Shown: positions 1 through 64,000 of the stretch, one piece after another
How the letters are laid out: every line of letters begins with the position of its first letter
Position numbering within the stretch: the first letter of the stretch is position 1
Source: Filomicrobium insigne
GTDB lineage: Bacteria; Pseudomonadota; Alphaproteobacteria; Rhizobiales; Hyphomicrobiaceae
Direction of reading: 5' to 3'
Assembly: GCF_900104305.1 (NCBI RefSeq)
Contig: NZ_FNJC01000001.1
Span: forward strand, 124,001-188,000
DNA length: 64,000 nt
Position numbers and translations under genes: made by a program
Notes under the pieces: model-generated
Seen by the model: only the letters and a program-made list of their open reading frames with translations
Databases searched by the model: none
Told to the model about the DNA's origin: nothing

Positions 1-1492
1 CGCGCAAACGCGCTTGATGTAAATGCTGGTGCGGGCCCGTCGTATTACCAAACCAGCCATCGTTGGTCGCATTCACAAGTAGAGCTGGACGATCCTCGCC
101 TTGAACAACTGCTGCGGGAAAAATCGCTTCGTAACAAATCAATGGAGAGAAAGGCGGAAGCCCCGGCACGGAAACTAAGGGACGTGGCGTAGAGCCAATT
201 GAAAAACCGCCGCGGATCCGCGTCAAACTTTCCAAACCAATGGCTTCGAGGAATTCTTGAGCGGGCAGATACTCTCCAAATGGCACGAGATGAATCTTGT
301 CATAGATTGCCCGCGTCTCCCCCTCAGGTCCAAAAGCGATGATCGAATTATAAACCTGACGCTTAGGGAGCGTACTTGGCCGCAACTCATCACCAACGCT
401 GGCCTTTTCCAAGCGCAACGCGCCTGCTACGAGAAATGTGTTTGCAGGCAATAACGTGCCAATTGCAGAAAGCGCGTCCGGCGTTGAAAGTGGTAGAAAA
501 GGCATCGCGGCCTCTGGCCAGAAGACATGCGTAACGCCTTCTAAATCATCCTGTTTTCCAGATTCGGAAATGCGCGACAGACGCAGATGTTCTGCGAAAA
601 TTCGTGGCTGCTCGCTCGCCAACCATTTTTCGTGCTGAGGAATGCTCGGCTGTACGATGCGCAATTTTACGCCGTCCACAAACGAATTGGGACCTGGAGC
701 GAGGACCAGTGCTCCATAGATGAATAGTGCAGCTAAAGGCGCCACGGTGAGCGCGACAATTTTCGCTCCGGGACGCGGGGTGCGTGGGTCGGCCAGTACG
801 ATCACCGGTGTCGCGGCAATCAACACAGTGAGCAATGTCAATCCGTAGATGCCGAACACGGCCGTAGACTGCATCAAATACAACGGCTGTGTTAACGCAT
901 AGCCCAGCACGTTCCAGGGGAAGCCTGTGAAGATATGACCTCTCAGCCATTCCCCGACACCGAAGGCGACAGCCAAAACCGCAACGCGGGATAGTCCGGG
1001 CACCCAGAAGCTTCGCGCCGCAGCTGCTGTCACCGCGGTGAACAGCGCAAGGCCCGCTGGCATAAGCGTAACGGCAACGGGCAAAAGCCATCCGAAGATG
1101 TGCGCTTCCACCAAGAATGCTTCGCCGATCCAAAACAATCCGAAGAAGAAGTAACCGAAGCCAAACCACCAGCCGTCGAACGCTGCCCTCTTCAAGCTCG
1201 TGCGCCATGCCCGCGTGTGTGTCGCTTTGTCAGCCTCAGCATGTGCAAGCGCTTGATCAGATGTTCCATCGATCAACCAGATCAAAACTGGAAGAGTGAA
1301 GAACAGTACCGGCCAGAGGAAGAATGGTGCCATGGCGAGCACCGATAGGGCTCCTGCGAGAAACGCGATGCCACGGCGGCGCCATCCTACGGCTTCTCTG
1401 ACAACCTTAGCCACAGAGGCCAATCGCCGAAGGACACGAGGTGGCTTACGCGCGCTCCGCTGCGGACGATCGATTGTTTCGCTCCCCGTCAC
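1..1492 (-). CDS. lnt: Apolipoprotein N-acyltransferase, C-terminus cut by window edge
   Basis: Transfers the third acyl chain to the N-terminal cysteine of lipoproteins in the inner membrane. The frame starting at a GTG at 1492 stays open to the window edge (about 497 codons). It has several N-terminal membrane segments, then a nitrilase-like domain. The expected catalytic triad is visible: Glu327 in FWPEAAMPF, Lys399 in YDKIHLVPFGEY and Cys453 in PLICYEAIFP. The motif NDGWFGNTTGPHQH follows near the edge. Roughly the last 30-40 residues are missing. The start lies 6 bases after the corC stop, so the two are almost certainly co-transcribed, as is usual in this order. A 220-codon open frame on the same strand (546-1208) is only a shadow in another phase. 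Identity is secure; the exact start is inferred. Confidence 0.93.
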   Translation of the reverse strand, partial: MTGSETIDRPQRSARKPPRVLRRLASVAKVVREAVGWRRRGIAFLAGALSVLAMAPFFLWPVLFFTLPVLIWLIDGTSDQALAHAEADKATHTRAWRTSLKRAAFDGWWFGFGYFFFGLFWIGEAFLVEAHIFGWLLPVAVTLMPAGLALFTAVTAAAARSFWVPGLSRVAVLAVAFGVGEWLRGHIFTGFPWNVLGYALTQPLYLMQSTAVFGIYGLTLLTVLIAATPVIVLADPRTPRPGAKIVALTVAPLAALFIYGALVLAPGPNSFVDGVKLRIVQPSIPQHEKWLASEQPRIFAEHLRLSRISESGKQDDLEGVTHVFWPEAAMPFLPLSTPDALSAIGTLLPANTFLVAGALRLEKASVGDELRPSTLPKRQVYNSIIAFGPEGETRAIYDKIHLVPFGEYLPAQEFLEAIGLESLTRIRGGFSIGSTPRPLVSVPGLPPFSPLICYEAIFPAAVVQGEDRPALLVNATNDGWFGNTTGPHQHLHQARLR

Positions 1493-1498
1493 GGACGG

Positions 1499-2590
1499 TT
1501 AGCTTTCGCCGACGGACGCGGTCGCAGGACTCGGCTCGGAGTCGGCTTCCGCAACAGGAACGTGAATTTTCAGCTTCTTGACGCGGCGCGGATCAGCGTC
1601 CAGCACCTCGAACTCCAGGCCGGAGTGATGTTTGACAAGTTCCCCTCTCGCTGGGACACGCCCCACGATCGTGAACACCAAGCCGCCGAGCGTATCGATC
1701 TCTTCCTCTTCTTCGCTCGACAAAATCTTACGGTCGAGGAGTTTTTCCAGCTCTGCGACCGGCGCGCGTGCAGACGCCACAAGGCCCAGCTTCGGATCTT
1801 CGGTGATGTTGGGAACTTCGGCCTCGTCGTGTTCGTCTTCGATATCGCCGACGATCTGCTCAACCAAATCTTCAATCGTCACGAGGCCATCCGTGCCTCC
1901 GTACTCATCGACGACAAGCGCCATGTGAATACGCGTTGATTGCATTTTGATAAGCAGGTTCATAGCGGGCATGGACGGAGGCACATACAGAACCGGGCGT
2001 TTGATCCGAGCAACCGAGACAGGCCGGGTCAAATCTATGGTGCCTAGATTGAGACTGGCAACCGTGGATGACAGCGCTTCTTCAGATGGATCTCCACTCG
2101 CACTGTCTGCGGCCTCTGGCGCAGGCGGTGTAACCTCTCGGCCGGCTTCGGTCATGACCCAACGGAAGAAATCCTTGATGTGGACCATTCCGCGCGGATC
2201 ATCGAGTGTCTCTGCGAACAAGGGAACGCGAGAGACGCCCGCGCGCTCGAACGTCTCGAGCAGATCGGCAATGGAGTCGCTTTCGTCGATCGCGATGATA
2301 TCGGCACGTGGCACCATGATGTCTTCGACGCGACTGGCACTGAAATGCAGCAAACGCAGCAGCATCTGCCGTTCCTGCGCACTGAAGGAATCGCTCGGTC
2401 CTGCCTCGCCCTGCAATGCGTATTCAAGCGTGTCACGCAGTGTTTGGCCGCCCGGCAGTCCAAGCCGTGAGCGCAGAGTGTTAAACCATCCAAAGGCCGT
2501 CGAACTTCGAGCATCGTCAGATGTGGACGTCGCGTCGCCGTTGGTGCTTGTCGTGTCGTCGGTACTCATTTCCGTATCACTATTTTCCAA
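1499..2590 (-). CDS. corC: CBS-domain CorC/HlyC (TlyC-like) protein
   Basis: Member of the CorC/TlyC family, linked to magnesium/cobalt homeostasis or membrane-associated transport; older annotations say hemolysin. The 363-residue protein has a Ser/Thr/Asp-rich low-complexity N-terminus (about 1-35). Two CBS repeats follow (around 90-150, beginning with VEDIMVPRADI, and around 195-255, with MALVVDEYGGTDGLVTIEDL). A C-terminal CorC_HlyC domain ends in the typical GRVPARGE segment. There is no DUF21 membrane domain, so this is the soluble short form. It sits between ybeY and lnt, the canonical arrangement, with 59 bases to ybeY. The in vivo role is uncertain even in model species. Confidence 0.92.
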   Translation of the reverse strand: MENSDTEMSTDDTTSTNGDATSTSDDARSSTAFGWFNTLRSRLGLPGGQTLRDTLEYALQGEAGPSDSFSAQERQMLLRLLHFSASRVEDIMVPRADIIAIDESDSIADLLETFERAGVSRVPLFAETLDDPRGMVHIKDFFRWVMTEAGREVTPPAPEAADSASGDPSEEALSSTVASLNLGTIDLTRPVSVARIKRPVLYVPPSMPAMNLLIKMQSTRIHMALVVDEYGGTDGLVTIEDLVEQIVGDIEDEHDEAEVPNITEDPKLGLVASARAPVAELEKLLDRKILSSEEEEEIDTLGGLVFTIVGRVPARGELVKHHSGLEFEVLDADPRRVKKLKIHVPVAEADSEPSPATASVGES

Positions 2591-2649
2591 TACAATCGCA
2601 CACTGAGTTCATGATGCTCGGACGTGCTCAGCACGTCAGGTGTGCGTCT

Positions 2650-3225
2650 TCATTCTTCGGAATCGGCTTCGATGGGCGCATATGGATCAGCGATATCGAG
2701 TGTCGCCAGAATGCGCGTTTCAAGTGCTTCCATGCGTGTCGCCTCTTCGTCGGTTTCATGATCGAAACCCACGAGATGGAGGAGACCATGGACAACCAGA
2801 TGCTGAAGATGGTGGCTTGTCGGAATGCGCATGGCTACGGCTTCGGCCGCCACCGTTTCTGCAGCGAGCACGATATCGCCAATAAAACGCTGCGCTCCGC
2901 TTCCAACAGGGAGGCCTGAAGCGACAGGGAACGACAAAACGTTGGTAGGGCTTGACTTTCCACGATAGGCAGCATTGAGCGTGGCTACATGCTCATCGGA
3001 AGATAGAGCCAATGCGGCACTGGCCCCTGCAAGCTCTGCTTCGGGCTCTGTTGCTGCGGCTTGGGCAGCACGACGTATGATGTTGTCGATATCGGGAACG
3101 CTGGACCAATCACCAGCTTCGTGCACGACATCGAGTTCAATAGTCTGCGCAGCTGGACTAGGAGGTTCGCTGCCGTCTTGCTCGCTGCCTTCGCTTGAGC
3201 GTCTACTGTCGCAGGGATCGTTCAT
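2650..3225 (-). CDS. ybeY: Endoribonuclease YbeY, rRNA maturation factor
   Basis: Single-strand-specific metal-dependent endoribonuclease that helps mature 16S rRNA 3' ends and supports ribosome quality control. The zinc-binding signature HGLLHLVGFDH is complete, with His146, His150 and His156. The substrate-side motif NVLSFP (95-100) is also present. The first 28 residues are a Ser/Glu-rich extension typical of alphaproteobacterial versions. Its ATG overlaps the phoH stop codon by 4 bases (ATGA arrangement), implying translational coupling. Length of 191 residues is normal for the order. Confidence 0.96.
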   Translation of the reverse strand: MNDPCDSRRSSEGSEQDGSEPPSPAAQTIELDVVHEAGDWSSVPDIDNIIRRAAQAAATEPEAELAGASAALALSSDEHVATLNAAYRGKSSPTNVLSFPVASGLPVGSGAQRFIGDIVLAAETVAAEAVAMRIPTSHHLQHLVVHGLLHLVGFDHETDEEATRMEALETRILATLDIADPYAPIEADSEE

Positions 3226-4235
3226 CGCGGGCGCTGGCCCTCAGAGGCCTTATCGTACGCAGTTACAATGCGCGCCACGAGATCGCGGCGCACGACATCC
3301 GTATTGGAAAACCGGATTGACTGAATGCCTTCGACGTCTTGCAGGAGACGAACTGCCTCTTCCAACCCGGACGTTTGCCCTGGCGGTAGATCAATCTGAC
3401 TTGGGTCGCCTGTGACGACCATTTTTGCGTTCTCTCCCAAACGGGTCAGAAACATCTTCATCTGCATGCTCGTCGTATTCTGCGCTTCATCCAGAATAAC
3501 GAAAGCGTTGGCGAGCGTTCGGCCGCGCATGAAAGCGAGTGGAGCGACTTCGATGACACCCGTCTCGATGTCGCGCTCAACCTTCTCGGGCGGCAGCAGA
3601 TCATAAAGCGCATCGTATAGGGGACGCAAATAGGGGTCGACCTTGTCGCGCATGTCGCCGGGCAGAAACCCCAGACGCTCACCTGCCTCTACGGCTGGGC
3701 GCGACAGGATCAAGCGTTCAACGAGTCCACGCTCCAGGCAGTGGGCGGCATAGGCGACGGCAAGATAGGTTTTTCCCGTGCCCGCAGGGCCAATCCCGAA
3801 CACCAGATCGACACGTTCCATCGCGCGCATATAGGTGCTTTGGGCGGGTGTCCGCGCCTTGACGACACGACGGCGGGTCGCGATCTGAGCTTGTCCATCC
3901 GTTGCTGGTGTTTCCTGCCTGGCATGGCGGATTAGGCCATCGAAATCGCCCGCGCCGATCGGTTCGCCATTCGCGATACGCCGATAAAGCTGTTCCAGAA
4001 CGTCTCGGGCCAACCCGACTGCTGGCTCCGAGCCTGTCAGAATGATGACGTTGCCATGAGCATGCGCCTCTACGCCAAGGCGATCCTCAATAAGAGCTAG
4101 GTGACAATCGAACTCTCCCAACAACTGTGTCAGGAAGCGATTGTCTTCAAAGGGCACGACGATGCGTTTGGAAACGCCTTGCGATCTTTGGGCGCGCCCA
4201 GGCCCGGTCACGGATTGCCCGCGAAAGCCTGTCAA
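3222..4235 (-). CDS. phoH: PhoH-family ATPase (YbeZ)
   Basis: PhoH-like P-loop ATPase, commonly partnered with YbeY in RNA metabolism. Walker A GIGPAGTGKT is at 147-156 and Walker B appears in ANAFVILDEAQN. A KH-like N-terminal region with the GNVIILTGSE strand precedes the ATPase. The C-terminus carries sensor-type residues in MVVTGDPSQIDLP. Length of 337 residues is usual. It overlaps ybeY by 4 bases and follows miaB after 120 bases, matching the conserved miaB-phoH-ybeY-corC-lnt order. The phosphate-starvation link in the name comes from the E. coli paralogue and need not apply here. Confidence 0.95.
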   Translation of the reverse strand: MTGFRGQSVTGPGRAQRSQGVSKRIVVPFEDNRFLTQLLGEFDCHLALIEDRLGVEAHAHGNVIILTGSEPAVGLARDVLEQLYRRIANGEPIGAGDFDGLIRHARQETPATDGQAQIATRRRVVKARTPAQSTYMRAMERVDLVFGIGPAGTGKTYLAVAYAAHCLERGLVERLILSRPAVEAGERLGFLPGDMRDKVDPYLRPLYDALYDLLPPEKVERDIETGVIEVAPLAFMRGRTLANAFVILDEAQNTTSMQMKMFLTRLGENAKMVVTGDPSQIDLPPGQTSGLEEAVRLLQDVEGIQSIRFSNTDVVRRDLVARIVTAYDKASEGQRPR

Positions 4236-4355
4236 ATTAGAGGTCTCCCATGCCCGGCCCTTACGTTGGCTTCACAACCACCCAGTTCTTCAGTTGCTAG
4301 CATAACTGGCCGCGATTCCGAATCAACCTGATAGGTGGACATTCATACTCCGCTT

Positions 4356-5765
4356 TCAAGCAGCTCGTATGACACCCGACAACGACTTCATGCCGGCGGC
4401 TGAGATTTCCACTGGAATGACACGTCCGAGGTATTCTGGAGCCCCTTCAACATGAACGGGTTGCAGATACGGCGAACGACCAACGAGCTGTCCCGCCTGA
4501 CGGCCTGGACGTTCAAACAGCACCTGCACTATTTTGCCAACACAGCCCTCATTGAAACGCGATGCCTGAGCTTCAAGACGTTCCTGAAGGCGATGGAGGC
4601 GCTCGGTCTTGACGCCTTCGGGCACCTGTTCTGCAATTTTTGCAGCCGGTGTACCAGGGCGGGCAGAATATTTGAATGAGAAGGCCTGGGCGAAACCAAT
4701 TTCCTCGACGAGCGCAAGCGTTGCGTCGAAATCTTCCTGCGTTTCACTCGGAAAGCCCACAATGATATCGGTGGACAATGCGATGTCCGGCCGGACTTTG
4801 CGCAGGCGCTCGATCACGCGACGGTAGTCATCCGCGGTGTGTTTGCGGTTCATGGCGGCCAGAATGCGGTCGCTGCCTGACTGAAAAGGCAGGTGTAGGT
4901 ACGGCATCAGTTTTTCCTGATCCCGGTGGGCCGCAAACAAATCTTCGCTCATATCGTTGGGGTGGCTGGTCGTGTAACGCAAGCGCTCAAGGCCATCGAT
5001 TTCGGCTAGGCGATTTATCAACCCGGCAAGCGAACATGTGGCTCCGTCGGGTCCTTCGCCGTGGTAGGCGTTTACGTTTTGACCCAGCAACGTCAGCTCG
5101 CGAACGCCACGCGCGACGAGGCTTTCCGCTTCCGCGACGATCGCGGCGACCGGACGCGAATACTCCATACCTCGCGTGTAGGGTACGACGCAGAACGTAC
5201 AGAATTTATCGCAACCCTCCTGAATCGTAAGGAATGCCGACGCGGGTGCGATTTGAGTTCCAGGAACCGTGGCCGCACGCGCAGGAAGATTCGCGAACTT
5301 GTCCTCTTCTGGAAAAGCCACCTCGACAATGCGCCGGGATTCGCTTTGCGCTCGGAAAACGAGTTCAGGCAGACGGTGATAGCTTTGCGGGCCTATCACG
5401 AGATCAACGACCGGCGCGCGGGCGATAATCTCAGATCCCTCGGCCTGAGCGACGCAACCGGCTACGGCGACGACGGTGTTCTGACCAGCCTGGCGCCGTT
5501 CTTCCTTCACTTCACGGATGCGTCCGAGATCGGAATAGACCTTCTCCGCCGCTTTTTCGCGGATGTGACACGTATTCAAAACAATGAGTTCAGCGGATTC
5601 CGGCGTATCGGCCACGGTATAGCCGTACTGCGCCAAAGCTTCGGTCATCCGTTCGGAGTCGTAGACGTTCATCTGGCAACCGAACGTCTTTACGAAGACC
5701 TTCTTGGTCCCCGGCATTGTGCACTCTCCGTCAGAGTCAGAATTAAACTCCGTCAGCTTGGACAC
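4356..5765 (-). CDS. miaB: tRNA-2-methylthio-N6-dimethylallyladenosine synthase
   Basis: Radical-SAM methylthiotransferase that converts i6A37 to ms2i6A37 in tRNA. The N-terminal UPF0004 domain begins [11 protein letters not shown] and has the further cluster cysteines in [10 protein letters not shown] and [10 protein letters not shown]. The radical-SAM cluster motif is CDKFCTFC (CxxxCxxC), followed by VVPYTRG. A C-terminal TRAM domain covers roughly the last 70 residues. The ATG used gives 469 residues; an in-frame ATG at 5717 (MPGTKK) is an equally plausible start and closer to the usual family N-terminus. Upstream, 219 bases without a gene separate it from plsC. Confidence 0.95.
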
Positions 5766-5984
5766 GTCGCACCCTTATATTTTCCAGTATTGCAGCGCTT
5801 TGCGCCGGGTCTTCCATGACGATCCTGTGATGGGTAAATTCCCGTGAAAACAGGTCTTTGCCCTCATTGTGACGGTCGTCACCAAGGATTTAGTGACACA
5901 AAGAATTTGTTGGTGCAATGCACCCGAATTGAGGTGGTGAATAGCGTGTGTTTGTCGCAGGGCACGCTGAAACGCCGACGTTTC

Positions 5985-6968
5985 TTACCCGTAACTACGT
6001 TTCGCTTCCGACTGTGGCGGAGAAGCACCCTCAGCCTCGGATGGCGTTTGGGCTGGTTCGAGCAACTCGTCGGACGTTACACCGCGCATGATGCGTACGT
6101 GTTCCTTGCGGATTTCTTCCTCGCTGTATTTGGCGAGCGCTTTGCGGTCCATGAAGGCATCGAGCGGTACCGGCCGCCCAATCTTGATCACGGCATCTAT
6201 CGGTCCAGCCTGCAACAGCTGCCAAGCGTGCGGCGCCATGTCCATATCGCCATACCAGCCCACCAGCGGCCGGTCTGCGCGTGACAAAGGGATGCCGTGC
6301 AACCGTGTGTAAGCAATGGTGAGCGTTTGCACGAGAACCTGACGGTTCTCCGGCGAACTCCCAGCCGCGGGCGCGCTGGTCGCGTCCTCTTTGTCGCGCC
6401 GGATAGCGGCACGCAACGCGGAAGGCTTTGCTGCGGCAAACAACGACGTCTTGAACGGTAAGACGCGGTTGCCATCACTCGATGTCCCTTCGGCGAAGAG
6501 CACGAGCGAGTCCCCCGCACGTAGTCTTGTCAGGATTTCCTCTGTGGTGTCCCCCACAGATGCGCGCCGCTCGCGATCGATAAATATCGTTCGCTGCAAT
6601 TTCGCCAATGAGGAAACGAATGGCCAAGCGCCGACTTCCTTCTTCGCGATGAAGGAGACCGGCGCGACCGAGGAAATGACGGGGATGTCGAGCCAGGACG
6701 TGTGGTTTGATACGATAAGTACAGGGTTGTCGCGCGCAATATTGCCTTCGACCTGAACCCGCAAGCCCAGCAGCCGACAAACTTTTTTATGGTACCAACT
6801 GGGGAAGCGCCTCGCGTAACGCGGGCTGAACCGGACAAATACCGCCTGTAGCGGCATCAACGGCAATGTCAGCCCCATAAACAATACCAGGATATTGCTG
6901 GCGCGGAGCCAACTCATGGGACGTTCGCAGGTTGGGCGCCGCAGCAAATGCCGCGCGCAAAGGGCCAA
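5985..6968 (-). CDS. plsC: 1-acyl-sn-glycerol-3-phosphate acyltransferase
   Basis: PlsC-type acyltransferase that acylates lysophosphatidic acid during phospholipid synthesis, or possibly an OlsA-like relative. The HX4D catalytic motif is seen in NHTSWLD, and the substrate-binding block in LVLFAEGTSSDGNRVLPFK. A hydrophobic segment near residues 20-45 is a likely membrane anchor. The tail after about residue 295 is charged and low-complexity. An in-frame ATG 17 codons in (6917, MSWLRA) lies just before the membrane segment and may be the true start. It sits between rimI and miaB as expected, but the Fur-family gene often found just upstream in related genomes is not present. Confidence 0.9.
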   Translation of the reverse strand: MALCARHLLRRPTCERPMSWLRASNILVLFMGLTLPLMPLQAVFVRFSPRYARRFPSWYHKKVCRLLGLRVQVEGNIARDNPVLIVSNHTSWLDIPVISSVAPVSFIAKKEVGAWPFVSSLAKLQRTIFIDRERRASVGDTTEEILTRLRAGDSLVLFAEGTSSDGNRVLPFKTSLFAAAKPSALRAAIRRDKEDATSAPAAGSSPENRQVLVQTLTIAYTRLHGIPLSRADRPLVGWYGDMDMAPHAWQLLQAGPIDAVIKIGRPVPLDAFMDRKALAKYSEEEIRKEHVRIMRGVTSDELLEPAQTPSEAEGASPPQSEAKRSYG

Positions 6969-7066
6969 GTTGTGGTTTCGGCCATCGGCATGCCGAACTC
7001 CGTGGAATCGGGTTTATCGTAATTGGTTATAGGCCAGTGGGTCTGACCACGTCTATCGCCTGCGCA

Positions 7067-7567
7067 TCACAGACTACAAGACAAAGTCAGAGCATCGCAG
7101 GAGGTCCCATCACTACGCTGGTAATAATTCTTGCGCAGACCGATCTGCTCAAAACCTAGTCTCTCATAGAGGGCAATCGCGGCGACATTATCAGCGGCGA
7201 CCTCCAGATGAAGGCGTTCACCACCGCCGGCGGCTACGGCGCGCATCAAGCCTTCAACGAGACGTTTGGCAATACCTCGCCGCTGGAAAGGCGCACATAC
7301 TCCAAGGGTCAGAATTTCTGCTTCATCGGCTGCTATGCGACCGATGATAAACCCAGCTGGCGCCGGAGGGTTTTCCGGGTGCAACCGCAGCTTGGCCACA
7401 AGCGCCGTGGCGCCAGGTGAGGCCAATAAGTTACGCAGGCTCTCCTCGCTCCAGGCTGGATCGAACAAGCCTGCGTGCATGCTGGAAACTTCAGCTGCCC
7501 CCTCGGCCTCGACCCACAGAAGACTTAGGTTCTTAAAATCCAGCTGATACTGATCATCGGACATCAT
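7067..7567 (-). CDS. rimI: Ribosomal-protein-alanine N-acetyltransferase (RimI-like)
   Basis: GNAT-fold acetyltransferase; RimI acetylates the N-terminus of ribosomal protein S18 and related substrates. The acetyl-CoA-binding segment is ILTLGVCAPFQRRGIAKRLVEGL, holding a Q/RxxGxA-type loop. The second half, HLEVAADNVAAIALYERLGFEQIGLRKNYY, is the classic RimI signature. The start ATG overlaps the tsaB stop by 4 bases, and this tsaB-rimI pairing is common, so the specific name is well supported by context. Confidence 0.92.
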   Translation of the reverse strand: MMSDDQYQLDFKNLSLLWVEAEGAAEVSSMHAGLFDPAWSEESLRNLLASPGATALVAKLRLHPENPPAPAGFIIGRIAADEAEILTLGVCAPFQRRGIAKRLVEGLMRAVAAGGGERLHLEVAADNVAAIALYERLGFEQIGLRKNYYQRSDGTSCDALTLSCSL

Positions 7568-8259
7568 ATCGTAACTCGGGCTATTGATTTGCCGACTTGA
7601 GGCTTTGCGTCAGCCGGCCGCAAATAAAGTGGGTTCGGCGAACCAGCGGGTAGAATATGAGGTGCCATTGCTGCCAAGTCCTCGGCGCGAGGCAGCTCAA
7701 TTGAAGCAAACACCCGATACTTTGCAGGCGCGTGACGAGCGACGGCATCCGCCGCGGAGCCTGCCAAGGCATAAATTCCCTCTGTGGCCTGGCTGGCTGC
7801 CTCTTCGGGGGTGAGGACTTGAGGTTCGCAGAGCGCTGCAAGTCCACCGCCACGCGAAAAGCGCTGCCAATAGACCTGTCCGCGACGCGCGTCGGCGGCG
7901 ACTGCGATTGCTGCCACGTCCGGCATATTGTTCAGATGCCGGGCAACTTGCTGTGCAACGACAGCAAGGCTCGTGGCGGTCACGACTGGAACATTCATCG
8001 CCAGCGCCAATGCGCGTGCTGCTGCTATCGCTATGCGCGTGCCGGTGAACGTCCCAGGCCCAACGGTTACAGCAATCCGATCGACATCCTCGAACGTAAG
8101 TCCGGCCGTGTCGACGACCTCAGAGATCATAGGAATCAAACGTTCCGCCTGACCTGTCGCCATCGGTTCGAACGCGCACGCGCGCACGCCTTCGCCGCCG
8201 TCGGAGAAGACGGCAGCGGAACAGGCATCAAGGCACGTATCAAAGGCCAGAATATTCAT
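7564..8259 (-). CDS. tsaB: tRNA threonylcarbamoyladenosine biosynthesis protein TsaB
   Basis: TsaB (YeaZ) partners TsaD in forming t6A37 on ANN-decoding tRNAs. The ASKHA-fold N-terminus begins MNILAFDTCLDACSAAV, and the family hallmark VGPGTFTGTRIAIAAARALA is present around residue 66. Length of 231 residues matches the family. It is the first gene of a tsaB-rimI unit. The 95 bases upstream separate it from the rutE-like gene, which reads in the same direction. Confidence 0.95.
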   Translation of the reverse strand: MNILAFDTCLDACSAAVFSDGGEGVRACAFEPMATGQAERLIPMISEVVDTAGLTFEDVDRIAVTVGPGTFTGTRIAIAAARALALAMNVPVVTATSLAVVAQQVARHLNNMPDVAAIAVAADARRGQVYWQRFSRGGGLAALCEPQVLTPEEAASQATEGIYALAGSAADAVARHAPAKYRVFASIELPRAEDLAAMAPHILPAGSPNPLYLRPADAKPQVGKSIARVTI

Positions 8260-8353
8260 AGGAGGAGAGCCTATACTCTCCGAATTCGGAATTCACCTGT
8301 TTCGCACGGCGAATAGAATGATTTCGGCTGTCTATGATCGTGCAGGTTGCCTA

Positions 8354-8950
8354 TCAAATGATCTGTGCCATCTCGGCAAATGCGAGACGCGGTCCTCTTG
8401 GGCGAAGCCCCGTGGGGTCGCCATAGCCGATATTGCAAAGGAAGTTCGACTTCGTATTTGTGCCGGCGAAGAATTCCTTATCAACGCCCGCGTTATCGAA
8501 ACCGGACATGGGGCCACAATCGAGGCCCAGTGCTCGCGCCGCGAGGATCATATAGGCTCCCTGAAGCGAACCGTTGCGAAATGCCGTTTCTTGAATTTTA
8601 GACTCTTTGCCGGTGAACCAACTCCGAGCATCCGTGTGCGGAAAGAGTTTTGGTAGCTGTTCATAAAATTCGAGATCGTAGCCAATAATCACACACACGG
8701 GAGCCTGCATCGTCTTTTCGGCGTTGCCGGAGGACAGATACGGTTTCAACCGCTGCTTTGCTTGATCCGACTTCACGAACAGGAAGCGCGCCGGTGAACA
8801 GTTGGCGCTGGTCGGCCCCATTTTTGCGATGTCAACGAGACGTTCCAGAACCTCGTTGGACACCTCCTTATCCTGCCACTTGTTGTGGGTTCTGGCAGAC
8901 AGGAAAAGTTGGTCGAGCGCGGCGTCTTCAAGCGGGTTTTTCTGCGTCAA
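8354..8950 (-). CDS. RutE/HadB-type nitroreductase, probable malonic semialdehyde reductase
   Basis: Flavin-dependent nitroreductase-fold protein of the RutE subfamily. In E. coli, RutE reduces malonic semialdehyde to 3-hydroxypropionate in pyrimidine degradation. Stretches strongly typical of the subfamily are [47 protein letters not shown] and [12 protein letters not shown]. Length (198) is right. No other rut genes are visible, so the physiological substrate is open. It sits between nfu, which has its own terminator, and tsaB, so it is probably its own transcription unit or reads into tsaB. Confidence 0.85.
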
Positions 8951-8997
8951 AGCGGATCACCTCAGGCCAGTTGTTTCGATCGTAGGACTGATAAACG

Positions 8998-9022
8998 AAA
9001 AGCCCCGCCAATCTGACGGGGC
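8998..9022 (-). terminator. Rho-independent terminator of the nfu gene
   Basis: On the minus strand a perfect 6-bp GC stem (GCCCCG paired with CGGGGC, 9-base loop) is followed by TTTT. It lies just beyond the nfu stop codon and before the rutE-like gene, separating the two transcription units. Confidence 0.8.
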
Positions 9023-9064
9023 CTCCCAAACTTCCTTCCAGGACAGGCCGTTGCCTGTGAGAGG

Positions 9065-9619
9065 CTAGACCGCCTGAACTTCCTGAACCTCTGGGCAGAA
9101 ATGCCGCAACAAATTCTCAATGCCATGGCGCAGCGTCGCTGTTGATGACGGGCAGCCGGCGCAGGCTCCTCGCATATGTAGATAGACGACGCCGTCGCGG
9201 AACCCGGAAAATGTGATGTCACCACCGTCCTGCGCAACGGCAGGGCGAACACGCGTTTCCAAAAGGTCACGAATGGTAGCAACTATTTCCTCGTCCTTCG
9301 GATCGTAGCTACCGACAGCTGAATCATTGCCGGCTTCACTTTCTACGACCTGAGCATCCGACATATAGTGCTCCATGATCGCGCCAAGGACCATCGGCTT
9401 GAGATGCTGCCAATCGCCTTCGCCCTTGGTCACGGAGATAAAGTCGGCGCCGAAGAAAACGCCGTCCACACCGTCGATTTCAAACAGCCTCTGAGCAAGC
9501 GGCGACCCTGTGGTTTCGGCGCGGTCCCGATAATCGGCCGTACCGGATGCCAGGACCTGCCTGCCGGGGATGAACTTTAGCGTTGCGGGGTTCGGCGTTA
9601 GCTCGGTCTGGATAAACAT
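9065..9619 (-). CDS. Nfu-type iron-sulfur cluster carrier (NifU C-terminal family)
   Basis: Scaffold/carrier that delivers Fe-S clusters to apo-proteins. An N-terminal Nfu_N domain begins MFIQTELTPNPATLKF. The C-terminal NifU-like domain carries the cluster-binding CxxC in GACAGCPSS. The start is set at the ATG at 9619 because the family N-terminus begins exactly there; an upstream in-frame ATG at 9664 would add 15 atypical residues. The protein is 184 residues from this start. A terminator follows closely. The universal stress protein gene lies upstream, 180 bases away, in the same direction. Confidence 0.92.
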   Translation of the reverse strand: MFIQTELTPNPATLKFIPGRQVLASGTADYRDRAETTGSPLAQRLFEIDGVDGVFFGADFISVTKGEGDWQHLKPMVLGAIMEHYMSDAQVVESEAGNDSAVGSYDPKDEEIVATIRDLLETRVRPAVAQDGGDITFSGFRDGVVYLHMRGACAGCPSSTATLRHGIENLLRHFCPEVQEVQAV

Positions 9620-9800
9620 GGGTCCATCGTCTCCCGATTTATGGCCGTGCGCCGACGTTATCATAACTTACGTCGATCCGGCCTGCACGGCAGTTATTAG
9701 AATTATTCTAGTCTTAGATAGACGAGATGATGGAAAAAGTCGATACCTGCGGAGAGAACCGCAACCCGAAAACTCCCATTCGACCATCAAAATCACACGC

Positions 9801-10304
9801 TTAGGCGAGTGATTTGATCTCTTCAAGGGTCAGACTTCCTGGAACGATCGTTGCAGGAATAGGGAAGGGTCCCCCGGTGGAGCCAGATGCCAGGGAGGAA
9901 ACGAGCGGGCCTGGACCGTCCGATCCGGTAGCGGCGCCGAGAACAAGGATGGCGATGTCCTCATCTTCGTCAATGACGCGGACGATCTCTTCAGCCTCAT
10001 TACCCTCGCCGATGACCTCTTCGGTCGACACGTCTTCGAAGCCGGATTGATTGAGCTTGCGACGAAAGAGGCGGAAGAGCGCCTTTGCTTTGGCAGTTTC
10101 TTCTTCAATGTGGACCTGACGCACGCCCATCCAGTGTTGAAATTCCTGCGGCTGAATGACGTACAGCATGACGATCGAACCGCCAGAATGCTGCACACGG
10201 CTTGCCGCGTAATACAACGCCGCGTTGACTTCCTCGGAGTTGTCTATGACGAGGAGAAATTTGCGCCGGTGGCCGGCTTCGAATGAAAGGCGTTTTTTCA
10301 TCAT
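9801..10304 (-). CDS. Universal stress protein family (UspA-like)
   Basis: Small cytoplasmic USP-fold protein of 167 residues. The N-terminal strand FLLVIDNSEEVNAALYYAA and the final nucleotide-loop region VLGAATGSDGPGPLVSSLASG are recognisable; the latter resembles the ATP-binding G-2x-G-9x-G(S/T) pattern of ATP-binding USPs. It lies 86 bases downstream of trpS on the same strand, a common neighbour in this order. Function is stress-related by family only. Confidence 0.85.
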   Translation of the reverse strand: MMKKRLSFEAGHRRKFLLVIDNSEEVNAALYYAASRVQHSGGSIVMLYVIQPQEFQHWMGVRQVHIEEETAKAKALFRLFRRKLNQSGFEDVSTEEVIGEGNEAEEIVRVIDEDEDIAILVLGAATGSDGPGPLVSSLASGSTGGPFPIPATIVPGSLTLEEIKSLA

Positions 10305-10390
10305 GCTTATGCTGCCATCTCATAGTCGTGGCCACAACGGACCAAGTCTTCAATTTGCAAGCCGCTTTTATACAGCGTGCGCAACGATGC

Positions 10391-11428
10391 CTAAGAGCGA
10401 ATAAAGCCCACAATGTCCTTCACGTCGCCCATAATCGGTGCGGCGATAGCCGCGGCGCGTGCAGCGCCGTCAGCCAATATTTTGTCGATCTCTGCCGGAT
10501 CGCTCGTAAGCCGGTTTATCTCCGCTCCAAGCGGACCGAGCTTTGCAACGCTTAGCTCGGCTAAGTTTGCCTTGAATTCAGAAAACTGACGGCCACCATA
10601 CTCCGCCAACACCGTATCCTTACTCGAACCAGATAACGCTGCGAAAATACCGATCAGGTTTTCTGCCTCAGGGCGACCCTGCAAACCCGCAGCTTCAGAA
10701 GGGAGCGGCTCAGGATCTGTCTTCGCCTTTCTCACCTTCTTGGCGATGGTGTCCGCATCGTCCGTCAGGTTTATGCGTGACAAATCCGATGGGTCGGATT
10801 TCGACATCTTCTTGGTGCCATCACGCAGGCTCATCACGCGCGTGGCTGGTCCGGTGATTACGGGCTCAGGCAACGGGAAAAACTCGCCATCATCAAATCC
10901 ACGAGCGCGGATCTCGGTGTTGTAGTCATTGTTGAATTTACCGGCGATATCACGCGCCAGTTCTAGATGCTGCTTCTGGTCGTCGCCGACCGGAACATGC
11001 GTCGCCTTGTACACGAGGATGTCGGCGGCCATCAGGTTGGGATAGGCGAACAGACCCACAGAAGCGTTCTCGCGGTCCTTGCCCGCCTTCTCCTTGAACT
11101 GGGTCATGCGGTTGAGCCAACCCAGGCGGGCAATACAATTGAATACCCATGCCAGCTCCGCATGGGCTGCGACCTGGCTCTGGTTGAACAAAATGCTCGT
11201 TTTCGGATCGAGCCCGGCAGCCATATATGCGGCCGTCACCTTACGGATGGCCTGGCGCAGCTCCGCCGGATCCTGCCACACTGTGATGGCGTGCATGTCG
11301 ACGACGCAATAGATGCACTGATGGGTTTTTTGCAGCTCGATCCACTGCAGCATGGCTCCAAGATAGTTGCCGAGGTGCAAACTGCCCGTCGGCTGCATCC
11401 CGGAGAAGACGCGCTCTTCAAACGGCAT
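10391..11428 (-). CDS. trpS: Tryptophanyl-tRNA synthetase
   Basis: Class I aminoacyl-tRNA synthetase charging tRNA-Trp. The HIGH-equivalent is in [15 protein letters not shown] near the N-terminus. The KMSKS loop is [10 protein letters not shown]. Other family landmarks include [23 protein letters not shown]. Length of 345 residues is standard. It follows murJ after 103 bases on the same strand. Confidence 0.97.
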
Positions 11429-11531
11429 TATCGGGTTCCCTAGATTCGGAGCGCGGTTATCGCGCGGCTGCCAAGGCAGCGCAAGTCTTGAGCCCGGTCG
11501 ATGCCACAGAATCCTGGATGATCGCCAAAAC

Positions 11532-13109
11532 TCAGGAGGCCCGCCGGAGTTTTCTGACGAACTGCGAGGGGCTTAATACCCCGGTCAACAGGACCGTTCC
11601 GAAGAAGACGACAGCTCCTAAGCCTACCAACCCAGCAAGCGCCGAGAGTTGCAGATAGATCGGAGTGGCCGCCGAGAAATAAGGCGCCAACGGCCCCAAG
11701 GCGAACCACACGGCAGCACCCATGATGATGCTGGCGAGAATGATCAGTGGCAAGTTCCGCAGGAGACGACGGTCCGCCTGAAAATTGCCAGCGCGGCTTA
11801 GTGTTGCCCATAGAAGCAGGGCGTTAATCCAGCCTGCAAGCGACGTTGCCAGTGCAATGCCCACGTGCGGGTGATAACCCATCTGGGCAAAAGCGTAGAA
11901 CAGCGCCAACGATCCCGCGACGTTTATGATCATGTTGAAGGCCGCGTAGCGCATCGGAGTTTTGGTGTCTTCACGCGCAAAAAAGGCCGGCTGGAAGACC
12001 TTGATCAGCACGAAACCTGGCAAACCGCAGGCAAACGCCGCGAGAGCGGGCGCGGTTGCTGCGGTATCGGATGGGGAAAACGCGCCGCGCTCGAAGAGAA
12101 CACGGATGATGGGCTCTGCAGCCACCGCGAGTGCAACCGCCGCAGGCAGCGTCAACATCAGGCCGAACTCTAGTGACCGGTTCTGGCTATCCATGGCCGC
12201 GCGATGATCGCCGGCTTGCAGACGTCGGGACAGATCAGGGAGCAAGACAACACCGATGGCGACGCCAACAATCCCTAGCGGGAGCTGATAGAGGCGATCC
12301 GCGTAATAGAGATATGAGACGGCGCCAGCCTGCATCGAGGCGATTACCGTTCCCACGACAATGTTGATCTGCGTTATGCCACCAGAGATCAGTCCAGGGA
12401 TACCCAGGCCAATCAGGCGTTTGACGCCCGGAGTAAGGCGGGGTCGGCGCAGCGACAAACGCATGCCGGCTCGACGCACAGCAACCCAAAGCAATATTGT
12501 CTGGGCGATACCGGCAATGAAGACGCCGATGGCGAGAATGATACCTGCGCCCGGTTTCTGAGAGTAACCCAGCGCGATCGCCAGCGAGATGGCGGCGATC
12601 AGAACGATGTTGAGCAGAATCGGTGCAGCCGCCGCAACCCAATACCGATGCATGGAATTGAGAATGCCGGACAGCAACGCGACCAGCGACATACATAGAA
12701 GGTACGGGAATGCGATCTGTGTGAGAAGAACGGCAAGATCATACTTGTCGGGATCGGCGACAAACCCCGGCGCAAGAATGAGCATCAGCCACGGCATCGC
12801 CAACATGCAGATCGCGGAGAATGCGAGCAGCGTGATAAGCAGGACTGACATTGCTTCTTCCGCGAATGTCTTCGCCGCGTCGGCCCCTTCGCCCTGAAGG
12901 CGTTTTGCAAACAACGGGACAAATGCCGCGTTGAATGCTCCTTCGGCGAACAAGCGCCTGAAGAGATTGGGAAATCTGAAAGCGACAAAAAAAGCGTCCG
13001 CAATCGCACCGGAACCGAGGGCGGCGGCGATCAGAATATCCCGGGCGAAACCGAGAATACGGCTGACCATCGTCAAGCCGCCAACAGTCACGAAAGAACG
13101 ATACAGCAT
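11532..13109 (-). CDS. murJ: Lipid II flippase MurJ (MviN)
   Basis: Multidrug/oligosaccharide-lipid/polysaccharide superfamily flippase that moves lipid II across the inner membrane for peptidoglycan synthesis. About 14 hydrophobic segments span the protein. The family opening [20 protein letters not shown] fixes the start at 13109, rather than at an in-frame ATG 23 codons upstream (13178). The motif [22 protein letters not shown] is highly characteristic. It is 525 residues from this start. It sits between glnD and trpS, the normal order for Hyphomicrobiales. Confidence 0.95.
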
Positions 13110-13244
13110 GAGGCCAGCGCAATATCCCGGAGGCGTGCCCTGTGCAAGGGACGTTGCACGCCAGGCTGTCACAATCACCTTGATGACGGGAGAAAATGTT
13201 GCTTTCGGGACGCGCTTTTTTTTGTGTCGAGGCGGCTAGGTGGT

Positions 13245-16022
13245 CTAAGTCACCGGCGGTGGGTCATCTTGTGCCAGCAGCTCCGTCAGCCGCTCGGTTA
13301 TGCTCTGTTGGCGGGTTGGTGCCGTCACCTTTTTGCCGACGAGGTCGGTTACGTAAAACACGTCCACGGCCTTTTCGCCGAATGTCGTGATGTGAGCCGA
13401 CGAAATATCGAGGTTCAGATCCGACAGAGCGTTGGTGAGATCATAGAGCAGGCCGGGGCGATCAAGTCCCGCGACTTCAATCACCGTGAAGTCGTCCGAC
13501 AGCGCATTGTTGATCATCACTTCGGGTTCGACGCTAAAGGCATCCAGACGGTGCTCAGCTGGGCGCCGCTTGGACAACATCGGCCGCAGGCGCATCTCGC
13601 CGCGCAGCACGCGCCGGATCAACTGTCCGATACGATCCGCGCGCCGCTTTTCATCCTCGTCGCTTTGCAGCTCCCGCTGAAGCAAGAAACTATCGAGCGC
13701 ATAACCATCGCGCGTTGACGAAATCTGAGCGCCGACGATGTTGGCCCCTGTGGCGGCGCATGCGCCCGCGAACAGTGACAACAGGCGGGCGTGGTTCGGC
13801 GCCAGGATGGTTAGCTCCGTCACCGCCGTGAACTCATCCGTCGTGTAGTGGAATGCGAGCTTGTCGTCGGAGCCGTCCGTCCTTGCCATCATCCGAGCGT
13901 GTTCGACCTGCCGCGGAACCTCATAGCGGTGCCAGTAGTCGTCATAGAAGCGACCGGTTACGCTTTCGATCTTTTCTGGGGTCCACCCCTCATCCAGGAG
14001 CGCCGCGCGCACGCCTTCTTGTGCTTCGGAGATCCGCTCACGATGGCCGGTCTGCCCGTAACCTCCAGAAAGGAGCAGCTCGGTCTCGTAATAGAGTGTC
14101 CGCAACAGCTGGCCCTTCCAGCCGTTCCAAGTGCCTGGGCCTACGGCACGGACGTCAGCGACAGTCAGCAGCAAGAGCAGCTTCAATCGCTCCGGACTTT
14201 TTACGACATCAGCAAAGTCTCTAATGGTCTTGGGATCGGAGATATCGCGACTTTGCGCGATGTTGCTCATGGTGAGATGTTCTTCGATCAACCAGGCAAC
14301 CGTGTCGGTTTCGGCCGCACTCAAGCCCAGCCGCGGACAAAGTTCGCGGGCAATTCGCGCTCCGACTATGGAATGGTCGTCACGACGGCCTTTGCCGATG
14401 TCGTGCAGAAATGCTGCGACGAACAGCACACGGCGGTTCAGAATCGTCTCGAACATCGGAGTCGCCAGAGGCAGCTCGTTAGCAGCGCCACCTTGCTCAA
14501 TGTCCGTCAGCATTTGCACGGTACGGATCAGGTGCTCATCCACCGTGAAGTGATGGTACATATTGAACTGCATCATTCCGACAACGCGCCGGAACGCCGG
14601 GATGAAGCGACCCAGCACAGCGGCGTCATTCATCCGCCGTAGCGTGATTCCCGGATACGGGTCGTCGCAAAGCAACTCCAGGAATATTCGATTGGCTTCC
14701 GGATCGTTGCGCACCTTATCGTCGATCAGCCGGAGCGATTGGCGTAGCAGCCGAATGGCATCTGGATGAAGGAACGTGTTGGTCTTTGCCGCCTGCGCGA
14801 AGAGCCTGAGGATGTTTACAGGGTCGCGCTCAAAGGCCTGCGGATCGGCAACGTTCATGCGGTCGTTATCGACTCGGAAGTCGGTTCGCTGGCGGATTTG
14901 CCTGCGAACCTTCCAGTTCAGCGGGCTCATAATCTCGCTGATGCTGGGCGCGGTCTTATGTTGCTGCATTTCCAGCGCGCCACACAGCAACGTTGTGAGA
15001 TCACCGACTTCCTTGGCGACCAGAAAGTAGTGCTTCATGAAGCGCTCGGTCGCGCGCAGGCCGCCATGCTTCTTGTACCCGAGCCATTCTGCCATCTGAG
15101 GCTGAACGTCGAACGTCAGACGTTCTTCAGGACGGCCAGTCAAGAAATGCAGGAAGCAGCGGATGGTCCAGAGAAAATCTTCACAACGTTTGAATGTCGC
15201 GACTTCCTCATCAGTAAAAATTCCCGCTGCGACTGTCTTCTCACCAACATCCTCACCGTAAATCGTGCGCGAGAGCCAATGCAGTGTGTGCAGGTCGCGC
15301 AGACCGCCTTTGCCGTCTTTGATGTTTGGTTCCACGCGATACCGGGCATCGCCGGAGCGCGCATGCCGGGCATCACGTTCCGCCATCTTGGCGTCTATGA
15401 ATGTGCGCTGCATTGAGCGGAGCTCATCCTGGAAGCGCTCTTCAAGCTCTGCGAACAGCTGCGCGTCCCCCAGCAGGAACCGCGAATCCAGCAATGACGT
15501 GGCGATGGTCATGTCTGTCCGCGCCAGCGCAACGCATTGCGACACTGTTCGCGTCGCATGGCCGACTTTGAAGCCCATGTCCCAAAGGATGTAGAGCATC
15601 TGTTCGGGGACGCCACCGCGCGCCTTGCGGGAAGAATGAATCAGAAAGAGCAGATCGATATCTGAGCCGGGGGCCAACAGACCTCGGCCATAGCCACCCG
15701 TGGCGACAACGGCCATACGGTCTGCGGCGGTCTGCTTGCGTCCCTTTAGTTCCAGCGACGTCAGCAGCTCAAACAGCATGCAGATAAGGTCGTCTTGAAA
15801 CAGGCAAAGGTTGGCTGCACAGCGGCGCCCATCGCCATCGCGCTCCAATTGTGCGCGAAGGTGGGCGCGCGCGACCTGCGACATGTCCTTCAGGTGCTGG
15901 ACGATGTCGTTGTGGGCCGCTTCCAAGCCGCCGTGGCGTTCGATCAAGACCTCAAGCGCAGCACGCACCGCGACTTTGTCAAATCGTTCTGCAACCGAAG
16001 TTGGGGCTATGACTGTATCCAT
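13245..16022 (-). CDS. glnD: Bifunctional uridylyltransferase/uridylyl-removing enzyme GlnD
   Basis: Nitrogen-status sensor that uridylylates or deuridylylates PII proteins. The nucleotidyltransferase motif GGYGRGLLAPGSDIDLLF lies around residue 110. The HD hydrolase motif FLHDIGKGRRDDHS is around 520-530. Two C-terminal ACT domains follow, the second containing EVAGLDRPGLLYDLTNALSD. Length of 925 residues is typical. The gene lies 81 bases downstream of mutS and about 136 bases upstream of murJ. Confidence 0.97.
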   Translation of the reverse strand: MDTVIAPTSVAERFDKVAVRAALEVLIERHGGLEAAHNDIVQHLKDMSQVARAHLRAQLERDGDGRRCAANLCLFQDDLICMLFELLTSLELKGRKQTAADRMAVVATGGYGRGLLAPGSDIDLLFLIHSSRKARGGVPEQMLYILWDMGFKVGHATRTVSQCVALARTDMTIATSLLDSRFLLGDAQLFAELEERFQDELRSMQRTFIDAKMAERDARHARSGDARYRVEPNIKDGKGGLRDLHTLHWLSRTIYGEDVGEKTVAAGIFTDEEVATFKRCEDFLWTIRCFLHFLTGRPEERLTFDVQPQMAEWLGYKKHGGLRATERFMKHYFLVAKEVGDLTTLLCGALEMQQHKTAPSISEIMSPLNWKVRRQIRQRTDFRVDNDRMNVADPQAFERDPVNILRLFAQAAKTNTFLHPDAIRLLRQSLRLIDDKVRNDPEANRIFLELLCDDPYPGITLRRMNDAAVLGRFIPAFRRVVGMMQFNMYHHFTVDEHLIRTVQMLTDIEQGGAANELPLATPMFETILNRRVLFVAAFLHDIGKGRRDDHSIVGARIARELCPRLGLSAAETDTVAWLIEEHLTMSNIAQSRDISDPKTIRDFADVVKSPERLKLLLLLTVADVRAVGPGTWNGWKGQLLRTLYYETELLLSGGYGQTGHRERISEAQEGVRAALLDEGWTPEKIESVTGRFYDDYWHRYEVPRQVEHARMMARTDGSDDKLAFHYTTDEFTAVTELTILAPNHARLLSLFAGACAATGANIVGAQISSTRDGYALDSFLLQRELQSDEDEKRRADRIGQLIRRVLRGEMRLRPMLSKRRPAEHRLDAFSVEPEVMINNALSDDFTVIEVAGLDRPGLLYDLTNALSDLNLDISSAHITTFGEKAVDVFYVTDLVGKKVTAPTRQQSITERLTELLAQDDPPPVT

Positions 16023-16103
16023 AGCGCGAGATTTAGAGGGTTATGACCCGAGAGAGAAGACTTTTACGTGCTCTACTTCCCGTAAAGATCTCGCAGCTGG
16101 CGC

Positions 16104-18920
16104 TCACGCATCATCATCACGGCAAAGAGACTTCAGCTGATAGATCTTTTCGAGTGCCGCGCGTGGGCTCAATTCATCGGGATCTATGCGATCCAAAGCT
16201 TCTTCCACGGCGGACCTTCGAGCACCCTCGCCCTTGTCAGCCACTGCGCGACTTGCCGCAAAAAGAGGCAATTCATCCAAGATCGCTTCCGGTGAGTTGC
16301 TTCCCCGCCGTTCAGCATCTTCGAGCATCGCCAGCACTTCGGCGGCGCGCTCGGTCACCTGAGGGGGCAGGCCTGCCAGCTTGGCAACCTGGATGCCGTA
16401 AGACCCATCCGCTGCGCCGGGCCGCACCTTGTGCAGAAAGACGATTTCATCCCGCCATTCCTTCACCTCGATAGTGACGTTAGCGACCTCTTGCAGCCGC
16501 TCCGGCAAAACGGTCAGCTCATGATAGTGCGTGGCGAACAAGGTGCGGGAGCGGCAAACCTCGTGCAGGTATTCAATAGCGGCCCAGGCTATCGACAGAC
16601 CATCAAACGTTGCCGTACCGCGGCCGATCTCATCGAGAATGACGAGCGAAGACGGCGTGGCGCAATTGAGTATCGCAGCTGTTTCGACCATTTCGACCAT
16701 GAAGGTCGAACGACCGCGCGCGAGATCGTCAGCGGCACCGACACGCGAGAAAAGACGGTCGAGCACTCCGATGCGGGCGTAACGCGCGGGAACGAAAGCT
16801 CCCATTTGGGCCATCAGACATATGAGCGCGTTTTGGCGCAAGAACGTCGACTTACCCGCCATGTTCGGACCGGTGAGCAGCCAGATCCGCGCGGCCCTGA
16901 GCTCTGATCCACCCTCACCATCGGATTGCTGCTGCTCGCCTGCAGCCCCATCCCCCAGGAGACAATCATTCTCAATGAAGGGCCCTTGGCGCTCCGACTT
17001 GAGCGCCTGCTCCACGACCGGATGCCTGCCGCCTCGGATCTCAAGAGCCGTGCCTTCTTCGATCAGCGGGCGGGTGTAGCCTTCGTCCTCCGCGATATCA
17101 GACAAAGCCGTCGCTACGTCCAGTTCAGCGAGTGCCGCGGCGACGGCTGCCAGTGGAACTTCAGCTTCGTCGGCGCGACGGGCGAGGTCGGTAAAGATCG
17201 CCTGCTCCAGGCTCGTCGCACGTTCTCCCGCCGTCGCGATCTTGCCTTCGGTCGCGATCAGTTCCTCCGTGGTGAACCGAATGGCGTTGGCCATTGTCTG
17301 CCGATGACGAAAGACATCGGAGTGTGGCGGCTGCATCAGCGGCTGAGCGCTGGCTTGGCCGACCTCGATGAAATAGCCAAGAATGTTGTTGTGGCGCACC
17401 TTGAGGGTCTTCACGCCAGACTGCTGCTGATAGCGCGCTTCCAGTTCGAGCATCACCTGACGCCCGGTTTCTTTAAGACGGCGCGCTTCATCGAGGTCTG
17501 TGCTGTAGCCCTCGCGGATGAAGCCGCCGTCGCGTTTCAGAAGCGGCAATTCTTCATTCAGCGCATTTTCAAGTTCTTCACGCAAGGCAGCCGGTGCAGC
17601 CGCGAGGCGTTCCGCTATCGCTTGCAGTTCATTCGGCAATCCGATGGTCCCGGACTTTGCTTCCAACAAGCGCCCACACGCTTGCGCTGCGGATAGTCCA
17701 TCGCGCACGGCGCCGAGATCACGTGGGCCGCCGCGGCCGAACGACAGCCGTGACAACGCGCGCGCGATATCAGGCGCGCTTCGCAAGCTATTCCGCAAGT
17801 CCGTGCGCAACGCGGACGCCTCGACGAGATACCCGACGGCATCAAGACGCGCATTAATGATGCCGACATCACGCAGAGGTGCCGCCAAACGAGCCGCCAG
17901 TTCGCGTGCACCGGGTCCCGTCACCGTGCGGTCGATGGCGTGCAGCAGACTGCCGCGCTTGTCTCCGTTTGTCGCCTTTGTCAGCTCCAGGCTTGCCCGG
18001 CTGGCTGCATCGATCAGAAGAATATCCTGCGCGCTGGCGCGTTTGGGCGGCCGTATCAGCGGCTTTTTGCCGATCTGGGTAAGATCGACGTATTTCAAGA
18101 GCGCGCCGATGGTTGCCAATTCGGCGCGCGAAAACGTACCAAACCCGCCAAGTTCCGCGACACCCAGCTTGGCTTTCAGTTCGCGCTCGCCGGCGCGGTG
18201 ATCATAGAACGCGCCGGCCACGGGTGTGACGGCGGCCCCAGAAATCGCGACGGCTTGTTTGCAGGTCTCATCGGCGTCGTCTCTGTCGGAGACGAGTATT
18301 TCGCGCGGACTTAAGCGCACCAACTCGCCGGCAAGGTCTCCGCTCAGCGTCGATCCAACTTCAAACTCACCCGTTGAGATATCGAGTGAGGCCAACGCGA
18401 CGCTGGCTCCGTCAGCACCTCGCTGCGCCAGCGGGATCAGCGCAAGCGCGGTCAAGAAATTCCGCGCGCGCGCATCGAGCAGTGTTTCTTCTGTCAGCGT
18501 TCCCGGCGTTACAAGCCGAACCACATCGCGACGCACGACGGCCTTGGCGCCGCGCTTGCGGGCTTCCGCTGGATCTTCAAGCTGCTCACAGACCGCGACG
18601 CGATAGCCGAACTTGATCAACCGTTGGAGATAATCATCCGCCTTGTGGACAGGAACGCCGCACATCGGGATATCTTCGCCCAAATGCTTTCCGCGTTTGG
18701 TGAGAACAATGCCCAAGGCCTCGGATGCAACGACAGCGTCTTCGAAAAACAGCTCATAGAAATCGCCCATCCGATACCAGAGCAGGCTGTCGGGATTTGC
18801 CGTCTTGATCTCAAGGTATTGCGCCATCGATGGCGTCGCTTCGGTAACGACGGCTTTGCCGGGACCGGATGCGGAAGGCCCACGGTCTTGCTTCGAGGTT
18901 TTGTCGTTACGTGCTGACAT
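16104..18920 (-). CDS. mutS: DNA mismatch repair protein MutS
   Basis: Mismatch recognition ATPase. The N-terminal mismatch-binding domain has the Phe-x-Glu motif in MGDFYELFFEDA. The Walker A is GPNMAGKSTFLRQ and the ABC-type ATPase region includes VILDEIGRGTATFDGLS. An internal acidic/Gln-rich insertion of about 20 residues precedes the ATPase, a small lineage-specific loop. At 938 residues it is slightly longer than E. coli MutS. It heads the long minus-strand gene run of the left third of the window. Confidence 0.97.
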   Translation of the reverse strand: MSARNDKTSKQDRGPSASGPGKAVVTEATPSMAQYLEIKTANPDSLLWYRMGDFYELFFEDAVVASEALGIVLTKRGKHLGEDIPMCGVPVHKADDYLQRLIKFGYRVAVCEQLEDPAEARKRGAKAVVRRDVVRLVTPGTLTEETLLDARARNFLTALALIPLAQRGADGASVALASLDISTGEFEVGSTLSGDLAGELVRLSPREILVSDRDDADETCKQAVAISGAAVTPVAGAFYDHRAGERELKAKLGVAELGGFGTFSRAELATIGALLKYVDLTQIGKKPLIRPPKRASAQDILLIDAASRASLELTKATNGDKRGSLLHAIDRTVTGPGARELAARLAAPLRDVGIINARLDAVGYLVEASALRTDLRNSLRSAPDIARALSRLSFGRGGPRDLGAVRDGLSAAQACGRLLEAKSGTIGLPNELQAIAERLAAAPAALREELENALNEELPLLKRDGGFIREGYSTDLDEARRLKETGRQVMLELEARYQQQSGVKTLKVRHNNILGYFIEVGQASAQPLMQPPHSDVFRHRQTMANAIRFTTEELIATEGKIATAGERATSLEQAIFTDLARRADEAEVPLAAVAAALAELDVATALSDIAEDEGYTRPLIEEGTALEIRGGRHPVVEQALKSERQGPFIENDCLLGDGAAGEQQQSDGEGGSELRAARIWLLTGPNMAGKSTFLRQNALICLMAQMGAFVPARYARIGVLDRLFSRVGAADDLARGRSTFMVEMVETAAILNCATPSSLVILDEIGRGTATFDGLSIAWAAIEYLHEVCRSRTLFATHYHELTVLPERLQEVANVTIEVKEWRDEIVFLHKVRPGAADGSYGIQVAKLAGLPPQVTERAAEVLAMLEDAERRGSNSPEAILDELPLFAASRAVADKGEGARRSAVEEALDRIDPDELSPRAALEKIYQLKSLCRDDDA

Positions 18921-19455
18921 TTTGGCGCAAGGATCGTCTCAAAGGGGCCGAACATAGACGCGCAGCCATAGCCCGAGCCAACGTCTATTGAAAAGGGCAG
19001 CTAGGGTTTTCCCTCGTCAAAACGGTGGGTTTTCCAGGTTTGCGAACGTTGTCCGACGATAACCGGCTCGACATCCCACAGCGTGCGGTCTCATTCCGAT
19101 TGCAGCAACATGCTCTCCGAGTTGTCCATCCCGTCAACGCGCTGTCGTTTGTGTCGCATTGGTGCGGCGCGCGGCGCGCGATATTGGCGCGTCCGAATTC
19201 TCCTGTGTCACCTTTGGAGGAGAGTCTTCAGGGATGGAAATTTTCCCTTGAGTTATCTCTAAGTGGAGAAAATGCCTACATTTTTTGCAATCCATTCCAT
19301 CGCAATGACACAATTTTAACGTGTAATTGAATCACACGACATGGAGCAAATGCCGACTTCGTTGGCGCGTCGCATCCATCGGGACATTCAACATCGTTTC
19401 GACGCCCGCCCCGCGGGCGGTGACAGACGCAGCTTCAGGCAGACCAGACACCATC
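18921..19455. other. Divergent intergenic region between mutS and opgC
   Basis: About 535 bases between the mutS start (leftward) and the chosen opgC start (rightward). No convincing protein or RNA gene is seen. The right half is AT-richer than its surroundings, with runs such as ATTTTTTGCAA near 19279-19289, and probably holds the opgC promoter. I could not assign -35/-10 boxes with confidence. Confidence 0.5.
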
Positions 19456-20673
19456 ATGTCGATCGCTTTCACCTCCCAGCCGGCGGCGCCGCGCGATTTG
19501 AGGCTCGATTTCTTCCGGGGCCTCGCGATGTTCGCCATTTACATTGGCCATGTGCCGATGAACGCGTGGAGCGATTTCATGCCGGGACGGTTCGGCTTCG
19601 CCGATGCCGCCGAAGTGTTTGTCTTCTGCTCCGGGATAGCATCGGCTCTTGCCTTCGGACGCAGCTACGATCAGCACGGCTTCAGCATTGGGACAGCGCG
19701 TGTCGCCTATCGCTGCTGGCAGGTCTACTGGGCGCACATTGGGATTTTCTTCGTCGCTCTGGCGGCGATGATGATGGTCGACAAATGGCTAGGGGCCGGC
19801 GCGGATTACGTGATCGGTCTGAATCTGGCTCGGTTTGTCAACGATCTCTCGACCAACTTGCCGGGACTTCTGACACTTACATATGTCCCCAACATGTTCG
19901 ATATCCTGCCGATGTATCTGGTGCTTCTCGCCATGATACCGGTGGTGATTGCGCTCTCGAAGCTCGGCCCCGTCTATGTATTCTCTGCTATGGTGCTCAG
20001 CTGGACCGCCGCAAATCTCAATTGGATCGAACTTAGTGCCGAGCCCTGGTCTGACCGGGAATGGTTCTTTAATCCCTTCGCGTGGCAGCTTGTATTTTTC
20101 ACTGGCTTTGCTTTTGCGCGCGGATGGCTCCCCGTCCCCCCGGTTAATCGGCGACTTATGACAATCGCTGCCGTCGTCGTCTTGCTCACGATTCCGCTCG
20201 CCTATTGGCCGCTTGTTCGTAACGTCGATGTTTTGAAGGCTGCAGCCAAGGCGCTATCACCGCTGACAGACAAAACGCACGCCAGCGCTTTGCGCTATGT
20301 GCACTTCCTTTGCGTCGCCTATCTCGCTTATGCGTTGGCTGGTGATCGCGGGGCCAATCTCAGAGGACGTTTCGTGGCGATCTGTCAATTGGTTGGCCAG
20401 CAGGCACTCGCGACATTCATGGTCGGCTTGCTGCTGTCCCTTCTGAGTGGCGTCGCGCTCAATCTGATTGGCCGGAACTTCGCGACATATGCGCTTGTCA
20501 ACCTTTCAGGCTGCGCGATATTGCTGGCGACCGCCTACGTTGTTGCATGGTTCAAGAACGTGCAGGGGCGAAAAGCCGTGCGCGCTGTCAGCATTCCGAC
20601 CGCCAATGTCGCGCAGCACCTTCCGCAGACTGCACCGCCCCTCTCCAGGCCATTGGTGCAGCCGGTGGAGTAG
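19456..20673 (+). CDS. opgC: OpgC-family membrane acyltransferase (periplasmic glucan succinylation)
   Basis: Integral membrane protein of the OpgC family, which adds succinyl groups to osmoregulated periplasmic glucans. About ten hydrophobic segments are visible. The family start region LRLDFFRGLAMFAIYIGHVP, with the conserved DFFRG, is close to the N-terminus. The ATG at 19456 is preferred because upstream in-frame sequence (from 19327) is unlike a membrane-protein N-terminus. It is 405 residues long. No opg genes adjoin it; opgH lies about 30 kb away in the same window. It could instead modify another glycan, since OpgC-like proteins are common. Confidence 0.82.
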   Translation: MSIAFTSQPAAPRDLRLDFFRGLAMFAIYIGHVPMNAWSDFMPGRFGFADAAEVFVFCSGIASALAFGRSYDQHGFSIGTARVAYRCWQVYWAHIGIFFVALAAMMMVDKWLGAGADYVIGLNLARFVNDLSTNLPGLLTLTYVPNMFDILPMYLVLLAMIPVVIALSKLGPVYVFSAMVLSWTAANLNWIELSAEPWSDREWFFNPFAWQLVFFTGFAFARGWLPVPPVNRRLMTIAAVVVLLTIPLAYWPLVRNVDVLKAAAKALSPLTDKTHASALRYVHFLCVAYLAYALAGDRGANLRGRFVAICQLVGQQALATFMVGLLLSLLSGVALNLIGRNFATYALVNLSGCAILLATAYVVAWFKNVQGRKAVRAVSIPTANVAQHLPQTAPPLSRPLVQPVE

Positions 20674-20951
20674 CGTCGCGCGCACGTCGCTAGAGTGCCG
20701 ATATAGTTAATAAATATTATACCGAATCGGGCCAAGACTGGCCCCAGAGTGTTGCGGCTCTACTACATCCGTCAAACTGTTGCCCGCTCGAGATCGATTA
20801 TGGCGCGGTTTCTGTCGCCTGCCGGTTGTCGTGCAGCTTCAGAGGCTGCAATGTCGTAGGCGCAACGTTTCTGCTCGCCCGGACGGTATCGTCTCGGCGA
20901 AATTACAGGTCAATTTGACGTTGACGTCGTACAAAGACGGGGATTTGGATC

Positions 20952-21527
20952 ATGAAATGCTTCACCAAAGGGGGCCGTGCGTTGGTCTCAGCTGCGCTGT
21001 CTCTGACAATGGTAGCGCTAGCTTCGAGCGCTGCGAACGCCCAGGATCTCTTTTCTTTCCTGTGGAGTGGCGGCTATCGCGATACGGTTTCGTTCTCACC
21101 CAAATACTCGCCCGGTCAGATCATCGTTAGCTTTGGTGATCGAAAGCTCTATTGGATCCATCGGCGCGGTGAGGCGATCAGCTATCCAATTGCCGTTCCT
21201 CGCGAACAGAGCCGTTGGTCTGGTGTAACCAGCGTCTCGCAAAAGCGCGTCAATCCCGGTTGGACACCAACGCCTCAGATGCGCCGCGAGAACCCCAAGC
21301 TACCTGTGCACGTTCCCGGCGGACATCCGCTTAACCCGCTGGGCGTCCGCGCACTCTACCTGGGTTCCAGCCTCTATCGCATTCACGGTACTGACGCGCC
21401 TTGGACGATCGGCACGGCTGTCTCAAAGGGCTGCATCCGGATGTACAATGAAGACGTCCTCGATCTTTATCCGCGCGTTCCCGTAGGCACACGCGTGACG
21501 GTCACCTGGAAGCGCTTCACGACCTAA
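20952..21527 (+). CDS. Secreted L,D-transpeptidase (YkuD family)
   Basis: Periplasmic cysteine transpeptidase that forms 3-3 cross-links in peptidoglycan or attaches proteins to it. A signal peptide covers roughly residues 1-29 (basic start, hydrophobic core, ANA cut). The YkuD active site is complete: His in YRIHGTDAPWTIG and Cys in SKGCIRMYNEDVLDLYPRV. No LysM or other binding domain is present. Length is 191. It stands alone between opgC and a strong terminator, so it is probably monocistronic. Confidence 0.9.
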   Translation: MKCFTKGGRALVSAALSLTMVALASSAANAQDLFSFLWSGGYRDTVSFSPKYSPGQIIVSFGDRKLYWIHRRGEAISYPIAVPREQSRWSGVTSVSQKRVNPGWTPTPQMRRENPKLPVHVPGGHPLNPLGVRALYLGSSLYRIHGTDAPWTIGTAVSKGCIRMYNEDVLDLYPRVPVGTRVTVTWKRFTT

Positions 21528-21588
21528 AGCAAAGCCAGCTGCTTTCAGCTGTTGGCATCGCTTTCAGTAGCATTTCTCGATAGTTCAT

Positions 21589-21625
21589 AACGGCGCATCG
21601 TTAAAACGGTGCGCCGTTTCTTTTT
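21589..21625 (+). terminator. Rho-independent terminator after the L,D-transpeptidase gene
   Basis: A 12-bp stem (AACGGCGCATCG with CGGTGCGCCGTT, one G-U type mismatch) around a TTAAAA loop is followed by TTTCTTTTT. It is a textbook intrinsic terminator 60 bases beyond the stop codon. Confidence 0.9.
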
Positions 21626-21772
21626 GAGGTCCTGATGGGCCCCCTGGGGGCTGTATCTGCGTCGTGGGCAAACGGAAGGGGCGATCGCTCCCACTAAAAG
21701 ACGAGCAGCGCTGTGAGGCACCACTCGTCTGGAATTTACCCGCCTTCTGGCGATGGAGTTTCTTAAGTGGGA

Positions 21773-23800
21773 TCAGCCCCGCAAACGTCCTCTTACGATG
21801 CGCGGAAACTCCTCTTCCGTCTCGACTCCGGCGAATTCGCTATAACGGTCCGCGCCGCTTACACCGTAACCGGTGCTCGGCGACCCGGCCATGGACCGCT
21901 CAGCAGGGCGCTCGTTCTGGCGATAATCCAGCTGGCGTTCATTTCCCCGGCCCTCGGGCCACCACGCATCGGCCGGCGCCATCTGCCGGCTGCTCGCCTG
22001 ATATTGATGGTCAGCATCAGCGTACTGCGGCGCGGACGGGGCTGGCGCACCCCGCATCGAACCAGGAGGATTCTCTCCCGACGATGGTGCCGCACCAGAA
22101 GGTGGCGCTCCCGATCCGGAAGGACGTTGCACCGCTTCGCGCTGCCCGCCTCCAGTGAACCATGCCTCGATGAGGTCAAGTTCGGCGGCGGTCAACTGCA
22201 GGCCTTGGCGTTTGCAACGCGCTACGACGAAGTTGCGGAAGCGGCTCGCAAACAGGCTTGCAGAAGCCCCTTGTTCAAACCAGGGGTCAGCTTCGCTCAC
22301 AACTTCGAGAATGAAGCGTGCATCATCCTTGCGAAGTTCAATGCCGAGTTCGCGTGCACGGTCGCAGATGTTTACCAGCGTGCGTGCGCCCGTCAGGCCG
22401 TTCGTCTCGATTTCCTTCGCCATGACATCGAACAGCGCACGGTATTCGGGAGGCGATAGGGGAGGCGCCTGGCAGGCTTCATGAATACGTGCGATCGACT
22501 GCTGTAGAGATGAAGCGCTTTCCGCACTCTCCACCTGACCAGACTGCGGGCGCACGGCGTCCTGGCGGGCATCATGCCGCCCCGCATCCTGATGTTGTGG
22601 CGATGGTGCAGGTTGCCGTGATGCCGGCGCCTGTGCCCGAGGTGCAGGCGCATGACGGTCCTGCGCCGGGGCGCGGTCGTCATACGTCGGTTGTGCAGCG
22701 GGCAAATAACGCTGGCGTGGCTGCTGTGCGGGTGCGGGTTCACGCTCAGGCGCGTGGTGAGCCGCCATTCCCGATTGGCCACGGTCGAGTGGTATCTCGC
22801 TGAAGCCTTCAGGCAACTGATCGAACCGTGGCTCCGCACGCAACTGCTGGCGTGGCTGTTCTTGCCGTTCCTCAGCGTGTGATCTGGGGGCCGGTGAGAG
22901 CTGACGGCTTGTGTCGTAGACGTAAAACGGTGCAGAATCAGACAGCTTGATGCCGGCTGGTAAAGCGCCAGCCAGAAGATCGCGGAAGCTTCCAGCTCCG
23001 CCCCAAGCCGAACCGACAGTGCGCTCGTGCCCCAGCGCGCGCACAGCGCGATCGGCCAGAGATTCCAGCAAAACCGGCTGACTAGCGGAGCGGACCGTTG
23101 CGAGCACCTCGCCGATGATTGCCTTACGGGCGTCGGCCAGCATCTCGGGGCTTGGCAGCCCCTTTTGGGGCGCCGCGCGAGCGACGGCTGCCGGGCTCGG
23201 TTCCGCCTCGGCGCTTCCCTCCATTAGAAATGCGATAAGATCGCTTTCACGCACTTCACCGTCGCTAATCGCAGTGTAAGGCGCGGCCGTATAGTCGTTC
23301 GCGTATACGACGGTGCGGCGCGCGTGCTGACGCAGACGGTGCAGCAACGGAGTGAAGTCGGCGTCTCCCGACAAGATGATGAATTCGTCGAAGTACGTGT
23401 CGTGAAGCAGGTAGTCGCGGACATCCATAACCATGCGGATGTCTGCCGAGTTCTTCAGCTGAGCTGTGAGCGGAGGGCAGTCGATGACTTCAAAACCCGC
23501 GCGGAGATAGTGGTGGCGAACAAACGGGAAGGAATTCATATCCGTCGCGTTGTCCTGTGCGTTCCGTCGTGGCACCGGATTACCGTAGCAGCGGTTCATC
23601 ACGATGCGACGTGGCATATCCAGAGAAACGCCATTGGTCGGCGTGATCAGTTTGCCAGAAGCGATCGCCTGAACCCAGCGGCTGGCGTCCTTTGCGAACC
23701 GAACAGCCGCTTCCTCACTCTTTCGCTTCAACGACAGATAGATGTTGTCGTAGTCAACGAACACCGTACTGAGCAACGACCCTTTAAACTCCCGATTCAT
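21773..23800 (-). CDS. NYN-domain ribonuclease-like protein with LOTUS/OST-HTH domain and long disordered linker
   Basis: A 675-residue multi-domain protein. Residues 1-195 form a NYN (PIN-like, LabA-type) domain with the expected acidic residues: Asp16 and Asp18 in VFVDYDNIYLSL, Asp120 in SADIRM, Asp146 and Asp148 in LSGDADFTPLL. Residues about 220-297 fit a LOTUS/OST-HTH fold that binds RNA. A Pro/Gln/Ala/Arg-rich stretch (about 300-430) is probably disordered. A second folded region, helical in character, spans about 430-550, followed by another Gly/Pro-rich tail. The start at 23800 places MNREFKGSLLSTVFVDYDN at the N-terminus; an upstream in-frame ATG at 23845 is possible. The likely role is RNA turnover or surveillance, inferred only from domains. 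Confidence 0.82.
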   Translation of the reverse strand: MNREFKGSLLSTVFVDYDNIYLSLKRKSEEAAVRFAKDASRWVQAIASGKLITPTNGVSLDMPRRIVMNRCYGNPVPRRNAQDNATDMNSFPFVRHHYLRAGFEVIDCPPLTAQLKNSADIRMVMDVRDYLLHDTYFDEFIILSGDADFTPLLHRLRQHARRTVVYANDYTAAPYTAISDGEVRESDLIAFLMEGSAEAEPSPAAVARAAPQKGLPSPEMLADARKAIIGEVLATVRSASQPVLLESLADRAVRALGHERTVGSAWGGAGSFRDLLAGALPAGIKLSDSAPFYVYDTSRQLSPAPRSHAEERQEQPRQQLRAEPRFDQLPEGFSEIPLDRGQSGMAAHHAPEREPAPAQQPRQRYLPAAQPTYDDRAPAQDRHAPAPRAQAPASRQPAPSPQHQDAGRHDARQDAVRPQSGQVESAESASSLQQSIARIHEACQAPPLSPPEYRALFDVMAKEIETNGLTGARTLVNICDRARELGIELRKDDARFILEVVSEADPWFEQGASASLFASRFRNFVVARCKRQGLQLTAAELDLIEAWFTGGGQREAVQRPSGSGAPPSGAAPSSGENPPGSMRGAPAPSAPQYADADHQYQASSRQMAPADAWWPEGRGNERQLDYRQNERPAERSMAGSPSTGYGVSGADRYSEFAGVETEEEFPRIVRGRLRG

Positions 23801-24130
23801 GCGACACCCGCCCCCGCTAGCGATACACTTTTCGCTTCGGGCCACTCGCTCAAATCCGGTGTACTACACATGCACTACGCCGGACCGGAACGGATGTGAC
23901 GGGGCAATTAGCAGCACTCAGCGCGCTACCTTCCAGCCCCTTCGCCATCTGGCCCTGAAACCCTCACAATCCAGTCTTTATGAGTCGGACATGCGGAACA
24001 AGGCGCTGCCAGCCACACACGTACAGCCCCTAAAGACCATATTTAAAATTCATATTTTTCAGAGGCTTACATACTATAATTGAGCTGAACAACCCGTGGA
24101 AAACTCTGTGCAGGAACATTCTCGTCATGC
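23801..24130. other. Gene-poor stretch between the NYN protein and the cupin gene
   Basis: About 330 bases lacking any frame with recognisable protein character. It contains the promoter side of the leftward NYN gene and the 3' side of the leftward cupin gene. The segment at about 24030-24085 is markedly AT-rich. No terminator hairpin with a T-run was found. Confidence 0.4.
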
Positions 24131-24598
24131 CTAAGCTGCGCCACTAGGCGATTCGCTCCCCGGTTCGAAACCTTCGGGTGCCATGACGAAGCTGGAAAAC
24201 TCAAATCCGGGTGCAACGGTGCAACCAACAAGTGAGAACGTTCCCAGGCTCCGCGCCTGTTGCCAATGACCTGCCGGCACAACGCCTTGGGGGCGCTCAC
24301 CAGCAGCTAAATTCTTACCCAGGATCGTGCGTGTCGCCGCGCCATCCGGTGGAGCAATGCCCAGCTCTAGCGGTGCGCCGGCATAGTGATGCCAGACCTC
24401 AGCAGCATCGACGGTGTGCCATCGGGACACCTCGCCCGCACGCAGGAGAAAGTAGATTGCCGTAGAAGCCGCACGCTCTCCCCCACGAAATGGTGCGACA
24501 CCCGCAGGGTCACGATAGGTTTCGCGAAAATGCCCCCCCTCGGGATGCGGCTCCAGTCCCAACAGCACAATGATTTCGTCGGCGGTTAATCCGTCCAT
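24131..24598 (-). CDS. Cupin_5 (DUF985) family protein
   Basis: Single-domain cupin of 155 residues. Characteristic segments are LEPHPEGGHFRETYRD, STAIYFLLRAGEVSRWHTVDAAEVWHHYAG and LVGCTVAPGFEFSSFVMA. The start at 24598 is chosen because a strong GGGGAGG ribosome site precedes it. The reaction is unknown; the family has sugar- and metal-binding relatives. It lies 43 bases downstream of the glyoxalase II gene in the same direction, so they are likely co-transcribed. Confidence 0.88.
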   Translation of the reverse strand: MDGLTADEIIVLLGLEPHPEGGHFRETYRDPAGVAPFRGGERAASTAIYFLLRAGEVSRWHTVDAAEVWHHYAGAPLELGIAPPDGAATRTILGKNLAAGERPQGVVPAGHWQQARSLGTFSLVGCTVAPGFEFSSFVMAPEGFEPGSESPSGAA

Positions 24599-24641
24599 CG
24601 CCTCGCCCTCCCCAATCTTCGTGGCCCGGCTTGCCCCGCCT

Positions 24642-25412
24642 TCAGGCGTTGTCCTTGCGGGTACGGACTTCGGCAAACACCTGCCAGTCCTCGTCGTCAC
24701 TCATTCCGATTGCCGCTTTGAGCTCAGGCTCGCAGGCACGCAGGAACGGATTGGTTTCGAGCTCGGCTTCAATCGTGGTTGGCAGCGTCGGTTTCTTGTC
24801 CTTACGCAAAGCCTCTACCTCTTTCGCGCGCACTTCGAGCGCCTTATTGTCCGGCTCAATCGTGCGTGCGAACTGGGCATTGGACAACGTGTACTCATGG
24901 CCGCAGAAGACAACGGTGTCTTTGGGTAAGCCACGAAGTTTGGCCAGGGACGCCCACATCATCTTGGCATCACCTTCGAAGACACGGCCGCACCCCATCG
25001 CGAACATCGTATCGCCGACGAATGCTAGCTTGGCTGCAGGAATATGATAGCTGATGTGGCCCAGTGTGTGCCCGGGTGTCGCGAGAACCGACACGTCAAA
25101 ATCGCCGAAGCGAAATGTTTCACCGCCACCGACGGGTCTGTCGAGACCCGGGATTTTCTGTGCTTCGTCCCGTGGGCCGATGATTTCACACTCGTGCGTC
25201 GCTTTGAGAACGACGTTGCCCCCGGTGTGGTCCGCGTGATGATGCGTTGTAAAAATATGGGTCAGACGCCAGCCCGTGTGATCGAGAGCTTGTTCGACGG
25301 CTGCAGCGTCCGGCGCGTCGATAGAAGCGGTCAACCCGGTGGCCGGATCATGTACCAGAACGCCATAGTTATCGCTACGGCAGGGAAATTGATATGTTTC
25401 AAGGTTGGTCAC
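24642..25412 (-). CDS. gloB: Hydroxyacylglutathione hydrolase (glyoxalase II)
   Basis: Metallo-beta-lactamase-fold thioesterase that hydrolyses S-lactoylglutathione to lactate and glutathione. The metal-binding motif THHHADHTGG is present, with further ligands in TPGHTLGHISYH and the Asp in FVGDTMFAMGCGR. The C-terminal HEYTLSNAQFA segment is typical. The start is taken as the GTG at 25412 (VTNLETYQFPCRSDN), preceded by GAAGGA; upstream in-frame sequence to 25532 is not family-like. Length from this start is 256, standard for GloB. Confidence 0.94.
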   Translation of the reverse strand: MTNLETYQFPCRSDNYGVLVHDPATGLTASIDAPDAAAVEQALDHTGWRLTHIFTTHHHADHTGGNVVLKATHECEIIGPRDEAQKIPGLDRPVGGGETFRFGDFDVSVLATPGHTLGHISYHIPAAKLAFVGDTMFAMGCGRVFEGDAKMMWASLAKLRGLPKDTVVFCGHEYTLSNAQFARTIEPDNKALEVRAKEVEALRKDKKPTLPTTIEAELETNPFLRACEPELKAAIGMSDDEDWQVFAEVRTRKDNA

Positions 25413-25663
25413 GGCGGCTTCCTTCAGTGTTATTCGCCAATCATCGAGCCGACTTCGAACGGCTCGACGACCTTGCTTTTGAGCTGGAAACACTATGGCT
25501 GATGCTGTTGTTCCAAGCAAAAGACAGCTCACATGCTCGCCATCGCGTTGAAATCGTGCATCATTCCATGTCTTAGGGTCGAATCGTCAGGGACGAATCA
25601 TATCAATTCATTTCGACGCCGTTGTAAGCGGATCGTCCGACATCGTTTTTGGTTGATGCCTAC

Positions 25664-26422
25664 ATGCACATCGACGTCGCAGTACTGAGAGATTTCTATG
25701 CGAGTCCGCTCGGACAAGTGGTCCGGAGGCTGATCGCCGGACGTATTCGTGCACGCTGGCGCAACGGCACCTCGGGGACCATGATCGGACTCGGTTATCC
25801 CATTCCATATCTGGGTGCTTTTCGCGGCGAGGCCCGACGTATCGGCGCGCTGATGCCGGGGCCGCAAGGCGCGCTGGTCTGGCCCCGCGAAGGTCTCAAG
25901 CAATCGGTCTTGATCGATGAAGAGATGCTTCCGTTACCGGACAATTCCGTCGACCGGCTATTGGTGGTCCATGGGCTCGAGATGGCTGGGCGTGTGCGCC
26001 CGGTGCTGCGCGAAATGTGGCGTGTGCTCGCGCCAGAAGGTCGGTTGCTGATGATCGTCCCCAATCGGCGCGGAATGTGGGCCCGCACCGACCGAACCCC
26101 TTTCGGCTTTGGGCGCCCCTACAGCCGTGGGCAGGTCGAAACAATGCTTAAGGACGCGCTCTTTACACCCATTGAATGGGGTGAAGCACTCTACGTGCCG
26201 CCATTCAGCCGCGATACGCTCTTGCGCACAGCTGTGGCGTGGGAACGCATGGGCGCACGCATCACGCCAGGCTTTGCCGGCGTCATTATCGTTGAAGCTA
26301 GCAAGCAGCTTGTGGCGCCTATTGGTAAAGTTCGAAAGGCCCGGATATTGGCTGATCTGGTCCCTGTTCCGGGTCAACTCGCCGGAGCGAAGCGCTCGGA
26401 CAAGTCGCAAACCGATACCTGA
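25664..26422 (+). CDS. Class I SAM-dependent methyltransferase (Methyltransf_11-like)
   Basis: Cytoplasmic methyltransferase-like protein of 252 residues. The core VLIDEEMLPLPDNSVDRLLVVHGLEMAGRVRPVLREMWRVLAPEGRLLMIVPNRRGMWAR has the layout of motifs IV-V in class I enzymes, but a classical GxGxG motif I is not obvious. That weak motif I is usual for this alphaproteobacterial group found divergent from gloB. The start is placed at MHIDVAVLRDF. Substrate unknown. It is convergent with metW, with only 11 bases between stops. Confidence 0.8.
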   Translation: MHIDVAVLRDFYASPLGQVVRRLIAGRIRARWRNGTSGTMIGLGYPIPYLGAFRGEARRIGALMPGPQGALVWPREGLKQSVLIDEEMLPLPDNSVDRLLVVHGLEMAGRVRPVLREMWRVLAPEGRLLMIVPNRRGMWARTDRTPFGFGRPYSRGQVETMLKDALFTPIEWGEALYVPPFSRDTLLRTAVAWERMGARITPGFAGVIIVEASKQLVAPIGKVRKARILADLVPVPGQLAGAKRSDKSQTDT

Positions 26423-26433
26423 ACCACCCGATT

Positions 26434-27078
26434 TCACCGCGCCGGCTGTGCTTTCTTCAATCGAAAGACGGCCTTTTCTCCCAGCAGGTTCTGGAGACTT
26501 AAGGACCTCTTGATCGGTAGTCGGCGGCCCGCGCTGTTGAATGCGACCGCCTCTTCGACGTCCGCGTCGATCGTTTCGCAGAGATCGTAGAAATCGCGGA
26601 TCGTACACAAGTGTGCGTCGGGGCTGAGATACCAAGGCTCGGGCAGATTCCGCGTGCGCGGCATACGACCGTAGAGCAGCAGATCCGTGCGAATGCGCCA
26701 GTGCCCAAAATTCGGAAACGACACAATGGCGTGCCGTCCGATACGCACCAAATTCTCCAGCACAGCTTTCGGATACTGCGTGGCCTGGATCGTCAAACTG
26801 AGGACCGCATAATCGAACGCTTGATCGGGATAGTCGTCGAGATCGATATCGGCGTCACCTTGGATCACCGATAGCCCACGCGTCACGCACGCATTGACCT
26901 TATCGCGTGCGAGTTCGACGCCGCGTGCATCAACGTCTTTTGTCTCGGTCAGAAGATGTAAGAGAGCGCCGTCACCGCAGCCGACATCCAGGACTCGGCT
27001 TCCCGGTGTCACCATTTCCGCAATCAACAAGTGGTCGACGCGATGGGTCGGCTCGTAATCCGCATGGGCAGATGACAT
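26434..27078 (-). CDS. metW: Methionine biosynthesis protein MetW
   Basis: MetW-family methyltransferase-fold protein that works with MetX in homoserine acetylation in many proteobacteria. Motif I is VLDVGCGDGALLHLL. Family stretches include GVELARDKVNACVTRGLSVIQGDADIDLDDYPDQAFDYAVLSLTIQA and IVSFPNFGHWRIR. Length of 214 is normal. It lies 31 bases downstream of metX in the same operon. Confidence 0.95.
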   Translation of the reverse strand: MSSAHADYEPTHRVDHLLIAEMVTPGSRVLDVGCGDGALLHLLTETKDVDARGVELARDKVNACVTRGLSVIQGDADIDLDDYPDQAFDYAVLSLTIQATQYPKAVLENLVRIGRHAIVSFPNFGHWRIRTDLLLYGRMPRTRNLPEPWYLSPDAHLCTIRDFYDLCETIDADVEEAVAFNSAGRRLPIKRSLSLQNLLGEKAVFRLKKAQPAR

Positions 27079-27109
27079 CGATTAAACTGTTTCCCCGTGT
27101 TCTCGAGCT

Positions 27110-28303
27110 TTAGCGCGCGAGCCCGCGCCGCTTGGCGCAGGAATTTATGAAACCTTCAACGGTCGCGGCAAATTCCGGCTCCTCCAGCAGGAAGGCGTCA
27201 TGCCCTTTGATGGAGTCGATTTCAACGAATGAGACGTTGGCCGCGACGGCGTTCAATGCCTGAACTATGTCGCGACTTTCCCGCGTCGGGTAGAGCCAGT
27301 CGGACGTGAAGGACACGACGCAAAACCGCGTCTGCGTTCCACGGAAGGCGTTGGCCAACACGTCGCCATGCTCAGCGGCGAGATCAAAGTAGTCCATCGC
27401 CCGTGTGATGTAGAGATAGCTGTTGGCGTCAAACCGATCGACAAAGGTGGAGCCCTGGTGGCGCAGGTAGCTCTCCACCTGGAAATCGGCATCGAACGAA
27501 AACGTCCGCTCGGACCTATTCTGGAGGTTGCGGCCAAACTTTTCGTGCAACGCGTCTTCCGAGAGGTAAGTGATATGCGCCGCCATGCGGGCCACGCCCA
27601 ATCCGTTGCGCGGCACCAGTCCCTTCTCGTAGTAGTTGCCGCCGCACCAATTTGGGTCCGCCATAACAGCTTGGCGACCGACCTCGTGAAACGCAATGTT
27701 CTGCGACGAATGCCAAGCGGCCGTCGCGATAGGGATCGCCGAGTACACCCGCTCCATATGACGGGAGCACCAACCGAGCACCTGCATACCGCCCATCGAA
27801 CCGCCGACGACCGCAAACAGTTGGTCGATGCCGAGATGATCAATAAGACGCACTTGTGCGTTGACCATGTCGCCAATGGTGATGACAGGGAAGTTCAGGC
27901 CGTAGGGGTGCCCCGTCTTGGGATCTATTGATGCGGGGCCGGTGGAGCCCATGCAGCCCCCGAGAATATTCGGGCAGATAATGAAGAAGCGGTCGGTGTC
28001 GATTGGTTTACCCGGCCCGACCAGTCTTTCCCACCAACCCGGCTTCCCAGTGACCGGATGACGGCTTGCCACGTACTGATCGGCCGTCAGCGCGTGACAG
28101 ATCAAAATGGCGTTGGATTTGTCGGCATTGAGCTGCCCATAGGTCTTGTAGGCAATAGAGAACGGCGCAAGCAGCTTTTCCCCGTCCAGCTTCAACGGCT
28201 CAGAGTCCGGGATGGTCAACACTTCGCACTCCGGCGCAAGCATATGCGCACGGGCCTTGGCAGCCGCGTTTTCTTCCGGGATGTGCTTTAAGGGTGCCGT
28301 CAT
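27110..28303 (-). CDS. metX: Homoserine O-acetyltransferase MetX
   Basis: Alpha/beta-hydrolase-fold acyltransferase making O-acetylhomoserine (or O-succinylhomoserine in some relatives) for methionine synthesis. The nucleophile elbow is [13 protein letters not shown] and the catalytic His is in [13 protein letters not shown]. The ATG at 28303 is preferred because AGGA sits 9 bases upstream; an in-frame ATG at 28369 would add 22 residues of non-family sequence. It forms an operon with metW and diverges from hisC. Confidence 0.94.
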
Positions 28304-28566
28304 TCCGCTATGTCCTGAGGCCGTTAATTCTGCTCCCAAGGCTCGTTGGCTATGGGGAGGTGTCTGCATGATTTATCCGAAAGTGGTTCCGGTTCGCGAC
28401 GTTTGCTAGGCCGGACAGCCCAATGTCAACTTTTCTTTGCGTTCGCGAATGTCGAGGCCTATCAACTGTACCCGGCCGATGGCCACCCTTTATCGCTTGG
28501 CTGTCAGAGCCGGCGCAAGGGGCAGAAGCCACCAAACCCGAATTGCCAACCTAAGTTAAAAAACGC
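28304..28566. promoter_or_regulatory. Divergent metX / hisC control region
   Basis: The 263 bases between divergent metX and hisC starts must hold both promoters. On the minus strand TTGACA at 28424-28429 could be a -35 element for metX, but no good -10 is found 17 bases further. I looked for the SAM-II riboswitch that precedes metX in many relatives and did not see its conserved core. Element assignments are weak. Confidence 0.4.
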
Positions 28567-29700
28567 ATGACCGCGCCGCAACCCAAGCCAGGAATCCTGG
28601 ATATCAGTGCTTATGTGCCTGGTGAAAGCCGCACTATAGGCAATGTGAAGCCAATCAAGCTCTCCTCGAACGAGACGCCGCTCGGGCCAAGTCCGACTGC
28701 TGTCGCCGCTTTTCGGGCCGCCGCCGACAGTCTTGAACGCTATCCGGACGGGTCGGCTTCGGCACTTCGGTCCGCGATCGGCGCGCGTTATGGCCTCAAC
28801 CCTGATCGCATCGTCTGCGGCGCCGGGTCGGATGAGCTTTTGAATCTGGTTACCAGCGCGTATCTGGGCGCCGGCGACGAGGGCATCTATACGGAGCACG
28901 GGTTTCTCGTATATCCCATCGCGATCCGGGCAAACGGCGGCACACCCGTCGTCGCGGCCGAACGCGACTTTACGTGCGACGTCGATGCCATTCTGGATTG
29001 CGTCACGGATAAGACGCGGATCGTGTTTCTGGCCAATCCTAATAATCCGACCGGCACATACATTCCTATTAAGGACGTGCGACGGCTCCGCGCGGACCTT
29101 CCGCAAAATGTCGTCCTGGTGCTCGACGGCGCCTATGCGGAGTATGTTCGGCGCAACGATTACGAAGCCGGTCTCGAACTGGTCGCGACCACCGCGAACA
29201 CTGTGATGACCCGCACGTTCTCGAAGATTCACGGCCTAGCCGCACTACGGCTCGGCTGGGCCTATTGCCCAGAAGACATCGCGGACGTGCTCAACCGGAT
29301 TCGCGGGCCGTTCAACGTATCCGCACCCGCTATTGCTGCGGGCGTTGCCGCAATCTCTGACCAAGCCCACATGGAAGCGGCGATCATGCATAACGATCGC
29401 TGGCTCGCTTGGCTTACGGAGGAGGTTTCGGCGTTAGGTTTCAAAGTCACGCCAAGCGTTGCGAACTTTCTTTTGATCCATTTCGATGGGATTGCCGGGC
29501 TTACGGCCAGCGCCGCAGATGATGCGCTCAAGGGGAAAGGTATCATCCTGCGCCGGGTTGCGGGGTATGGATTGCCGAATGCTCTTCGTATGACGGTTGG
29601 AACAGAAGCTGAAAACCGCGCCGTCGTTGAGGCTCTCAAAGAGATCGTGACGAGGGCCGCAAAGGACGAACTCCACCCGCAAGAGGCTTTGCGCAAATGA
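28567..29700 (+). CDS. hisC: Histidinol-phosphate aminotransferase
   Basis: PLP-dependent class II aminotransferase acting in histidine synthesis; in this order it commonly also transaminates aromatic precursors. Substrate-side motif [12 protein letters not shown] is near the N-terminus. The PLP lysine is in [17 protein letters not shown], and [10 protein letters not shown] and the Arg in [14 protein letters not shown] are present. Length is 377. Its stop overlaps the tyrC start by 4 bases (ATGA), the typical hisC-tyrC pair. Confidence 0.94.
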
Positions 29701-30641
29701 GTGCCCCGTTGTTCGACAAGGTGGCGCTGATCGGGCTTGGGCTGATCGGTTCCTCCATCAGCCATGCTACGCGCCGCGCGGGATTGGCGAAGTCCATCGT
29801 GGGATCCGCGCGGACGCCGGAGACCCTCGCGAAAGCGCTCAAAATCGGCGTGATCGACAAAGGGTTTGGCTCTGCTGCAGAGGCCGTTCGCGGTGCCGAT
29901 CTCATTGTTCTCTGCGCACCTGTCGGGGTATGCGGGGCACTAGCTCAGGAGATCGGGGCTCATCTCAAACCCGGTGCGATTTTGACCGATGTCGGCTCCG
30001 TGAAAGCTGCGATTGTGCGTGATGTGGCTCCCTCTGTACCCCAAGGGGTACATTTCATACCTGGTCATCCGATCGCCGGTACCGAGGAGTCCGGGCCGGA
30101 GTCGGGTTTTGCCGAACTCTTCGATGGGCGGTGGACGATCCTGACGCCGGTGCCTGAAACGGACGCAGGAGCCCTACGCAAGCTCACGACGTTCTGGCAA
30201 AAGCTTGGGGCGAACGTAGAGATCATGGACCCGGAGCATCATGATATGGTGCTCGCCATCACCAGCCATGTGCCGCACTTGATCGCCTACAATATCGTGA
30301 ACACCGCTGCACATCTGGAGCGGGTCGCGGACCGGGAGGTGATCAAATTCTCCGCCAGCGGCTTTCGCGATTTTACCCGTATTGCTGCCTCCGATCCGAC
30401 GATGTGGCGCGATATTTTCCTCAACAATCGCGAAGCGGTCCTTGAGATGCTCGGGCGTTTCACCGAAGATCTTTCCGAACTGCAAAAGGCGATCCGCTAC
30501 GGTGACGGCGACACTCTGTTCAAGCTCTTCACCAACGCCCGTGCGATGCGGCGCGGCATCATCGAAGCCGGGCAGGATACCTCCGCACCCGATTTCGGCC
30601 GTGCTAGAAAGACAACCGGAATGGGTAGCGACCAACGCTGA
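29697..30641 (+). CDS. tyrC: Prephenate/arogenate (cyclohexadienyl) dehydrogenase
   Basis: NAD(P)-dependent oxidative decarboxylation of prephenate or arogenate toward tyrosine. The Rossmann motif [19 protein letters not shown] is at the N-terminus. The family motif [19 protein letters not shown] and the His of [14 protein letters not shown] are present. Length is 314. Translationally coupled to hisC. TyrA is an equally valid name; substrate preference cannot be read from sequence alone. Confidence 0.93.
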
Positions 30642-30706
30642 CAACGTGGACACCGGATCCTCATTCGGATGGTTTACGTGAGCAACAAGAAGGACCGGGG
30701 AGAGAT

Positions 30707-31378
30707 TTGAGTCTTTGGGTGTTCGGTTACGGATCGTTGATGTGGCGGCCGGGGTTCCGGTTCCAACGAGCCGAACACGCTCGCCTTGTCGGATTTAGCC
30801 GGTCGTTCTGTGTTTTCTCCATGCACCATCGTGGCTGCGAGACACGGCCCGGGCTCGTGCTCGGGCTTGATCGCGGTGGGGCCTGCGAAGGCATGGCCTT
30901 CCAAATCGCTGAAGAAGATGTCCCGGCGACACTCGCCTATCTACGTGAGCGCGAACAGGTCAGCGGCGTCTACCGCGAGGTGCGGTTGCCAATTACTCTG
31001 CTCAACACACAACGTCAGCACGTGCACGCGCTTACTTACGTCGTCGAACGCGCACATCCCAGCTACGCATCACGGTTGCCGCTCCAGATCCAGGCTCGAC
31101 TGATCCGAGGCGCGTGTGGGACATCAGGTGACAACATCACTTATGTGCTCAACACCATGTCGCATTTGAGCGACCTAGGCATTCGCGAGCGCCAATTGGA
31201 GCGCCTGCTCGCCTTAATCGGGCCGCTCGTCGCATCGCGCCAGACAATCAATGGCGCTCAATGCCCACACGTGACAAGCCTCAGCCGGGCGGTCCGCAAT
31301 CAGTTCCGCGTACGCCAGCCCCTACGCCTGTCGGAGCGCCGCCGCTTTATCTACCGCCAAAAGATCCGCCAAGATTAG
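30707..31378 (+). CDS. ChaC-like gamma-glutamylcyclotransferase
   Basis: Cytosolic enzyme family that splits glutathione or gamma-glutamyl peptides, releasing 5-oxoproline. The N-terminal signature WVFGYGSLMWRPGF and the LVGFSRSFCVFSMHHRG segment are clear, and the catalytic Glu lies in the AYLREREQVSGVYREV region. The start appears to be TTG at 30707, preceded by a GGGGAGAG ribosome site. Length of 223 is typical. It lies 65 bases after tyrC, perhaps read through from it. Confidence 0.9.
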   Translation: MSLWVFGYGSLMWRPGFRFQRAEHARLVGFSRSFCVFSMHHRGCETRPGLVLGLDRGGACEGMAFQIAEEDVPATLAYLREREQVSGVYREVRLPITLLNTQRQHVHALTYVVERAHPSYASRLPLQIQARLIRGACGTSGDNITYVLNTMSHLSDLGIRERQLERLLALIGPLVASRQTINGAQCPHVTSLSRAVRNQFRVRQPLRLSERRRFIYRQKIRQD

Positions 31379-31398
31379 TTTGCTCGCGCAAAGCGATT

Positions 31399-31956
31399 TT
31401 ACTGATCATGCCCGCGCGCCAGCGTAAGTTCCGGCGCGCGGGCATCGACCACCCCCTCCAGGCGGTAGGCCCCGTCGTATCTCAAGGTGTAAGCGCGAAT
31501 GCCACCCGCTGGTCCGACTTTCGCCAGTAGGCGTCTGCCATCGGCGCGAACTCTAACCAATACGCCACTGCGTTTTCGCCTCCCGGCATGTTCGACGACA
31601 GTAGCTCCGGCAGATGGCATGATTTCAACAGGCGAACGATCAAGTACGAGCAAACGCTTTGTTCTACTGATGCCTGCGCATGCTGGCCGAGCCTGAGGGG
31701 CGACAGATGGCTCAGCTTCCGATGGTGTCGGTGAGGGCGTCTCAGCGACGGCCGGAGCCGGAGCCTCGGCAACGGCGGGTTCTGGCCTCACCTCGGCTGG
31801 CTTCTCAGGTACCACCGGCTCAGTCGCCAGCACCGCTGCCGGTGCCATTGGAGCGGATTCCGCAGGCGTAAGTTTGGGCTTAGCTACAGTTTCAGTGGGC
31901 TTAGGCTGAGCCTTAGCCGGTTGGCTTTTCTTTTTTCGCAACAGCCAATTGAACAT
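31399..31956 (-). CDS. Hypothetical protein with Pro/Ala/Glu-rich linker
   Basis: Unrecognised protein of about 185 residues. It opens MFNWLLRKKKSQ, followed by a long Ala/Pro/Glu/Lys-rich, probably disordered segment (about 12-100). A compact C-terminal part (VRADGRRLLAKVGPAGGIRAYTLRYDGAYRLEGVVDAR) looks folded. The start at 31956 is chosen for an AGGG site 5 bases upstream; in-frame ATGs exist at 31971 and 32013. It is convergent with the ChaC-like gene. Function unknown. Confidence 0.6.
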   Translation of the reverse strand: MFNWLLRKKKSQPAKAQPKPTETVAKPKLTPAESAPMAPAAVLATEPVVPEKPAEVRPEPAVAEAPAPAVAETPSPTPSEAEPSVAPQARPACAGISRTKRLLVLDRSPVEIMPSAGATVVEHAGRRKRSGVLVRVRADGRRLLAKVGPAGGIRAYTLRYDGAYRLEGVVDARAPELTLARGHDQ

Positions 31957-32464
31957 ATCGTCCCTCGCCATAACACGCCCTCGTCGGCGATTTCGTGGCA
32001 AAACATATGCCAATTGTTAAGGGCTTAATTTTGAATGTTTTTTCATAAAAGCGTGGAGGTTGTGCCTGCTTGATTGGCAGTACTGTGCTGAATATTCGGG
32101 CAGCAGGGGGGAAGGAACCTCGCGGCTACAATCAATAATGCTCAAGCGGTAGAAACTCTAAAAACATTCAACCTTTATCTCGCTCAACTGAGCGTCTGCA
32201 TGCCGGCGCCCCCGTGACGAAAAGCTCAAAGAAAAGTCACACGAGTTTGATCGCAAACCGAACCGTGTCACCAGGGAGACCTCACTCGGAAATACATAAG
32301 TCAAATTATGTAGTTAGATCTTCTAATTTGGTTCTCGGGAGGACAATCTCCCCCAAGTCAAAACCTGGAACGTCGTATCTAGAAGATTAGTTATCCCTCC
32401 ATTCTCCGCATTCGCCCCGCTGCAATTTGCGCCCGCGAAGCGGATCAGAACGAAGGAGTAGATT
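31957..32464. other. Long leader/intergenic region before the first BA14K-type gene
   Basis: About 500 bases without a convincing gene on either strand. The right part (32300-32464) is AT-rich and structured and probably contains the promoter and 5' UTR of the Gly/His-rich secreted protein. AAGGAG at 32453-32458 is the ribosome site of that gene. Confidence 0.5.
32318..32387 (+). promoter_or_regulatory. Possible structured 5' leader with nested hairpins
   Basis: ATCTTCTA at 32318-32325 can pair perfectly with TAGAAGAT at 32380-32387. Inside that loop GGGAG (32338-32342) pairs with CTCCC (32349-32353). The nested layout lies 78 bases before the start codon, within the probable 5' UTR. No known riboswitch class was recognised. 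Confidence 0.35.
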
Positions 32465-33019
32465 ATGTCGTTCAAACCAAAATCGCTGATCGCCAGCGTT
32501 TTTGCCTTGGGTATTCTTGGCGCAGGGGTGAGCGCGCAAGCTCTGGCAGCTCCTGCTGGCGGACTAACGAACCTAAGTACCCCTGGCGGGGGCGCCAACA
32601 GTTTTAACGTGATCCAAGTCCGCAGTGGCGGTGGAGGTCACGGCGGTGGTGGCGGGGGCCACGGTGGAGGAGGTCACGGAGGCGGCGGCCACATGGGTGG
32701 CGGCGGACATGGCGGCCACATTGGCGGCCCGAATGTTCCGCATGGAGGCATGTGGCACGGCGGTGGCGGTCACCACAGGCATGGCGGCCACGGTTGGCGC
32801 GGTCCCTATTGGTATGGCGGTCCCATAGTGTATGGAGGCGGCTACGGTTATTATGACGATTACTACGATGACTATGACGACTATGGCTATGCTCCGAATG
32901 TCGTGAGTGCATCATCTGCCGTCGCGCGTTGTGAAGAACGGTTCCGCTCTTTCAATCCTCGGACTGGAAAGTACACGACATACAGCGGCGAAAAGCGCGT
33001 ATGTCCGTATCTGCGCTGA
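32465..33019 (+). CDS. Secreted Gly/His-rich protein with BA14K-like C-terminus
   Basis: A 184-residue exported protein. A signal peptide covers about residues 1-29 (ALAAPA cut region). Residues about 54-110 are almost entirely Gly and His in GGGH-like repeats, which could bind divalent metals. A Tyr/Asp-rich stretch with DDYYDDYDDYGY follows. The last 31 residues contain Cys156 and Cys181 around ERFRSFNPRTGKYTTYSGEK, resembling the BA14K lectin-like immunoreactive family. A paralogous C-terminus is found in the next gene. Function is unknown; envelope localisation is inferred. Confidence 0.8.
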   Translation: MSFKPKSLIASVFALGILGAGVSAQALAAPAGGLTNLSTPGGGANSFNVIQVRSGGGGHGGGGGGHGGGGHGGGGHMGGGGHGGHIGGPNVPHGGMWHGGGGHHRHGGHGWRGPYWYGGPIVYGGGYGYYDDYYDDYDDYGYAPNVVSASSAVARCEERFRSFNPRTGKYTTYSGEKRVCPYLR

Positions 33020-33041
33020 TTTGTTCAACGGCTGGTAGACT

Positions 33042-33093
33042 GGCCCGCGTCTCGTCCGGAACCCGGCCCGACGCGGGCCCGAATTCTTTCTTC
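33042..33093 (+). terminator. Terminator after the Gly/His-rich gene
   Basis: A perfect 10-bp stem (GGCCCGCGTC at 33042-33051 with GACGCGGGCC at 33070-33079) is followed by GAATTCTTTCTT, a T-rich tail. It lies 22 bases beyond the stop codon. Confidence 0.75.
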
Positions 33094-33298
33094 AAGTCAC
33101 GGCGCTGCGGCAAGTACATCTGCCGTCTCGCAGCATCGGTACGCCGACCTCACAATGATGCGAGCTAGCTCCGTATACCATTAATCATGGAACAGAAGCT
33201 TCCCTCTTTCGTTGCCTCCTTGAAGCGGCAGCAGCGTCAAAGTCTGTCGCATGTGTCGAACGCCAGCGTGCGACGACACAAATTACGAAGGAGATGAC

Positions 33299-33712
33299 AT
33301 GACACTCAAGTATAAGTCACTGATGGCTAGTATAGTTGCTCTCGGGCTCGCAGGTGCAGGCATAAGTTCGCCGGCGACTGCGGTCCCCGTAAGCTCCGGT
33401 CTTCAGCAGCTCAACCACGCCGTCGCCAACGATAGCAATTCCGGCGTCGTCCAGGTGCGGCATCGGGGGCGCGGATGGCGGCACCATCGAGGGGGACACC
33501 GGCACGGCTGGCGACACCGGCACCGTAATCGCGGGGCAGCTATTATCGGAGGTGTTATTGCTGGAGCGCTGATCGCGGGAGCTATTCGCGAAGGCCGCGC
33601 CAGTTCTTCGGCCATTGAGCGATGCGAAGACCGTTTTCGTTCTTTTGATCGCCGAACGGGCACATATACGACCTATGGTGGTGAAACTCGAGTTTGTCCG
33701 TATCTACGCTGA
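33299..33712 (+). CDS. Secreted BA14K-family-like protein
   Basis: A 137-residue exported protein starting at ATG 33299 behind an AAGGAG site. The signal peptide covers about residues 1-25 (SPATAVP). A His/Arg/Gly-rich middle (RHRGRGWRHHRGGHRHGW) precedes a hydrophobic Ala/Gly/Ile segment (AAIIGGVIAGALIAGAI). The C-terminus, CEDRFRSFDRRTGTYTTYG then CPYLR, matches the end of the previous gene product almost residue for residue. BA14K relatives in Brucella bind glycans. Two adjacent paralogues with different middles suggest duplication and divergence. Confidence 0.8.
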   Translation: MTLKYKSLMASIVALGLAGAGISSPATAVPVSSGLQQLNHAVANDSNSGVVQVRHRGRGWRHHRGGHRHGWRHRHRNRGAAIIGGVIAGALIAGAIREGRASSSAIERCEDRFRSFDRRTGTYTTYGGETRVCPYLR

Positions 33713-33748
33713 TCGTTCACCTTCGATTTACCAATTGTAATCTGAGTC

Positions 33749-33779
33749 GAAAGGCCGGGCTCTAAGGTCCGGCCTTTCT
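33749..33779 (+). terminator. Terminator after the second BA14K-type gene
   Basis: GAAAGGCCGG (33749-33758) pairs with CCGGCCTTTC (33769-33778) around a 10-base loop. It lies 36 bases after the stop codon; the stem itself ends in CTTTCT. Confidence 0.75.
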
Positions 33780-34031
33780 ATGATTATTTTCGAATTTGCA
33801 CTGCAGCACAATTACTTTGGCACGCTATAACTTGAGGCCGAACTATGCCCCTGGATGCTGCAAAACTCTTGCGCTTCGCTGTATTTCGGGCCATATACGC
33901 GCCATCGAATACGCCTTGGTACACTCTACTACACGGCACTACACGGCCTGCACTAGACGTCTCCATCGCGCGATTTGATCCCCGGGAGCAATCCCGCTTC
34001 TGGGAAATGCCATACGCTTTTGGAGGCAGTC
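33780..34031 (+). promoter_or_regulatory. Region upstream of cspA
   Basis: About 250 bases without a supported gene; they should hold the cspA promoter and 5' UTR. A short tandem repeat of the 10-base unit CTACACGGCA occurs at 33929-33947. No classical cold-box could be identified. Confidence 0.35.
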
Positions 34032-34238
34032 ATGGCGAATGGAACCGTTAAGTGGTTCAACACGCAAAAAGGCTACGGCTTCATTCAGCCGGACGATGGC
34101 GGAAACGACGTTTTCGTTCATATTTCGGCGGTGGAACGTGCCGGTATGGCGACTCTGAACGAAGGTCAGAAGGTCGCCTACGAGCTCGAAAAGGGCCGTA
34201 ACGGCAAATACGCAGCTGTCAATTTGCGCGCCGAATAA
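34032..34238 (+). CDS. cspA: Cold-shock domain protein
   Basis: Single-stranded nucleic-acid chaperone of 68 residues with one OB-fold. RNP1 is KGYGFIQP and RNP2 is VFVHISAVE. The family start MANGTVKWFNTQKGYG fixes the ATG at 34032. Alphaproteobacteria carry several paralogues, not all cold-inducible, so the symbol is generic. It is followed by infA, another RNA-binding OB-fold protein, in the same direction. Confidence 0.93.
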   Translation: MANGTVKWFNTQKGYGFIQPDDGGNDVFVHISAVERAGMATLNEGQKVAYELEKGRNGKYAAVNLRAE

Positions 34239-34273
34239 TTCGTCTAGACCGTCTCAGGTCAGGCCAACTAAGC

Positions 34274-34298
34274 GGGGAGGGCAGCAACTGCTCTCCCC
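34274..34298 (+). terminator. Hairpin between cspA and infA
   Basis: An 11-bp stem with one mismatch (GGGGAGGGCAG with CTGCTCTCCCC, loop CAA) lies 36 bases after the cspA stop. It is not followed by a T-run, so it may act as a weak terminator or an RNA-stabilising end rather than a full stop. Confidence 0.5.
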
Positions 34299-34338
34299 AT
34301 TATCGGTTGTACGCAAATATTGAGAATTAGGAGACTTG

Positions 34339-34623
34339 ATGGCCAAAGAAGAGATGCTCGAATTCGAAGGCGTCGTGGACGAAGTTCTTCCCGATGCCCG
34401 CTGTCGGGTGATATTAGACAATGGGCACGAAGTTGTCGCCTATACGTCCGGACGCATGAAGAAAAATCGAATTCGCATCCTGGCTGGTGACCGCGTCACG
34501 ATCGAGATGACACCCTACGATCTCACCAAGGGACGGATCAACTTCCGACATAAGGATGCGAGATCGGCTCCGCCGTCTGCGGGAGCCGGCGGCCCGCCAG
34601 GTGGTGGACAACGCCGCCGCTAG
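34339..34623 (+). CDS. infA: Translation initiation factor IF-1 with extended C-terminal tail
   Basis: OB-fold factor that binds the ribosomal A site during initiation. Canonical segments are [63 protein letters not shown]-1 normally ends about residue 72; here a further 20 or so residues rich in Gly, Pro, Ser and Arg follow (about 73-94). The start is ATG 34339, preceded by TAGGAG. Because many Hyphomicrobiales have a 72-residue infA elsewhere, this may be a second, specialised copy. It is convergent with maeB. Confidence 0.88.
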
Positions 34624-34642
34624 TAGTCGCAAGAGCTTTACA

Positions 34643-36934
34643 TCATTGCGAAGCTTTCTTCGTGGCCGCCTTGGCCGCTTCCACAGCGGCCAAGGCGGCC
34701 ATGTTTACGACACGTCTTACTGTTGCCGTGGACTCCAACACGTGCGCCGGCTTGGCTGTCCCGAGTAGAATAGGTCCCACTGTCACCCCGTTGCCTGCTG
34801 TCATCTTGATCAGGTTGTAGGCAATATTGGCGGCATCGACATTCGGCATAACCAATAGATTGGCATCGTGCTTGAGCCGGGAGTCTGGTGACACCTGCCC
34901 CAGCAACGCCATAGACAACGCCGCATCAGCGCGCATCTCGCCATCAACTTCGAGTTCCGGCGCTCTGCGATCGAGAATGGCAACGGCTTCGCGCATTACG
35001 CGAGCTTCCGGCGTATCCGAACTGCCGAAGCTTGAATGTGAAAGCAACGCCACGCTCGGCGTCAATCCGAAGTCTTTCAGTTCCTCGGCGGCCAACAACG
35101 TCATTTCTACGATTTGCTCGGTTGTCGGCTGGCGATTGACGTAGGTATCGCAGACAAAGAGCTGCCGATCCGTCAGCATCAGCATGTTGAGCGCAGCAAG
35201 CGTGTTCACACCTTGTCTCGTGCCGATTACTTCGCGAATACACGAGATATGCTCATCGTAGGTTCCGCGCACGCCGCACAACATCGCATCGGCAAAATCG
35301 CGGCGCAGGTACATCGCGGCAATCAGGGTCGGGTTCGCACGGATTGTCTGACGCGCAGACGCCTCGCTCTGGCCTTGCCCGTGCATCAACTCGCAATACG
35401 CACTTTCAATCTCGGCTTGGCGCGGATCGGAAGAGGGATCGATAATCTCGCAATCCTTGCCGGCGGCGAGCCTAAGGCCCAACGACCTAATGTGTTTGTT
35501 GATTTCCTCCTGGGCACCGACGAAAACGGGATACCCCATGTCCTCGTCGACGACCGTCTGAGCTGCCCGCAGAACGCGTTCATCGTCGCCCTCTGCGAAA
35601 ATCAGGCGCTTCTTTTCACGCTTGGCCGCATCCAGAACCGGCTTCATGCTCGGGCCGGACCGATAGACAAAGCGCGATAAGCTGAAGCGATAGGCTTCGA
35701 GGTCTACGAGCGGTCGTGCGGCAACGCCCGAATCCATCGCTGCTTTGGCGACGGCGGGAGCAATACGTTCGATAAGCCGCGGGTCGAATGGCGTCGGAAT
35801 GAGGTATTCCGGCCCAAACGACTGCGGCTCCGCCCCGTAGGCGCTGGCGACAATGTCTGAGGTTTCCGCTTGTGCCAGTTCCGCGATGGCTTTGACGGCG
35901 GCCACCTTCATTTCCTCGGTGATTCCGGTTGCGCCGACATCAAGAGCGCCGCGGAAGATAAACGGAAAGCAAAGAACATTATTGACCTGATTGGGATAGT
36001 CTGACCGGCCAGTGCAGATCAGGACATCGGGGCGTACCGCCTTTGCGAGTTCCGGGCGTATTTCCGGTTCGGGGTTGGCCAGGGCCATGATGATTGGCTT
36101 GTCCGCCATCTCCGTCAACATTTCCGGCTTCAGGACTCCCCCTGCAGACAGACCTAGGAAGATGTCAGCTCCGGGCAGTATTTCGGCCAGCGTTCGGGCT
36201 TCGGTTTCCTGCGCGAACCGCTCCTTGTACTCGTCCATCAGTTCGGTGCGGCCTTTGTAGACAACGCCCTTGATGTCGGAGATCGTGATATTTTCACGCT
36301 TGAGACCAAGATTGACGAGCAAGTCCAGACATGCGAGGGCCGCGGCGCCAGCGCCTGAGCCCGCCAGCTTGACGTCCTCAATCTTCTTGCCGACTAGTTT
36401 CAATGCGTTCGTGACGGCAGCCGCAACGATGATGGCCGTACCATGCTGGTCGTCGTGGAAGACAGGAATGTTCATACGTTCTCGGAGCTTGCGCTCAACG
36501 ATGAAACACTCCGGGGCCTTGATGTCTTCGAGGTTGATGCCACCGAAGGTGGGTTCCATCGACGCGATGATCTCGACCAGACGGTCGGCATCGTTCTCGG
36601 CGACCTCAATGTCGAACACATCGATACCGGCGAATTTCTTGAACAGGCAGCCTTTGCCTTCCATCACGGGCTTGCCGGCCAGCGGCCCGATGTTCCCGAG
36701 GCCGAGCACGGCCGTCCCGTTGGTGATAACGCCAACCAGATTTGACCGCGCTGTCAGGGTCGCGGCTTCGGCGGGCTCATCCTTGATTGCAAGACAGACG
36801 TAGGCAACGCCGGGCGAATACGCGAGCGACAGATCCAGCTGGTTCGTCAGATCTTTGGTCGGTTGTATCGAGATCTTTCCCGGCTTCGGACGGCGGTGAT
36901 AATCAAGCGCCGCGGCGGCAAGCTTCTCGTCCAT
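34643..36934 (-). CDS. maeB: NADP-dependent malic enzyme with phosphotransacetylase-like domain
   Basis: Decarboxylates malate to pyruvate, producing NADPH. Residues 1-430 are the malic enzyme part ([52 protein letters not shown]). Residues about 440-763 form the phosphotransacetylase-like domain, usually regulatory rather than catalytic, with [17 protein letters not shown] just before it. Length of 763 is normal for MaeB. It lies 45 bases downstream of lpdA in the same direction, so it probably ends the pyruvate dehydrogenase operon. Confidence 0.95.
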
Positions 36935-36979
36935 GTGGCTCCCTTTAGGTGGGCTACCGGTCGGTGATTAGCCGCCGGT

Positions 36980-38767
36980 TCAGCGCTTTCGCGCCGGAGG
37001 TAGATCGGTACAAGTCCCCTCGAAGACCTCCGCAGCCATACCAATGGACTCGGAAAGCGTCGGGTGGGGATGAATCGTTTTTGCGATGTCGACAGCATCA
37101 GCGCCCATTTCAACTGCCAAAGCGACCTCGCTAATCAGATCACCGGCATGGGTGCCAACGATGCCTCCACCAATAATCCGGTGGTCATCTACATCGAACA
37201 TCAGCTTTGTAAAACCTTCATCGCGTCCGTTCGCGATGGCGCGGCCCGAAGCTGCCCAGGGGAATACCGCCTTGGTAAACTTGATCCCCTTCTGCTTTGC
37301 TTCGGCCTCCGTGAGCCCCGCCCAGGCGATTTCTGGATCGGTGTAGGCGACGGCGGGTATCTGACGCGCATCGAAATAACTCGGCTTGCCTGCTGCTGAC
37401 TCGGCGGCCACGTGGCCTTCGTGGACAGCCTTATGGGCCAGCATCGGTCCCCCGGCAATATCGCCAATGGCATATATATGCGCGACATTAGTCTGCATCT
37501 GCTTGTTGGCCGCGATAAAGCCGCGCTCATCGACAGAGATGCCAGCCTTGTCGGCATCGATGCGTTTTCCGTTCGGACTGCGGCCCACTGCGACAAGCAC
37601 CATGTCATAGACCTGCGGATCCTTTGGCGCGTTCTTGCCTTCAAAGGTGACGTGGATTCCGTCCTTCTTGGCGGCGGCAGACACCGTTTTTGTCTCAAGC
37701 ATAATGGCATCGAACCGATGGGCGTTCTTCTTTTCCCACACCTTGACCAGATCGCGGTCAGCGCCAAGCATCAGCCCGTCGAGCATCTCAACGCATTCCA
37801 GGCGCGCGCCCAGCGCGGAATAGACCGTCGCCATCTCAAGGCCAATAATGCCACCGCCGATCACCAGCATCTTTTTGGGGATCTTGCGGAGTTCAAGAGC
37901 GCCGGTGGAATCGACGATACGCGGATCCTCGGGGAGGAAGGGCAGCTTTACCGCTTCCGAACCCGCCGCGATGATCGCCTTTTCAAACTTTACGATCTTG
38001 GTGCCCGATCCATCACTCAAAGCGACTTCAATGTGATACGGATCAAGGAAGCGACCACTTCCCGTCACAACCGTGACTTTACGTGCCTTAGCCATGCCGC
38101 CGAGGCCGGTCGTCAGTTTAGAGACGACCTTATCTTTGTGTTCCCGCAGAACCTGTAGGTCGATCTTGGGCGCGGCGAATTTGATCCCGTGTGCACTGAG
38201 GGCTTGGGCCTCCTCCATCACGGCGGTCGTGTGTAGCAGCGCCTTGGAGGGAATGCACCCGACGTTGAGGCAAACGCCCCCCAGAACCGGCCAGCGTTCA
38301 ATCAGAACCGTTTCCATCCCAAGATCGGCTGCGCGGAAAGCCGCCGAGTACCCCCCTGGTCCAGAACCGAGCACAACCATTTGGCAGGTGACGTCGGCTT
38401 TGCCCGCATATTCAGATGTTGCAGCGGCTGGTGCCGGAGTTGTGGCTTCAGGGCTCGCAGCGGTCGATGCCTTTTCGGGAGTACCTGCTTCCTTTGCCGG
38501 CTTTGCTTCGGCTGCTTCTCCGGACGCATTCAGCGTCAGGATTACTGAGCCTTTGCTCACCTTGTCGCCGACTGCCACCTTGACCTCGGCAACGGTGCCG
38601 GCTTCTGGAGCCGGGATATCCATCGTCGCCTTGTCGCTTTCCAGGACGATGAGCGGATCTTCCGGCTGAACCGTGTCGCCGGGCTTCACCAGGATTTCGA
38701 TAACGGGAACATCGCTAAAGTCGCCGATATCGGGAATACGAACTTCTTTGACGGTCTCTTTAGCCAT
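36980..38767 (-). CDS. lpdA: Dihydrolipoyl dehydrogenase (E3) with N-terminal lipoyl domain
   Basis: FAD-dependent E3 of the pyruvate dehydrogenase complex, 595 residues. Residues 1-80 are a lipoyl domain with the lipoylated lysine at Lys46 in ESDKATMDIP. An Ala/Pro-rich hinge (about 85-118) leads to the E3 core. The redox disulfide motif GGVCLNVGCIPSKALLH and NAD-binding GGGIIGLEMATVYSALG are intact. The C-terminal HPHPTLSESIGMAAE has the catalytic His-Glu. Lipoyl-E3 fusions are typical of beta- and gammaproteobacterial-style complexes. It follows aceF after 20 bases. Confidence 0.95.
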   Translation of the reverse strand: MAKETVKEVRIPDIGDFSDVPVIEILVKPGDTVQPEDPLIVLESDKATMDIPAPEAGTVAEVKVAVGDKVSKGSVILTLNASGEAAEAKPAKEAGTPEKASTAASPEATTPAPAAATSEYAGKADVTCQMVVLGSGPGGYSAAFRAADLGMETVLIERWPVLGGVCLNVGCIPSKALLHTTAVMEEAQALSAHGIKFAAPKIDLQVLREHKDKVVSKLTTGLGGMAKARKVTVVTGSGRFLDPYHIEVALSDGSGTKIVKFEKAIIAAGSEAVKLPFLPEDPRIVDSTGALELRKIPKKMLVIGGGIIGLEMATVYSALGARLECVEMLDGLMLGADRDLVKVWEKKNAHRFDAIMLETKTVSAAAKKDGIHVTFEGKNAPKDPQVYDMVLVAVGRSPNGKRIDADKAGISVDERGFIAANKQMQTNVAHIYAIGDIAGGPMLAHKAVHEGHVAAESAAGKPSYFDARQIPAVAYTDPEIAWAGLTEAEAKQKGIKFTKAVFPWAASGRAIANGRDEGFTKLMFDVDDHRIIGGGIVGTHAGDLISEVALAVEMGADAVDIAKTIHPHPTLSESIGMAAEVFEGTCTDLPPARKR

Positions 38768-38787
38768 TGTGGTCTCCGGGATGTTCG

Positions 38788-40098
38788 TCAGAGAACGAGC
38801 TGACGGACATCGGCAAGTACGTCCGCAAATTTTCTGGTGAAGCGCGCGGCCAAGGCCCCGTCGATAACGCGATGGTCGTAGGACACGCAGAGCGGCAACA
38901 TCAGGCGCGGCTTAAATTCGGCCCCATCCCAAACGGGCTTCATCGCCGCGCGAACAACACCGAGGATTGCCACTTCCGGTGCATTGACGATCGGCGTGAA
39001 ATTCGTGCCGCCGATACCGCCTAAACTCGAAATCGAGAACGTTGCGCCCTGGATGTCCGCAGGCGTTATCTTGCCGTCGCGCATGCGGGCGGAGACTTCG
39101 CTCAGCTCCTGCGACAACTCCATGATGCCTTTGCGATCAACGTCCTTGATCACAGGCACAACGAGGCCGTCCGGCGTATCGACCGCGATGCCCAAGTGGT
39201 AGTATTTCTTAAGGATCAAGGAGTCTTTGGTCGGGCTCAGAGACGCATTGAACGTCGGATACGCCTTAAGCGCGACGACCGCCGCCTTCATGAGGAAGGC
39301 GAGCAAGGTAACGCGGTAGCCTTTCTCCTTGGCAGCCGCGTCAATCGTCTTACGGTAGTTTTCGAGATCAGTGATGTCCGCTTCATCTGTATGCGTGACG
39401 TGCGGAATGTTGAGCCAAGCGCGATGCAGTGCGGGTCCGGAAAGCTTCCGCAGGCGTGTCAGGGGGATGGTTTCGATCTCTCCGTATTTGGAGAAATCCT
39501 GAGCCGGAATATCGGGAATACCGCGGCCGGACATACCCGCGTCCGGTGCACCCGCCAGCGCCCGTTTGACGTCGTCCTTCGTTACCCGGCCTTTTTCGCC
39601 TGTGCCCTTCAGTTGGGTCAGGTCGACACCAAGCTCACGAGCCAGCCGACGGACCGACGGGCTTGCATGAACTCCGCCGAAGTCCATCGGTGGTGGCAGT
39701 CCGCTCGAAGAGGCGCCGCCGGATGGGGGCGGTGTGGACGGTTCAGTTTTCTGCGAAGCGGGCGGTGTGACCACCTCAGGCGCAGGTGGAGGGGGGGCAG
39801 CGCTCTGCTTGGGTGCCTTGCCGCCCGCACTTGCGACATCAGCTGCCGACTCCAGCTTGATAATGGCGCTGCCTTCGCTGACCTTGTCGCCGATGTTTAC
39901 AAGAACTTCGACGACTTTGCCTGCTGCGGGAGAGGGGACTTCCATCGTCGCCTTGTCGCTTTCCAGCGTTACGAGCGGGTCTTCCGGCGAAACCTCGTCA
40001 CCTGGTTTCACCAAAACTTCGATCACTGGAATGTCTTGGAAGTCACCAATGTCTGGGACCTTTACATCAATCAGGGACACTGGCTGCTGGCCTTTCAT
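38788..40098 (-). CDS. aceF: Dihydrolipoyllysine acetyltransferase (E2)
   Basis: Core of the pyruvate dehydrogenase complex, 436 residues. One lipoyl domain (about 10-85) has Lys49 in ESDKATMEVP. A Pro/Ala/Ser-rich hinge follows. The peripheral-subunit-binding domain is HASPSVRRLARELGVDLTQL. The catalytic domain ends with SYDHRVIDGALAARF, containing the active His. Only one lipoyl domain is present, compared with three in E. coli AceF. It sits between aceE and lpdA, 57 bases after aceE. Confidence 0.96.
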   Translation of the reverse strand: MKGQQPVSLIDVKVPDIGDFQDIPVIEVLVKPGDEVSPEDPLVTLESDKATMEVPSPAAGKVVEVLVNIGDKVSEGSAIIKLESAADVASAGGKAPKQSAAPPPPAPEVVTPPASQKTEPSTPPPSGGASSSGLPPPMDFGGVHASPSVRRLARELGVDLTQLKGTGEKGRVTKDDVKRALAGAPDAGMSGRGIPDIPAQDFSKYGEIETIPLTRLRKLSGPALHRAWLNIPHVTHTDEADITDLENYRKTIDAAAKEKGYRVTLLAFLMKAAVVALKAYPTFNASLSPTKDSLILKKYYHLGIAVDTPDGLVVPVIKDVDRKGIMELSQELSEVSARMRDGKITPADIQGATFSISSLGGIGGTNFTPIVNAPEVAILGVVRAAMKPVWDGAEFKPRLMLPLCVSYDHRVIDGALAARFTRKFADVLADVRQLVL

Positions 40099-40155
40099 TG
40101 ACGGGCGATTGTGTGAGGTTCGGCCGAAAGGGCCGATGATGGAAACGGATCGGAA

Positions 40156-42825
40156 CTAAACGGTAGCGGGATCGGGCTTTTCGGGATCAATGCCGTACTT
40201 CTTGATCGCCTCGGCGACCTTGGTAGAGGGCACCTTGTTTTCGTCCGCCAGCGCTTTCAACGCCGAGACAGCGACGAAGTGGCGGTCCACCTCGAAGTGA
40301 CGGCGAAGCTTGCGCCGGAAATCCGAACGCCCGAAACCATCGGTCCCCAGCACGCGATAGGCGCCTGGCACAAAGTCTCCGATCTGGTCCGCGAATGCCT
40401 TGGTGTAGTCGGTCGCTGCGATGAAGGGGCCTTCACCGCGTCCGGCGAGTGTTTCAGTGACGAACGGCACGCGCGCAGGCTCCAAGGGATGAAGCATGTT
40501 CCAACGTTCGATGGCTCTGGCTTCGCGGCCGAGTTCGGTGAAGCTTGTTACAGACCAGATATCAGCCGAAATACCGAAGTCCTTCTCAAGGAGTTCGGCG
40601 CCTGCGATGACTTCACGGAGGATCGCCCCGCAGCCCATCAGCTGCACCTTAAAGCCCTTGGCCTCTGGATCAGCGGCCTTGAGCAAGTAGATGCCCTTAA
40701 TGATCCCCTCTTCAGCGCCTTCCGGCATCGCGGGGTGTTCGTAGTTCTCGTTGAGAACGGTGATGTAATGGAACACGTCTTCCTGGTCACCGATCATGCG
40801 CTTTAGGCCGTTCTGGATGATAACGGCGAGTTCGTAAGCGTACGTTGGGTCGTAGGAGACGCAGTTGGGGATCGTGGACGAGAGAATGTGGCTGTGGCCA
40901 TCCTGGTGTTGGAGGCCTTCACCGTTGAGCGTCGTCCGCCCCGATGTGCCGCCAATCAAGAAACCACGCGCGCGCATGTCGCCCGCTGCCCAGGCAAGGT
41001 CACCGACCCTCTGGAAGCCGAACATGGAGTAGTAAATGTAAAATGGGATCATCGGGCAATTGGACGTCGAATAGCTCGTCGCCGCCGCGATCCAGCTCGA
41101 CATGGCTCCGGGTTCGTTGATGCCCTCCTGGAGCATCTGACCGGTCTTGTCTTCCTTGTAGTACATAAGCTGGTCGGCATCCTGCGGGCTATAGAGCTGC
41201 CCGGCCTGGGAGAAAATGCCGAACTGACGGAACATGCCTTCCATGCCGAAGGTGCGGCTTTCATCGGGCACGATCGGTACGACCCGCTTGCCTAGGGATT
41301 TGTCGCGCAAGAGCGTATTCAGGATGCGTACGAACGCCATTGTCGTAGAGACCTGCCGGCCTTCGCCCGAGCCCTTGAGTTGTGTTTCAAAGGCCGACAA
41401 TGGTGGCACCTGAAGCTCAACATCAGATTTTGGGCGGCGCACGGGCAGATAGCCGCCCAGTGCTTCGCGCCGCTCGCGCATGTAGCGCATCTCTTCGGAA
41501 TCTTCGGCAAACCGTACGAACGGGATCTCATCGATTTCATCATCGCTGACCGGGACCTCAAAGCGGTCACGGAACTGCATCAGGTCCGCGCGGCCCATCT
41601 TCTTCTGCTGGTGAGTAATCATCTGCCCTTCGCCAGCAGACCCCATGCCATAACCCTTGACGGTTTTGGCGAGGATCACCGTCGGCATCCCCTTGCTGCT
41701 GACAGCGGCCTTGTAAGCGGCGTAGACCTTGCGCGAGTCGTGGCCACCGCGCGTCAGCTTCCAGATCTTGGCATCGGACCAATCCGCAACCATCGCCGCG
41801 GTTTCAGGATACCGGCCAAAGAATTTCTCGCGGATATAGGCGCCGTTCTTCGACTTGAAGTCCTGGTACTCGCCGTCGACACATTCTTCCATGAGCTGGC
41901 GCAGACGCCCTGTGTGATCGACAGCCAGAAGCTCATCCCACTGAGAGCCCCAAATGCATTTGATCACATTCCAGCCGGAGCCACGGAAATCCGCCTCCAA
42001 CTCCTGAATGATCTTACCGTTGCCCCGGACCGGCCCATCGAGCCGCTGCAGGTTGCAGTTGACGACAAAGATGAGGTTGTCGAGCTTTTCACGGCCCGCC
42101 AGCGTGATGGCTCCAAGACTCTCGGGCTCGTCCATCTCGCCATCGCCGCAGAACACCCAAACCTTACGGTTCTCGGTATCGGCCAAGCCGCGGCAATGCA
42201 GGTATTTCAGAAAGCGCGCCTGATAAATTGCCATCAGCGGCCCCAATCCCATCGACACCGTCGGGAACTGCCAGAAATCAGGCATCAACCAAGGATGTGG
42301 ATAGGACGACAGGCCCTTGCCATCCGTCTCCTGACGGAAATTCAGGAGCTGCTCTTCCGTGAGACGCCCCTCGATAAAGGCGCGGGCATAGATGCCAGGC
42401 GATGAGTGCCCCTGCACCATAATTAGATCGCCCCCGTGCATTTCGCTGGGAGCGTGCCAGAAGTGCATGAATCCGGTGTCGTAGAGCGTCGCCGCGGACT
42501 GGAAGCTCGCAATGTGGCCGCCGAGTTCGCTAGATTCCTTGTTGGCTTTTAGGACGATCGCGGCAGCGTTCCAGCGGATTGCGGCACGGAGGCGGTGCTC
42601 GAGCGTATAAACACCAGGATACTCGGGCTGCTCACCGACCGGGATCGTGTTGATATATGCCGTGTTGGCGGCAAAGGGCAGCTTGGCACCTGAGCGGCGC
42701 GCTGTGGCGACGACGTGCTCAAGAATATCGTCGGCGCGACCGGACCCCTCAAAGGCAATCACTGAATTGATCGCGTCCACCCATTCGCGGGTTTCGGCGG
42801 GGTCCGTTTCGTACTCGTTCGACAT
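40156..42825 (-). CDS. aceE: Pyruvate dehydrogenase E1, homodimeric type
   Basis: Thiamine-diphosphate-dependent decarboxylase that feeds acetyl groups to E2, 889 residues. The ThDP motif runs from CGDGEMDEPESLGAI to FVVNCNLQRLDGPVRGNG. The N-terminal STAATLYDTGF-type region reads FQSAATLYDTGFMHFWHAP. This is the single-chain alpha2 type; most alphaproteobacteria use the two-subunit PdhA/PdhB type. It is first in the aceE-aceF-lpdA-maeB cluster. About 215 bases upstream contain no gene and presumably the promoter. Confidence 0.96.
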   Translation of the reverse strand: MSNEYETDPAETREWVDAINSVIAFEGSGRADDILEHVVATARRSGAKLPFAANTAYINTIPVGEQPEYPGVYTLEHRLRAAIRWNAAAIVLKANKESSELGGHIASFQSAATLYDTGFMHFWHAPSEMHGGDLIMVQGHSSPGIYARAFIEGRLTEEQLLNFRQETDGKGLSSYPHPWLMPDFWQFPTVSMGLGPLMAIYQARFLKYLHCRGLADTENRKVWVFCGDGEMDEPESLGAITLAGREKLDNLIFVVNCNLQRLDGPVRGNGKIIQELEADFRGSGWNVIKCIWGSQWDELLAVDHTGRLRQLMEECVDGEYQDFKSKNGAYIREKFFGRYPETAAMVADWSDAKIWKLTRGGHDSRKVYAAYKAAVSSKGMPTVILAKTVKGYGMGSAGEGQMITHQQKKMGRADLMQFRDRFEVPVSDDEIDEIPFVRFAEDSEEMRYMRERREALGGYLPVRRPKSDVELQVPPLSAFETQLKGSGEGRQVSTTMAFVRILNTLLRDKSLGKRVVPIVPDESRTFGMEGMFRQFGIFSQAGQLYSPQDADQLMYYKEDKTGQMLQEGINEPGAMSSWIAAATSYSTSNCPMIPFYIYYSMFGFQRVGDLAWAAGDMRARGFLIGGTSGRTTLNGEGLQHQDGHSHILSSTIPNCVSYDPTYAYELAVIIQNGLKRMIGDQEDVFHYITVLNENYEHPAMPEGAEEGIIKGIYLLKAADPEAKGFKVQLMGCGAILREVIAGAELLEKDFGISADIWSVTSFTELGREARAIERWNMLHPLEPARVPFVTETLAGRGEGPFIAATDYTKAFADQIGDFVPGAYRVLGTDGFGRSDFRRKLRRHFEVDRHFVAVSALKALADENKVPSTKVAEAIKKYGIDPEKPDPATV

Positions 42826-43039
42826 TCAAATTCTCCAAACGGCAATCGGCACGAACGCGCGCCAGCACATTGCGGCTGCAGGGGCCCTCCGACATCTAAC
42901 GAACGGCGGCTCGTGATGTGATCATACTATAGGCTTGTGCTGGCCTTATATACAGAGGCGGCGAGCCGGAAACATATCTTCTCGCGCAACCCTGCTGTGC
43001 AGGTCGCGTTACGGCACGTGGCGCGGTGTTGTGTAGACA

Positions 43040-43444
43040 TCAGTGATGCCCAACCAGGTTAAGGCGGCGCAATCTCTCAGCCATCACGCGCATGACATGA
43101 AGCGCGAAATCCGGATCTTCGCGGATGATCGCGAAAAAGGCATCCTTGTCGAGAACCATGACGTCGGTTTTCTCAGACGCCAGCGCCGCGGCGCTGCGCG
43201 GTCCACCATCGACAAACGCGATCTCGCCGACGATGCCGTTTGCGCCAACTTTTTCGAGAACTTTGCCAAACGTGATGACTTCGACCCGGCCGGTGCGCAC
43301 AACGTATAAGACGTTGCCGTGCTCATTCTGTAGGAAGATTTTCTCACCGGCATCGAACGAGTGGGAACGGGCTCCGAGCCGCTCCATATGATCAAAATCG
43401 AAATACATGGCGGTATTGTCCGACATGGCTGGCGATGAATGCAA
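43040..43444 (-). CDS. Stand-alone cyclic-nucleotide-binding domain protein
   Basis: A 134-residue protein made of a single cNMP-binding (CRP-type) domain, with VLYVVRTGRVEVITFGKVLEKVGANGIVGEIAFVDGGPRSAAALASE matching the phosphate-binding cassette region. No helix-turn-helix follows, so it cannot be a CRP-type DNA-binding regulator by itself. The last helix (FALHVMRVMAERLRRLN) resembles the CRP dimerisation helix. It lies 214 bases upstream of aceE on the same strand. A partner or effector role is inferred only. Confidence 0.85.
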   Translation of the reverse strand: MHSSPAMSDNTAMYFDFDHMERLGARSHSFDAGEKIFLQNEHGNVLYVVRTGRVEVITFGKVLEKVGANGIVGEIAFVDGGPRSAAALASEKTDVMVLDKDAFFAIIREDPDFALHVMRVMAERLRRLNLVGHH

Positions 43445-43491
43445 GACCAGCCGATCGTGAACTTTAGTGCTGCCCCGATAACGCGGCCAGC

Positions 43492-43528
43492 AAAAAAGGC
43501 CGCACGTCTGGAGAGCGGAACGTGCGGC
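43492..43528 (-). terminator. Strong minus-strand intrinsic terminator
   Basis: On the minus strand a perfect 9-bp stem (GCCGCACGT with ACGTGCGGC) around a 12-base loop is followed by CCTTTTTTG. It ends a transcript coming from the small hypothetical genes at 43543-43915 and lies upstream of the cNMP-binding gene. Confidence 0.85.
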
Positions 43529-43542
43529 AGTTTACAGGCATG

Positions 43543-43656
43543 CTAAAAAATCGTTCGCGCCGGCCACTTATCCCAGCCTGCGCAACCGTAGTCGCAGATG
43601 CGGTTACCCTCATCGACCCATCTGGCGAGCGTGCTGCGCTGACTGATCAGAATCAT
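43543..43656 (-). CDS. Possible 37-residue small protein
   Basis: An open frame starting MILISQRSTLARWVDEGNR and ending in DKWPARTIF stops 15 bases before a strong terminator. It contains two cysteines (RICDYGCAGWD). It lies downstream of a small hypothetical gene on the same strand and could be longer, since the frame is open back to 43770. Coding status rests only on position and plausible composition. Confidence 0.3.
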   Translation of the reverse strand: MILISQRSTLARWVDEGNRICDYGCAGWDKWPARTIF

Positions 43657-43690
43657 CTTCTGACCGCCCCAACAACGCAGCACGCAACGC

Positions 43691-43915
43691 TCAGTGGGAG
43701 CTGCGTGAATTTCCTTCGGACGTGGATGTCTCGCCGAGAAGGCGCATGACATCGTTGATCGCCGAAACATAGCCGTAGTGCCAGTAGGCCTGCTCAGCTG
43801 TGCCGGATTCGAGATGTTTCTGATCGAACATCGTGTAGGGCGACTCGTTCTCGAGCCACTCGCTAACCTCGCCCTGGCGCTTGGCCAGGAGACGCATTAC
43901 TGAACCGTTACTCAT
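43691..43915 (-). CDS. Small hypothetical protein
   Basis: A 74-residue protein starting MSNGSVMRLLAKRQGEVSEW at 43915. It is rich in aromatic and charged residues (AEQAYWHYGYVSAINDVMRLL) and looks folded and soluble. An in-frame ATG at 43999 would add 28 unlikely residues. It has no recognised family. The same-strand terminator at 43492-43528 probably ends its transcript. Confidence 0.6.
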   Translation of the reverse strand: MSNGSVMRLLAKRQGEVSEWLENESPYTMFDQKHLESGTAEQAYWHYGYVSAINDVMRLLGETSTSEGNSRSSH

Positions 43916-44032
43916 TTGACGTGCCCTGTATTTTTTTATGTCTGCTATGCTGCCTTTGTAACAGTGCCAAATTGCGATCACGCTAGCTAAGCCGTGCAAG
44001 TTTCGCTCGAATTTTATCTATCTCTCCGAAAT

Positions 44033-44052
44033 GCCCGTAATTCGGGCTTTTT
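44033..44052 (+). terminator. Plus-strand terminator-like hairpin with no plus-strand gene
   Basis: GCCCG-TAATT-CGGGC followed by TTTTT is a compact intrinsic terminator in plus orientation. No plus-strand protein gene lies upstream for several kilobases. A second hairpin, GGCCAA paired with TTGGCC across an A/T-rich loop (44069-44091), follows. On the minus strand the first hairpin could weakly end the ABC transporter operon. Confidence 0.55.
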
Positions 44053-44111
44053 GGTATGAATTGAGGGCCAAAAAAAATTATATTGGCCGACAGAAAACTC
44101 TGGAAGTAGGC

Positions 44112-45278
44112 TCAAAGCCCTTTGAGTTGCCCCTGCAGGCCGGCTAAGTGCTCGCGCAAATCGGCCAACTGCATGTCCAAGCGCTGTTCCTCAGCGAGGG
44201 CTTCCCGCCGTTGGGCCTTGGTGTCGTGCAGTTTTCTGTAAACTTTCTCATTGGTCTGAGTAGCATGCGCTACTCCAGATGACGGAGGCGCAACGTCGCG
44301 GCCTCGCTCTGTCCTCTTTTTCTCAAACTGGATGACCTCCTCGAGCGCTGCGACGTAGCCTTCGGTAGACTCACGAACCGCTTGCGCCTGCATCATCGCT
44401 TTTGTTTGCAGTGCACCTAACTGTTTTTGAAGTGCCAATAGCTCTTGAGTGACTTTGCTAGCTTGAGAACATCCGCCCCTAATCGCAAGCGACGGTGTCT
44501 CGCGTTGCAATGAGATGGATTGGCTGGTTTCAATGGCTTCGCTAATATCGCAAACAGCGATCTGACGACCCCGATCCAGAACCACCCCTTTCGTACACAG
44601 ACCGCGCAGGGTATCGGCATTGTGCGAAACAATAAGAACGGTACGTTCACTCGATATCAGCTGTTCGATCAACTCCTTCGCTCTAGCCCGGAACGCAGTG
44701 TCTCCGGCAGAGAGTGTCTCGTCGATCATCAAAACATCCGGCGGAAGATGAAGCGCGAGGCTGAACCCAAGGCGAAGCCGCATCCCAGCCGAATAGGTTG
44801 CAACGGGTTGGTCCACCCACGCACCAATGCCAGCGAACTCCACGATTTCCTGAAACTTTGAAACCACCGTCTTGGGGAGATGCCCTTGATAGAGCGACGA
44901 ATTGTAAACATTTTCCCGGCCGGTCAGGTGGGGTTGGAAGCCAGCCCCGGGTGAGAGTATGGCGGCCGACAGATCCGGCGCCACGCCGATCTCTCCTTCG
45001 TCCGGAGAAATGATGCCTGCGATGGCGCGGAGAAGACTCGATTTCCCGCTGCCGTTGTTGCCGAGAACGCCGATCGCTTCGCCGCGCTGAACTTCGAAGT
45101 TGATGTCACGCAACGCCCAGTGGCGCCGCCCCCACAAACGCGACGCGCCCCGTCCTAACGGTAACTTCACGCCCATACGCGTCACGCGTACGGCTAGGCC
45201 TTGAGCGATATCGTTTGCGCTAAGTTCGCGCGGTCTCCCGGACGTCACTTCTTCTTTCTTCGGCTTTCCCCCCCTCAC
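44112..45278 (-). CDS. Polysaccharide export ABC transporter ATP-binding protein (KpsT/Wzt-like) with coiled-coil tail
   Basis: ATPase of an ABC-2 glycan exporter, 388 residues. The Walker A is GNNGSGKSSLLRAI. The signature-like region is TYSAGMRLRLGFSLAL, followed by Walker B in DVLMIDETLSAGDTAF, all characteristic of the KpsT/Wzt/TagH group. The ATPase ends near residue 245. The remaining 140 residues form a long charged helical region (LLALQKQLGALQTKAMM... and LADLREHLAGLQGQLKGL), probably a coiled coil instead of the carbohydrate-binding domain seen in Wzt. It is paired with the permease upstream (12-base gap). Confidence 0.88.
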   Translation of the reverse strand: MRGGKPKKEEVTSGRPRELSANDIAQGLAVRVTRMGVKLPLGRGASRLWGRRHWALRDINFEVQRGEAIGVLGNNGSGKSSLLRAIAGIISPDEGEIGVAPDLSAAILSPGAGFQPHLTGRENVYNSSLYQGHLPKTVVSKFQEIVEFAGIGAWVDQPVATYSAGMRLRLGFSLALHLPPDVLMIDETLSAGDTAFRARAKELIEQLISSERTVLIVSHNADTLRGLCTKGVVLDRGRQIAVCDISEAIETSQSISLQRETPSLAIRGGCSQASKVTQELLALQKQLGALQTKAMMQAQAVRESTEGYVAALEEVIQFEKKRTERGRDVAPPSSGVAHATQTNEKVYRKLHDTKAQRREALAEEQRLDMQLADLREHLAGLQGQLKGL

Positions 45279-45290
45279 GTTATTGCCCCC

Positions 45291-46097
45291 TCAAATCACA
45301 TATTTCGGCAGCACGCGGTCATAACGGATGAGTATCCACTGACCGAACGCTAGCAGAATGAGTGAAACCGCCATCAACAAGACGAGGAACGCGTAGTTCA
45401 ATTGTTCCGGCAGCATCAGCGCCACCCGGTATTCCTGGATCAACAGCGCAAAGGGGTTCAGCAGAAATGTGGTTTGCCACTCTGTCGGAACCTGTTCGAG
45501 ACTAAAGAAAGTACCGGAAACAAAAAACAGCAGCCGAAACGCGTACTGGATGGCGACCTGGACATCACGGACCAGACCGGCGGCAACAGAGACCAACGAC
45601 GCACATGCGAGGCTAAACAGGAACGCGACTGCGGTTACGATAAGAACCTGCGGGGCCGAAACATCCCCGCCGCCTAAAAGCCAAAGGAGAGCGATGACAA
45701 AGGTCGTGCCAATAACAAACTTAAACGCCTCCGCCAAAACATCGCTGATAACGAAAACATACTTGGGCACATAGAGCCGCTCCGAGAGCTTGAATGCCGG
45801 ACGCAAGGAGCCCGCCCCCTTTGTGATCGCCGACTGCAGGAAGCGAAAAACGAGCAGGCCGATGAGAATATTGAGTGCCGTATCCTCATTGCGCATTTGG
45901 AGAATTACGGCCGTGACCACATAGAGGATCGCGGTATTGATCAACGGATCAAGAAACCACCAGAGAAACCCGAGACTGTAGTTTCTGATCTCGCTGTGAA
46001 TGCGCAATGCCGTCAGATGATAGATGTAGCGCAGGCGATCCAAGCCGACGGAACGTCGTACCCTGCCCAATCGGTCATGCTCGTGCATCTTCGTCAT
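45291..46097 (-). CDS. ABC-2 type polysaccharide export permease (KpsM/Wzm-like)
   Basis: Inner membrane permease partner of the downstream ATPase, 268 residues with six predicted membrane helices. The amphipathic start LTALRIHSEIRNYSLGFLWWFLDPL is the hallmark of this export family. The C-terminal LLNPFALLIQEYRVALM segment is also typical. The start at 46097 (MTKMHEHDRLG) is preferred over an in-frame ATG at 46193. No glycosyltransferase cluster is adjacent, so the exported glycan is unknown. Confidence 0.87.
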   Translation of the reverse strand: MTKMHEHDRLGRVRRSVGLDRLRYIYHLTALRIHSEIRNYSLGFLWWFLDPLINTAILYVVTAVILQMRNEDTALNILIGLLVFRFLQSAITKGAGSLRPAFKLSERLYVPKYVFVISDVLAEAFKFVIGTTFVIALLWLLGGGDVSAPQVLIVTAVAFLFSLACASLVSVAAGLVRDVQVAIQYAFRLLFFVSGTFFSLEQVPTEWQTTFLLNPFALLIQEYRVALMLPEQLNYAFLVLLMAVSLILLAFGQWILIRYDRVLPKYVI

Positions 46098-46254
46098 GGG
46101 TCGCACCCTTTGGCATTGTTGGTGCCCATCTCTCATGCCCGCTAAGCGAAGTGCCGGCTTTTCTCTGGAAGCGCTTCGAGAGAAACGTTGCACAGCGAAA
46201 GATCAGCATGCAGAAATTCTCGTTAACGGCTAGAGCGAAATCAACCGTTCGCGA

Positions 46255-46297
46255 AGTTTAGGCAGTTTAGGTCTCCACTTGCGTGGAGGTGCCTAAA
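46255..46297 (+). promoter_or_regulatory. Direct repeat plus strong hairpin in the divergent ABC / HAD region
   Basis: AGTTTAGG occurs at 46255-46262 and 46264-46271. The second copy then enters a hairpin: TTTAGG and CTCCAC (46266-46278, one bulged base) pair with GTGGAG and CCTAAA (46283-46297, three unpaired bases), loop TTGC. No T-run follows. It lies about 115 bases before the HAD gene start and could be an operator or a 5' leader structure. Confidence 0.4.
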
Positions 46298-46410
46298 TGG
46301 CGCTAGTGCTGCGGCAAGGTGAAACAGGCCACGCCGCCGCGGGTGGCCTATTTAAAAGCTATCCGGGCAGGCGCTCACATTGCAGTTCTAGGAAAGGCCT
46401 TATTCCACTC

Positions 46411-47301
46411 ATGCAAAACGGTACCGCTGCGGAGCGTGCTCCCGTCCCCGTGCTCAATCGTGCGGAAGACCTTCTCGCGCGTTATGACGTCCTCTTCTGC
46501 GACGTGTGGGGGGTCGTGCATGACGGCTTCAAGGCTTTGCCGGCGGCCGACGACGCGCTCAACAAGTTTCGCCGCGCCGGCGGCACCGTCATTCTGGTTT
46601 CCAACGCGCCCGTCCCCAATCATCAGGTTGCGGCGATGCTCGACTCCCGGAAGCTCTCGCGGACAGCATGGGACGCGATCGTATCTTCCGGTGATATCGC
46701 GCTCACACATCTGCGGGATCAGTCTTATCGGCAGGTTTATACGATTGGCCCGCGCGATCGAGACGCAGCACTGTTCGAGGCCGTACCGGCACGATTCTCA
46801 TCGCTCGAAGATGCAGACGCCATTTTGTGCTCCGGCCTTGACGACGACATTCACGAGACGGCCGAAAGCTATTTGCCCATACTCGAGCAAGCCCGGGCAC
46901 GGGACCTACCATTTGTGTGTGCGAATCCGGATCTCGTCGTCGATGTCGGGGGGCGGCTGTACCTATGCGCAGGTGCTATTGCTGATCTTTACGCGCACCT
47001 TGGCGGAGACGTTTACTGGGCGGGCAAACCTTACATCTCTGCCTACGGCTCAGCGCATGGCCTCGCGGAAAAGCTACGTGACGCGTCGATCGCGAAGGAG
47101 CGGATTTTAGGGATCGGCGATGCCGTGCGCACGGATTTAAAAGCCGCAGAGATTTTCGGCGTCGACGCGCTGTTTATTGCTGGCGGCATACACCGCGAAG
47201 ATACCATGTCGGATGGTGTGATTTGCCGCGACCGGCTGGACGGCTTGCTTCACGGTGCGTCGCCCAACGCCGTCGCCGCGATGCCGTTTTTAGCTTGGTA
47301 A
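46411..47301 (+). CDS. HAD-superfamily IIA hydrolase (TIGR01459-like)
   Basis: NagD-related HAD phosphatase of 296 residues. Motif I reads LFCDVWGVVHDG, in which the second, general acid/base Asp of DxD is replaced by Trp, as I recall for this alphaproteobacterial subfamily. VILVSNAPVPNHQV carries motif II, KPYISAYGSAH the motif III lysine and RILGIGDAVRTDLKAAE motif IV. The start at ATG 46411 follows AGGAAAGG; an in-frame upstream ATG (46297) lies in the leader hairpin. Substrate unknown. Confidence 0.86.
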   Translation: MQNGTAAERAPVPVLNRAEDLLARYDVLFCDVWGVVHDGFKALPAADDALNKFRRAGGTVILVSNAPVPNHQVAAMLDSRKLSRTAWDAIVSSGDIALTHLRDQSYRQVYTIGPRDRDAALFEAVPARFSSLEDADAILCSGLDDDIHETAESYLPILEQARARDLPFVCANPDLVVDVGGRLYLCAGAIADLYAHLGGDVYWAGKPYISAYGSAHGLAEKLRDASIAKERILGIGDAVRTDLKAAEIFGVDALFIAGGIHREDTMSDGVICRDRLDGLLHGASPNAVAAMPFLAW

Positions 47302-47325
47302 AGCCGTCCCAAAATGCAGCGCGCG

Positions 47326-48375
47326 CTACTCGACGGGAGGATGCTCTCGGCGAGATATTTCGGAATGGGTGACTGACCGTTCCCAATCCTTTGGCTGCTT
47401 CGTACCGTCAGAGAACGCTTCCAACACCATATCTGGCGCAGACGTATTGTGACGCGAAAAGTCATTGCGGCCGAGCCAGACGTCTGTTGCGCTCTTCGCG
47501 CCCGAGAAGGACATGACAGGTTCTTCCAGCCAGGATTTTGCCCCCTTCTCCAGAACCGCGACGTCGGCGGCGTCATTATTGAAGCGGGTCACGTACATGG
47601 AGCGTAACGCGGCAAAGGGATGATCCGTTATCGGCTTATCGAAAGTCACATCAATGACCTGTGCGTTGTTGTCCAGACGGCTGATCTTCAACTTAGCGCT
47701 GCCGCCTCCCGAGAACTTTAGATTGAACGTCAGCGTTTCCGGGTCGAACGTCACTTCATCGAGATCTACGACCGGCCGGCCGTCTTGTTTGACCGGCCCG
47801 ACGAGGAACGATGAACCATAGGCGCTCCAGCCAAGATGCTTCGGAGGCAAAGGGCGTGCTCGCCAGTATCCGTCCGGCGGATAAAGCACGAGAACCTCCT
47901 CTGAGCGCTCATTGCGGCGTACCCACACCTGGATCAGGTGAAAGCCATCATCAACCTTGTCACCAACCCGGACCGGAACCTTACGGTCCCGCCAAAAATT
48001 CGGAAACGTGTATCCGGTAATCCAAACATCAATGCCCTCATAGAGTGTCACCTTGCGTGGTGGCGGCGGCTGGCTCAACGCCTCCTCTGCAAAGTCGCAC
48101 GCAGTCCAGTCCGGCTGAAAGCTGTCGCTCTGCAGAGCGTTGATGTAGGCCGGATGCGCTGCTTCGATGCGGAACTGCTTCACGTCGGGCGAAGCAAAGG
48201 TCAGCGTGACGTTATCCTTTTCGGCGCATAGGACCGGCTCGCTCAGGTTCTCGACCTTTACCCCGAGCATGTCTAGCGAAGCGGCTTTAACCGCAACAGC
48301 TCCGGAGATCAGCGCGGTCGCCAGGAGGAACATAAACCTCACCGGCGCCTCGATCTTAATTTGCGAGCCTGGCAT
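47326..48375 (-). CDS. Hypothetical exported protein in the opgH operon
   Basis: Unrecognised protein of about 349 residues. A signal-peptide-like segment (FMFLLATALISGAVAVKAAS) follows a short basic N-terminus. The mature part is beta-rich with few cysteines and no membrane helix. Clusters such as DVWITGYTFPNFWRDRKVPVRVGDKVDDGFHLIQVWVRR suggest a carbohydrate-binding-like beta fold, but this is only impression. The start at 48375 makes it overlap the fkbM end by 20 bases, implying coupling. Position after opgH-fkbM suggests a periplasmic role in glucan synthesis. Confidence 0.65.
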   Translation of the reverse strand: MPGSQIKIEAPVRFMFLLATALISGAVAVKAASLDMLGVKVENLSEPVLCAEKDNVTLTFASPDVKQFRIEAAHPAYINALQSDSFQPDWTACDFAEEALSQPPPPRKVTLYEGIDVWITGYTFPNFWRDRKVPVRVGDKVDDGFHLIQVWVRRNERSEEVLVLYPPDGYWRARPLPPKHLGWSAYGSSFLVGPVKQDGRPVVDLDEVTFDPETLTFNLKFSGGGSAKLKISRLDNNAQVIDVTFDKPITDHPFAALRSMYVTRFNNDAADVAVLEKGAKSWLEEPVMSFSGAKSATDVWLGRNDFSRHNTSAPDMVLEAFSDGTKQPKDWERSVTHSEISRREHPPVE

Positions 48376-49105
48376 AGATGTCTCCGGAATTAACCTCGTG
48401 GGGCAATGCACGCACGTGAGCAGCCATGGTTCGCGCATCCAGCTCACGGCCCTCGCCAAACGTCAGTTGCTGCGTCTCACCTAGGGCTATGTCGTAGCGG
48501 TAAGGTCCAAGGGCCGCGAGCCGTTCCAAGCCGCGGCAAGCAACGTCACGATCGATGGTCGTGAATTCAAACGAAAGCGCGGGCACAGGCTCCGACAGTC
48601 CCGCCAGAACACGGTCCTCAAAACCTTCGACGTCAATCTTTATGAAGGCTGGGTGTCCATACCGGTCGATCAGGTGATCAAGCGTCACTGCACGGACCTC
48701 AATGACCTGATCCCATGTCTGTCCCTCCCAGCCTGCTGCTCCCTCGGCCTGGGCGAGAAAATCACCTGAGGCGGTTGAAACCGTCGGGTTCGCCGTATTG
48801 ACGTGCATGCGAACGGTTCCGTCATGGTCGGCGGCTGCGGCGGAGACAATGGTTACGTCCGGATCGCGGGCATAGATCAACCGCAGGGCGCGACCGGGGA
48901 GGGGCTGGGGTTCCAGCGCGACGACACGAGCTCCAAGGCTCCGAAAGACGCCTGTGCGGTCCCCAACATGCGCACCCACATCAAAGGCCAAGTCTCCTTC
49001 AGAGATGAACGTGGCATAGAGCTCCCGCATCGCTCGCTGGCGCTTCTGGTCCCCGTAATAAACACGCAAGGATCGGGACAAGCCATGCAGAGCGCTGGAA
49101 ACCAT
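48356..49105 (-). CDS. FkbM-family SAM-dependent methyltransferase
   Basis: O-methyltransferase of the FkbM family, 249 residues. Motif I is LAFDVGAHVGDRTGVFRSLGARVVALEP. The conserved core HPAFIKIDVEGFEDRVLAGL and SFEFTTID match the family. Members often methylate sugar hydroxyls in glycans or polyketides. It lies 17 bases downstream of opgH on the same strand, so the product may methylate the glucan or a related glycan; this is inference. Confidence 0.87.
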   Translation of the reverse strand: MVSSALHGLSRSLRVYYGDQKRQRAMRELYATFISEGDLAFDVGAHVGDRTGVFRSLGARVVALEPQPLPGRALRLIYARDPDVTIVSAAAADHDGTVRMHVNTANPTVSTASGDFLAQAEGAAGWEGQTWDQVIEVRAVTLDHLIDRYGHPAFIKIDVEGFEDRVLAGLSEPVPALSFEFTTIDRDVACRGLERLAALGPYRYDIALGETQQLTFGEGRELDARTMAAHVRALPHEVNSGDIYARLAN

Positions 49106-49122
49106 CGACGGTGTTTGCCTTC

Positions 49123-50982
49123 CTAGACGGTCTCAAGTTCGCGACGAGGAGAAGCGCTTTTTCCCAACGGGAACACACTTTCCTGCTGTACCGTTGCGAT
49201 CTCGGGTGGTGTGACGAGGTCTTCAGGAATAGCACACAGCCGATTGCGCTGCAGCCAAGCGCCCAATCGCGGCGACGCCGTAAACACAGCAAACGGTATC
49301 GCCAAGAGATAACCGGCCGTCAGTGGTAAACTCCACATGAGCGTCTCAGGTGAGATGACCGCCAGAGCGCCGCACACAAGAAGGCCGAATATCGTTTGCG
49401 GCCACAAATCAAGGGCGGCTGTTGTCCATGAAAGCCCATATGCATCACGCGACTGCCCGCCCCACACCACTGAACGGCCCAATAGGAGGCCAAACATGAA
49501 GACGCTGGTGCGGATCGCGGAAACTGCGCCCTGCAGAAACGAGAAGACGAGTTCCGTGGTCGCGCTGAAGGTGAAGCGAAGCGGCCCGCCGAAACTCGCG
49601 ACTCCGCCCTTGGTCAGCATGGCATCGACAAGCCCTGCGAGCTTTGGCGTCAAATGCATAAGCATAAATGCCAGATAGAGCGTAATCGCGAGGCCTGCGG
49701 GATAATCCGGGATCGTGCGCGCCTCTAACGCTAATGCCGGCAGCAGCGCGATGATGACGGTCAATGCCGGTACACCAAGGAACATCAGGACAGCCCACAG
49801 AAGCTGAAAGCGGCTTAGGGGCAAGAGGCCGGGAAGGTTCAGCAGCTTGATGTACTGCAAATTGCCCTGGCACCAGCGCACTTCGCGCTTGGCGAAGTCG
49901 AGCATCGTGGGCGGATTTTCTTCCCACGATCCGATCTCGAAAGGCAGCACCCGAACTTCATAACCTGCCCGTCTCATCAAGGTCGCTTCGACCTGATCGT
50001 GTGACAGGACATGGCCACCGAGGGGAGGCTTACCTGGAAGCACCGGTAGCTCGCAATCGTTGTAGAAGGGATGAACGCGTACCATCGCGTTGTGCCCCCA
50101 GAAGGGACCGCAATCGGCGACCCACCAGGCTTGGCCCATGGTGTAGGAACGCATCCCATGGCGCATACCGAACTGGAAGATGCGCGCAAAGGCGCTCGAT
50201 GACGGCATGCCGACCACCAGGCTCTGCAGAATGCCTAGTCGCGGATGCGCCTGCATCATACGAGCCATTTTAACGATGGCGTCGCCGGACATCAGGCTAT
50301 CAGCATCAAGCGGAAGCATCAGCTCGAACTGGTCGCCCCAGCGCGCACAGAAATCTCGAACGTTTCCGGCCTTGAAGCCAACATTATCTGCGCGACGGCG
50401 ATAGACGATGCGCTCGCCGTCGGGGTCGGAGGCCTGCCATTCGGCTGCAAGTTGCTCCTCAAGCTCAGCCACTTCGGTGACGTTGGTGTCGCTCAAGAGG
50501 AAATAGCTGAACGTGGCGCCTTCACCGGTCGCATCGAGACTGCGCTTGATCGTCTGCAGCCGCGCAACGGCGCGTTTGGGGTCTTCGTTGCGCAACGTCA
50601 TGAACACCGCCGTCTTGACGTAGAGCGGGGTCAGATCATCCGCAGCGCGCGCAAAAGGGGCGACGGCGGCCATGGGAGCCTTGTGACCGTGCAGCAGCCA
50701 CAAACCGATAACCGCATTCCAGAAGCCGAGTATGGCCCAAGGCGTACCGATCATCAGGCACAGGAATACGACCAGATCGACCGTGGTCCAACCTCCCGCA
50801 CTCAGCAAGAATGCGGCCGCCGCCATCATTACGGCGTATGTCACTACGTTCAGTGCCGCTACGATTGTTCTGCGGCGCTGAAGTTCAGGCATGGACTGGA
50901 GGCCACTGGGTACGCTAAGCGTCGGCTTTCCCGCGCTAAATCGCGGCTCGTTCGCCTGGTCTAACGTCTCGCTCATGATCAC
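49123..50982 (-). CDS. opgH: Glucan biosynthesis glucosyltransferase H
   Basis: Inner membrane GT2 enzyme that polymerises the beta-1,2 glucan backbone of osmoregulated periplasmic glucans from UDP-glucose. About seven membrane segments flank the catalytic domain. Catalytic landmarks: FLLSDT near the nucleotide site, LPLDADSLMSGDA (DxD), the acidic GHVLSHDQVEATLMRRAGYEV, and KREVRWCQGNLQYIKL, corresponding to the Q/RxxRW motif. At 619 residues it lacks the long N-terminal region of E. coli OpgH (about 850), as in other alphaproteobacteria. opgG, its usual partner, is not adjacent. Starts at 50982 and 50976 are both possible. Confidence 0.93.
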   Translation of the reverse strand: MIMSETLDQANEPRFSAGKPTLSVPSGLQSMPELQRRRTIVAALNVVTYAVMMAAAAFLLSAGGWTTVDLVVFLCLMIGTPWAILGFWNAVIGLWLLHGHKAPMAAVAPFARAADDLTPLYVKTAVFMTLRNEDPKRAVARLQTIKRSLDATGEGATFSYFLLSDTNVTEVAELEEQLAAEWQASDPDGERIVYRRRADNVGFKAGNVRDFCARWGDQFELMLPLDADSLMSGDAIVKMARMMQAHPRLGILQSLVVGMPSSSAFARIFQFGMRHGMRSYTMGQAWWVADCGPFWGHNAMVRVHPFYNDCELPVLPGKPPLGGHVLSHDQVEATLMRRAGYEVRVLPFEIGSWEENPPTMLDFAKREVRWCQGNLQYIKLLNLPGLLPLSRFQLLWAVLMFLGVPALTVIIALLPALALEARTIPDYPAGLAITLYLAFMLMHLTPKLAGLVDAMLTKGGVASFGGPLRFTFSATTELVFSFLQGAVSAIRTSVFMFGLLLGRSVVWGGQSRDAYGLSWTTAALDLWPQTIFGLLVCGALAVISPETLMWSLPLTAGYLLAIPFAVFTASPRLGAWLQRNRLCAIPEDLVTPPEIATVQQESVFPLGKSASPRRELETV

Positions 50983-51036
50983 ATCTCATTTTCGTGGCGC
51001 TGGCTCCAGGCCGCGCCAACTTCAAAGGCTCTCGAT

Positions 51037-52035
51037 ATGACGGTACGCAAATCGACTGGCAAGCGACACATTGGCCGCGCCGTTTGGTTTACCAATCCTG
51101 GCGTCGCAGAGATCCGTGTTGAAACTTTGAAAGCTCCGGCTCCGAATGAAGCGGTGGTGCGCGCGTTGTACAGCGGAATAAGCCGTGGCACGGAACGCCT
51201 CGTTCTGAATGGAGCCGTCCCTGAAAGCGAGTGGCCCCGAATGCGGGCTCCTTTTCAGTCGGGCGATTTTCCTTTCCCAGTTAAATACGGCTATTGCGCG
51301 ACCGGGATCGTCGAGGACGGCCCGGAAGACCTCGTAGGTAAAACGGTTTTTTGCCTTCATCCGCACCAGGACATCTTTGTCGCACCCATCGCCGCATTGG
51401 CGGTGGTCCCGGAAGATGTGCCGGCCAAGCGGGCGACGCTGGCGGCCAATATGGAAACGGCACTGAACGCCCATTGGGATGCGGCAACCGGGCCGGGGGA
51501 TCGTATCGTGGTCGTGGGTGCGGGGGTTGTCGGACTGCTGGTCGCACGGATCGCGGCGCAATTGCCGCATGCTGAGGTTACCGTGATCGACATTGATCCG
51601 AGCCGGCGCGCGCTCGTTCAGGACTTTGGTGGCGATTTCGCGTTGCCTGATCAGGCAACGCAGGACGCCGACGTCGTATTTCACACAAGCGCGAGTTCGG
51701 AAGGACTGACGACTGCGATCAATTGCGCCGGGTTTGAAGCGCGTGTGATTGAATTGTCATGGTACGGTGCGAGTCAGCAACAGGTCTCGCTGGGCGGGGC
51801 GTTTCATAGCCGCCGTTTAACGTTGCAATCGTCGCAAGTCGGCCAAGTCTCCGCCTCTCGGCGCGCGCGCTGGTCTTATAGCCGCCGTCTCGCAACGGCC
51901 TTGAAACTTTTACGCGATCCCGTGCTTGATCAACTTGTTTACGATGAGATCTCCTTTCGCGACGCCGCCGACCTGATCCCTGCCATTCTCAATGGACCGG
52001 CGAGTAAACTCGCGCCTGTCCTCAATTATGCGTGA
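51037..52035 (+). CDS. BchC-like zinc-free MDR oxidoreductase
   Basis: Medium-chain dehydrogenase/reductase of 332 residues. The zinc-site cysteine region of alcohol dehydrogenases is replaced by YSGISRGTERLVLNGAVPESEW, resembling the BchC group. PFPVKYGYCATGIVEDG forms the substrate-side loop. The Rossmann motif is VVVGAGVVGLLVARIAA, followed by VIDIDPSRR, whose Asp suggests NAD rather than NADP. It diverges from opgH with 54 bases between starts, and opens a four-gene run with a PTPS-like gene 30 bases downstream. Substrate unknown. Confidence 0.88.
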   Translation: MTVRKSTGKRHIGRAVWFTNPGVAEIRVETLKAPAPNEAVVRALYSGISRGTERLVLNGAVPESEWPRMRAPFQSGDFPFPVKYGYCATGIVEDGPEDLVGKTVFCLHPHQDIFVAPIAALAVVPEDVPAKRATLAANMETALNAHWDAATGPGDRIVVVGAGVVGLLVARIAAQLPHAEVTVIDIDPSRRALVQDFGGDFALPDQATQDADVVFHTSASSEGLTTAINCAGFEARVIELSWYGASQQQVSLGGAFHSRRLTLQSSQVGQVSASRRARWSYSRRLATALKLLRDPVLDQLVYDEISFRDAADLIPAILNGPASKLAPVLNYA

Positions 52036-52065
52036 GCTTGAAAACCCAATAGGAGCAAATAGCCC

Positions 52066-52470
52066 ATGTTTTCCGTTGAAGTGCGCGACCGCATCATGAT
52101 CGCTCACAGCCTTCCCGACCCGTTCTTCGGTCCAGCGCAAAAAATGCACGGCGCGACATTCGTTGTCGATGTCGCCTTCTTCCGCGCTGAGCTGACGCGG
52201 CACAACGTCGTTGTCGACATTGGCGCGGCGCTGCAAGTTTTGAACGACACGCTGAAACCACTTGCCTATCAGAACCTCGACGAATTGACGCAATTTACCG
52301 GCAAGCTCACGACGACGGAGTTCCTGGCGAAGCACATTTTCGACGAGATCGCGCGGGCTGCGCGCAGCGGCGGTCTCGGCGAAGGGTCCAGCGGCCTCGC
52401 CAAGATCCGGGTAACGTTGAGTGAAACGGACCTTGCGCGGGCATCCTATGAGGGGCCTATCGGTGACTGA
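52066..52470 (+). CDS. Divergent 6-pyruvoyl-tetrahydropterin synthase / QueD homologue
   Basis: T-fold protein of 134 residues in the PTPS/QueD superfamily, whose members convert dihydroneopterin triphosphate to 6-pyruvoyl- or 6-carboxy-pterins. One zinc histidine (His14, IMIAHSL) and one more (His28, KMHGATF) align, but the usual HGH reads HGA and the catalytic cysteine before it is missing. The Asp-His pair seen as LDH in QueD is also absent (LAYQNLDEL). Glu120 in SETD could be the pterin-anchoring Glu. Chemistry may therefore differ. It overlaps the next gene by 8 bases. Confidence 0.8.
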   Translation: MFSVEVRDRIMIAHSLPDPFFGPAQKMHGATFVVDVAFFRAELTRHNVVVDIGAALQVLNDTLKPLAYQNLDELTQFTGKLTTTEFLAKHIFDEIARAARSGGLGEGSSGLAKIRVTLSETDLARASYEGPIGD

Positions 52471-53509
52471 AACCTGCTTTGCCATTCCCGGCGATATCGA
52501 CAGTCCGACGGGCGGCTATGGCTACGATCGGCGGCTCCTGACAATGCTGCCGTCGTTCGGTGTCAATGTGCGTCACCTGGAACTTCCAGGGACATATCCA
52601 GCGCCGTCCCAGGGTGATCTCGCGGCGACTGTCGATACTCTCAACTCGGCACCTCCGAATTCGACGCTTCTCATCGACGGCTTGGCATATGGAGCCATGC
52701 CGTTTTCGGTGATCGAAAAGATCAACCGGCGCATCATTGCTCTCGTCCATCACCCTTTGGCGCTCGAAACGGGTCTGTCGGAACGCCGCCGCGCGGAATT
52801 GGAAGCGAGCGAGCGCGCGGCTCTCGCCTTGGCCGACAAAGTCGTCGTCACGAGTCCGGCGACACAACGCATTCTGGAAGCCGATTATGGGGTGGCGAAG
52901 GACCGCGTGACGGTCGCCTTACCCGGCACGGATCCAGCTCTGCGGGCGACCGGCACCGGAACACCACTGCAATTGCTCTGCGTCGGGACCGTGACGCCGC
53001 GAAAGGCGTACGATGTTTTGATCGAGGCCCTGCTGCCGCTGAAGCATCTCGATTGGCGGGTGAACATCGCGGGTGCGTTGGACCGTGACCGCGAGACGGT
53101 GGCGGCGCTCAACGCGCAGATTGCCGCCGCCAAGCTGGAAGATCGCGTGAGCCTGCCCGGCGTCGTCGTTCCTGCGACCCTCGACCGCTTTTATGAGAGC
53201 ACCGACCTTTTCGTTATGCCGTCTCGTTTCGAGGGATATGGCATGGCGCTCGCGGAAGCGATGGCGCGCGGGTTGCCGATCATTTGCTCGACGGGTGGCG
53301 CAGCCGCCGAAACGGTTCCCGATGGCGCAGCCCTGAAAGTGCCGCCGGGAGACGTCGCTGCACTGACGAAGGCGCTGGAGTCGGCGCTTACCGACAAACG
53401 GCTGAGGGTGCGGCTCGCCGATGCGTCGTGGGAGCATGGGCGTTCGCTGCCGACTTGGAACGAAACTGCGAGACGCGTCGCTGCGGCGATCCTGGATATT
53501 CCGACATGA
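52463..53509 (+). CDS. GT4-family glycosyltransferase
   Basis: GT-B retaining glycosyltransferase of 348 residues from GTG 52463, which has GAGGGG 9 bases upstream; an ATG at 52448 is an alternative. The N-terminus AIPGDIDSPTGGYGYDRRLL is a typical acceptor-domain opening. The donor domain has LQLLCVGTVTPRKAYDVLIEAL and the EX7E motif at Glu257 and Glu265 (SRFEGYGMALAEAMARG). No membrane segment. It overlaps both neighbours by a few bases (PTPS and methyltransferase), so all three are translationally coupled. Acceptor unknown; a pterin-like product of the neighbour is a candidate. Confidence 0.88.
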   Translation: MTETCFAIPGDIDSPTGGYGYDRRLLTMLPSFGVNVRHLELPGTYPAPSQGDLAATVDTLNSAPPNSTLLIDGLAYGAMPFSVIEKINRRIIALVHHPLALETGLSERRRAELEASERAALALADKVVVTSPATQRILEADYGVAKDRVTVALPGTDPALRATGTGTPLQLLCVGTVTPRKAYDVLIEALLPLKHLDWRVNIAGALDRDRETVAALNAQIAAAKLEDRVSLPGVVVPATLDRFYESTDLFVMPSRFEGYGMALAEAMARGLPIICSTGGAAAETVPDGAALKVPPGDVAALTKALESALTDKRLRVRLADASWEHGRSLPTWNETARRVAAAILDIPT

Positions 53510-54339
53510 GTGGTTTTTCGGCCGAGTGGCTCGGGCTGCGAGAGCCTGCCGATCACCGTGCGCGCAATCGGGAAATCGCCAGCACGCTTTCGGCGCGGCT
53601 TGCCCAGCGCGAAGCTGTCTCGATCGTCGATATCGGCTGCGGGGCGGCCTCCAATCTCAAGGCCACCGCCCTACTTCTGCCAGACCGGCAGACATGGCGG
53701 CTTGTCGATTATGACGCCAATCTCCTGACGGCCGCACGCGAGCGGCTCATGGACTGGGCCGATGCGTCAAAGTCCGAGGACGCGCAGCTCGTCTTGGAAA
53801 AGGACGGCAAACACATCGACGTCACGTTCCATCAGTTCGACCTCAATGCCGATCTTGAAGGCGCGCTCGGGGAACATCCCGATCTGGTGACCTCAGCCGC
53901 ATTTTTCGATCTGACGTCGGTCGCCTTCATGCAGCGCTTTGCTGCGGCGGTCGTCGCGCGCAAGGCAGCGTTTTATACTGTTCTGACTTATAACGGCCGG
54001 CAGCGCTGGAGCCCGCACCATCCGAGCGACAACGCGATTGTTGCGGCGTTCCACCGGCATCAGATGCGGGACAAGGGTTTTGGGTCGGCTGCCGGTCCGA
54101 CCTCCGCGCTTGAACTCGGCGAACAATTCCGGCTGCACGGCTATAGCGTTCTGGAGGGCGATAGCCCCTGGGACCTCGGGCCCTCGGACGCGGCGTTGAT
54201 TGCTGAACTTCAGGCGGGCCACGCCGCCGCTGTGGCCGAAACCGGGGCCGTGGATGCGAAAACGCTGGAGCGTTGGGTGGGACTGAAACGCACCGGCGCC
54301 ATCATCGGCCATACCGATACGCTTGCGTTGCCGGGGTAG
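53506..54339 (+). CDS. SAM-dependent methyltransferase
   Basis: Class I methyltransferase of 277 residues. Motif I is SIVDIGCGAASNLKATAL, with the acidic loop WRLVDYDANLL after it. Later motifs include DLVTSAAFFDLTSVAFMQRFA. The start ATG at 53506 overlaps the glycosyltransferase stop by 4 bases. It is the last gene of the four-gene run. The target is unknown; the context suggests O- or N-methylation of the same small product. Confidence 0.86.
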   Translation: MSGFSAEWLGLREPADHRARNREIASTLSARLAQREAVSIVDIGCGAASNLKATALLLPDRQTWRLVDYDANLLTAARERLMDWADASKSEDAQLVLEKDGKHIDVTFHQFDLNADLEGALGEHPDLVTSAAFFDLTSVAFMQRFAAAVVARKAAFYTVLTYNGRQRWSPHHPSDNAIVAAFHRHQMRDKGFGSAAGPTSALELGEQFRLHGYSVLEGDSPWDLGPSDAALIAELQAGHAAAVAETGAVDAKTLERWVGLKRTGAIIGHTDTLALPG

Positions 54340-54926
54340 GTTGGGGTGCGCTCAAGCTCGTTGGGAGTGACGGGCGCGTTCTGCTCCAGGCGCACGAGCT
54401 GACCTCGATCTCTTTTGGAGCCTGCAATGCTCTCACCTTGTGCGTAAAGGGAATCCAGGTGGCCGAGCGACATACCGGCACGGGGGGCTTGGCTCGTAGT
54501 CTGCTCTGGCCACCTGGTCGACGGAGGCAAGAGGCGGGGGGACCTCTCGCGTCCGACGAATGCTAATCTCTAAGGCTCATTGACGTGGATCGCGGAGCGT
54601 TCGACCGCGATCTTCATCTGCCTCAGGACTGTTCCCCTTGAAGTTTGATATCTGCAGGATGCGATATCGGGGCTTTGCCATCGCCTGAGCAAATAGCTGT
54701 GACGCAAACCGTCGTCGCGACTAAGAGCCAAGAGTGCTCGATTGAGAGAGCATACAATACAGCGGTGTGTCATACGTCAGGCACCTCGAGCTTCCAATCA
54801 GATGGGAACAGCAGACAACTCGTGAGCCGAGTTCTTGAAGGCGACAACGTCGCCAGTTCCAGCCTCATCGATACAACGAAGTTAGCCTGCTGCGGCCGAA
54901 AGGGCGGCAGCAGCGGAGATCCTTGG
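54340..54926. other. Gene-less stretch after the PTPS operon
   Basis: About 590 bases with no frame that looks coding. It holds a perfect widely spaced inverted repeat (54455-54517) and a hairpin with an 8-bp stem (GATCGCGG 54588-54595 with CCGCGATC 54605-54612). It could be a decayed gene or mobile-element remnant, but no transposase sequence was recognised. Confidence 0.45.
54455..54517. repeat. Perfect 10-bp inverted repeat
   Basis: CCAGGTGGCC at 54455-54464 is the exact reverse complement of GGCCACCTGG at 54508-54517, separated by 43 bases. No T-run follows, so it is not a simple terminator. Confidence 0.6.
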
Positions 54927-55160
54927 TCAGTTCGGCGACCGTCCGCGCATGGCGGAAACTTCGTCCGTCCTCAATGCGGTAACGAGTGGGATCAACTGCC
55001 ACAGTGCGGACAATCCAACGAGGGCATAGACGAGACGCGCCAGGGACGAACCTTCACCAAAAATGGCGGCGACGAGGTTGAAGTTGAATAATCCAACGAG
55101 GCCCCAGTTCAGGGCGCCGACGATTACGAGTACCAGCGTAATCAGGTTCAACGATTTCAT
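54927..55160 (-). CDS. DUF378 family small membrane protein
   Basis: A 77-residue protein with two membrane helices: SLNLITLVLVIVGALNWGLVGLF and LARLVYALVGLSALWQLIPLV. The GALNWGLVGLF motif is the DUF378 signature. The start at 55160 follows a GAAGGAG site; the in-frame ATG at 55169 is less likely. Role unknown. It lies downstream of the fasciclin gene on the same strand, about 75 bases away. Confidence 0.85.
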   Translation of the reverse strand: MKSLNLITLVLVIVGALNWGLVGLFNFNLVAAIFGEGSSLARLVYALVGLSALWQLIPLVTALRTDEVSAMRGRSPN

Positions 55161-55234
55161 GCGTATCACTCCTTCGAAATGGAGCCAGGCAACCGCAAGC
55201 GTCCGCCCGGCAAGTTTTCGTTTCAGCCGGCGGC

Positions 55235-55753
55235 CTAGATCTTCGGCGGCATGATCACAGTGTCGATCACGTGGATTATGCCGTTCGACGCGGCGATGTC
55301 GGTCGTGATGACGTTGGCGCCGTTAATCATCACGGTGTCGCCGCTCGTCTTCACAGCAACCTTCTGGCCGTTCACCGTTTTCGCTTCGTCGAGTTTCACG
55401 ACGTCTGCCGCCGTAACGGCGCCTGGCACCACGTGATAGGTGAGGATCGCCGTCAGTTGTTCTTTGTTCTCAGGCGCCAGCAGAGACTCCAAGGTTCCCG
55501 CTTGCAGTTTGGCAAACGCCTCGTCTGTAGGCGCGAAGACTGTGAACGGACCTTTACCTTTCAGCGTATCGACCAGCCCGGCGGCGCCGAGCGCCTCGGT
55601 TAGTGTGCCGAATTTACCGGCGCCGACCGCCGTCTCGACGATGTCTTTCTCTATCGCGCGCGCGTCCTCTGTAGCGCGCGCGACTGGTGCGCCGAGGGCG
55701 AGGCCCATGCCCGCCACGGCGGCGATCATGACTGTCTTCAGGTGCGACTTCAT
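55235..55753 (-). CDS. Secreted fasciclin (FAS1) domain protein
   Basis: Periplasmic or surface adhesion-type protein, 172 residues. Signal peptide about 1-27 ([19 protein letters not shown]). One FAS1 domain with hallmark segments [36 protein letters not shown] and [14 protein letters not shown]. Preceded by GAAGGAGG. It diverges from the XRE-cupin regulator, with about 180 bases between starts. Confidence 0.92.
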
Positions 55754-55933
55754 AACTACCTCCTTCGACTCTTACTTCGACGGGTTGGTTATCCCGCGCA
55801 CCGCCAATTGCGGCGGCCAACGAGTTTTTCATACAAAGAAAATCAATTTGAATGCGAGTCATATTTTCGTGAAATGAAATACTGTTTTACTTACAATAAA
55901 AATATGTTGGAACGATTTGAGCGAGACGAAAAA

Positions 55934-56530
55934 ATGAGCGCAGAAATGTTGAGTGACACGCTTGCCGAAGGACTTGAGCAGTACGCCATAGGCCCCAAGA
56001 TTCGAGCATTGAGGCAGAGAAAGAAGCTCGGCCTAGTGCAGCTTGGGACGCACACTGGCCTTTCGCCCGCCATGCTATCGAAGATCGAGCGTGGCCAGGT
56101 TTTTCCGACGCTACCCACCCTCTTGCGCATAGCGCTGGTGTTCGGCGTCGGGTTGGAGCATTTCTTTGCAGATAGCTCGGAGAGGCCCGTTGCAGCCATC
56201 GTGCGGGCAGGGGATCGCCTGCGTCTACCCAACCGGCCAGGCCAAAAGAACTCGGTGTATTTCTTTGAGAGCCTCGATTTTCCCGTCAAAGATCGCAAGC
56301 TGGAAGGCTACCTTGCCGAGTTTCCAGCCGGGGCAGGCCCGTCCGAGCCGCATGACCACCCCGGCGCTGAACTCGTTTACGTGCTCAAAGGCAGGCTCGT
56401 AATCACCATCGACGGCGAGGACCACACGCTCGATGCATCCGACTCCATTTATTTTGACCCATCCGCGCCCCACAGCTACCGCTGCGCCGGGCGCACGGAC
56501 GCCGCAGCCGTCGTGGTGGTAACGGCTTAG
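55934..56530 (+). CDS. XRE-family regulator with C-terminal cupin domain
   Basis: Transcription regulator of 198 residues. The HTH (about 22-76) reads IGPKIRALRQRKKLGLVQLGTHTGLSPAMLSKIERG. The C-terminal cupin_2 domain has the metal/ligand motif PHDHPGAELVYVLKGRLVITIDGE and PHSYRCAG. The start at 55934 is set by MSAEMLSDTLAEGLEQYAIG; the frame is open upstream but AT-rich and not protein-like. Relatives control polyamine, amino-acid or stress genes. Divergence from fasciclin/DUF378 suggests it may control those genes. Confidence 0.88.
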   Translation: MSAEMLSDTLAEGLEQYAIGPKIRALRQRKKLGLVQLGTHTGLSPAMLSKIERGQVFPTLPTLLRIALVFGVGLEHFFADSSERPVAAIVRAGDRLRLPNRPGQKNSVYFFESLDFPVKDRKLEGYLAEFPAGAGPSEPHDHPGAELVYVLKGRLVITIDGEDHTLDASDSIYFDPSAPHSYRCAGRTDAAAVVVVTA

Positions 56531-56599
56531 GGTCAATGCGAAGTTACTTACGTCCGTACTATGTTCGCTTCCGAACGAGAGCCGGACACCACATGCCCC

Positions 56600-57112
56600 C
56601 TATTCCCCTTCAGGTTGTCGGCTGCGCATGGTGTGATCCTGCTGGCGGATGGCCCAATAGACGGCGCCCAGCGCAATGGTCGACGCTGACAGGGCAAACA
56701 GCAGGTCTGCGTCCGCTTCGCCGATCTCGGTCACAATGAATTTTCGAAGAACGGCCAGCAGCGCAATCAGCACCACCGCGCGGACGTGGACCACGCCGAG
56801 CCCTCGCTCCAATTGGCCAAGGATGGTGTGATTGAATTCGAGGGCGATGATGACAATCATGATCATCCCGAAAACGGCTTGAAATGCTGCGGGGTGTGAC
56901 GCGTCGAGAATGTTAAAGCGCAACATGTTGTACAACGTGAGCACCAAGTTGAGCACCGCCACGAGAATGACGATGGCAACGATAATGCTGAGGACGACGA
57001 CAATGATCTCCTCGAAGCGCTGATACCAATTTTGCTGGGCCCAATGCTTCCGCGTTTCGCTAAATATCCGAACTGCCATCTGCCGCCTCGCTTTGTTCGC
57101 CGTATCGGCCAT
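56600..57112 (-). CDS. PsiE-like membrane protein
   Basis: A 170-residue inner membrane protein resembling the phosphate-starvation-inducible PsiE family. Four hydrophobic helices lie at about 35-60, 75-95, 105-125 and 140-155. The polar motif ALEFNHTILGQLERGLGVVHVRAVVLIALLAVLRKFIV is characteristic. The start at 57112 (MADTANKARRQ) is chosen over an in-frame upstream start at 57238. Function of the family is not established. Confidence 0.78.
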   Translation of the reverse strand: MADTANKARRQMAVRIFSETRKHWAQQNWYQRFEEIIVVVLSIIVAIVILVAVLNLVLTLYNMLRFNILDASHPAAFQAVFGMIMIVIIALEFNHTILGQLERGLGVVHVRAVVLIALLAVLRKFIVTEIGEADADLLFALSASTIALGAVYWAIRQQDHTMRSRQPEGE

Positions 57113-57241
57113 ACTGCGCCTCCCGGAAGATTTAATTCCCGTACGGCACGAATTGTTCAAAGCACGGATGGAGCGATCAAAACGCCAAAGTGATGGGCCG
57201 CTCCTTGCACAGATCTGGGCACCGTCAGCGGCACCCACGAG

Positions 57242-57484
57242 TTACTCAGTCCGGCGCACCTCGAAACCACTGTAGGCCTCACCGCTTTCTTCTCTCACGT
57301 CCACGCGGGTGACGCGCGAGGCACGCGGCCCCTCCTCGCAGGCGCGCAGCATGTCGGCCACTTGCCGGGGCGGACCGTGCAGCACGGCTTCTACCGCGCC
57401 GTCATATCGGTTTCTCACCCATCCGCTGAGGCCCAGCGTCAGGGCTCTTCTCTCGACCCAAGCGCGAAAGCCCACTCCCTGCAC
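57242..57484 (-). CDS. acyP: Acylphosphatase with no standard start codon
   Basis: Small enzyme hydrolysing acyl phosphates. The catalytic Arg is in QGVGFRAWVERRA and the Asn in GWVRNRYDGAVEAV. From GTG 57484 the protein has 80 residues and lacks most of the first strand. In the same frame upstream, codons for VRIEGR precede, matching the family, but the frame closes with TGA about 14 codons above, with only ATA (57526) or ATT (57496) as potential starts. Either a rare start codon is used or the gene is slightly damaged at its 5' end. Confidence 0.8.
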   Translation of the reverse strand: MQGVGFRAWVERRALTLGLSGWVRNRYDGAVEAVLHGPPRQVADMLRACEEGPRASRVTRVDVREESGEAYSGFEVRRTE

Positions 57485-57555
57485 GCGGCCCTCAATGCGA
57501 ACATGCCCGGTGCGGGTTTCGCTTATGGTTCACGCTCCCTGCGTTTGTCGCACCG

Positions 57556-57924
57556 TCACCAGCGATGCCAGCCTGGGCGGAAGGCAGGGCCACTGTAGGA
57601 CCGCGATCCCTTATAAAAACTGCCGCGGCCGTTCGACCACCAGCCGGCGCCTCTCGGAGGCGCCTCGATCACGCCGTAGCTCGGATATATCGGAACGTCC
57701 CGCCGCGAGGCTCGCGCGCGATACCCCGGCCAGAGATCATCCAGGTATCGGCCTCTGTCATACGCCCTGCCAGAGCCGATCAGCGTCAGCGTCCCGGCAT
57801 TGAGATCGTGTGTTGATGGTTTCCATCCGGCAGGATTGAGGGGCGATGACCACGCTGTGCCTGCTGCGGCCGCAAAATATGCGGCAACACAAACGATGGG
57901 GATGAGGAAAGCTCTTGTACCCAT
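57556..57924 (-). CDS. Small exported hypothetical protein
   Basis: A 122-residue protein with a clear signal peptide (IPIVCVAAYFAAAAGTAWSS). The mature part is rich in Arg, Gly, Tyr, Trp and Pro (GRGSFYKGSRSYSGPAFRPGWHRW) and probably unstructured or surface-bound. No family recognised. Confidence 0.6.
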   Translation of the reverse strand: MGTRAFLIPIVCVAAYFAAAAGTAWSSPLNPAGWKPSTHDLNAGTLTLIGSGRAYDRGRYLDDLWPGYRARASRRDVPIYPSYGVIEAPPRGAGWWSNGRGSFYKGSRSYSGPAFRPGWHRW

Positions 57925-58229
57925 TGCGACGTCCTCAGTTCATAAAACATCGGAATGGAACCTTAGCACGATAGGCTCAAAGGGTCCTGCAGGTGCCGGA
58001 CGACTGGTTACCAGTTCTGGATGCCCTCAAGACTGACCGAACTGGATGGCACCATACTAAGCTCGTCGGAGAGTAAAGGGCGAGTTCGGCTCTAGTCGCT
58101 AAAGCGGGCATCCGATCACCGTTAACCGAACTCATGGAGGGGTTGTAGCCAACAACAACGTAATTGCTTGGCCCTGAGCTCGAGCTTACCCTGATTAAGC
58201 CGTCCCAATTTGGATCGAGGGAGAGCACC
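57925..58229. other. Divergent intergenic stretch
   Basis: About 300 bases between a leftward exported protein and a rightward hypothetical gene. Nothing beyond the ribosome site of the right-hand gene (GAGGGAGA at 58217-58224) was recognised. Confidence 0.4.
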
Positions 58230-58631
58230 GTGATCAGACAGGTTTTGCAGCCAAAGTTTGATGTGGCTGAACCGATCGGCTGGCTCTCAGTCGACGTTGC
58301 GAGAGTTGCTGAACGTTTCTCGCTGCAATTCGAACGGTACCATGAGTCAGGGTTGGGAGGTGGTCGTGCGTGCGTAGTTCAGACCGATTCTGGTCGTAGT
58401 TTTGGACTCGATGCACGAGACTACCACCAAGAATTACATGGGCTGCATGTCGAAGTAATCGCGGAAGGACAAGATATCATCGATTTCGGCGTCGATGCGC
58501 TTCTTGATGAATTGCTCTCCTCTCTTTCCCTGTCTCCTCAGCAAATCATAGGGCGCAACTACCATGCTTATGAGGTAGCAGTTCGGTTGGTTGAATGGCA
58601 GAAGTCAAAGTCCACAATCCATCGTGACTAG
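58230..58631 (+). CDS. Hypothetical protein
   Basis: A 133-residue soluble protein from GTG 58230, chosen because GAGGGAGA lies 6 bases upstream; an in-frame ATG at 58164 lacks a ribosome site. Composition is acidic and helix-rich (FGVDALLDELLSSLSLSPQQIIGRNYHAYEVAVRLVEWQKSK). No motif or family recognised and no informative neighbour. Confidence 0.5.
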   Translation: MIRQVLQPKFDVAEPIGWLSVDVARVAERFSLQFERYHESGLGGGRACVVQTDSGRSFGLDARDYHQELHGLHVEVIAEGQDIIDFGVDALLDELLSSLSLSPQQIIGRNYHAYEVAVRLVEWQKSKSTIHRD

Positions 58632-58671
58632 CGCATGAAAATATTCAAACGCCGAGAGTGGCGGACGGTCA

Positions 58672-59163
58672 TTAGAACTCAGGCTTAAATCTATTTACGA
58701 ACGAAACACCGTTGAACGTGTGCGTGCAGCAGGCACAGCTCGGCTGTAAGTCCTCGTTGCGCAGGTCCGGCGCGACTTTTGCGAGCTTGCCGTTCTCATC
58801 GATATATAGGCCGCTGAAATAGCTGCTTTCACCAATTCTGACGTATGGCTTTTGCTCATCTTCGTTGCGGGCGACGAGCCAGAAAATCGGCTCCTCCCGG
58901 TCAATCCGGCTTATGGCTTCGGCATGCACCGCCTGCCAATCCTCTCCGACCTTGGAGAGCAGAAACCTGAAGAGCGGTGTGTAATCGAGCCCGCGCTGCG
59001 TCCGGCCGTGCATTGAGCCTCGCGAGACCTGATCGGCCTCGTTCCGCTTTTCCTGCTTGGTGTTGCGTTCGTGGCGATAGTCGCCGCCGGTGTGATGGCG
59101 AACTCCACGCGTGCGGGTATTCACCTTGCGGTAGAGTGGCTTCTTGCGCGGATCAATATTCAT
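58672..59163 (-). CDS. Conserved hypothetical with C-terminal cysteine motif
   Basis: A 163-residue protein. The N-terminus (MNIDPRKKPLYRKVNTRTRGVRHH) is strongly basic, followed by YRHERNTKQEK. The C-terminal half is compact (LDYTPLFRFLLSKVGEDWQAVHAEAISRIDREEPIFWLVAR) and ends with PSCACCTHTFNG, a CxCC cluster that could bind metal. I recall the same layout in proteins of unknown function from other bacteria, but cannot name a family. Confidence 0.72.
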   Translation of the reverse strand: MNIDPRKKPLYRKVNTRTRGVRHHTGGDYRHERNTKQEKRNEADQVSRGSMHGRTQRGLDYTPLFRFLLSKVGEDWQAVHAEAISRIDREEPIFWLVARNEDEQKPYVRIGESSYFSGLYIDENGKLAKVAPDLRNEDLQPSCACCTHTFNGVSFVNRFKPEF

Positions 59164-59244
59164 CGTCTCGCTCGACTGGCGAAGAAAGCCATCAGTCTAA
59201 CGACGTTTGGGCGATCTGGCGACGGCTCGACAGACGGAACTCTG

Positions 59245-60048
59245 TCACGCCCCCTCCAAACCACTCACCTCCGACAGATGCTCCAAGATCCGGGTTGGGG
59301 GGTGGCCAAGGCTTTTGCGGAAGGCTGCCGTAAAGGCGCTGACGCTGGCATAGCCGCAGGCGTGGGCGACTTTGCCGACCGGCGTACCGCGGGCCAGATC
59401 TTCCAGCGCATAATGAAACCGGATGTGCTGACGCCACGCCGCAAAGCCCATGCCGAGTTCATCCTGGCTGAGGCGCGCCAGTGTCCGTTCAGATGCTCCG
59501 GCCAAATCGGCATAGCTGCCGAGGCTGCCGTGATCTCCAGGGTTCCCGAGCACGTGCTCACAGACGCGCATCAGACGTGGATCCGAAGGCATTGGAATGC
59601 TCAGGTCCAACGACCGGCCACGGCAAACCTCCTCAAGGATCAACTGGCTGAGGCATAGGCCCCGGCTACTATCGCTGTAGTCGACCGGCTCATCCAGAAG
59701 GGCGTTGATCAACTCCTTCAGGAGGGCACTCGGCGAGATGACGACGCACGCGCTCGGAAGATCCCGGTGCGCCTTCGGCTCGATGTAGAGCGTGCGCATC
59801 TCCACGGGATCACGCATCGCGACCGTATGCTCAAAGCCGCCCGGCATGTAGACGGCGCGTTGTGGAGGCACGATCCAGCTATGGGTTTGCGTGCGCACGC
59901 GCATGGTTCCCGAAGAGGCGAGAAGAAGCTGGTCTCTGCGATGACTGTGAAAGGGCGTGACCCAATCGGCGGGAAAATGCTTGCGCATGACGGCCACCGC
60001 GACGGGCAGCTCCTGGTAGTCGGCGGCATCGGTAGATCGCTGCATCAT
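59245..60048 (-). CDS. AraC-family regulator with N-terminal cupin
   Basis: Transcription regulator of about 267 residues. The N-terminal sensing domain includes HFPADWVTPFHSHRRDQLLLASSGTMRVRT. The C-terminal two-part AraC HTH spans about 165-260, with YADLAGASERTLARLSQDELGMGFAAWR and VAHACGYASVSAFTAAFRKSLG. The ATG at 60048 is preferred; a TTG at 60087 would place the start inside a palindromic operator candidate. It diverges from the MFS gene and probably controls it. Confidence 0.88.
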   Translation of the reverse strand: MMQRSTDAADYQELPVAVAVMRKHFPADWVTPFHSHRRDQLLLASSGTMRVRTQTHSWIVPPQRAVYMPGGFEHTVAMRDPVEMRTLYIEPKAHRDLPSACVVISPSALLKELINALLDEPVDYSDSSRGLCLSQLILEEVCRGRSLDLSIPMPSDPRLMRVCEHVLGNPGDHGSLGSYADLAGASERTLARLSQDELGMGFAAWRQHIRFHYALEDLARGTPVGKVAHACGYASVSAFTAAFRKSLGHPPTRILEHLSEVSGLEGA

Positions 60049-60082
60049 GGCAGATTGCGCAAACCCATACTGGCAAGAATTC

Positions 60083-60095
60083 GACAATGATTGTC
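60083..60095. promoter_or_regulatory. Perfect palindrome between the AraC and MFS genes, Fur-box-like
   Basis: GACAATGATTGTC is a perfect 13-base palindrome with central G. It resembles the central part of Fur-box consensus (AATGATNATCATT-like) and sits in the 116 bases between divergent starts. It may bind a Fur-superfamily or other dimeric regulator. Confidence 0.45.
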
Positions 60096-60164
60096 ATAAC
60101 ATCGATCATTCGCCACGGCTATGGTGCCTGCGATCATCTCGGATACGCGCATCACGTGAGAGCC

Positions 60165-61424
60165 ATGCAGGACCGCACGCACTTCCTCTTTCTCAACGTC
60201 GGCCACTTTCTCGATCACCTGTTCATGCTCATCTTCGCGACGGTTGCCGCACTTGTTTTGAGCCAGGAGTGGGGCCTCTCGTATGCAGAGCTGATCCCGT
60301 ATGCCACGCCGGGCTTTATCGCCTTTGGCCTGTTCGCCCTGCCGGCGGGCTGGCTTGCGGACCGCTGGAGCCGCGAAGGCATGATGGCGGTGTTTTTCAT
60401 CGGCGTGGGCCTCGCTGCGATCGCGACCTCACTGGCGCAGACCCCGCTTGAGATTGCCGTGGGTCTGTTTGTCGTCGGCGTGTTCGGAGCGATCTACCAT
60501 CCCGTTGGGCTCGCCATGGTTGCGCGCGGCGGCAAAAGGATGGGCATGGACATCGCTATCAACGGCGTGTGGGGCAACATGGGTGTTGGCAGCGCGGCGT
60601 TGATCACCGGCTTCCTGATCGACCAAACCGGCTGGCGCGCCGCATTCTGGTTGCCGGGTGTTTTTTCCATTCTTGTCGGGCTGGCTTATTTGGGCACGTT
60701 TCGCGACAGGGTTGGCCTGAGGAATGGGGCGGTCACGTCGATGGCGAAATCGACGTCGTCCGCAGGGCGCGAGGACGCAGACTGGCGCCGGCTGCTCCTT
60801 CGCATTTCGGTCATTGTCTTCTTCACGACCGCCGTCTCCAGCATTGTCTTTCAAGGGACGACGTTTGCTCTGCCGAAGGTCTTTGAGGAACGTCTTAGCG
60901 GTATTGCAGCGTCAGCTACAGCAGTGGGTTGGCTAGCCTTTCTCGTTTTTGGCATTGCATCGTTCGCGCAGCTTGTCGTTGGCAGCTTGCTTGACCGCTA
61001 TGGCGCCCGGCTGGTGTTCTCAGGCCTCGCGCTTTTGCAGATCGCCTTCTTCCTGATGATGCCGGGGCTATCGGACTGGCCGGCGCTGGTCGTTGCGCTC
61101 GGGTTTATGCTGGGGGCCTTCGGGCAGATTCCGATCAACGATTACATGATCGGCAGGCTCGCGAAGTCGGAGCTTCGTGCCTCGATTTACGGTACGCGTT
61201 TTATCGTGAGTTTCAGCGTGCTGGCAGCGGTGCTGCCGCTGATCGCGTGGGTACACCACTCATGGGGTTTCGACGCGCTGTTTTATATTTTGGCCGCGTC
61301 GGCAGCCGCTATCCTGTGCGCTGTATCGCTCTTGCCGGCCAAGTTGCCCGAAGCGCCGGCCTCGCCCGCCGCACTCCCCACCAACCTGACAGGGGCAGCG
61401 GATCAGAGTGCTAAAGCGACGTAA
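60165..61424 (+). CDS. MFS transporter, fosmidomycin-resistance (Fsr)-like
   Basis: Twelve-helix major facilitator of 419 residues. The loop after helix 2 is LPAGWLADRWSREGMM, a standard MFS signature. The GVFGAIYHPVGLAMVARGGKRMGMDIAINGVWGNMGVG region is typical of Fsr-like exporters. The start at 60165 (MQDRTHFLFLNVGHFLDHLF) is preferred, since upstream residues are not membrane-like. Substrate unknown; the divergent AraC gene is the likely controller. Confidence 0.85.
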   Translation: MQDRTHFLFLNVGHFLDHLFMLIFATVAALVLSQEWGLSYAELIPYATPGFIAFGLFALPAGWLADRWSREGMMAVFFIGVGLAAIATSLAQTPLEIAVGLFVVGVFGAIYHPVGLAMVARGGKRMGMDIAINGVWGNMGVGSAALITGFLIDQTGWRAAFWLPGVFSILVGLAYLGTFRDRVGLRNGAVTSMAKSTSSAGREDADWRRLLLRISVIVFFTTAVSSIVFQGTTFALPKVFEERLSGIAASATAVGWLAFLVFGIASFAQLVVGSLLDRYGARLVFSGLALLQIAFFLMMPGLSDWPALVVALGFMLGAFGQIPINDYMIGRLAKSELRASIYGTRFIVSFSVLAAVLPLIAWVHHSWGFDALFYILAASAAAILCAVSLLPAKLPEAPASPAALPTNLTGAADQSAKAT

Positions 61425-61425
61425 A

Positions 61426-61442
61426 TCGTCTCAATTAGACGA
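61426..61442. terminator. Short hairpin between convergent genes
   Basis: TCGTCT pairs with AGACGA across a CAATT loop in the 19 bases between convergent stops. No strong T-run on either side, so only a weak bidirectional terminator. Confidence 0.4.
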
Positions 61443-61443
61443 G

Positions 61444-61863
61444 TTACTCGCACGGCACGGTGATGGTTACGCCAGCTGTGGCGGAGAACCGCTTGCAATT
61501 GACGCTCGTCTCTCCGGAAGCCGCGGTCTGCGTGCCGTTGTCCTCATTCGGCGCATTCGCGGGAGCCGTAGACGTTTTGGTCTCAGCCGTGTTTGTCTCC
61601 GTCTGTGCAGGCTCAGATTTGGCCGTATCGACCTTCTCGGGGCTGGGCTTTGCCGTGACGGTGCGCTTTTGCGGACGCGCCTTCCGACGCTCGACCGATT
61701 TGTTGTCAGCGCGCTTCTGCTTGTAGGCCTTCGGCTGATAGGGCGAGGGTGTGTTCACGACCTCGGGCACGTAACTGCATGAGATACACGCCTGGGCTGC
61801 TGAAGCAAAAAGCATCGAAATGCCAAGCAAGCTCGTAGCAATCGCGAGAATTGTTCGGGTCAT
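61444..61863 (-). CDS. Exported hypothetical protein, Thr/Ala/Lys-rich
   Basis: A 139-residue protein with a signal peptide (ILAIATSLLGISMLFASAAQA). The mature N-terminus starts CISCSYVPEVV, followed by a basic then Thr/Glu/Ala-rich, likely disordered stretch, and ends with NCKRFSATAGVTITVPCE. The four cysteines sit near the two ends. The start at 61863 is set by the signal peptide. No family recognised. Confidence 0.62.
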   Translation of the reverse strand: MTRTILAIATSLLGISMLFASAAQACISCSYVPEVVNTPSPYQPKAYKQKRADNKSVERRKARPQKRTVTAKPSPEKVDTAKSEPAQTETNTAETKTSTAPANAPNEDNGTQTAASGETSVNCKRFSATAGVTITVPCE

Positions 61864-62092
61864 TGTTTGCTTCCGCCTTGTGAATTTTCCACACTCCATT
61901 CCCTGAGCTTTTATCATGGAGGGCATACCGGCAAAAGGATGTCCCCCAAGGAACATGGAGCTTTTCGTTGAACGTGCTTATCGCGCGGCACTGTCATGTC
62001 CGGTAGGAAATTCATGAGCAAAGACGCGCCTAGTTATTGACGGATTGCGCCTGGTAACCATTTTCAATGCCTAGTCATATTGGGGGGCCGCC

Positions 62093-63016
62093 GTGAACGA
62101 CTATCTTCTACTGCTACTCGGCGTGGTTCTGGCGGGTGGGGGCGGCGAGCTCTTCGTGCGGGGCACGGTCGGGATTGCAGGCGCCTTGCGGATTTCCCCT
62201 GGGATCATCGCCGCTACGATCGCCGCGTTTGCAACATCCAGCCCCGAATTAACGGTTGCGATCAGTTCCGGGCTCAACGGCACTCCTACGATTGCACTCG
62301 GGGATGCGCTTGGCAGCAATGTGGTGAATGTTGCCTTGATCCTCGCGGCCGCCCTTCTGATCATGCCCATCCGGGTGCCCCGCGACAGCATCCGCCGCGA
62401 TTTCCCAGCGGCGCTCATCGTTCCGCTCATCATCGCCGCCCTTCTTGCGGACGGAGAGCTTTCCAGAGTCGATGGCTTGCTACTGTTGGCGCTCTTTGCC
62501 GGCTGGTTCATAGCCGTACTGAACGAGGCCCGGCGGCAACGCAGCGCCGCCGCCGCAGTGCTCGGCGAACATAAACCTGTTTACGCCGTTCTCGCAGGAT
62601 TAGCAGGTTTGGGGCTTCTGATCCTCGCAGGCAATCTCATCGTCGTAAGCGCGTCCGCGATCGGCGAGGCTCACGGCATCGACGCCTTCATAATTGGCGC
62701 GACAGTTGTGGCCCTCGGCACGTCCGTGCCTGAACTGGCAACAGCAATCATCGCAGGGATTAAAGGACACGAAGAGGTCGGGCTGGGAACCATCCTTGGC
62801 AGCAACATCTTCAACGGCTTGCTTGTCGTCGGCGTTGCGGCCGGCCTTTCCCCGATTAGCATTTCGGTGAGTGAAGTCGCGCCGGCCTTGATCCTTGGGT
62901 TTGCGTCGGTTGTTCTGACGTATCCGCCCGCATCGGGCGTCATTGGCCGCTGGCGCGGGCTCCTTCTGCTTGGCGTCTATGCGGCGTACATCGTCGTGGT
63001 TTCTCAATGGCGCTGA
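62093..63016 (+). CDS. Calcium/sodium antiporter family protein (CaCA, YrbG-like)
   Basis: Ten-helix cation/Ca2+ exchanger of 307 residues. The two inverted alpha-repeat motifs are clear: ATSSPELTVAISSGLNG with GDALGSNVVNVALIL, and GTSVPELATAIIAGIKG with GTILGSNIFNGLLVVG. The start is GTG at 62093. Exchanged ion cannot be fixed from sequence; Na+/Ca2+ or K+ are family possibilities. Confidence 0.92.
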   Translation: MNDYLLLLLGVVLAGGGGELFVRGTVGIAGALRISPGIIAATIAAFATSSPELTVAISSGLNGTPTIALGDALGSNVVNVALILAAALLIMPIRVPRDSIRRDFPAALIVPLIIAALLADGELSRVDGLLLLALFAGWFIAVLNEARRQRSAAAAVLGEHKPVYAVLAGLAGLGLLILAGNLIVVSASAIGEAHGIDAFIIGATVVALGTSVPELATAIIAGIKGHEEVGLGTILGSNIFNGLLVVGVAAGLSPISISVSEVAPALILGFASVVLTYPPASGVIGRWRGLLLLGVYAAYIVVVSQWR

Positions 63017-63049
63017 GGGGGCGTGGACAGCTGAGCGTCCGCAAGGCGT

Positions 63050-63790
63050 TCATGTGTAAAGGTTTTCGATCGCCAGTCCTACGCCCGCGATGACCATCAA
63101 AATAATCGCGAAACTCGCGGCTTGCTTCCAGTAAGCGATGCCTGTCGCGTGCTTGATCAGCATCACGACGGGAACGAGAAAAATCAGATTGATCAGAAGA
63201 ATGAAATCTCCCGTCCAAGCCGTTTCGGGGGCGACGCTGCCGAAGCTATTCAGGCACATGAGCGAACTGAAGTCTGGCGCGCAAAGACTCAGCGCCTCCG
63301 CGCCCGGCTGATTGAGAATGCCCTCTATAGCGGGATCATTGGCATTCGGATGACCGTAAATGCCAACAACCAGGAAAGCGGGCAGCAAAATGAATGGCTG
63401 CTGAAACAGGCCCGGCCCCATACTCATGGCGGCCGCCTGGAAATATTCGGAGAACTTCAGGCGGGTCCACCGCAATATCCGCATGGGCAGATACAAAAGC
63501 AGGAACATGCTTCCGGCTAATATGGGCTGGAGATACTGCCAGAAGGTATCGATGCGAGCCGGCATCACGTCCACATCGAGGTACGCGGCGGCGAACGTCT
63601 GCAGCGAAATCCACAAAGCGCAGATCGCAAGAAAGAACGTTAAGCGGTACTTGAAATCCTCTCGGTCTCCCAGCTTTATCTGATGGGCAACCTTGATCGG
63701 GCGGAACGTGGTGTCGACGGCTAACTTCAAATAATCAAAGAATGGGCGCGCCTGTTCGGCAATGAACTCTGCAAACATGAAGTCCCCCAA
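63050..63790 (-). CDS. Hypothetical inner membrane protein (Yip1-like layout)
   Basis: A 246-residue protein with about five hydrophobic segments (ICALWISLQTFAAAYL, ILAGSMFLLLYLPM, FILLPAFLVVGIYG, FILLINLIFLVPVVMLI, FAIILMVIAGVGLAI). The amphipathic N-terminus and spacing resemble Yip1-type membrane proteins. An in-frame ATG four codons in (63778, MFAEFIAEQ) is also possible. Function unknown. It is convergent with the CaCA antiporter. Confidence 0.7.
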   Translation of the reverse strand: MGDFMFAEFIAEQARPFFDYLKLAVDTTFRPIKVAHQIKLGDREDFKYRLTFFLAICALWISLQTFAAAYLDVDVMPARIDTFWQYLQPILAGSMFLLLYLPMRILRWTRLKFSEYFQAAAMSMGPGLFQQPFILLPAFLVVGIYGHPNANDPAIEGILNQPGAEALSLCAPDFSSLMCLNSFGSVAPETAWTGDFILLINLIFLVPVVMLIKHATGIAYWKQAASFAIILMVIAGVGLAIENLYT

Positions 63791-63936
63791 AAGCGCATTT
63801 AAAAATCACTCCATCAATCGCGAGTCCTGGTGCCGCGGCAAGCGCGCTTAGACGTGCATCCACAATGCTGCGAGCGTTGCAGTGGAGAACACGCGATTTC
63901 ATAACATCCGAGTGTGCGGGCGGGGTGTTGTACCGA

Positions 63937-64000
63937 TCAGACTCGCCGTAACAGGCCGGGCAACATGCGCCCCAATACGTTGTCGCCGCGGATAATGTAG
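63937..64000 (-). CDS. 3' end of an unidentified gene cut by the right edge
   Basis: On the minus strand the edge sequence reads YIIRGDNVLGRMLPGLLRRV and a TGA stop. Twenty residues are too few to identify the family, and another frame is also open here, so even coding status is uncertain. The region 63791-63936 shows no other gene. Confidence 0.25.
   Translation of the reverse strand, partial: YIIRGDNVLGRMLPGLLRRV

Follow-up and report, generated by a model that had tools for sequence, protein, structure and literature searches.

A second OpgH-type synthase locus in Filomicrobium insigne, with genes for an FkbM-family methyltransferase and an exported protein of OpgG-like predicted fold

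Gene arrangement and other opg genes in the genome

What does an OpgH-type synthase do at a locus where no opgG accompanies it, and could another exported protein encoded there stand in for OpgG? The question arises from a cassette of three minus-strand genes in a 64,000-nucleotide stretch of F. insigne DNA (the window), in which the gene for an OpgH-type synthase is followed by one for an FkbM-family methyltransferase and one for an exported beta-rich protein (EXP). The synthase, an OpgH-type GT2 glucosyltransferase, is encoded at 49123..50976 on the minus strand; its open reading frame runs from a GTG at 50982 (49123-50982), and the likely start is an ATG at 50976. The FkbM gene (48356..49105, minus strand) lies downstream after a gap of 17 bases, and its product matched TIGR01444 (81 bits, cut-off 37.7) and PF05050 (56.3 bits, cut-off 22.7). 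The EXP open reading frame covers 47326-48459; an ATG at 48375 with a GGAG ribosome-binding stretch ahead of it is the likely start, giving a gene at 47326..48375 (minus strand) that shares 20 bases with the end of fkbM. The open reading frame coordinates bore out the gene order, the 17-base gap and the overlapping start reported in the preliminary description of this DNA. A putative EXP signal peptide, read from the sequence, occupies residues 1-31 (48283..48375, minus strand) with cleavage after VKA, and the mature protein has about 318 amino acids.

The genome assembly (10 contigs, 3.85 Mb) was searched for other opg genes. MdoG (PF04349) matched two genes, with E values of 2.6e-181 and 2.2e-169. 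One is an opgG directly before an opgH, and the pair is adjoined by an OpgC_C-domain gene and a GDSL-type hydrolase gene. The canonical arrangement of opgG next to opgH is thus absent from the window locus and present at C8:135596-138864. The other MdoG gene (C10:1264262) begins with a twin-arginine-like stretch and, as read from its sequence, is similar to OpgD. Because the genome holds a normal opgC/opgG/opgH locus, the lack of opgG concerns the window locus only. The claim of an opgH operon without opgG therefore stands for this locus and fails for the organism, where opgG with its normal partners and an OpgD-like gene were both found; a bacterium without opgG was rejected on the same two MdoG genes.

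Three OpgH-type genes are present in the genome: the window copy, C10:394982 (49% identical) and C8:137185 (34% identical). The window OpgH passed NCBIfam NF003963 with 931 bits against a cut-off of 884, whereas the C8 OpgH scored 350 bits on that model and had its best score on NF003962. Alignment with E. coli OpgH showed the GT2 motifs kept in the window protein as DAD (DxD), HDQ (HD) and RW. In a maximum-likelihood tree of 56 proteins, 42 cassette-lineage OpgHs split from 14 opgG-linked OpgHs, E. coli included, at support 100/100. The residue after HD was Q in 41/42 cassette-lineage rows and in 0/14 canonical rows. The C10:394982 protein grouped inside the cassette lineage, but cassette partners are not near its gene. 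As judged from motifs, profile and tree, the window synthase is a member of an OpgH lineage separate from the opgG-linked OpgHs. OpgH without OpgG is described for the alphaproteobacterium Caulobacter (PMC11389396). Caulobacter OpgH, which served as a control, resembles the cassette OpgH in being without opgG, but unlike the window protein it matched NF003963 under the cut-off.

Predicted fold of the exported protein

No Pfam or NCBIfam family matched the window EXP, and these libraries gave only scattered chance-level matches for the 80 members of the EXP alignment. PF04349 did not match the window protein, nor was it listed for the 80 members at E values up to 1. Searches of PHROGs and, with the EXP, OpgH and FkbM sequences, of the PDB gave nothing useful.

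The preliminary description had proposed that the exported protein might take the place of OpgG, and we compared predicted structures. The first model, an AlphaFold prediction of the mature protein from the 80-sequence alignment (mean pLDDT 90.5), consists almost entirely of beta strands. Its best PDB match was E. coli OpgD (8ip1; Z 13.2 over 215 residues, rmsd 3.7, 16% identity), and the next match after OpgD was LacZ at Z 6.0. A second model (pLDDT 88.7) was built on the relative from locus L134, which is 53% identical to the window EXP; it matched OpgG 1txk at Z 14.9, OpgD 8iox at 14.2 and OpgD 8ip1 at 14.1, with an unrelated fold next at Z 6.1. OpgG/OpgD was thus the best fold for both models, far ahead of the next one. 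The structural realignment covered the top 1000 Foldseek chains, so absences from that ranking carry no meaning. Foldseek alone gave no significant PDB match, and OpgG/OpgD were not among the matches listed. Profile-profile comparison of EXP with MdoG detected no sequence relationship, and region-limited scores fell within those of shuffled controls (16.4, against a control mean of 15.4 and maximum of 26.1). Since the fold match comes without profile or Foldseek support, the kinship of EXP with OpgG is one of predicted fold and shared operon logic, not of sequence. By eye, the EXP motifs YWRA, YGSS and RSM pair with YFRA, YGLS and TSM of OpgG/OpgD, a suggestive but statistically unsupported pairing.

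Alignment of the EXP models ended at OpgG residue 341 or OpgD residue 368-369, the matched part of the GH186/MdoG enzyme OpgD (8ip1, 8iox) being residues ~70-369, and EXP has just 26 residues beyond the aligned part. Judged from the predicted models, EXP lacks the C-terminal portion of OpgG/OpgD and with it the D388 region. D388, beyond the EXP-aligned part, is the general acid of OpgD (PMC10514313). Opposite the OpgD base D300, Ala 239 of mature EXP may stand, a pairing made by eye only. The two models give structural support to EXP as a shortened OpgG-like beta-sandwich covering the front part of OpgG/OpgD. With the part that holds D388 missing, EXP probably acts as a binding or handling partner and not by the GH186 mechanism.

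The arrangement resembles E. coli opgGH (OpgG, 1txk) in pairing the gene for an OpgH-type GT2 synthase with one for an exported beta-rich protein whose fold is that of OpgG, predicted in the case of EXP. In E. coli, OpgG is first in the operon and full length, whereas in the cassette EXP comes last and is without the C-terminal part. EXP also has no MdoG HMM match, its sequence shows no detectable relationship, and the genes for OpgH and EXP are separated by an FkbM gene.

Conservation of the cassette and its divergent neighbours

A scan of named genome contigs returned 492 EXP relatives, and the best 80 were kept for locus analysis, so the locus counts favour close relatives. These best 80 loci come from Hyphomicrobium, Filomicrobium, Bosea, Microvirga and others. 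The genes for OpgH, FkbM and EXP occurred together in 58 of them, and in 58/58 they shared one strand and followed this order. FkbM and EXP were found in 6 loci and OpgH and EXP in 1; the remaining 15 had EXP without nearby OpgH or FkbM, some at contig ends. A triple formed by local accident was rejected on the 58 ordered same-strand loci. Intervening genes at the large-gap loci, inspected by eye, include RelE/ParE- and PIN-like genes; because they resemble toxin-antitoxin genes, they were left out as cassette partners.

Within 297 genomes sampled from the order, the EXP family was present in 52, and a class-wide survey found it in 5/240 genomes, two of these five from the same order. Cassette-type OpgH was present in 46 of the 52 EXP genomes (Fisher 4.8e-27), and EXP and FkbM co-occurred in 29 genomes (Fisher 1.2e-13); both values ignore kinship. 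Cassette OpgH with FkbM within 6 kb was found in 29/52 EXP genomes. MdoG matched in 162/297 genomes of the sample, and 5 of the 29 genomes with EXP and adjacent OpgH-FkbM had no MdoG match at all, which suggests that the cassette may be independent of OpgG. The proposal that EXP holds the OpgG place thus gains from the predicted fold of two models, from its position after opgH in 58 of the best 80 of 492 loci and from these five genomes, and loses from the lack of a sequence relationship to MdoG. The partnership is not obligate, since EXP was missing from 30/76 genomes with cassette-type OpgH and occurred without cassette OpgH in 6/52.

Divergent from the cassette, on the plus strand, are genes for a zinc-type dehydrogenase (ADH; 51037..52035), a PTPS-like protein (52066..52470), a GT4 glycosyltransferase (52421..53509) and a class I methyltransferase (53506..54339). 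The dehydrogenase scored just below the PF00107 cut-off and is conserved beside OpgH, the GT4 protein matched PF00534 at 101.3 bits, and the methyltransferase, whose open reading frame runs from 53284 with a likely start at 53506, matched PF08242 weakly and has an ortholog in L194. The PTPS-like protein matched PF01242 at 71.3 bits and is a close relative of SCO6650 (PDB 3d7j, 1.5e-36), which its structure record calls uncharacterized and which was not named in the literature searched. The PTPS family motif is usually HGH; the window protein reads HGA at this position.

Among the best 80 of 492 loci, 57 had OpgH and over 1.2 kb of sequence upstream of it, and in 54 of these the divergent dehydrogenase was its neighbour; the 21 loci without OpgH had the dehydrogenase in 1 and PTPS in 0. 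Of twenty further regions, 18 had the dehydrogenase and 16 both PTPS and GT4, many of these with an OpgH only 43-54% identical. In the order sample, a PTPS-like gene was present in 71 of the 76 genomes with cassette OpgH and lay within 6 kb of it in 69/71; it occurred without cassette OpgH in 16 genomes. The tight linkage of the cassette OpgH lineage to a PTPS-like gene is new here. Rearranged loci were also found: OpgH, EXP, ADH, PTPS and GT4 all lie on one strand in L191, and OpgH, FkbM, PTPS and GT4 lie on one strand in L174, with FkbM between OpgH and PTPS. RibD-like, RibA-like and cytochrome b561 genes were close to the cluster in L200, among the matches listed. Six genomes without cassette OpgH had an FkbM relative no more than 8 kb from a PTPS-like gene.

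Proposed role of the cassette

We favour, with moderate confidence, a second glucan-synthase cassette that is apart from the normal opgC/opgG/opgH locus and has a shortened OpgG-like exported partner. Family membership and the conserved motifs make it most likely that this membrane GT2 enzyme of OpgH type synthesizes a glucose chain and pushes it out. EXP would most likely encounter the chain as it emerges in the periplasm, and bind or shape the glucan, a role modelled on OpgG/OpgD, which bind beta-1,2-glucan. The FkbM protein may methylate a precursor, the end of the growing chain ahead of export, or something made by the divergent cluster. A shortened OpgG-like protein with its own OpgH lineage, present in some genomes without any MdoG gene, would offer a minimal system for testing the role of the OpgG fold in glucan synthesis, and a widespread unnamed family (492 loci in one scan) would gain a likely role.

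The preliminary description suggested a methylated glucan, and it is possible, though we hold it only tentatively, that FkbM O-methylates the glucan of the cassette OpgH to give a methylated periplasmic glucan. The FkbM gene follows the OpgH gene directly in those 58 loci of the best 80 of 492, and in the order sample it lies within 6 kb of OpgH in 32 of the 36 genomes holding both; however, 40/76 cassette-OpgH genomes have no close FkbM. FkbM enzymes are cytoplasmic and their acceptors vary within the family, and such an enzyme must act before export. With those varied acceptors, the FkbM genes near PTPS in 6 genomes without cassette OpgH suggest that FkbM may act on some other product of the neighbourhood.

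The conserved ADH-PTPS-GT4-methyltransferase cluster tied to a glucan synthase raises a further reading, which we consider unlikely: the OpgH-type enzyme would not be an envelope-glucan synthase and would serve the product of that cluster, either glycosylating a small molecule that resembles a pterin or pyrimidine or acting in its export, with FkbM and EXP modifying or handling the same product. The 69/71 linkage, its retention in the rearranged loci L191 and L174 and the RibD-like and RibA-like genes of L200 are consistent with such a role. However, 16 genomes have PTPS without cassette OpgH, shared regulation could also explain the divergent adjacency, and the GT2 motifs and the OpgG-like partner indicate a glucan chain. 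A redundant paralog that under other conditions yields a glucan identical to that of the C8 opgGH, with no special chemistry, fits a genome with three OpgH-type genes but is improbable given the separate OpgH lineage with its own partners and the genomes that keep the cassette without any MdoG gene.

An extended form of the favoured glucan-synthase reading can be drawn, which as a whole we regard as very unlikely. In a Hyphomicrobiales envelope pathway not described before, the OpgH lineage and the shortened OpgG-like partner would build a glycan, and that glycan would carry, or be begun on, a methylated group resembling a pterin or pyrimidine and made by the divergent ADH-PTPS-GT4-methyltransferase genes.

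In the literature searched, no report joining FkbM and OpgH was found, and a description elsewhere in print is possible. FkbM and periplasmic glucan both occur in one paper, on Ochrobactrum LPS.

Divergent gene cluster beside OpgH

Dehydrogenase, PTPS-like, GT4 and methyltransferase genes (window 51037-54339) are divergent from OpgH, and across the order this divergent set keeps its place next to the NF003963-type OpgH lineage. SCO6650 (3d7j) is a relative of the window PTPS-like protein. At relative locus L200, RibA-like, RibD_C-domain and cytochrome b561 genes adjoin the PTPS/GT4/methyltransferase cluster (L200:6854-9378), and these neighbors suggest a putative pterin- or flavin-like pathway.

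HAD phosphatase downstream of EXP

A gene for a TIGR01459-family HAD phosphatase (window 46297-47301) converges on EXP, the exported beta-rich protein gene. Relatives of this phosphatase were present in 21 of the 56 triples (OpgH, FkbM and EXP genes in that order on one strand) having at least 1.5 kb downstream, among the best 80 of 492 loci.

Third OpgH-type gene and two relative loci

The F. insigne genome carries a third OpgH-type gene (L037; G000 C10:394982-396649), which belongs to the window OpgH's lineage and has none of its partner genes nearby; by eye, genes near it resemble formylmethanofuran dehydrogenase subunits.

At relative locus L098 (6001-11007), EXP and an OpgD-like gene lie on opposite strands about 2.8 kb apart; this record bears the title Pseudomonas syringae GR12-2 but looks like a mislabelled Bosea relative. 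At L174, a PEP-mutase-family gene on the opposite strand (L174:4471-5382) separates OpgH from FkbM.
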